Below are positions 1 through 33,394 of a DNA stretch of 33,394 nucleotides, one piece after another. The notes under the pieces are model-generated. The model was not told where the DNA came from, made no database searches, and saw nothing but the letters and a program-made list of their open reading frames with translations. The stretch spans positions 1 to 33,394 of the forward strand of contig CAIOZW010000036.1 in the NCBI GenBank assembly GCA_903862855.1, written 5' to 3'. Both the position numbers and the translations under genes were made by a program. Position 1 is the first letter of the stretch. Every line of letters starts with the position of its first letter. Source of the DNA: an uncultured Acidobacteriota bacterium. Lineage in GTDB: Bacteria; Acidobacteriota; Blastocatellia; RBC074.

Positions 1-2
1 AG

Positions 3-533
3 GTTCTCTGCCAGTTTACAGATGGAGAGGGACGCCAGACGCTCGGTGATTTCATCGACCTCCCACGAGTCTATCCGGCTGGCCGACTCGATTATGATAG
101 TGAGGGGCTGGTGGTCCTGACCGATGAGGGTCGACTGCAACATCAGATCACCGACCCGCACCATAAACTTGAGAAGACCTATCTTGTGCAGGTCGAGGGA
201 ATGGTCAATGAGACCGCACTCGCTCAGTTAAGGAGCGGGGTGCTGTTGCGGGATGGAATGACCAGGCCGGCGCGCGCCGTCGCGACCGATCCGGGGCCTC
301 TCTGGGATCGCCATCCGCCGATACGGGTGCGCAGATCGATTCCCACCAGTTGGATCAGGCTGACGATCAGCGAGGGCAGAAATCGGCAGGTGCGGCGAAT
401 GACTGCGGCAGTTGGATTGCCGACGCTTCGTCTGATCAGGATCAGGGTCGGAGAGTGGGACTTGGGAGAGCTCCAACCGGGGGAGTGGCAGAGTGCCATC
501 TTCCCGTCCAGTCAGAGACGCTCCGGACGCTGA
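3..533 (+). CDS. rluE: 23S rRNA pseudouridine synthase RluE (5' truncated)
   Basis: This is the C-terminal part of an RsuA/RluE-family pseudouridine synthase, which isomerises a uridine in 23S rRNA. The frame is open from the window edge, so the start lies upstream. The catalytic motif GRLDYDSEGLVVLTDEG sits about 28 codons in, with the family's catalytic Asp in GRLD. Further on come KTYLVQVEG, the RluE-like PPIRxRxSIPTSW stretch, and EGRNRQVRRMTAAVG followed by PTLRLIR, all in family order. The PPIR/SIPTSW block favours RluE over RluB, RluF or RsuA. The stop overlaps the end of the convergent hydrolase gene by 22 bases. The first usable codon in this frame is at base 3. Family assignment is firm; the exact rRNA position modified is inferred from the family. 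Confidence 0.93.
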   Translation, partial: VLCQFTDGEGRQTLGDFIDLPRVYPAGRLDYDSEGLVVLTDEGRLQHQITDPHHKLEKTYLVQVEGMVNETALAQLRSGVLLRDGMTRPARAVATDPGPLWDRHPPIRVRRSIPTSWIRLTISEGRNRQVRRMTAAVGLPTLRLIRIRVGEWDLGELQPGEWQSAIFPSSQRRSGR

Positions 534-1669
534 CCGCCGACGAGCAGGTAGCCGAGTCTGACTTCGGTGGAGCGACGACGGTCAGGTCGATCGGGAAGCA
601 GGCGGATCGTCAGGCGATGCTCACCAAGACCGAGGCCGCCGGCAATGATGGCCGTTCCGATCGCCTCCTTTTCCGCATAACCATCGATCCTCGTCAATGG
701 CGCCGGAGCCGGCTTCCCGTCGATCAGTACCTCAAAGATTCCTGCCTTTGGTCCACGTAGCCAGGTCAGTCCGACGACCGTCCCCTCGAAGATCGTTTCA
801 ATGGTTGAACCCGGCTGATCGCTTGTCGCGAGTGCTGTTGGCAGCTGCGGATTACGATTCGGTCTCTTCTTCCAGCCTTTCCCATTTGCATACTCGGCAA
901 GAACCTTCAGTTCGCCATAGTTCAACTCGTCGCTGAAGAGTGGCTGGGGAAGTCGGCGGGCGATTGGCGTGACCGGAAGACGGGCCTGAAACTGAAGCTG
1001 GAGGATGATCTGGCTGGCGATGAGGCGATGTCCCCTGTCGGTCAACTCACCAGCCCGATTCCAGGGGAGCTCCGTGGGGTTGTCGTTTGAGAGTGAGCGA
1101 TGAAGATCGAGCGTCGCTATCGCGTAGTGATCGGCGAGGGTCTGATAGATGGCCGAGGCCGGCTTCCCCTCCGGTTCAGGCGGAAGCAGCATAAGGATCT
1201 CCGGCGGTTCAGCCTGCACAAGTAGCTGACGAAGAATTCCTTCAACGGCCTTGCCGATCACCTTTTGATCGGCAGTCTGGTCTTCACGTGAGCATTCAAA
1301 GATGACCAGGTCGGGTTTGTAGGAGAGGAGATCGCGGCGCAGTCGGAGGGTCGCATAGACCGCTCCGGTTCCAGGAACGGAGGCATCGACGCTCTCGATT
1401 CTGGTGCCCACATACTGGGTTCGCAACCATTGCCCGACCAGGGCGCGGAAAGAGCTCTTCTCCGGTTGTGATGCACTTCGTCCCGAGGTCGCGCTTCCGC
1501 CAAGAAAGGCGACGGTCACGGGACGACCTGAGCGCAGCCGTGTGAAGACTCGTCCAAGGGTGCGCGGCTCTGTCTCTCTGCTCAACTCTAAGGTTGTCGC
1601 CAGAAGAGGTCCGGCTGCGGCAATAATCAGCAGAATCAGTTTGATCGACCGTCCAGATATGGTCTTCAT
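512..1669 (-). CDS. SGNH/GDSL-type hydrolase, secreted
   Basis: This encodes a protein of about 385 residues that looks like an exported SGNH-fold esterase or acylhydrolase. From the start chosen here, residues 1-25 form a signal peptide (MKTISGRS, then a hydrophobic stretch ending in ATT). A block-I-like motif FLGGSATSG places the candidate nucleophile Ser near residue 59. A DxxH motif (TDRGH, about residues 211-214) fits the Asp/His pair of block V. The block III Asn is not obvious: FECSRED stands where a G/A-x-ND motif is usual. A longer frame reaches 1780 but would overlap the end of the upstream dehydratase gene by 80 bases and hide the signal peptide, so ATG at 1669 is preferred. It lies 31 bases downstream of the dehydratase gene on the same strand and may be co-transcribed with it. 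The substrate is unknown; a glycan-modifying role is only suggested by the neighbours. Confidence 0.72.
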   Translation of the reverse strand: MKTISGRSIKLILLIIAAAGPLLATTLELSRETEPRTLGRVFTRLRSGRPVTVAFLGGSATSGRSASQPEKSSFRALVGQWLRTQYVGTRIESVDASVPGTGAVYATLRLRRDLLSYKPDLVIFECSREDQTADQKVIGKAVEGILRQLLVQAEPPEILMLLPPEPEGKPASAIYQTLADHYAIATLDLHRSLSNDNPTELPWNRAGELTDRGHRLIASQIILQLQFQARLPVTPIARRLPQPLFSDELNYGELKVLAEYANGKGWKKRPNRNPQLPTALATSDQPGSTIETIFEGTVVGLTWLRGPKAGIFEVLIDGKPAPAPLTRIDGYAEKEAIGTAIIAGGLGLGEHRLTIRLLPDRPDRRRSTEVRLGYLLVGGQRPERL

Positions 1670-1700
1670 ACAGTCTGAATTCTTCTCCTGGCTTGCAACA

Positions 1701-3725
<2,025 letters not shown>

Positions 3726-3753
3726 CGGGGGTATGTTGCTCTAAAAATAAACG

Positions 3754-4060
3754 CTACCGGAGGGCAGGGACCATGACATATGTCCGGACCATCAGCCACA
3801 GGTCGGTAATCGTCGAGGCTCGATCAAGATAGGCCAGATCACTACTTGATCCTGGCCGGAATCTGCGCGATGAATAGTATCATTCGGGATCGGCCTGCTC
3901 TGCAAGCAGTTCGCCCTCTTCTCGAAATTCGACCAGGGCCTGACTGGGTAGCCGCGGGCGACAGGCAGGAATCCTCTGCTGCTTCGCCTGCCAGGTCGCT
4001 TCGTCACCTCGTCCTTCCGGGCGCACACTAACCAGTCCGGACCATTAAAGACAACTCCGG
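3754..4060 (-). pseudogene. Decayed bacterial sugar-phosphate transferase (PglC/WcaJ-like), C-terminal remnant
   Basis: No intact gene lies between the aminotransferase and the dehydratase, but minus-strand translation reads like the end of a polyprenyl-phosphate sugar-1-phosphate transferase. Near 4035-4058 it gives GVVFNGPD, resembling the family's MSxVGPRP block. Around 3904-3960 it gives CRPRLPSQALVEFREE, resembling VRPGLTSPALxxFRxE, and then GELLAEQADPE. A TGA at 3880-3882 follows, where relatives usually have DPERYY, so a CGA-to-TGA change is plausible. The stretch after it is frame-disturbed: FIAQIPARIK is readable only in a shifted frame. The original frame then resumes as DLAYLDRASTITDLWLMVRT and ends at TAG 3754-3756. 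The upstream part is unrecognisable or deleted. Functional assignment is from family knowledge recalled without alignment. Confidence 0.68.
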
Positions 4061-4120
4061 TTTAGTGTGGCTGTGCCCGGTGCGGATCCTGGTGGAGTCG
4101 TTACTGGAATTTTGACCGGA

Positions 4121-5362
4121 TCAATCGGAGCACGCGGTACTGTAGATCAGGCTGTTCTGTGGAAGTGCTGCCGCGAGATCGACCACTTCACGGACCGCCT
4201 CGATGACCCTTGTCTGATCATCGTCGGACATCTTCGTGTAGAGTGGCAGACTGACCACTCTCTCAAAGGCCCGCCAGGCCGCCGGGAAGTGGTGTGGTTG
4301 CAAGTGATAGGTCTCCCGCCAGTAGGGATGCAGGTGGAGCGGAATGAAATGTACGCTGCAACCGACTCCTCGCCGGGCCATCTGCTTGATGAAATCTTCA
4401 CGCGTGATCCGGATCGAATGGTCGAGTCGCAGAATGTAGAGCTGCCACGAGTGGAGATCACCGTCTGGAGCCCCAGCCGGAAGAATGGTCGGAAGATCCC
4501 GCAGCTCGTCATTGTACCGTCTGGCCATCAGGGCCCGCCGTTCCTGAAAACTCCAAGCCTTCTTCAACTGCTGGATGCCAATCGCGGCAGCCAGATCGGT
4601 CAGATTGTACTTGAAGCCTGGGGCGACGACATCGTAATGCCACGATGGCTTGGTCGAGCTGTTTCGGTCGAAGGCATCCAGATTGATGCCGTGCAGTCGC
4701 ATGACCCGGCAGCGATTGGCTACCTCAGGATCCCGGGTGACGATCATTCCACCTTCGCCGGTGGTGATTGCCTTTGTCGCGTAGAAGCTGTAAACGGTCG
4801 CATCACTCTCGAGCGTGCCGACGAGATGGCCGCGATATGTTGAAGGGAGCGCATGCGCGGCATCTTCGACTACCTTCAATCCCCGGCGCCGGGCAATCTC
4901 AATTATCGGCTCCATCTCGCAGGCGAGGCCCCCAATGTGAATGGGCAGGATGACCTTCGTTCTCTCAGTGATTGCCCGCTCGATCTTGCGTGGATCGATA
5001 TTGAGCGTCACCGGATCGATGTCGACAAAGACCGGATTGGCACCGAGGTGACGGATCACTCCTGCAGTCGCCGTGAAGGTATAGGGTGAAGTGATCACCT
5101 CATCCCCAGGCCCAACCCCCATCGCTTCGAGGGCCAGATGCAGTCCAGAGGTAGCGGAATTGACCGCCAGGGCCTGCAAGGGCTGAACCGGCTCTGTTTG
5201 TTCTTGTGCCTTTACCCGTCGGCTGAGGAAATGGGCAAACTCCATCTCAAAGATCTGTGTCTTTGGACCCGATGTCAACCATCCCGAACGCAATGAATCG
5301 ACGACCTCGGCAATCTCTTCCTCGCCAATGTCAGGCATTGAGAAGGGCAGGAAATTGGTCAT
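4121..5362 (-). CDS. DegT/DnrJ/EryC1/StrS-family sugar aminotransferase
   Basis: PLP-dependent sugar aminotransferase of 413 residues. Such enzymes transfer an amino group, usually from glutamate, to a keto-sugar nucleotide. Family hallmarks in order are [23 protein letters not shown] (11-33), [11 protein letters not shown] (68-78), [14 protein letters not shown] (87-100), [10 protein letters not shown] (114-123), VVEDAAHA (164-171, the PLP-phosphate/ring region), and [14 protein letters not shown] with the Schiff-base Lys at 197. A short extra insertion rich in Glu and Gln (about 48-62) separates the first helix from the core. The start ATG is preceded by GGAAGAGAG at SD distance. It is the natural partner of the 4,6-dehydratase encoded downstream, acting on its 4-keto product as in PglE- or PseC-type pathways; which of these applies cannot be told from sequence alone. 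Confidence 0.92.
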
Positions 5363-5706
5363 GATGCTCTCTTCCGTTTGTGCTAAGCCTGATTGCCTTC
5401 TGACGACGGGGGTGGATTTTAATCCTGTCAGGTGATAATTACGGTTGAATCAGTTTAGGGGTAAGCTGGTAGATAGCTCCTGGTGACACGCCAAAACGGG
5501 GGGAGCGGTCACGTCGATCCAGCCAAGTCATTCTAATCATAATCTGAGGTTGAAGACAAGATTAATGTTCAGTGGGTCGCTTTTTTTATCAGAGGTCCGG
5601 AATTGTTACTGGAGAGAGGTGGATCGACAGAGGGGTTTATCAACACTCTCCATCCCATAATCGGTCCAACGTCGCGCCCTCGTCACTCATCTGCCGTGGC
5701 CAATGG
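5363..5706. other. Intergenic region with no gene recognised (344 bp)
   Basis: This stretch separates two minus-strand genes, the K+ channel and the aminotransferase. I see no credible coding frame. It is more AT-rich than the flanking genes and contains a run of seven T at about 5582-5588 (plus strand). It should contain the promoter of the aminotransferase unit, but no -35/-10 pair with good spacing stood out. The SD GGAAGAGAG lies just before the aminotransferase start. Confidence 0.5.
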
Positions 5707-6738
5707 TCAGGGTTTTGAAGTAGACCGACGGCCAACTTCAGAGGCGAGGTCTGCCAGGCGGGCCAGACCGGCGTGATCACCGATCGCGATGAGAAGATCA
5801 CCAGCCCAAAGCTGCTGTTCACCTTCCGGATTGAAGACCATCTGTCCGTCGCCCGGGGTGATGGCGACAATCATGACCTGGAATGAGCGAATCCCGGAGT
5901 CTTTCAGCTTTACTCCATCGAGGACCGATCCTTTGGAGATCGGGACCTGATCGAAGAAGAGGTCGAGCGACTCGGTCATGGTCGTCAGCTCGATAAAGTC
6001 GGCGACTGCCGGAGAGAGGGCTGCCTGGGCCATGCGGTGACTGCCGATGAGCACCGGGGAGACGACCTTGTTGGCACCGGCGCGGATGAGCTGCCGTTCG
6101 GCTGGGGCATCGTTGGCACGGGCGACGATGTAGATATCCGGATTGAGTCCTCGCGCCGTGAGGACGATGTAGACATTCTCGGCATCGGTCGAGGCGGCAG
6201 TGATCAGCGTCCGGGCAGTCCGGATGCGGGCCCCCTCGAGAACCGTCTCCGAGGTTGCATCACCCATTAGAACGAGGACTCCCTCCTGGAGCAGCCTCTC
6301 GGCGGCGGCTTCATCGCGTTCGATGACCAGGAAGTCGACTCCCTTCTTTCGAAGCTCATCGATGATCCGTGCTCCGACACGACCTGCCCCACAGAGGATA
6401 AAGTGCTGGTTGAGTTGGCTGATATCCTTGTACAATCTGCGCCTCCCAAACGCGGCGGCAATCTCATTCTCGATCAGCGCCTTGGTCAGATTTGAGATCA
6501 GGTAGCCGACGAGGATTACTCCGACCACGATCAGACCGATGGTGAAGATCCGCCCCTCAGCGCTCAGTTCCCGCACTTCGCCATAGCCGATCGTCGCAAG
6601 GGTGATGACCGTCATGTAGAGCCCATCGAAGAGGCTCCATCCCTCGATGAAGTGATAACCGAGAGTACCAATGAGGACGGGGATTATCGCGACGGCCACC
6701 TGAATGAGGAGGCGTCGCGGAAGGCTGACCTGTTTCAT
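5707..6738 (-). CDS. Two-TM potassium channel with RCK (TrkA-N/TrkA-C) domains
   Basis: Ligand-gated K+ channel subunit of 343 residues with the MthK-like plan. The first membrane helix spans about 9-29, then a pore loop carries the selectivity filter TIGYGE (49-54), and the second helix lies about 65-88. The cytoplasmic RCK_N domain begins with FILCGAGRVG (113-122, GxGxxG nucleotide-binding motif), followed by an acidic residue at the end of the second strand (VIERDE) and MGDATSETVLEGARI. The RCK_C domain occupies about 250-335. The filter has Glu where many channels have Asp (GYGD); GYGE occurs in many bacterial relatives, so the pore is probably functional. It starts 10 bases after the DUF1080 gene ends, so the two are likely one transcript. 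The gating ligand cannot be told from sequence. Confidence 0.93.
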   Translation of the reverse strand: MKQVSLPRRLLIQVAVAIIPVLIGTLGYHFIEGWSLFDGLYMTVITLATIGYGEVRELSAEGRIFTIGLIVVGVILVGYLISNLTKALIENEIAAAFGRRRLYKDISQLNQHFILCGAGRVGARIIDELRKKGVDFLVIERDEAAAERLLQEGVLVLMGDATSETVLEGARIRTARTLITAASTDAENVYIVLTARGLNPDIYIVARANDAPAERQLIRAGANKVVSPVLIGSHRMAQAALSPAVADFIELTTMTESLDLFFDQVPISKGSVLDGVKLKDSGIRSFQVMIVAITPGDGQMVFNPEGEQQLWAGDLLIAIGDHAGLARLADLASEVGRRSTSKP

Positions 6739-6748
6739 TTGCGGTTGA

Positions 6749-7750
6749 CTACTTCAGTCTGATGATTGGGGTGACGACAAGGCGACGGAAGGTGACCTTG
6801 CCGTGATCCCCCTGGATCATGATCGGACCGGGAGAGGCTTCTCGACTATCGAGTGCTCCGCCAGTAATGCCCTCGATGACGATGTTGTCGTGGACCCGTT
6901 TACCGTTAAGGGTCACGGTGAGCCGGTTCCCGACGATGATCGCCTCGAGCGTCTGCCAGACTCCGGCGGGGAGACTGGCATTGAGTGTCGGTTTGACCCG
7001 GCTGTAAAGTGCCGCATGGCCAAGTTTCGATGCCTCCTGACCAGCGTCGTCGACCACTTGTACCTCGTACCGGCCACGGAGGAAGATCCCGCTGTTGCTC
7101 TTCGGTTCGATCTTGTATTCGGCGATTACCCGGAAGTCTTCGAACTGGTGCTTCGAGATGAGATTGTTGGCCTTGGCCTCATTGGTCATGGCTCCATCGA
7201 CGATCGTCCAGCCAGAGGGCCTTTCCTGATCCTGAAGCAGCCAGTTCTGCAGATTCTCTCCGTTGAAGAGCTGAACCGGGGTACCGTAACGGTGGCGTTT
7301 ATCGCTTGCATTGTGATCACCCCATTGTGGTGGACGCAGACCGATCCAGGGAATCTCCTCGACGTCGGTTACTCCAGTGATCAGTCGGCCCAGAAGTCGG
7401 CCCTCTTCGACGCGAGCGCGATGAACCGGCTTTGGCTGACCCGGAGCTGCACCGATCGAGAAGACCAGCTCGCCGTCCGAGATCGCTACCTCCGGGAGGG
7501 GCAGCACACTCCCACGGCGGTTGAGAAATGTCCCGCTCAGTTGGCCGTTCTCTTCGCGAATCTCCAGCCAGTAGGTGTAATTGCCATAGCGTCCCTCACC
7601 AGTGATATCCCACTTCCCCAGAAATGGATTGGTCTGTGCTTTACCTCCTGTAAAAAGGAGAAGAAGGCAGACGAGACTGGCAAAGCCAGTGGATCTTCTG
7701 GCGACCGCTGCAGTTGAGCGACAAAGATTTCGAAAAGCAAAGGGAGTCAT
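6749..7750 (-). CDS. DUF1080 (3-keto-disaccharide hydrolase-like) secreted protein
   Basis: Exported protein of 333 residues. A signal peptide occupies about residues 1-36 (MTPFAFRNLCRS, a hydrophobic stretch LVCLLLLF, then GGKAQ). A first beta-rich domain (about 38-135, beginning NPFLGKWDITGEG) resembles small extracytoplasmic lipocalin-like modules. The second half is DUF1080: FNGENLQNW, WTIVDGAM, FEDFRVIAEYKI, SNSGIFLRGRYEVQV, and LNGKRVHDN near the end. DUF1080 members have a concanavalin-like fold, and some hydrolyse 3-keto-glycosides. The longer frame to 7918 was rejected because ATG 7750 gives a proper signal peptide and has GAGGAG about 12 bases upstream. Its operon partner, a K+ channel gene 10 bases downstream, offers no clear functional clue. 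Confidence 0.88.
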   Translation of the reverse strand: MTPFAFRNLCRSTAAVARRSTGFASLVCLLLLFTGGKAQTNPFLGKWDITGEGRYGNYTYWLEIREENGQLSGTFLNRRGSVLPLPEVAISDGELVFSIGAAPGQPKPVHRARVEEGRLLGRLITGVTDVEEIPWIGLRPPQWGDHNASDKRHRYGTPVQLFNGENLQNWLLQDQERPSGWTIVDGAMTNEAKANNLISKHQFEDFRVIAEYKIEPKSNSGIFLRGRYEVQVVDDAGQEASKLGHAALYSRVKPTLNASLPAGVWQTLEAIIVGNRLTVTLNGKRVHDNIVIEGITGGALDSREASPGPIMIQGDHGKVTFRRLVVTPIIRLK

Positions 7751-7768
7751 AAGCAGGGGGCTCCTCGG

Positions 7769-7803
7769 TTGATTGCAAAACGGGGATTGATTGCCAAACG
7801 GGG
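7769..7803. repeat. Tandem direct repeat, two 17-bp copies, 18-bp period
   Basis: TTGATTGCAAAACGGGG (7769-7785) and TTGATTGCCAAACGGGG (7787-7803) differ at one base. They lie about 20-55 bases upstream of the DUF1080 start, in its leader or promoter. Their spacing, close to two helical turns, would suit a direct-repeat operator, but no regulator is known. Confidence 0.8.
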
Positions 7804-7944
7804 GGAAGATACCGCAGAGATATGAGATTGGCAAGCAGACCGGTTGCCGACAGATTTCTATTCGGCGAGCAGAGAGAATATTGACTTGTCGGGGCGTGAG
7901 GAATAGAGTTTCGCCCAACAGTCTTGATCAGTGTGGATTTATCG

Positions 7945-7957
7945 GTCGTAATACGAC
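7945..7957. promoter_or_regulatory. Perfect palindrome GTCGTA-A-TACGAC, candidate operator
   Basis: A 6-bp inverted repeat with a single central base, near the middle of the divergent region. TCTTGAT occurs on each side as a direct repeat (7922-7928, 7961-7967). The form suits a dimeric transcription factor site; the factor is unknown. Confidence 0.4.
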
Positions 7958-8112
7958 AGATCTTGATTAAGTCATTATATGATTCAGTCATTTTTTCAAC
8001 CCAAGAGGGTCTCAATCCAGGAGATCCTTGAAATAATACCAGGCAGTTACTGTCAGGGTGGATCAGTGATCTACGGAAATAGAAGAGATCAACAGAAATT
8101 GAGAGGATAATT

Positions 8113-9201
8113 ATGAGATCGATTCGTAGTGCAGGTCGAAGTGCAGGCAGGGCTGTCGGAGTGGCCGTCCTGATCGGAGTGATGGTCTCACTGCTTGGAT
8201 ACGGTGTGAGCCGGGCGATTGCCAGGCAGCGTGCCGCGGTGGCCATGGCCGCCAGCGCCAACGCCTTCATCGCCACGCTCAATGCCGATCAGCGGACCAA
8301 AGCCCTCTTCCGTTTTGAGGATGAGCAGCGGAAGGATTTCTTCTTTGTGCCGCGGTCACGTTTTGGAGTACCACTGAAGGATCTCGATGAGAAGCAGCGG
8401 AGACTGGCCATGGACTTTCTTCGGACAGGTCTGGGAGTAGCCGGATACCAGAAGGCGACAACGATCATCAGCCTCGAGCCGGTGCTCTTCGAGCTGGAGG
8501 GGGTGAAACGTATCCATCCGCGCGATCCTGAACTCTATTATGTTTCGATCTTTGGAACGCCATCGCCGAAGAGCCCCTGGGGTTGGCGTTTTGAAGGCCA
8601 TCACCTGTCGGTAAACGTGACGGTCGTCGGCAGCGAGCTCGTCGCGAGTGCGCCACTCTTCATGGGATCGAATCCGGCCGAGGTTCGCGAAGGTCCACGC
8701 AAAGGCCTGCGCACTCTCGCCGGAGAGGAGGACGAAGCAAGAGCGCTCATCCAGTCGCTCGATGAGAAGCAGCGGTCCGTCGCCATCTATCAGGAGAAGG
8801 CACCTGCCGACATCCTGACGATGAACAGCCGTAAGGTCGATCCACTCAAGCCGGAGGGGCTGGCTGCCGCGGCCCTCAACCCCGCCCAGAGAAAGCAATT
8901 GATGAAGCTGATCGAGGTCTATCTCGGCCGGATGCCCGAAGAGGTGGCGGCAGCACGCCGGGCAAAGCTGAGTGGTGGCGGGATCGAGAAGATCACTTTT
9001 GCCTGGGCTGGTGGAATCAATCGTGGCGATTACCACTATTACCGGGTCCAGGGGCCGACTTTCCTGATCGAGTATGACGATACACAGAACAATGCGAACC
9101 ATATCCACTCGGTATGGCGCGATTTCAATGGTGATTTCGGCACCGATCTCATTGCGGAGCATTACCGGTTGACACCACACCGTCAGTTTGCCGCAAAGTA
9201 G
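8113..9201 (+). CDS. DUF3500-family exported protein
   Basis: Protein of 362 residues with an N-terminal signal anchor (about 12-36, hydrophobic VGVAVLIGVMVSLLGYG). The rest matches the DUF3500 pattern as I know it: LNADQRTKALFRFEDEQR (about 56-73), DLDEKQRRLAMDFL, GYQKATTIISLE, DPELYYVSIFGTP, WGWRFEGHHLSVN (a conserved His-His pair near residue 163), the LDEKQRSVAIYQEKAP repeat-like motif, and near the end FAWAGGINRGDYHYYRVQGPTFLIEYD and NHIHSVWRDFNGDFG. The function is unknown. Conserved His and Asp residues could bind a metal, but that is a guess. SD GAGAGG precedes the ATG by 6 bases. It appears to be a single-gene unit, with about 140 bases before the next gene. Confidence 0.88.
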   Translation: MRSIRSAGRSAGRAVGVAVLIGVMVSLLGYGVSRAIARQRAAVAMAASANAFIATLNADQRTKALFRFEDEQRKDFFFVPRSRFGVPLKDLDEKQRRLAMDFLRTGLGVAGYQKATTIISLEPVLFELEGVKRIHPRDPELYYVSIFGTPSPKSPWGWRFEGHHLSVNVTVVGSELVASAPLFMGSNPAEVREGPRKGLRTLAGEEDEARALIQSLDEKQRSVAIYQEKAPADILTMNSRKVDPLKPEGLAAAALNPAQRKQLMKLIEVYLGRMPEEVAAARRAKLSGGGIEKITFAWAGGINRGDYHYYRVQGPTFLIEYDDTQNNANHIHSVWRDFNGDFGTDLIAEHYRLTPHRQFAAK

Positions 9202-9343
9202 CGATTTGCCGGGTGCGGTTGCGATATGGATGTCACGGTGAAACGCCTGCCATCGACGCCTGATTCTTCATCCGGCGCGGTGGGTTTCATCACTTCAGTA
9301 TTGATTAGATCATTAGAATTTATCAAAGATGGGGATCGACTTC

Positions 9344-11038
9344 ATGAAAAGAGAGACGGGATGGATCTTTCTTCTGGTTCTGATCTTGACCGTGACGGTC
9401 AGCGGGCAGGAGGTGACTTGGGAGCGTCTGATCAACTCTGATCGTGAGCCGCAGAACTGGCTCAGCTATGGTGGCAACTACAGCGCCCACCGGTTCAGTT
9501 CCCTCGATCAGATCAACCGCGGGAATGTCGGCCAGCTTGCCCCGGCCTGGATCTTTCAGACGGGTGAGTTGCGGGGTGGATTGAACGCTACGCCGATAGT
9601 TGCCGATGGAGTCATGTACCTGATGGGGCCGATGAACCGTATCTTTGCGCTCAATGCGGCGACGGGAGAGGTTCTGTGGCGCTACTACTACAAGCTGCCC
9701 AATCTTCCGTTCCCCTACCAGGTCGGTTCGCGGGGGCTGGCGATCGGGCATGGGCGCGTCTATTTCGGGACGATCGACAATCACGTTGTCGCGCTCGAGG
9801 CAAAGACGGGAAGAGAGCTCTGGCAGATCGAAGTGGAGGATGTCCGCCAGTGCGGATGCAATATCACCTCGGCGCCGCTGATCGTTCGTGACAAGGTTGT
9901 CGTTGGAGTGACGGGTGGAGAGCACGCGCATCGCGGTTATCTCAATGCCTTTGATGCGGCGACGGGCCGGCATCTCTGGCGTTTTTACACCATTCCGGCG
10001 CCTGGAGAACCAGGGTCAGAGACCTGGGATCCGCGCATGCTCAAGTATGGAGGTGCGCCGACCTGGCTCGTCGGGTCGTACGACCCGGAGCTCAACCTGC
10101 TCTACTGGGGGGTCGGCAATCCATCGTCCGATTTCTACGACGAGTACCGCAAGGGGGACAATCTCTACTCGAACTCGATCGTTGCCCTCGATCCTGATAC
10201 GGGCCGATTGAAGTGGCACTATCAGGAGGTGCCGCACGATATGTACGATTTCGACTCAGCCTATGAGTGCGTGCTGATCGATTATGAGAAGCCGGCGGAG
10301 AAGGGGGGCGGAAAGCAGAAGCTGCTTGTTCACGCCAACAAAGGTGGCTACACGTGGGTTCTCGACCGGGTGACCGGCAAGTACCTCAACGCCTATCCGC
10401 ACGTCGATCTGCTGACCTGGCTGAAAGGAGTCGACGCCAAAGGGCGGCCGGTAGGGATGCAGCCGGTACCGGCCGACAAGGAGACCTATGTCTGTCCGAG
10501 TGCGGCCGGTGGCCGCAACTGGGACCACTCCACTTACAGTCCGCGGACACGCCTCTGGTACAACATCGGGTGGGAGATCTGCAATGTGATCAAGCCGCAG
10601 AAGATGGAGCCAAAAGAGGGGCAGCCGCTCTTTGGCGGTTCGATGACCTTTGTCGCCCCGCAGGGTAAGCCGGCCACAGGCCATATCGATGGCTACGATC
10701 CATTGACGGGAGAGCGAAAGTGGCGTTACGAGACCCGTTACCTCAATGTGGCCTCGCTTCTCTCAACTGGTGGCGATCTGATCTTCTCTGGTGATGTCAT
10801 GGGCGAGGCCTTTGCCCTCGATGCGACGTCGGGGAAGAAGCTCTGGGCATTCAACGCGGGAGCAAGTGTCACCGGATCACCGGTCACCTATGCGGTCAAT
10901 GGTCGGCAGTATGTTGCCGTACCTACCGGGATGGGTTCGCTCGTCGGAGGCTTGACGCCGGTCATCTGGCCCGAAGCCGAGAAGAGTTTTCCGGAGAAGG
11001 CTTCGACACTGGTCGTCTTCGCGTTGCCACAGAAGTAG
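9344..11038 (+). CDS. PQQ-dependent dehydrogenase (methanol/ethanol dehydrogenase family), periplasmic
   Basis: Eight-bladed propeller quinoprotein of 564 residues that should oxidise an alcohol or sugar-like substrate with PQQ. Residues 1-22 are a signal peptide (MKRETGW, then hydrophobic, then SGQ). The PQQ-propeller tryptophan-docking motifs recur as LNAATGEVLWRY, LEAKTGRELWQI, FDAATGRHLWRF, LDPDTGRLKWHY and LDATSGKKLWAF. The opening NWLSYGGNYSAHRFSSLDQI is typical of the family. The usual adjacent Cys-Cys pair of methanol dehydrogenases is not seen; the nearest equivalent is CGC (VRQCGCNITSAP). ATG at 9329 is possible, but 9344 gives a better signal peptide and has GGGGAT 9 bases before it. 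The cytochrome c gene follows within 30 bases and is the likely electron acceptor. The substrate cannot be deduced. Confidence 0.92.
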   Translation: MKRETGWIFLLVLILTVTVSGQEVTWERLINSDREPQNWLSYGGNYSAHRFSSLDQINRGNVGQLAPAWIFQTGELRGGLNATPIVADGVMYLMGPMNRIFALNAATGEVLWRYYYKLPNLPFPYQVGSRGLAIGHGRVYFGTIDNHVVALEAKTGRELWQIEVEDVRQCGCNITSAPLIVRDKVVVGVTGGEHAHRGYLNAFDAATGRHLWRFYTIPAPGEPGSETWDPRMLKYGGAPTWLVGSYDPELNLLYWGVGNPSSDFYDEYRKGDNLYSNSIVALDPDTGRLKWHYQEVPHDMYDFDSAYECVLIDYEKPAEKGGGKQKLLVHANKGGYTWVLDRVTGKYLNAYPHVDLLTWLKGVDAKGRPVGMQPVPADKETYVCPSAAGGRNWDHSTYSPRTRLWYNIGWEICNVIKPQKMEPKEGQPLFGGSMTFVAPQGKPATGHIDGYDPLTGERKWRYETRYLNVASLLSTGGDLIFSGDVMGEAFALDATSGKKLWAFNAGASVTGSPVTYAVNGRQYVAVPTGMGSLVGGLTPVIWPEAEKSFPEKASTLVVFALPQK

Positions 11039-11063
11039 CCCAAGTATGGCAGGAGAATGTCCT

Positions 11064-12110
11064 ATGTTCACAATGGTCGATCGGAAGAGATGGAGATTCC
11101 TGCTGCTGGTCGCAGCGGTGGCATTGATCGGATTGAGTTATCTCCGCCCCTCGGGCAGTGCCGGGCAGACACAGTCTACGCCGGCGAAGCCGGTTGAGAA
11201 GACCTCTCCGCAGCGATCCGAGATGGCCGCTTCCGGGCGGCGGGTCTTTGCCGGATCCTGTGGGATGGCTTACTGTCACGGCACCGATGGAGTTGGAGGT
11301 GGTGCGCCGCGACTGCGTAATAGAGAATATTCAGCCGCCAAGCTGTCGCGGATCATCAGAGATGGGATACCCGGAACGGCGATGCCGGCCTTTGTGAAGT
11401 CCTTGAGTCAGGTGCAGATTTCACAACTGGTCGCCTATCTGCTCTCGGTCAACCGCGAAGTGGATGCTCCCGCAAAGACCGATCGGCTTGATCCCCATTT
11501 GGCACCCCCAACAGGAGATACCACTACCAAGCCCGATGTTAAGCCCGATGTTAAGCCAGATGTTAGGGGGATTGTGAGCACTCCGGCAGCTGCACCGACG
11601 ACTTCAACGGTTGCTGGCAGCGCAGCTGTCGCTATGGCTGGTGACTGGCAGGCCGGTGAGGCCATCTTCTTTGATCCGTCCAATCTCGCCAACTGTCGTG
11701 TATGCCACACGCTCCACGGCCGCGGTGGCAAGGTTGGCTCGGATCTGAGTCGTCTCAGCAGTGAGCCACCAGCAACGATTCTCCGGCGGATCGTCACGCC
11801 GGCGAGCTCGACCGATGGCCGTTACGCCAGAGTTACTCTTCGTTTGAAATCGGGAGCGATCATCTCGGGTATTCTCCGTGATGAGGATGAGAAGACCTAC
11901 CGGATCTTTGACACGACGACTCTGCCTCCGGTCTCAAGAAGCTATCTGCGCGAAGAGGTTACCAGTATCGATCGTCTTGCCGAGTCGGGTTGCCCCAGCG
12001 GTAATGGTGCAAAGTTCACGCTGCAGCAGCTTCTCGATCTGGTCGCACTGATCAGAACGTCGGACCCGGCCCAGCCGGCGCGGGTAACGGCTGAAGAGGT
12101 TCTGAAGTGA
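11064..12110 (+). CDS. Di-heme cytochrome c with a TIGR02603-like heme domain, PQQ-dehydrogenase partner
   Basis: Secreted or membrane-anchored protein of 348 residues with an N-terminal hydrophobic segment (about 12-28). The first cytochrome c domain carries CGMAYCH (C66 to H72), a CX4CH spacing instead of CXXCH, followed by GTAMPAF with a candidate axial Met. A Pro/Thr/Ala-rich linker contains three KPDV units. The second domain has a normal CRVCH, then GRGGKVGSDLSRLSSEPPATILRRIVTPAS and RLKSGAIISGILRDED, as in the putative heme-binding domain TIGR02603. The start at 11064 is preferred because AGGAG sits 8 bases upstream; ATG 11046 lacks an SD. Its place directly after the PQQ dehydrogenase gene suggests it takes electrons from that enzyme. 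Confidence 0.86.
   Translation: MFTMVDRKRWRFLLLVAAVALIGLSYLRPSGSAGQTQSTPAKPVEKTSPQRSEMAASGRRVFAGSCGMAYCHGTDGVGGGAPRLRNREYSAAKLSRIIRDGIPGTAMPAFVKSLSQVQISQLVAYLLSVNREVDAPAKTDRLDPHLAPPTGDTTTKPDVKPDVKPDVRGIVSTPAAAPTTSTVAGSAAVAMAGDWQAGEAIFFDPSNLANCRVCHTLHGRGGKVGSDLSRLSSEPPATILRRIVTPASSTDGRYARVTLRLKSGAIISGILRDEDEKTYRIFDTTTLPPVSRSYLREEVTSIDRLAESGCPSGNGAKFTLQQLLDLVALIRTSDPAQPARVTAEEVLK
11529..11564 (+). repeat. Three 12-bp tandem repeats encoding KPDV units
   Basis: AAGCCCGATGTT occurs twice exactly, followed by AAGCCAGATGTT. The repeats lie in frame in the linker between the two heme domains of the cytochrome c. Copy number could vary without breaking the frame. Confidence 0.9.
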
Positions 12111-12237
12111 GCAGAGATCTTCAGGCGGCGAGAATCAAGAGTAAACAAAGACTGGTCTCGTGATATCGAATGATCTGGGGGGCATTGAGCGGTGGCCTTG
12201 CCCCTTCCGGATCTTCCAGGGCGGGAACAGGGAGTGC

Positions 12238-14784
12238 ATGGGGCAAAAGAGAGACTTACCGATCGACGGTTATATCCCGGCCATCATCGAGAGGCTTGGG
12301 GCTTGCCGCAATATTCTGCTGCAGGCGGCGCCGGGAGCAGGGAAGACGACCCGGGTTCCGCCGGCGCTCCTCGGCTCATCCCTGGCTGGTGATGGTGAAG
12401 TGCTGGTTCTCGAGCCGCGTCGGCTTGCCGCACGAATGACGGCTCGCCACGTCGCGGCTGAGCTTGGAGAGCCACTTGGTGAGACCGTCGGTTATGCAGT
12501 ACGTTTTGATGAGGTTGGCGGGGCCCGCACCCGCCTCCGTTTTCTGACCGAAGGTGTGTTGACACGCCGTCTGCTGAGCGATCCGCATCTCGCCAATGTC
12601 GCGATCGTCATCCTCGACGAATTCCACGAACGACATCTTCAGACCGACCTGGTGCTGGCCCTGCTGCGCCGCCTGCAGCAGGGGGAAAGACCTGATCTTC
12701 GGCTGGTCGTCATGTCGGCAACCCTCGATGCCGGACCCATTGCCGAATATCTGGAGACCCCCGCGCCAATAGTTGTACCGGGACGACAGTATGAGGTGGA
12801 GACCGGGCATCTCCAGCGACCGGACGATCGGCCACTAGCGACCCAGGTTTCTTCGGCTATCGGGCGTCTGCTCGAAGAGAAGATCGATGGGGATATGCTC
12901 GTCTTTCTGCCGGGTGCAGCGGAGATACGGCGGGCACTGGAGTCCTGTGCGGATCTGGCAAGGCGCCACGATCTGCTGCTGCTCCCGCTCCATGGCGATC
13001 TTTCACCTGAGGGTCAGGACCTTGCCGTTCGCCCGGCCCGGCAGCGGAAGGTGATTCTGTCGACCAATGTTGCAGAGAGTTCGGTGACCATCGATGGCGT
13101 CGTGGCTGTCATCGACTCAGGTCTGGCACGCGAGTCCAGCCATTCACCCTGGTCGGGAGTCCCGCGGCTTGAAGTCTCACGGATCAGTCAGGCGGCCGCT
13201 ATTCAGCGCACCGGGCGGGCCGGTAGAACCCGGCCCGGAGTCTGTCGCCGGCTCTATACGCTTGCCGATTTTCAGGCCCGACCACGCTATCGAACCCCCG
13301 AGATTGCCCGCGAGGATCTGGCCGAGGCGCTGCTTTCGCTCCATGCTCTGGGGATCTCCGGTGGTGCGGATCTGGCCGGGTTCAACTGGTTCGAGCCGCC
13401 ACCTGCAGCCTCCCTCGATGCTGCGGCAAGGCTTCTTGGCCGTCTTGGCGCACTCGATGGTGGGGGGAGCCTGACGGCGATCGGAAGGGAGATGCTCCGA
13501 TTTCCGGTCCACCCCCGGCAGGGGCGGATGCTGGTCGAGGCCCGCCAGAGAGGGGTCTTCGATGAGGCCTGTACCATTGCTGCGCTGCTTGGTGAACGTG
13601 ATATCCTCGCCCCACGCGGGCTGGGCGGATCAGGTGCCTCCATCAGCCGAAAGACGGCGGGGCCATCCCACTTTGGCTCCTCAGACCTGCTCGAAAGGCT
13701 CGAACTGTTTGAAGCCAGTCAGAGCAGTCCGGATCTCGATGCTGGCGCGCTCCAGGCCGTCGACCGGGTTCGCCGGCAGTTGCTCCGTTTTGCTCCTCGC
13801 TCAAACCGCACGAGGGGCTTAAACCGTGAGCGTGAAGAGGCGCTGCAGATCTCGATCCTTACCGGTTATCCTGACCGGGTAGCCCGGCGGCGCCACCTGC
13901 GTGACCCGGCCGGCGAGCTGATCCTTGCCTCTGGTGCCGGAGCCGTTCTTGCCCCGCGCTCGGTGGTCCGTGACGCCGAGTACCTGGTGGCCGTCGATGC
14001 GGAGGAGCGGCGCGAACGGCAGGGTTCGGAGCGATACCAGGTCAATCTGGCCAGCGCAATCGAACCAGACTGGTTGATCGATCTCCCCGGGGACTCCCTT
14101 CGCGAAACGGTCGAGGCCCGCTGGAATGACGGTCCGGAACGGGTCGAGGTCGCCGAGCGAATGCTCTATGATCAACTGGTGATCGATGAACGACGTGCGC
14201 CCGATTCCAGTCACCCGGAGGTGCAGCGTCTCCTCGCCGCCGCCGCGCTCAACGCCGGCTGGCAGAAGTTTGCCGAGCCCGATGACGTCTATCGCTTCCT
14301 CTGGAGAATTGCCTTTGTCGGCTGGCACTTTCCCGAACGGGAGATGACCGATCTTGGCGAAGCGGATATCGATGCGGCGCTGACCAGTCTCTGTACCGGC
14401 AGGAGAAGTTTTGCCGAGCTCCGTTCAGCCACCAGTCGCGGCGGTCTCATCAATGCCCTGCGCCAGATGATTCCCCCGGCGAAACAGCACCTTCTCAATA
14501 CTCTGGCCCCGGAGTCGGTCAATCTGGCTGGACGGAGAAATGTCCGCATCAATTACGAACGGGACCAGGCGCCCTGGATTGCCTCGAGACTGCAGGACTT
14601 TATCGGAATGAAGGAGGGGCCTCGGATTGGTGAGGGGCGTGTGCCGCTTGTTCTTCATCTTCTCGCCCCCAACAATCGTCCGGTGCAGGTGACGACCGAT
14701 CTGGCGGGGTTCTGGCAACGAACCTACCCGCAGGTGAGAAGGGAACTGAGCCGGCGATATCCACGTCACGCCTGGCCTGAGTGA
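12238..14784 (+). CDS. hrpB: ATP-dependent helicase HrpB
   Basis: DEAH-type helicase of 848 residues with the full HrpB layout. Walker A APGAGKTT is at 31-38, the Walker B-type DEFHERH begins at 127, and motif III SAT is at 160-162. Motif VI RTGRAGRTRPG is near 324-334. The characteristic HrpB C-terminus ends in HLLAPNNRPVQV, TDLAGFWQRTYPQVRREL and SRRYPRHAWPE. The frame extends upstream to a GTG at 12160, but the family usually begins close to the LPI-x-x-x-IP motif, and AGGGAG sits before ATG 12238 (spacing only 3, so the start is not fully settled). HrpB is a conserved but poorly characterised RNA helicase in many bacteria. The neighbours do not explain its role; it appears to be an independent housekeeping gene. 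Confidence 0.96.
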   Translation: MGQKRDLPIDGYIPAIIERLGACRNILLQAAPGAGKTTRVPPALLGSSLAGDGEVLVLEPRRLAARMTARHVAAELGEPLGETVGYAVRFDEVGGARTRLRFLTEGVLTRRLLSDPHLANVAIVILDEFHERHLQTDLVLALLRRLQQGERPDLRLVVMSATLDAGPIAEYLETPAPIVVPGRQYEVETGHLQRPDDRPLATQVSSAIGRLLEEKIDGDMLVFLPGAAEIRRALESCADLARRHDLLLLPLHGDLSPEGQDLAVRPARQRKVILSTNVAESSVTIDGVVAVIDSGLARESSHSPWSGVPRLEVSRISQAAAIQRTGRAGRTRPGVCRRLYTLADFQARPRYRTPEIAREDLAEALLSLHALGISGGADLAGFNWFEPPPAASLDAAARLLGRLGALDGGGSLTAIGREMLRFPVHPRQGRMLVEARQRGVFDEACTIAALLGERDILAPRGLGGSGASISRKTAGPSHFGSSDLLERLELFEASQSSPDLDAGALQAVDRVRRQLLRFAPRSNRTRGLNREREEALQISILTGYPDRVARRRHLRDPAGELILASGAGAVLAPRSVVRDAEYLVAVDAEERRERQGSERYQVNLASAIEPDWLIDLPGDSLRETVEARWNDGPERVEVAERMLYDQLVIDERRAPDSSHPEVQRLLAAAALNAGWQKFAEPDDVYRFLWRIAFVGWHFPEREMTDLGEADIDAALTSLCTGRRSFAELRSATSRGGLINALRQMIPPAKQHLLNTLAPESVNLAGRRNVRINYERDQAPWIASRLQDFIGMKEGPRIGEGRVPLVLHLLAPNNRPVQVTTDLAGFWQRTYPQVRRELSRRYPRHAWPE

Positions 14785-14911
14785 GGCCCGAACAGGTTCG
14801 TCCCGGACTTTCACTTCGATAATATTTCACGTCGATAACTCTCGACATCGACAGGTGGCGGGAGTAGACTCGCCATCCATACAACTTCACTATTCCGAAA
14901 GGATCTGGCTG

Positions 14912-16720
14912 ATGCACCTGAGTCTGGCTGACTGGATTATTGCCTTTCTGGCCGTCGCGATCTGTTTCGCCCCGGCCCTCTTCTTTGCCCGTCGTTCCTC
15001 GAAAGATACCTCGGAGTATTTTGCGTCCGGTCGTTCGGTCCCGTGGTGGCTGGCCGGCCTCTCGATGGTCGCGACGACTTTCAGCAGTGACACCCCCAAC
15101 CTGGTCACCGACATCGTCCGCCGTCAGGGGGTTGCCGGCAACTGGGTCTGGTGGGCCTTCGTCCTGACCGGTGTCTCAACCGTCTTCTTCTATGCCCGTC
15201 TCTGGCGCCGTTCAGGTGTCCTGACCGATCTCGAGTTCTATGAGATTCGCTACTCGGGACGTGCTGCCTCTGCCGTGCGTGGCTTCCGCGCGATCTATCT
15301 GGGACTCCTCTTCAACTGCCTGATCATGGCGACGGTCAATCTCGCCGCGTGCAAGATTGCCGGAGTCCTCTTTGGACTCGAGCGCTGGCAGACCCTCGCT
15401 TTCGTTGGCGTGCTCAATGTCGTCTTTGCTGCCCATTCCGGACTCTGGGGAGTACTGGTGATCGATATGATCCAGTTCTTCATCAAGATGACGGCTGTCA
15501 CGGCTGCTGCCTGGTTTGCCCTTGGCCATCCAGCCGTCGGTGGCCTCTCCGGTCTCGTTACCAGGCTTGAAGCGATGCCCGGACCCAATGGCATCAACTA
15601 CCTCAATATTCTTCCCGACTTTACCAATAATTGGGATATCGCTCTGGCGGTCTTCATCATGCCGATCGCCGTCCAGTGGTGGGCCGTCTGGTATCCAGGT
15701 GCCGAACCGGGTGGCGGGAGCTACATTGCGCAGCGCATGCTTGCCTCTAAATCTGAGAAGGATGCCCTTGCTGCTGTTCTATTCTTCAATGTCGCACATT
15801 ACGTCCTCCGCCCCTGGCCATGGATCCTTGTCGCGCTGGCCTCGCTGCTGGTCTATCCCCAGCTTTCGGATATCCAGGCCGCCTTTCCCCATCTCGACCC
15901 GGCCCTGATCGGGCATGACATCGCCTATCCGGCCATGCTCAAGTTTCTCCCGGTCGGCTTTGTCGGCCTCATGGTGGGCGGTCTTGTCGCGGCCAACTCC
16001 TCGACGATTCTGACCCACCTCAACTGGGGAGCCTCCTATCTCGTTCATGACTTCTATCGACGTTTTATCCGGAAAGATGCGACGGAGAGCCACTATGTTG
16101 GCGTGGGACGCCTTGTGACCGTCCTCCTCTTCTTCCTCTCCTCGGGACTCGTCTTTGTTCTCGACAGTGCCAAGGACTCCTTCGACATCATTCTTCAGGT
16201 CGGTGCCGGAACCGGACTTCTCTATCTTGTGCGCTGGTTCTGGTGGCGCGTCAATGCCTGGTGCGAAGTCGTCGCCATGATCAGCTCTTTTGTCATATCG
16301 GTAATCTTTCTGTTCCTCGAGCGGCAGGATCTCTACCACACCACATCAGCCTGGCGACTGATTCTGACCATCCTCGCGACGACCATCTGCTGGGTTGCGG
16401 CCGCCTATCTGGCACCGCAGACGAGCCGTGAGACTCTCATCGAGTTCTACCGCAAGGTGCGACCTGCCGGGCCGGGCTGGGGATCGGTCAGGCAAGCGGC
16501 CGGCCTTTCCAAGGATGAACTGGCCCAGCGTGGCGAGAGCATGCCGACCGCTCTTCTCGGCTGGGTTGCCGGATCGATCGTCATCTGGTCATCCCTCTTT
16601 ACTGTCGGGAACTTCCTCTACGGCCGGACGCAGGTCGCCCTATTTCTGCTCGCTGTCTTTGTCAGCAGTGCTCTTGTCCTAATCAAGGTCGTCAATCAGC
16701 TCTGGTCAGACCCGCGCTGA
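14912..16720 (+). CDS. Sodium:solute symporter (SSF family)
   Basis: Integral membrane protein of about 602 residues with roughly 13-14 hydrophobic segments. SSF features include SEYFASGRSVPWWLAGLSMVATTFSSDTP near the N-terminus, the LEFYEIRYSGRAASAVRGFRAIY region, and GLMVGGLVAANSSTILTHLNWGASYLVHDFYRRF, which corresponds to the conserved A/G-x-x-S-S loop near Na+ site residues. The start ATG 14912 is preceded by AAGGAT at SD distance. A GTG-initiated frame from 14855 is less likely because it adds a polar leader before the first helix. The solute cannot be predicted; relatives carry sugars, amino acids or organic acids. An intrinsic terminator follows 60 bases after the stop, making this the last gene of its unit. 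Confidence 0.9.
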   Translation: MHLSLADWIIAFLAVAICFAPALFFARRSSKDTSEYFASGRSVPWWLAGLSMVATTFSSDTPNLVTDIVRRQGVAGNWVWWAFVLTGVSTVFFYARLWRRSGVLTDLEFYEIRYSGRAASAVRGFRAIYLGLLFNCLIMATVNLAACKIAGVLFGLERWQTLAFVGVLNVVFAAHSGLWGVLVIDMIQFFIKMTAVTAAAWFALGHPAVGGLSGLVTRLEAMPGPNGINYLNILPDFTNNWDIALAVFIMPIAVQWWAVWYPGAEPGGGSYIAQRMLASKSEKDALAAVLFFNVAHYVLRPWPWILVALASLLVYPQLSDIQAAFPHLDPALIGHDIAYPAMLKFLPVGFVGLMVGGLVAANSSTILTHLNWGASYLVHDFYRRFIRKDATESHYVGVGRLVTVLLFFLSSGLVFVLDSAKDSFDIILQVGAGTGLLYLVRWFWWRVNAWCEVVAMISSFVISVIFLFLERQDLYHTTSAWRLILTILATTICWVAAAYLAPQTSRETLIEFYRKVRPAGPGWGSVRQAAGLSKDELAQRGESMPTALLGWVAGSIVIWSSLFTVGNFLYGRTQVALFLLAVFVSSALVLIKVVNQLWSDPR

Positions 16721-16780
16721 CCACCCCTCGACCACTCCGGATCTCCACTCTGGAGAAAAATTTACACAATTATGATCTTA

Positions 16781-16816
16781 TCAAGTCCGCAGAAGTCATG
16801 CGGACTTGACTTTTTT
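16781..16816 (+). terminator. Rho-independent terminator after the symporter gene
   Basis: A perfect 11-bp stem, TCAAGTCCGCA (16781-16791) with TGCGGACTTGA (16799-16809), closes a 7-base loop and is followed by C and six T (16811-16816). It separates the symporter unit from the ACIII operon. Confidence 0.93.
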
Positions 16817-16908
16817 CCGGTCAGAATGGAATATTCGGCTTTACTTCAAATACGAAAATTCACAAGCTTCGCAGAGATAGAGCGAACAGGAAGAAATGAA
16901 TCTAAACC

Positions 16909-16925
16909 GTGGCCAAAAAAGCCAC
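16909..16925 (+). other. Small hairpin in the actA leader
   Basis: GTGGC (16909-16913) and GCCAC (16921-16925) flank a CAAAAAA loop, 25 bases before the actA start. It is weak by itself and could be chance. The actA SD (GGAGG) lies just downstream of it. Confidence 0.3.
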
Positions 16926-16950
16926 AGGATTTGATGTTGGAGGTCAAAAT

Positions 16951-17610
16951 ATGCCACAGATCTTTCCCCGCAGCGCGAATACGCTTGCGCGGTTTAGCAT
17001 CGTGTTGGTTGGTCTTATCGCAGGTGGGGCCCTCTGGTTCATTCTGAATTTTAATCGGACTACATACGTTACCCAGGCCTTTGTCGCCCGTCAGCAGCCA
17101 GTTCAGTTTTCGCACAAGCATCACGTTGGTGATGATGGCATCGACTGCCGTTATTGCCACCAGACGGTTGAGAAGACTGCTTCGGCTGGACTGCCATCGA
17201 CGAAGACCTGTATGAATTGCCACTCGCAACTCTTTGCGAATGTCCCCTACCTTGAAATCGTGCGGGAGAGCTGGCGGTCGGGAAAGCCGATCGAGTGGCA
17301 GCGTGTGCACGACCTTCCTGACTTTTCCTATTTCAATCACAGTATTCACGTCAACAAAGGCGTTGGATGCTCGACCTGTCACGGTCGAGTCGACCTGATG
17401 CCGCTGATGTGGAACACCCAATCGCTCCAGATGGAATGGTGCCTCTCCTGCCATCGTGCGCCTGAAAAAGTGCTGCGTGAGCAGAAGGACATTACCAAAA
17501 TGGATTGGGTTGCTCCGCCGGATCAGGACGTGAAGGGAAAAGAGCTGGCGAAACAATACAATATTCAATCAACATCAGTGCTGACGAGCTGTTCGACCTG
17601 CCACCGTTAG
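16951..17610 (+). CDS. actA: ACIII subunit ActA, pentaheme cytochrome c
   Basis: Membrane-anchored pentaheme cytochrome of 219 residues, the electron-wire subunit of alternative complex III. One N-terminal transmembrane helix spans about 15-33. Five CXXCH motifs lie at about 66-70, 87-91, 140-144, 164-168 and 214-218, the last just one residue before the stop. Additional His residues (FSHKHH, FNHSIHVN) are probable sixth ligands for bis-His hemes. The start ATG 16951 follows GGAGG by 7 bases; a longer GTG frame from 16909 is discounted. It is first in the order actABCDEF, and a 262-base gap before actB is longer than the other junctions. The transcript probably begins between the upstream terminator and this gene. 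Confidence 0.94.
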   Translation: MPQIFPRSANTLARFSIVLVGLIAGGALWFILNFNRTTYVTQAFVARQQPVQFSHKHHVGDDGIDCRYCHQTVEKTASAGLPSTKTCMNCHSQLFANVPYLEIVRESWRSGKPIEWQRVHDLPDFSYFNHSIHVNKGVGCSTCHGRVDLMPLMWNTQSLQMEWCLSCHRAPEKVLREQKDITKMDWVAPPDQDVKGKELAKQYNIQSTSVLTSCSTCHR

Positions 17611-17872
17611 GCACATTGAGCGGTTTGGCGCAGAGTGGCAGGCTGGTTGACTCGTCCGGCGAGTCGGGGGCCCGGCAAGTCGAGATAAGTTAGTGCAGCG
17701 GGCAGTCAGCGCTGACAAAACGGTAAGAGGTGAGCCGGATCGGCGGCGGTTGAGCGACCTCCAGACAATGTGAGGATCTGGATAGTGATAATGCCCGGAG
17801 AGGGAGGTCACGGATTCCAGACGACCGTAAAGTTCATTCCGGTAAAGTAAACGGAGAGACGGAAAATCGATC

Positions 17873-20800
17873 ATGTCCCATCAAGATCATCATCACGATA
17901 TAGAGCCGATACGCGAGGAGATCGAGCAAGCGGCACGAGGCAGAAGCGGCCGGGAGTTCTGGCGCAGCCTCGAGGAGCTGGCCGATACCGACAGGTTTCG
18001 CGAATTTCTGCACCGCGAGTTCCCGGCCCTGAATGCACCGGAGACCGATCCTTCTCTGCTCGACCCGACCGGGCGACGTAACTTCATGAAGCTGATGAGC
18101 GCCTCACTGGCGCTGGCCGGACTGACGGCCTGTACGAGGCAGCCGAAGGAGAAGGTCATCCCCTACGTCAAGGTGCCGGAAGGTCTGGTTCCCGGAAAGT
18201 CGTCTTTCTACGCGACCGCGATGACACTTGGCGGTGTTGCACAGGGGCTGCTGGTTGAGAGCAATGAAGGGCGCCCGACGAAGATCGAGGGTAATCCTGA
18301 TCATCCGACCCGGGGTGGAACGGATGTGTTTGCCCAGGCCTCGGTGCTCTCCCTCTACGATCCGGACCGGTCACAGTCGGTGACCTATCTTGGTGATGTC
18401 CGAACCTGGGGAGACTTCCTCAACGGATTTCGATCGGCGCTCGATGGCCAGCGGACCAAGCAGGGGAATGGCCTGCGGATTCTCTCGGAGACGGTCACCT
18501 CACCGACCTTCGCCGAGCAGATGAGAAAGGTCATGGCTCAGTTTCCGCAGGCGAAATGGCATACCTATGAGCCTGCCAGTCGTGATGGAGCGCGAGCCGG
18601 GGCGGTTCTTGCATTCGGTGAGACGGCAAACGCCGTCTACCGGTTCGAGAATGCGTCGGTTGTCCTCTCGCTCGATGCCGATTTCCTGACCAACGGACCT
18701 GGAGCAACACGCTACGCCCGTGACTTCATGAGCCGGCGTCGACTGACAGATGGGGCGACCGAGATGAATCGCCTCTACATGGTCGAGAGTACGATGACGA
18801 CGACCGGAGCCAAGGCCGATCACCGCCTCCCATTGAGGGCGGTTGAGGTCGACTCCTTTGCCCGTACGGTCGCCGCCGGGCTCGGAATCAATGCTGGTGC
18901 GCCCGGGGCACTCAGTGCCGAAGCGAAGAAGATGGCCGATGTGGTCGCTCGCGATCTCAAAGCGAGTGCCGGCAAGGCGGTGGTCATCGCCGGTGAGCAT
19001 CAGTCACCTGCCGTCCACGCCATTGCCAATGCCATCAACTCGTCGCTGGGGGCGATCGGGAACACGGTAATCTATACCGCACCAATCGAGGCCAATCCGG
19101 TCGATCAGGCCGGATCGATCACCGAGCTGGTTCGCGATATGAATGCCGAGCGGGTCGATCTGCTGATTATTCTCGGTGGAAACCCGGTCTACAATGCACC
19201 AATTGTCAAGGATGAGCGGACAGGGAAGGATCTGAGCTTCCTCGACGCCATGAAAAAGGTCGGAGTGCGCGTTCACCTTGGTCTCTACAATGATGAGACG
19301 GCCGAGCATTGTCAGTGGCACGTAGCCGAGTCACACTACCTCGAGGGGTGGAGTGATGCTCTTGCCTACGATGGCACGGCGAGTATCGTCCAGCCACTCA
19401 TCCAGCCGCTCTATGGTGGCAAAAATGGACACGACATTCTGGCGGTGATGGGTAACGAGCCGGGCATCCCTGCCTACGAGATCATCCGCAACTACTGGAA
19501 GACCCGGCTTGGTGCTGATTTCGAAACCTCCTGGAAGCAGGCGCTCCACGACGGTTTCATTCCCAATTCGGCCCTGACGGCGAAGCCGGTCACCCTGAAG
19601 GCCGATTTTGCCGCCTCTCTGCCAGCGGTGCCAAACGTGGCCCAGGAGATCGTCTTCCGGATCGACCCGACGGTTCATGATGGTCGATTTGCCAACAATT
19701 CCTGGCTGCAGGAGCTGCCCAAGCCGATCAACAAGGTCACCTGGGACAACTTCGCGATCATCAGTTCGAAGACGGCTTCAAGTATTGGACTCTCACCAAA
19801 AGAGGAGCCCAATCATACGCAGGCGAAGATGCTCAAGCTGGTTCACGAGGGGCGTGAACTGACCCTGCCCGCCTGGATCCAGCCGGGCCACCCGGACGAT
19901 TCGGTCACGGTCTATCTTGGATACGGCCGGTCGCGTGCCGGCAGTGTTGGTACGAAGCTCGGTTTCAACACCTATACTCTGCGCACGGCTGAGACGGCAT
20001 TCGTCGCTCACAGTGGAGTCAAGTTTGAGATCGGCAGCGGCTCATACGAACTGGCCTCGACTCAGGAGCATTTTGCGATCGACACGAGCGGGATCAAGAG
20101 CGATTTCATGATCGCTGGAGAGGACCTGACCGCCCGTCACATTCTGCGTTCGGCAAGCCTCGAAGAGTATAGTCACGACACCCACGTCCTGCATCACGGG
20201 GCGCACAAGCCCGGCAAGGAGCTGACCGTCTTCCCGCACTGGAAGTACGACGGCTATTCGTGGGGTATGGCGATCGACCTCAATGCGTGCGTCGGTTGCA
20301 ATGCCTGTGTCGTTGCCTGTCAGTCTGAGAACAACATTGCAGTGGTTGGCAAGGAACTGGTCGCCAAGGGGCGCATCATGCATTGGCTGCGCATCGACAC
20401 CTACTTCAAGGGTGGTGTGGTCAATCCTGAGGTCTACTTCCAGCCGATGATGTGTCAGCAGTGCGAGAACGCTCCTTGTGAGGTCGTCTGTCCGGTCAAT
20501 GCGACGGTTCACGACGCAGAGGGGCTCAACGTCCAGGTCTACAACCGCTGCGTTGGAACCCGTTACTGCTCGAACAACTGCCCTTACAAGGTGCGTCGTT
20601 TCAACTATCTTCTCTACGGAGACTGGGAGACGCCAAGTCTGAAGAATGTCCGCAACCCCGAGGTGACCATCCGGTCACGCGGTGTGATGGAGAAGTGCAC
20701 ATTCTGCACCCAGCGTATTCAGGCGGCCAAGATCGAGGCCGAGAAGCAGAATCGCCCGGTGCGCGATGGTGAGATCCAGACCGCCTGTCAGACGGCCTGC

Positions 20801-21022
20801 CCGACGGAAGCGATCATCTTCGGTAACCTCAACGATCCGGCAAGCCGCGTGGCGAAACTGAAGAATGAGCCACGGAACTACGATGTCCTGGCGGATCTCA
20901 ACACCCGGCCGCGAGCCAGCTACCTTGGCCCGATCCGGAACAGCAATTCGGAACTTGGCGGCGCAAAGGGCCACGGCGATTCACACGGTGGCCAGCAAGC
21001 AGGAGGCGCAAATCATGGCTGA
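17873..21022 (+). CDS. actB: ACIII subunit ActB, molybdopterin-oxidoreductase-like plus Fe-S protein
   Basis: Large peripheral subunit of 1049 residues, facing the periplasm in known complexes. The N-terminus has FWRSLEELADTDRFREFLHREFP (about 29-51), typical of TAT-exported ActB-like proteins. A twin-Arg motif GRRNFMK and hydrophobic stretch end in LTAC (Cys 87), which could be a lipobox. Residues about 100-780 form the molybdopterin-oxidoreductase-like (MopB) region; in studied ACIII this domain carries no Mo cofactor. The C-terminal ferredoxin part has CVGCNACVVAC (806-816), CQQCENAPCEVVC, RCVGTRYCSNNCPY, CTFCTQR and CQTACP, enough Cys for the usual four Fe-S clusters. Its stop overlaps actC by 8 bases, so translation is probably coupled. 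Assignment is firm from domain order and neighbours. Confidence 0.96.
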   Translation: MSHQDHHHDIEPIREEIEQAARGRSGREFWRSLEELADTDRFREFLHREFPALNAPETDPSLLDPTGRRNFMKLMSASLALAGLTACTRQPKEKVIPYVKVPEGLVPGKSSFYATAMTLGGVAQGLLVESNEGRPTKIEGNPDHPTRGGTDVFAQASVLSLYDPDRSQSVTYLGDVRTWGDFLNGFRSALDGQRTKQGNGLRILSETVTSPTFAEQMRKVMAQFPQAKWHTYEPASRDGARAGAVLAFGETANAVYRFENASVVLSLDADFLTNGPGATRYARDFMSRRRLTDGATEMNRLYMVESTMTTTGAKADHRLPLRAVEVDSFARTVAAGLGINAGAPGALSAEAKKMADVVARDLKASAGKAVVIAGEHQSPAVHAIANAINSSLGAIGNTVIYTAPIEANPVDQAGSITELVRDMNAERVDLLIILGGNPVYNAPIVKDERTGKDLSFLDAMKKVGVRVHLGLYNDETAEHCQWHVAESHYLEGWSDALAYDGTASIVQPLIQPLYGGKNGHDILAVMGNEPGIPAYEIIRNYWKTRLGADFETSWKQALHDGFIPNSALTAKPVTLKADFAASLPAVPNVAQEIVFRIDPTVHDGRFANNSWLQELPKPINKVTWDNFAIISSKTASSIGLSPKEEPNHTQAKMLKLVHEGRELTLPAWIQPGHPDDSVTVYLGYGRSRAGSVGTKLGFNTYTLRTAETAFVAHSGVKFEIGSGSYELASTQEHFAIDTSGIKSDFMIAGEDLTARHILRSASLEEYSHDTHVLHHGAHKPGKELTVFPHWKYDGYSWGMAIDLNACVGCNACVVACQSENNIAVVGKELVAKGRIMHWLRIDTYFKGGVVNPEVYFQPMMCQQCENAPCEVVCPVNATVHDAEGLNVQVYNRCVGTRYCSNNCPYKVRRFNYLLYGDWETPSLKNVRNPEVTIRSRGVMEKCTFCTQRIQAAKIEAEKQNRPVRDGEIQTACQTACPTEAIIFGNLNDPASRVAKLKNEPRNYDVLADLNTRPRASYLGPIRNSNSELGGAKGHGDSHGGQQAGGANHG

Positions 21023-22454
21023 TAAGATCGAAAACAACGGATACGTCGATCCGCGTCCCCCCGTCATAGGGCCGGGATACACCTTCGAGACCTTGACGTC
21101 CAAGATTGCCGATGTGGTGCTCATGCGCCGGTTTCAGAAGGGCTGGATCTTTGGATTTGGCATCGCCTTTCTGCTCGCGCTGGTTCTCTTCAACACGATT
21201 GCCTACCTCGTCCTGAAAGGTGTCGGCATCTGGGGAAACAGCGTTCCGGTTGGTTGGGCCTTCGACATCATCAATTTTGTCTGGTGGATTGGAATCGGAC
21301 ACGCCGGAACGCTCATCTCGGCCATCCTGCTTCTGCTCCGGCAGAGCTGGCGTAACTCGATCAACCGATTTGCCGAAGCGATGACACTCTTCGCCGTCGC
21401 CTGTGCCGGTCTCTTTCCAGCTCTCCACACCGGACGGCCCTGGGTCGACTACTGGCTCTTCCCCTATCCGAACACCATGGGGATGTGGCCCAATTTCCGG
21501 AGTCCGCTGATGTGGGACGTCTTTGCCGTCTCCACCTACGCGACCGTCTCGGCGATCTTCTGGTTCATCGGCCTGATCCCCGATTTTGGCACGATGCGTG
21601 ACACGGCCAAGCAGCCGTGGCAGCGAGCCATCTTCGGCATCCTCTCGATGGGCTGGCGCGGTGATGCCAAACACTGGCACCGTTATGAGTCGGCCTACCT
21701 TCTCCTTGCCGGTCTCTCGACACCGCTCGTCCTCTCGGTTCACTCGATCGTCTCGTTCGACTTCTCGGTCGGTATCATTCCGGGCTGGCATGCGACGATC
21801 TTTCCGCCATACTTTGTGGCGGGAGCGGTCTATGCCGGATTTGCAATGGTGCTGACGATCGGAATTCCGGTGCGGAAGTTCTACAATCTGGAAGATTTCA
21901 TCACGATCCGTCACATCCGCAACATGTGCAAGGTCATGCTCGCGACCGGATTGATTGTCGGTTATGGCTACCTGATGGAGCTCTTCTTTGCCTGGTACAG
22001 CGGCAACACCTACGAGCAGTTCATGATGAAGAATCGCATGTTTGGCCCCTACGGCTACATGTACTGGCTGCTCATCCTCTGTAATATCCTTGTTCCGCAG
22101 CTCCTCTGGGTGAAGAAGTATCGTGACAATCTCCTTGTCGTCTTTGTTGTCTCGATGTTCATCAACGTCGGCATGTGGCTGGAGCGCTTTGTGATCATCG
22201 TCATGAGCCTCCACCGCGACTTCCTGCCCTCATCGTGGCGGATGTATTCACCGTCGCTCTTCGACTTCAGCATGTTCTTCGGAACCATTGGACTCTTCCT
22301 CACGCTGATGTTCCTCTTCCTGCGCTTTGTCCCGATCATCCCGATGTTTGAGATGAAGGTGATGCTGCCGCAGGCCAAGGTCGAAGAAGGTGATGAGGCA
22401 GCACAGAAGGAGAAGGGGACTCTCGGCGGAGCAGTTCCACAGTTTGGCGACTGA
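21015..22454 (+). CDS. actC: ACIII subunit ActC, NrfD-like quinol-interacting membrane protein
   Basis: Polytopic NrfD/PsrC-family protein of 479 residues with about ten hydrophobic helices. In ACIII this subunit is held to form the quinol site together with the neighbouring Fe-S and heme subunits. Recognisable stretches are WGNSVPVGWAFDIINFVWWIGIGHAGTLISAILLLLRQ, FAVACAGLFPALHTGRPW, GWRGDAKHWHRYESAYLLLAGLSTPLVLSVHSIVSFDFS and LMELFFAWYSGNTYEQFM. Conserved His, Asp and Glu residues in these helices suit proton or quinol handling. ATG 21015 has AGGAGG 8 bases upstream inside the end of actB. Upstream in-frame codons belong to the actB overlap and are not used. The 181-base gap to actD contains tandem repeats. 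Confidence 0.96.
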   Translation: MADKIENNGYVDPRPPVIGPGYTFETLTSKIADVVLMRRFQKGWIFGFGIAFLLALVLFNTIAYLVLKGVGIWGNSVPVGWAFDIINFVWWIGIGHAGTLISAILLLLRQSWRNSINRFAEAMTLFAVACAGLFPALHTGRPWVDYWLFPYPNTMGMWPNFRSPLMWDVFAVSTYATVSAIFWFIGLIPDFGTMRDTAKQPWQRAIFGILSMGWRGDAKHWHRYESAYLLLAGLSTPLVLSVHSIVSFDFSVGIIPGWHATIFPPYFVAGAVYAGFAMVLTIGIPVRKFYNLEDFITIRHIRNMCKVMLATGLIVGYGYLMELFFAWYSGNTYEQFMMKNRMFGPYGYMYWLLILCNILVPQLLWVKKYRDNLLVVFVVSMFINVGMWLERFVIIVMSLHRDFLPSSWRMYSPSLFDFSMFFGTIGLFLTLMFLFLRFVPIIPMFEMKVMLPQAKVEEGDEAAQKEKGTLGGAVPQFGD

Positions 22455-22569
22455 AAAGGGACCGGCAACGCAGGATCGCTGAGTGGTGATGCTCACAAAC
22501 CCTGTATTTGACACGAGGCGGACTGGTCAGCCGTTGCCAGCTTGGACATTGAATATTTTGACGCAGAAA

Positions 22570-22599
22570 ATTTCGATGTTGAGTATTTCGATGTTGAAT
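22570..22599 (+). repeat. Two 15-bp tandem repeats in the actC-actD gap
   Basis: ATTTCGATGTTGAGT (22570-22584) is followed by ATTTCGATGTTGAAT (22585-22599). Similar degenerate text (TTGAATATTTTGACG) precedes them. A weak TTGACG (22558-22563) lies 17 bases from GAGTAT, which might be a poor promoter. The AT-rich repeat ends 36 bases before the actD start. Confidence 0.75.
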
Positions 22600-22635
22600 G
22601 TTTCATTCAGGATCAACCCTGGGCAAAATTGAGAT

Positions 22636-23181
22636 ATGAATAGACAGGAAGAACAAACAATCTACGGAGTAATGGCCCGTTTCGACACGCCCACCGAGGT
22701 GGTTCGTGCGGCCAGGGCGACTCACGACGCCGGGTACCGGAAGGTCAACGCCTACAGTCCATTCCCGATCGAAGAGTTGTCAGAGGCGATCGGGTTCCAC
22801 AAGGATCACGTCTCCAAGACGGTACTCCTCGGTGGATTGACGGGCGCGGCGGCCGGCTTCGCACTGCAGTACTTCACCTCGGTTATCGATTACCCGATCA
22901 ACGTTGGTGGAAGACCGCTGCTGAGCCTGCCCTCTTTCGTGCCGATCATCTTTGAGACGGCCATTCTCCTTGCCGCCTTCGGGGCCGCACTTGGAATGAT
23001 CATCATGAATCGCCTGCCGCAGCCCTATCACCCGGTATTCAATGTGCCGAGTTTCAAGCGTGCCTCGCGGGATGCCTTCTTTATTTGTATCAAGTCGGAA
23101 GATCCGATGTTTGATCAGGCTGGAGCTCGCAACTTTCTGACCGGCCTTGGAGCGAAAGAGGTGACCGATGTTGAAGCATAG
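22636..23181 (+). CDS. actD: ACIII subunit ActD (DUF3341)
   Basis: Subunit of 181 residues with the DUF3341 pattern: [40 protein letters not shown] at 9-48, then two transmembrane helices (about 62-82 and 104-127), then [27 protein letters not shown] and a ferredoxin-like C-terminal half ending in the GLGAKEV motif. In characterised ACIII it is a membrane subunit without redox cofactor. It starts after a 181-base gap behind actC, and its stop overlaps the actE start by 14 bases, so actD and actE are probably translationally coupled. Confidence 0.94.
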
Positions 23182-23860
23182 AGGAAGAGCGCTGATCCTG
23201 AGTCTGCTGGTTGCAGGTGGAGCGGTTGCTGCTTCGGGATGCCGCCAGGACATGCACGACAATCCGCGTTATGAGCCATACGAAGCCGGCTCGCACCGCG
23301 AGATCCCGGAAGGAACCGTTGCCCGTGGAGCGATCGACACAAATCCGTCAGCTCCGAAGGTGGTGCAGGCCGCAGCCTCCCCGACACCGGCCGCTGGAGC
23401 GGCCGCGCCGGCTGTGCCGGGAGCTACTCCGGCCCCCGTCTCCGCGGTACCCGTTGGCGAGGATGGTCTCCCCTTCAGGATTACGAAGCAGATTCTCGAC
23501 CGTGGGCAGAACCGTTACAACATCTCCTGTCTCCCCTGCCACGGGGCGCTCGGTGATGGCAATGGCATGATCGCCCTGCGTGGCATTCGCCGTCCGCCCT
23601 CATACCATGATGAGCGGTTGCGGAAGGCGCCAACCAGCTACTTTTATGATGTGATCACCAACGGTTTTGGGGCGATGTCAAACTATGCAGATCAGTTGAC
23701 TCCCGAGGATCGCTGGAAGGTGATCGCCTACATCCGAGTTCTCCAATTGAGTCAGCGTGCCGATGGAAATCAGCTCAAAGAGGGCGACCGGCAGAAGCTG
23801 GAAGAGGCAGAGCATGCAACGGAAGGGCATCAGACTGCCGGAGGTCATAGCAACCAATGA
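23168..23860 (+). CDS. actE: ACIII subunit ActE, monoheme cytochrome c lipoprotein
   Basis: Lipoprotein cytochrome of 230 residues. The signal peptide ends in a lipobox, AASGC, making Cys 25 the probable lipidated residue. A Pro/Ala-rich linker (about 65-95) leads to the heme domain with CLPCH (C121, C124, H125), HGALGDGNG, and a candidate axial Met near 170 ([24 protein letters not shown]). The C-terminus is charged. In ACIII this subunit is the electron exit towards oxidase cytochrome domains, here most likely the cytochrome c tail of CoxB encoded downstream. The gene overlaps both neighbours (14 bases with actD and 4 bases with actF), a tight operon arrangement. Confidence 0.94.
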
Positions 23861-25071
23861 ACAAGAATTTTGCTGCACCGTCCGAACTGGGGCGGCTTCA
23901 GAGCCTGGTGTTCGGAGTCGGTCTGTTCGGGCTGATCGGATGGGTTGTCGGACTCGTTCTCTCCGGGCACGCCCGTGAAATGTTCTTTCACACCTATCTG
24001 GTCGCTTATGTCTTCTGGGTCGGCATCGCTCTCGGCTGCCTCGGCTGGCTGATGATCCAGTACCTTGGCGGGGCGACGTGGGGAATCGTGATTCGGCGTA
24101 TTCTCGAGTCCGGAGCCCACACGCTCATTCTGATGGCGGTTCTCTTTGTGCCGATCATTGTCGGTATCAAGGACATCTACCAGTGGGCAGAGATCGATCA
24201 GATTGCCAACGAGGAGCTGCGAACGCTCGTCGCCAAGAAGACGGCCTGGCTCAACCCTGGCTTCTTTACACTGCGTGCCGTTATCTACTTCGCCATTCTG
24301 CTGCTGCTGACGATCGTTCTGCGCCGACTCTCGCACAAGCTCGACGCCACCGGTGACCCGCAGAACATTGGCAGTGCCCAGAACTGGAGTGGACCAGGCT
24401 TCCTCATCTACGGTCTTGTCTGTACCTTCGCCTCGATCGACTGGGTCATGTCGCTCGACCCGGAGTGGTTCTCGTCCCTCTTCGGACTGCTCACGATCGC
24501 TGGTCAGGGTGTTGCTTCGATGGCCCTGATCATCATGGTATGTGTCGTTCTTGCCAAGCGCGAGCCGATGAACCACATCCTCAAGCCAAAGCATTTCCAC
24601 GATTTCGGGAAACTGCTCATGGCGCTGGTCTGTGTCTGGGCCTACTTCTCCTTCTCCCAGTTGCTGATCATCTGGTCCGGCAATCTGCCTGAGGAGATAC
24701 CGTGGTATATCGAAAGATTCAAGGGACCGTGGCGCTACATTGGACTTGCTCTGATCGGCCTCCACTTTCTGCTGCCCTTCTTCCTTCTCCTCTCGCGTGA
24801 TCTGAAGAAGAACAGCCGTCGTCTGGTAATGGTTGCCTGGCTGATCATCGTCATGCGGTTTGTCGATCTCTTCTGGGTGATCGTCCCATCGATGGAGAAC
24901 GATCATCACCAGGCAGTGAAATTGTCGAGCTATCCGATCTACATCCTGGCCACGATCGGTTTTGGTGGAATCTGGCTTGGCTGGTTCTTCTGGCAACTGC
25001 GCCAGCGTGACCTGGTACCTCACCGCGATCCGCAGTTTGAAGAGGCGATCAGCGGTGGTTCGCACCACTGA
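23857..25071 (+). CDS. actF: ACIII subunit ActF, polytopic membrane protein
   Basis: Membrane protein of 404 residues with about ten hydrophobic helices, the smaller NrfD-related membrane subunit of ACIII. Visible markers are [30 protein letters not shown], the KDIYQW loop, [19 protein letters not shown]-region equivalents such as [59 protein letters not shown], and [11 protein letters not shown] near the C-terminus. It begins in an ATGA overlap with actE and is followed 23 bases later by the small unknown gene. The assignment is strong from order, length and motifs. Confidence 0.95.
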
Positions 25072-25094
25072 GTTTCATAACCTGAATATATTTT

Positions 25095-25700
25095 ATGAGC
25101 GAACATAACGAGCAACATCATCACGATCATCAGGAGCCCGAGTCGAGTTCAATCAAGGCCAAGCCTATCCTGGCCTTCCTTGGTATCCTCGCCGCGGCGA
25201 CGGCCTTTGTCTTTGTGCTGATCTGGGGACTTCTCTGGGCCTTTGACAAGCGAAGGGATGCCGATACGACACCACCTGCCTCACGAGTCGAACTTCCGGA
25301 AGGGCAGCGCAAACTGCCACCAGAGCCGCGCCTCCAGGGTGCGCCGGCGCCGGATGGGCCATCGCTTCTCCCTCTTGACGACTGGAAGGTCTACAAGGAG
25401 ATGACCGATCGCAAGGTTGCCTCATACGAGTGGGTCGACAAGACAGCGGGTATCGCCCGCATCCCGATTGAAAGGGCCAAGGAACTGGTCGCCGAGCAGG
25501 GGCTCCCGCTGCTGTCAGAGAAATCGATCAGCGATATAGAACGGGCTGAAGCGACCCGGCGCGAAGTCTATGCGGCCGATTCGAGTGCCGGTCGTCTGCT
25601 TCGTGCCGTCACCACCAGTACCCAGCCGGCAGCGGCACCAGTTGCACCGGCTCCACCGGCCAGTAACGCGGCCCCAGCTCCGGCTGCTCCGCAGCACTGA
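25095..25700 (+). CDS. Single-TM protein of unknown function within the ACIII-oxidase operon
   Basis: Protein of 201 residues with a His- and Glu-rich N-terminal tail ([13 protein letters not shown]), one transmembrane helix (about 28-50), then a periplasmic part. The distinctive segment is [43 protein letters not shown] (about 96-138). I recognise its W-V-D-x-x-A-G-x-x-R-I-P-I pattern as recurring near oxidase genes in related phyla, but I know no established function. A low-complexity Ala/Pro tail (about 175-201) ends the protein. It sits between actF and the Sco-CoxB frame, so it may be an assembly or linking subunit of the ACIII-caa3 system (inference). No Cys and no heme motif are present, so it is unlikely to carry electrons itself. 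Confidence 0.85.
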
Positions 25701-25786
25701 GTCGACCCATTTCCCGGGGGCTACTGATCCCTCGGTCTGAGACCTCCTGGTCAGGTCGTTGACCAAGGTCTGTTTTCTCGGTAGGT

Positions 25787-27778
25787 ATGGAGAAGAACCG
25801 AGGCAGTCTGAGAGAAAGTATGTTCAGGATGTACACAAAAAGAACGTGCGAGTATACCGCAGGGCTGGTGAGAGGGGGCGGGATGGCTATCCTGACCATT
25901 CTACTGACTTGCCTCGCGGTGACCGATCTCTCGGCGCAGCCCGCCGGCATGCGACCTCCGGTGCTGAAGGATGTCGGGATCGACCAGCTCCTCAATAATC
26001 AGGTTCCTCTCGATCTGACTTTTCAGGACGAGGAGGGGCGAACTGTCAGGCTGGCCGATTATTTCGGTGACAAGCCGATCGTTCTTTCGCTGGTCTATTA
26101 CGACTGCCCGCAGCTTTGTACACAGGTACTGACCGGTTTGCTGGGTACACTCAAGACACTGCCGATGTCACCCGGCCGGGACTTCATCTCGATTACGGTC
26201 AGCTTCGATCCAAAGGAGAAGACCCCGCTTGCGGCAGCCAAGAAGCGAGAGTATATCGAACGACTTGGTCGTCCCGAGGCTGCTGCCGGATGGCATTTTC
26301 TGACCGGTGAGGAGTCACAGATCGTCTCCCTGACCCGTGCTGTCGGGTTTCGATACGTCTGGGATCCTGTCACAAGTCAGTACGCGCACGCCAGTGGAAT
26401 CATGGTTCTCACGCCGCAGGGCAAGGTCTCGCGCTATTTTTACGGGATTGAGTATGCCCCGCGAGACCTCAGGTTTGGTCTCCTCGATGCATCGGCTGGG
26501 AAGATCGGCTCACTCGCCGATCAGATCATTCTTTACTGTTATCAATACGATCCAACCCGGGGCACCTACAGTCTAGTTCTGATGCGTCTGCTCCGGATCT
26601 TCGCGGTCATTACACTGGTCTCCATCGTCGGACTGATCCTCTTTTTGCGATATCAGTCAAAAAAGAAGGATGGCCGTTCCTCGGGAAACAGTTCGGAGTC
26701 CGGGGACGCCAAACCGAAAATTGGATATTCAAATATGAGCATTCTTCCTCTATATCTGATCCCTTTTGCACCTGAGCAGGCCTCCACATTTGCTCCGGAA
26801 GTAGATCTCTTCTTTCTCTTCCTGATCGGTCTGACCGTCTTCTTCACTCTGCTCGTCGGGATTCTCGCCGTCATCTTCATGGTACGATATCGCCGGCGGC
26901 GCGAGGACGAAGTGCCGGAGCAGATCGAAGGAGCGATGCTTCTCGAAATAACATGGTCGGTCATTCCTTTCATCATCTCGATGTTCATCTTCGCATGGGG
27001 TGCGAAGCTCTACTACGATATGTACAAGGAACCGAAGGACGCTCTCGAGATCTTTGTGACCGGAAAACAATGGATGTGGAGAGCCCAGCATCCGGACGGA
27101 GTTCGTGAGATCAACGAGCTGCACCTCCCGGCTGGCCGTCGGGTCAAGCTGACCATGACCAGCGAGGATGTCATCCATTCATACTTCATCCCGGCTTTTC
27201 GAACAAAGGCGGATGTCGTTCCCGGACGATACACGATGACCTGGTTTGAGCCAACGAAACCCGGAACTTATCACCTCTTCTGTACCGAGTACTGCGGAAC
27301 ACAGCATTCAGGGATGATCGGCAAGGTTACCGTGCTCAGCCAGTCTGATTACCAGAACTGGCTTGCCGGCGGAACCTCAGAGGGCTCACCAGCAAAGAAT
27401 GGCGAGAAGCTCTTTGCCAGCCTGGCCTGCAGCACCTGCCATCAGGATCAAAACCGTGGCCGTGGCCCGACCCTGGCTGGACTCTTCGGCTCACAGGTCA
27501 AACTTGATAATGGTACCTCTGTTCTGGCAGATGATGCTTACATTCGCGAGTCGATCCTCAATCCCCGGGCGAAGATGGTTGCCGGGTATCAGCCGATCAT
27601 GCCAACCTTCCAGGGCCAGGTCAGCGAGGAACAGATAATTCAGCTCATCGCCTATATCAAGTCTATTGGCACTAAACAGGATGGCCAGGATGGGACAGTC
27701 GCCGCTGGTGCGGCTCCCGCACCGTCCAACAACGCCACGCCAATGGTACAGGGTGCGGCGCCGCCGGCAACCAGATAG
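25787..27778 (+). CDS. coxB: Single frame joining a Sco1/SenC copper chaperone to caa3 oxidase subunit II with cytochrome c
   Basis: This 663-codon frame has no stop between two normally separate genes. Residues about 33-50 are a signal segment. The Sco domain (about 55-250) has DCPQLC with Cu-binding Cys 107 and Cys 111, plus His 201 ([12 protein letters not shown]), and is followed by a membrane helix (266-288) and KKK. CoxB then begins at Met 317 (ATG 26735): helices 338-366 and 386-405, and a CuA site from His 464, Cys 499, Glu 501, Cys 503, His 507 and Met 510. The C-terminal cytochrome c has CSTCH (548-552) and Met 605 in IMPTF. The Sco part presumably metallates CuA; the CoxB part takes electrons from ACIII. 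Whether one polypeptide or two are made is uncertain (see findings). ATG 25820 is an alternative start. Confidence 0.88.
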
Positions 27779-27848
27779 CTTTCAGCCCGGCAACCGGGAG
27801 GTAAATCCTCTGCGAATCGGGAGAGTTTTCATACTGCGATTAACTCAA

Positions 27849-27895
27849 AGGTAATAACCAAGGTAGTAAGCAGGGTAATAACTAGGGTAATAACT
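27849..27895 (+). repeat. Tandem SD-like repeats directly before the coxA start
   Basis: Four consecutive units read AGGTAATAACCA (27849-27860), AGGTAGTAAGC (27861-27871), AGGGTAATAACT (27872-27883) and AGGGTAATAACT (27884-27895); the coxA ATG follows at 27896. Each unit carries AGG(G)T, so the last one supplies the SD 8 bases from the start, and most contain TAA. The last two units are identical. Confidence 0.9.
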
Positions 27896-29551
<1,656 letters not shown>

Positions 29552-29561
29552 AATCGTGTCG

Positions 29562-29598
29562 CAGGCGCCTCTGACCGGTCTTGCCGGTCCAGCGCCTG
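29562..29598 (+). other. Stem-loop in the coxA-coxC intergenic region
   Basis: CAGGCGC (29562-29568) pairs with GCGCCTG (29592-29598), and inside it GACCGG (29573-29578) pairs with CCGGTC (29584-29589) around TCTTG. No U-run follows, so it is not a standard intrinsic terminator. It starts 10 bases after the coxA stop and could adjust mRNA stability or readthrough. Confidence 0.65.
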
Positions 29599-29748
29599 TC
29601 GAGTGGCTCCTGCCGGATGAGCGCATTGTCTCCGGTGATGAAAATGGCAGACGGTCGAGCCTTCGCTGGAGTCGCTGAAAAGCTCGCAGACGGCAGTAGA
29701 TCGACATCGTGTGAGTACCATTTCAAGGAAAAGCCATTTTAAGTAAAT

Positions 29749-29753
29749 GGAGG
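29749..29753 (+). promoter_or_regulatory. Ribosome binding site deciding a TTG start for coxC
   Basis: GGAGG lies 8 bases before TTG 29762. It overlaps the more obvious ATG at 29747, which has no SD at a proper distance. This favours the TTG start. Confidence 0.65.
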
Positions 29754-29761
29754 ATTCAATC

Positions 29762-30445
29762 TTGGCAGACAGTCATGCATCACAATACGGATTAGCGCAT
29801 CATTTCAGCTCGATGGAGCAGCAGCGAGAGGCCGGAACGATCGGCATGTGGATCTTTCTGCTTACCGAACTGATGTTCTTTGGCGGAATGTTCCTGGTCT
29901 ACGCGATCTTCCGAACCACCTACCCGGCCGGCTTCGAGCAGGGAAGTCACCTGCTCAGCGTCAAGCTCGGTGGTCTGAACACAATTGTGCTGATTGTCAG
30001 CAGCGTGACCATGGCCATGGCCGTCTACTACTCGCAGATTGGTGAGAAGAAGAGACTGGTCGGGATGCTCTCGGTGACCCTTGTTCTCGGTCTCGTCTTT
30101 CTGGTGGTCAAGTACTTTGAGTACCGTGAGAAGTTCGAGCACCACCTCTTTCCAGCCATGGGATTCTACGCGCCTGATGCCGAGCACCTTGCGCTTCAGT
30201 ATCACCAGCAGGTCCGGGTGTTTCTCTGGATCTACTTTGCGATGACCGGGCTTCACGCTCTGCATATGATCATCGGCGCGGGAATGCTTCTGGTACTGAT
30301 CCTGATGGCACACAAGGGGCGCTTTACGACATCGTACAACTCACCCGTAGAGATCTGCGGACTCTACTGGCACTTTGTCGATATCGTCTGGATCTTCCTT
30401 TTCCCTTTGCTCTACCTGACTGGTTACCACCTGACAGGTCATTAA
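29762..30445 (+). CDS. coxC: Cytochrome c oxidase subunit III
   Basis: Membrane subunit of 227 residues with about five helices. Family marks are [34 protein letters not shown] near the N-terminus, [14 protein letters not shown] in the middle, [14 protein letters not shown] and the terminal [25 protein letters not shown]. The start is taken as TTG 29762, giving [15 protein letters not shown], because a good SD (GGAGG) precedes it; ATG 29747 would add five residues and has no SD. A 210-base gap with a strong hairpin separates it from coxA, which is unusual in an otherwise compact operon. Function: structural subunit III of the caa3 oxidase, stabilising the active site. Confidence 0.95.
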
Positions 30446-30541
30446 GGGGTCACCGGTTATCGCTGGTAACAGGATTGGGGTGATGGAACCAGGTTGGATA
30501 CGGTTCCATTGGCAAATTATCGAGAGAGGCTATCAAAAGTT

Positions 30542-30871
30542 ATGTCGGATCATACCGAGCATCACATTGTTTCACCAAAGATCTACTTTGCGATCTTTGG
30601 TGCCCTTATGGTCTTTACTGCAATTACCGTCGCCGTGGCGAGGTTCGATCTCGCCTCGGTATGGGGACCATTGAACATCATCGTGGCCATGACTGTTGCG
30701 ACGATCAAGGCGACGTTGGTTGTCCTCTATTTCATGCACGTTCGTTACAGCTCCAAGCTGACCCAGGTGATCGTCATTGCGGGTCTCTTCTGGCTGCTGA
30801 TCATGCTGGTTCTGACCATTGCCGACTATGTTGCCCGGACCGGTTGGCCGACTCCGCTCGGACAGGTCTAA
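30542..30871 (+). CDS. coxD: Cytochrome c oxidase subunit IV (small CoxD/CtaF-type)
   Basis: Small membrane protein of 109 residues with three helices (about 15-35, 42-66 and 74-98). It is recognised by HIVSPKIYFAIFGALMVFTAITV, LNIIVAMTVATIKATLVVLYFMHVRYSSKL and the position at the end of the oxidase genes, as in prokaryotic COX4/CtaF proteins. The start ATG 30542 (MSDHTEHH) is chosen over an upstream TTG at 30494 because relatives begin similarly. The SD is weak: GAGAGG, 12 bases upstream. A long stem-loop follows 24 bases after the stop and probably marks the end of the transcript. Confidence 0.93.
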   Translation: MSDHTEHHIVSPKIYFAIFGALMVFTAITVAVARFDLASVWGPLNIIVAMTVATIKATLVVLYFMHVRYSSKLTQVIVIAGLFWLLIMLVLTIADYVARTGWPTPLGQV

Positions 30872-30895
30872 GAGACAGCAGCTACAAAGGGATCG

Positions 30896-30964
30896 GAACC
30901 CCTGAGTTCATCCAATTCGATAACGGCCAGGTTGCCGTGGCGTAGAGGATGAGGTCAGGGGTTC
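30896..30964 (+). terminator. Long imperfect stem-loop after coxD, probable operon end
   Basis: GAACCCCTGA (30896-30905) pairs with TCAGGGGTTC (30955-30964). After a 3x3 internal loop, CATCC (30909-30913) pairs with GGATG (30947-30951), and a small inner hairpin ACGGC/GCCGT sits at 30923-30938. No U-run follows, so it may be a 3' mRNA stabiliser or part of a factor-dependent end rather than a classic terminator. Confidence 0.6.
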
Positions 30965-31057
30965 TCCTGCGTCTGTCAGCTGTTATTCGATCAGTGCCAA
31001 GTGTGGCACGAGTCTGGTAGGATGGAACTCTTCAAGCGGTTGCCCTGGAAATGTGAC

Positions 31058-31251
31058 AGGGTAATCGCATTATGAGTTGAGAGGATGTTCCACAGGGGCT
31101 GTCACAGTGCCGGTGGGACTTTTAAAGGTGGTCCGCGAACCCCCGCCCCTTCGCCCCTTCGCGCCTTCGCGTGAGGCCTCCAGGAAACCACCGGTCAGAG
31201 AGATCTCACACGAAGCCAGTATGATGGCTGGAAGGTAAATGCGATTGCCCT
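31058..31251. mobile_element. Possible 194-bp miniature inverted-repeat element
   Basis: AGGGTAATCGCATT (31058-31071) and AATGCGATTGCCCT (31238-31251) are terminal inverted repeats matching at 13 of 14 positions. Directly outside them are CTGGAAATGTGAC (31045-31057) and CTGAAATGTGAC (31252-31263), which look like flanking direct repeats differing by one base insertion. The inside has no gene. The left flank also reads TTGCCCT, so the region may instead be two copies of a palindromic repeat unit. Confidence 0.4.
31145..31176. repeat. GC-rich octamer tandem repeat
   Basis: GCCCCTTC, GCCCCTTC and GCGCCTTC follow each other (31145-31168) and lead into GCGTGAGG. The CCTTCGCG text resembles short-period extragenic repeats found in many bacterial genomes. 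It lies inside the possible inverted-repeat element. Confidence 0.7.
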
Positions 31252-31560
31252 CTGAAATGTGACTATATCGTGCTATGCAGGTCGAGATCTGCTTGCAAAA
31301 AATTATCAAATGAAAGATATTGATTGTTCCTGCCGGCAACATTCCGGAGAATGACAAACGAGATGTCAGTGTTGAGCTGACTTAAGGGATGACAGAAGAA
31401 CTGGTCAGGGTGATCAAAGACCCTCATCTTCTTAGTCGACATTCTCCAGAGTCGCCGTGTAAGGCGTATGACCACATCTCTGCAGGCAGAGTGGTACTTC
31501 ATTTTTTAACCTGATAATCAAATTTGTAAGACAGGCCAGGTAAGCCATTTTAATCCTGAG

Positions 31561-31601
31561 GGTATGGTTGTGTCTGGTTGGGTGCATTGCACATCCATAC
31601 C
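31561..31601 (+). promoter_or_regulatory. Hairpin in the leader of the TonB receptor gene
   Basis: GGTATGG (31561-31567) pairs with CCATACC (31595-31601); after a T-T mismatch, TGTG (31569-31572) pairs with CACA (31590-31593). An alternative small palindrome GTGCA-T-TGCAC (31583-31593) competes for the same bases. It lies about 100 bases before the receptor start, so it may be in the 5' leader or an operator. It does not match a riboswitch I recognise; no cobalamin B12-box was found. Confidence 0.5.
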
Positions 31602-31702
31602 AAGGTGCATCCTCGAGTCATCTTCGGCTCGCCGGATATTCTGACCTACCAATATGAAGAAGGCATCAGGTGCCACAGAACGAGAGACAGAGGAGATCAA
31701 TA

Positions 31703-33394
31703 ATGAAAAAGAGTAGTTGTTCAAGAGGCGCAAGGAGACTCTTCAGCGCAGGGCGGGCCGGGCAGGTGTTACTGCTTGGCATCCTGCTGAGTCTGTCCGT
31801 TATTGCTCAGATCAAGTCGAGTACGATCACCGGTGTGGTGACCGACTCCACAGGCGCAGTAATCCCCGGGGCTACAGTAACAGTGGTCAATGAAGAGACC
31901 AATGTGGCGACCGGCGTTTCGACGGACAGTTCAGGAAGCTTTACCGTGCCCTACCTCGCGCCCGGACAATATCGGGTGCAGGTGGAGAAGAGCAATGGAG
32001 GTTTCTCGAAAGCGGTGCGGACGGGGGTACAGCTCACGACGGCGCAGACGGTCAAGGTTGATATAGCGCTGCAGGCCGGCGGAGCATCCGAGACGATTAC
32101 CGTGACTGCCGATGCGGCGACCCTTCAGACTGCAAGTGCGACTGTCGGCGGGGCGGTCAATGAGCGGGTGATCCAGGTCCTTCCCAACATTACCCACAAT
32201 CCATTCAGCTATGTTACTTTGCAGGCCGGGATCACGCCACGCGGAGCCTTCAACAATACGCAGAGTACAACCTCATTCGGAATCGGTATCGACGGCCGTC
32301 GCCAGGCATCGGCGATCGGCATCAATGGCGGATCGGCCTTCTCCAACGATATCCAGCTCGATGGAGTGAGCGTTCAGGGCTCAGCCTGGAACGAAGTGGC
32401 CGTGCTGCCGAATCAGGATGCCCTGCAGGAAGTGCGTACGATCACCAACAACTATTCGGCTGAGTACGGACGGGCGCAGGGGGTGGTCATCTTCACCACC
32501 AAGGGTGGGAGTAACGATTACCATGGAACCGGGTTCTGGCGGATCCGCAATGAGGCGCTGAACGCCAACTCCTTCACGAATAATGCGCAGAATATCGGCC
32601 GAGGCCCCTTCAAGTCACATACGTATGGTGGAACCTTTGGTGGCCGGATCATTCGTGACCGGGCCTTCTTCTTTGCCAGCTACGAGGGGCTTGAGTTCAA
32701 CCGAAACTACGATTATCTGAAGACTGTGCCGACGGCCAAGGAACGGGTCGGCGATTTCAGTGAGACCTACGTCAATGTTGGCGGAAAGGCCGTCCCGATC
32801 AAGATCTTCGATCCATACAATGCGACGCGGATCGGGACTACCTCACAGTATAACCGGACACAGTTTGCAACGGTGACGACGCCCGACGGTCTGATCCGGA
32901 CAAGCCAGTTGCCGGCCAATCGGCTCAGTGCGGCTGGATTGAAGCTGCTTCAGTCCTATCCGCTGCCGAACCGGACACCCAATGACATCTTCAATGCCAA
33001 CAACTTCTTCTACCGTGGATTGCAGCAGTTCACGAAGAACAATATCAATTCACGCGTCGACTACAACTGGCGGAACCACAATTTTTACGCCACTGGCGGC
33101 ATTCAGCTCGGCAACATTCTGACACCGCGGTCGTGGGGTGGGGACAACCCATACTACAGTCGGAATGAGTTTGTCGGAAATCAGCAGCCAGATCAGAACC
33201 CTTATATCTCGATCGGTGATACGTGGTCGATCTCGCCGACGCTGGTCGTCGACGTGCGTTATGGTCTCAACCGGATCAGGAGTGACAACGAGGTCGACCT
33301 CTTTCCAAACTTCAACTATGATCCATTTGGAATACCGAAGTCGATTCTCGCGCTCGATCAGACCGGTGGAGCCATGCCTTACTTTGGTCCGGGG
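31703..33394 (+). CDS. TonB-dependent receptor with carboxypeptidase-regulatory-like N-terminus (3' truncated)
   Basis: The first 564 codons of an outer-membrane transporter of the large Oar-like type abundant in Acidobacteriota. Residues 1-36 are a signal peptide (MKKSSCSRGARRLF, a hydrophobic run, then SVIAQ). A CarboxypepD_reg-like beta-sandwich (about 38-120) has TITGVVTDSTGAVIPGATVTV, GSFTVPYLAPGQYRVQVE and VDIALQAGGASETITVTA. The plug-like region includes LDGVSVQGSAWNE, QEVRTITNNYSAEYGRAQG and FTTKGGSNDYHGTGFWRIRNEALNANSF. Beta-barrel strands follow to the window end, where the frame is still open. The start follows AGGAG by 7 bases. The substrate is unknown; relatives are thought to take up glycans or metal complexes. 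It is preceded by a long structured leader and is not part of the oxidase operon. Confidence 0.94.
   Translation, partial: MKKSSCSRGARRLFSAGRAGQVLLLGILLSLSVIAQIKSSTITGVVTDSTGAVIPGATVTVVNEETNVATGVSTDSSGSFTVPYLAPGQYRVQVEKSNGGFSKAVRTGVQLTTAQTVKVDIALQAGGASETITVTADAATLQTASATVGGAVNERVIQVLPNITHNPFSYVTLQAGITPRGAFNNTQSTTSFGIGIDGRRQASAIGINGGSAFSNDIQLDGVSVQGSAWNEVAVLPNQDALQEVRTITNNYSAEYGRAQGVVIFTTKGGSNDYHGTGFWRIRNEALNANSFTNNAQNIGRGPFKSHTYGGTFGGRIIRDRAFFFASYEGLEFNRNYDYLKTVPTAKERVGDFSETYVNVGGKAVPIKIFDPYNATRIGTTSQYNRTQFATVTTPDGLIRTSQLPANRLSAAGLKLLQSYPLPNRTPNDIFNANNFFYRGLQQFTKNNINSRVDYNWRNHNFYATGGIQLGNILTPRSWGGDNPYYSRNEFVGNQQPDQNPYISIGDTWSISPTLVVDVRYGLNRIRSDNEVDLFPNFNYDPFGIPKSILALDQTGGAMPYFGPG

Follow-up and report, generated by a model that had tools for sequence, protein, structure and literature searches.

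An in-frame fusion of the copper chaperone Sco with cytochrome c oxidase subunit II beside alternative complex III genes in an uncultured acidobacterium

Introduction

Does an uninterrupted reading frame that joins a copper chaperone to its client oxidase subunit encode one working chain, two separate proteins, or an assembly mistake? The question is raised by a 33,394-nucleotide stretch of DNA (contig CAIOZW010000036.1 of assembly GCA_903862855.1; hereafter the window) from an uncultured member of the Blastocatellia (Acidobacteriota), in which an earlier note, made from the letters alone, had read Sco, CoxB and cytochrome c in a single frame with contradictory membrane topology. In published accounts of CuA assembly, Sco binds reduced subunit II and then leaves (PMC9145763; PMC7558416), and a tethered Sco would be a departure from that scheme. 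The note saw in a fused chaperone a possible way of keeping metallation stoichiometric; because the published cycle includes release from subunit II (PMC9145763), a permanent tether is not obviously advantageous. A literature search, incomplete in its coverage, returned no description of a Sco-CoxB fusion.

Results

The frame comprises 663 codons with its sole stop at the end, and runs from Sco through the Sco membrane helix, the CoxB helices and CuA to cytochrome c (Table 1). SCO1-SenC (residues 78-213), COX2_TM (331-402), COX2 (443-510) and Cytochrom_C (536-627) all exceed their Pfam cut-offs in the same protein, and the NCBIfam CoxB equivalog TIGR02866 scores 195.8 bits against a cut-off of 147.7. 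The Sco assignment is carried by PF02630 (32.4 bits, cut-off 22.8) and by CPQLC at 107-111 with His201, and the AlphaFold (AF2) fold of this half matches the Sco-like structure 3ME7. The CoxB portion has the two-helix hairpin and a CuA domain whose six ligands (H464, C499, E501, C503, H507 and M510) are complete in the fused protein, while PF00034 (36.5 bits), CSTCH (548-552) and Met605 identify a caa3-type subunit II. The single frame first noticed in the window is thus real in its domains and intact in its metal ligands, and recurs in a second genome. The limits of two membrane helices named beforehand shift to about 263-290 for Sco (from 266-288) and about 341-366 for CoxB helix 1 (from 338-366). 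Translation probably begins at Met33 (25883), directly before the signal peptide, rather than at the first ATG (25787).

Table 1. Features of the fused gene and its neighbourhood, in window coordinates
Feature	Coordinates	Strand	Evidence
sco-coxB-cytochrome c fused frame, 663 aa	25787..27778	+	domain matches; fused counterpart in second genome (L004)
Probable true start (Met33) and signal peptide	25883..25936	+	inspection; hydrophobic segment
Sco thioredoxin-fold domain; CPQLC 26105-26119, His 26387-26389	25943..26551	+	Pfam SCO1-SenC; ligands; AF2 fold resembles 3me7
Sco C-terminal membrane helix (out to in), then KKK	26573..26656	+	dG -4.9; helix in AF2 model
Linker, fast-evolving and frame-preserving; sister species 3 codons shorter	26657..26734	+	two-species comparison
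Charge-free hydrophobic segment, candidate extra crossing (in to out)	26720..26773	+	segment statistics; non-helical in AF2
Old coxB RBS region (GGA, 9 nt spacing) and ATG 26735-26737	26723..26737	+	start-site comparison; SD energy
CoxB membrane helix 1 (out to in), then RYRRRR	26807..26884	+	COX2_TM; AF2
CoxB membrane helix 2 (in to out)	26942..27025	+	COX2_TM; AF2
CuA (COX2) domain, all six ligands	27113..27316	+	Pfam; ligand check
C-terminal cytochrome c domain; CSTCH 27428-27442	27392..27667	+	Pfam; motif check
Alternative complex III genes (multihaem cytochrome, Fe-S protein, NrfD, ActD, cytochrome c, two unnamed membrane proteins)	16909..25700	+	upstream
coxA, coxC and subunit IV of the same oxidase	27896..30871	+	downstream

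The fused gene is the only COX2 gene of the window genome (G000, 97% complete), where a genome-wide search for a second coxB found none, and likewise of the second genome of the genus (G001). The adjacent coxA is intact in the former and cut by a contig end in the latter; one other Sco homologue, a distant one, is present in the window genome. Two further COX1-family genes of that genome (contigs C104 and C87) lack a COX2 partner and are cbb3- or NOR-like, which leaves the fused gene a single oxidase to serve. Within the window, a 201-residue one-helix protein without a Pfam match lies between the ActF-like gene and sco (25095-25697), and what appears on inspection to be the start of a large carboxypeptidase-regulatory-like/TonB-receptor-type gene is cut by the contig end (31670-33394).

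The same fusion, again without a stop, is present at 82% identity in the second genome, LaPlata_bin-2782 (L004/L033); there the linker is in frame, 3 codons (9 nt) shorter than that of the window, and lacks the A-run found in the latter. Changes between the two species at codon positions 1/2/3 number 15/10/106 in Sco and 9/7/50 in CuA. This excess at third positions (106 of 131 and 50 of 66, respectively) shows purifying selection on both halves. The linker (residues 289-313; 10/9/14) has evolved nearly without protein constraint, with its frame kept. At its start in the window an in-frame A_AAA_AAG (26659-26665) forms a classic -1 slippery heptamer, at which a shift would terminate Sco at 26773-26775. 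We rejected programmed frameshifting of the dnaX type, as the heptamer is absent from LaPlata_bin-2782 and the downstream fold (z -0.5) offers no stimulatory structure.

In the nearest non-fused genus (L005, L006, L007 and L022), the sco TGA lies 15-21 nt upstream of coxB ATGAGC, and the two genes share a frame in three of the four species. The stretch ATTGGATAT..ATATGAGC upstream of the coxB ATG is recognisable in fused and unfused species, and is read as IGYS(N/H)-M in the former; because it also precedes unfused coxB, we take the intergenic ribosome-binding (RBS) region to have become linker after loss of the stop. At the level of sequence, this comparison establishes that the fusion arose from separate, in-frame sco and coxB genes. 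The suggestion of a lost ATGA stop/start overlap is not supported here, as the ATGA of the sister genus is simply part of its Met-Ser codons and the stop is the upstream TGA. It is true that shifting the frame by +1 would place the end of Sco at the TGA within ATGA (26736), in the sister species too, but this coincidence says little because in both species the linker can be read through in any of the three frames. Upstream of ATTGGATAT the linker is unalignable, making the exact stop-removing mutation irrecoverable. The IGYS(N/H) motif was considered as a sign of protein-level selection and set aside, being indistinguishable from a conserved RBS region when ATTGGATAT precedes unfused coxB as well.

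Uninterrupted fusions occur in 6 of 162 genomes of the class: two of the window genus, G004 (L008), G003 as a second copy (L017), G023 (L011) and G092 (L145). Across the phylum, 396 sampled genomes yielded no additional fusion, and a scan of named genomes yielded one more, in a Polyangiaceae bacterium (L082). On a Sco+CoxB tree the fused label takes five changes, and supported branches force four of these; L011 and L145 fall far from the window family, within which a single fusion that later split apart is as parsimonious as repeated fusion. Once the Polyangiaceae case is counted, the number of origins is likely four or more. G003 holds both the fused gene (contig C12) and a separate sco-coxB pair (L117, contig C5) in two oxidase clusters, which allows the two arrangements to be compared within a single genome.

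The earlier note had raised re-initiation at the old coxB start, ATG 26735, as one option. Both species of the window genus keep this ATG with GGA nine bases upstream, at Shine-Dalgarno (SD) energies of -3.1 and -3.3, equal to those of true coxB starts in the unfused sister genus (-3.0 to -3.1); background in-frame ATGs have a median of -2.4, so that the retained RBS (-3.1) is weak and near background. The 44 nt around the old start are AT-rich: among in-frame positions, only 0.8% and 2.4% in the two species rank as high. Openness of the mRNA at this site was not specific, as lineages without the start codon are equally open and only AT content separates the window genus. With ATG, weak RBS and AT-rich context retained, initiation there is plausible in the window genus. 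Elsewhere, the Polyangiaceae fusion has a good internal start (ATG, SD -5.5); G004 has lost the ATG at the old position and has another in-frame ATG (SD -3.2); and neither L017 nor L145 has a plausible one. In at least two other lineages, then, a through-translated chain is the only option, since L017 and L145 lack a usable start, and such a chain appears viable from these gene structures. The genomes of L017 and L145 carry other coxB genes, and these two cases are therefore no proof that a through-fusion can be the sole CoxB; G004 has no other CoxB.

The topological contradiction pointed out beforehand is genuine. Sco proteins are periplasmic and held by a single helix or a lipid anchor; by sequence, the Sco part here has a signal peptide and one C-terminal helix, yet the chain continues into CoxB. 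A periplasmic Sco domain requires that the helix following it finish on the cytoplasmic side, where KKK lies, and this would leave the linker there, whereas the positive-inside residues after CoxB helix 1 (RYRRRR) demand a periplasmic CoxB N-terminus; in a working chain the linker would have to cross back. A hydrophobic segment had been seen in the linker and described as a short, weak run of ten letters, which understates a charge-free stretch of 18 residues (312-329). Across fused Acidobacteriota, the charge-free stretch before CoxB spans 18-24 residues with 11-13 hydrophobic, against medians of 9 and 5 in unfused CoxB N-tails. For a fairer baseline, we removed the stop in silico from unfused relatives whose two genes share a frame (stretch quartiles 6/10/12); the five fused lineages, with 18-22 residues, exceed it in length (p about 4e-4), hydrophobic count (2e-4) and insertion energy (0.005), in a test devised after the data were seen, on few lineages, three of them from one family and treated as independent. 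The estimated insertion energy of the window segment is unfavourable (+3.2 kcal/mol), and the estimates for the fused lineages are marginal (+1.2 to +5.1). AlphaFold models of the window protein (P0001) and of the more hydrophobic L145 show low-confidence coil in the linker and no membrane helix. The Polyangiaceae fusion, with its good internal start, lacks a long crossing segment, in keeping with a segment that counts where translation runs on from Sco into CoxB. Taken together, these features are no more than suggestive of a segment that evolved to cross the membrane. Separately, unfused Acidobacteriaceae-type CoxB proteins (L042, L043, L045, L066 and L074) have a long N-terminal segment (SPVLWQFLIKWLTYFAIFPPEAS) that resembles an extra amphipathic or membrane helix ahead of helix 1.

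Discussion

We favour, with a probability of roughly 0.6, a genuine fusion from which a full-length chain and, probably, free CoxB as well are made. Under this reading, sco has lost its stop, the short intergenic RBS region of coxB has become an in-frame linker, and the fused gene persists as sole supplier of subunit II to the caa3-type oxidase beside alternative complex III. Ribosomes starting at sco would read through into a Sco-CoxB-cytochrome c chain, and for that chain to work the linker would have to return to the periplasm, either because the 18-residue, charge-free and Pro-rich segment spans the membrane in a four-pass arrangement, or through a cut in or after the segment. Free CoxB would probably be made as well, from the retained ATG 26735 with its weak GGA RBS and AT-rich context. 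A more specific version, in which a four-pass protein metallates its own CuA in cis and has arisen several times, gaining a crossing segment on each occasion, we regard as tentative and short of an even chance.

Among the competing explanations, CoxB might be made by internal initiation only, from ATG 26735, with the long product a mis-inserted and degraded Sco bearing a useless extension, and the fusion a tolerated accident. This would dispose of the topology conflict and would make sense of the retained RBS, ATG and AT-rich context, and of a Polyangiaceae gene that has a good start and no long segment. That the fusion has been kept while the proteins diverged to 82% identity, and that fusions elsewhere have lost the start, makes it rather unlikely, and it leaves the hydrophobic segments unexplained.

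The converse, that only the long four-pass chain functions, with the linker segment crossing, the chaperone metallating its client in cis, and the ATG and RBS mere relics, is also unlikely, a shade more so. It draws on L017 and L145, which lack a usable start, on G004, which has neither the ATG at the old position nor another CoxB, and on the convergent long charge-free hydrophobic segments of the fused lineages. Set against these are the missing helix in the AlphaFold models, the marginal insertion energy, the preservation of RBS, ATG and AT-rich context in both species of the window genus, and the alternative in-frame ATG of G004.

Somewhat less probable again is a polyprotein, made whole and then cut in or after the linker by signal peptidase or another protease to release Sco and CoxB. 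On inspection, a Lys-rich side, a hydrophobic stretch and (S/T)xA before CoxB helix 1 are arranged as in a signal peptide; unfused CoxB, however, conserves (S/T)xA equally well, so that these residues are non-specific, and in the window protein Pro comes after the Ala. Lastly, an error of sequencing or assembly, or a frameshift that arose recently near the A-run (which is present, at 26659-26664 rather than 26658-26664) or at the ATGA overlap, as the earlier note had considered, is scarcely credible: although a +1 shift would end Sco exactly at a TGA and the source is a draft MAG, the independently assembled second genome is fused with no A-run and a linker 9 nt different, the unfused sister genus uses a different stop for sco, and further fused lineages exist.

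If the single chain works, it would be a chaperone-client fusion made by nature, in which the transient Sco-CoxB complex is frozen, implying that CuA can be built without the departure of Sco, and that a fused protein can acquire an additional membrane pass when its topology calls for one. If instead internal initiation or cleavage operates, the locus would be a clean case of an eroding operon boundary with both products kept. Recurrence renders the question testable by cross-lineage comparison.

The closest known arrangement is the separate sco-coxB tandem beside alternative complex III in Acidobacteriota and other phyla, which has the same gene order, the same domains and often the same frame, but places a stop between the genes and gives CoxB a short exported N-tail (median 9 charge-free residues). 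Subunit II of the Thermus caa3 oxidase (2YEV chain B), the best match in both sequence and fold, shares the CoxB helices, CuA and cytochrome c, and has no Sco domain in front. Sco proteins such as those of Bacillus (1XZO/1ON4) and Aquifex (Aq_2194, 3ME7) share the thioredoxin fold, CxxxC and His; the window Sco differs in that its C-terminal anchor continues into the client protein. FbcH, the cytochrome b-c1 precursor of Bradyrhizobium, likewise encodes two proteins of the respiratory chain in a single frame, with a junction at which membrane topology is at issue, and is proteolytically cut; for the present fusion, a cut is one candidate outcome. Judged by its sequence relatives, each half is thus an ordinary member of its family, and their joining belongs to a known kind of event, the fusion of genes that are neighbours in an operon.
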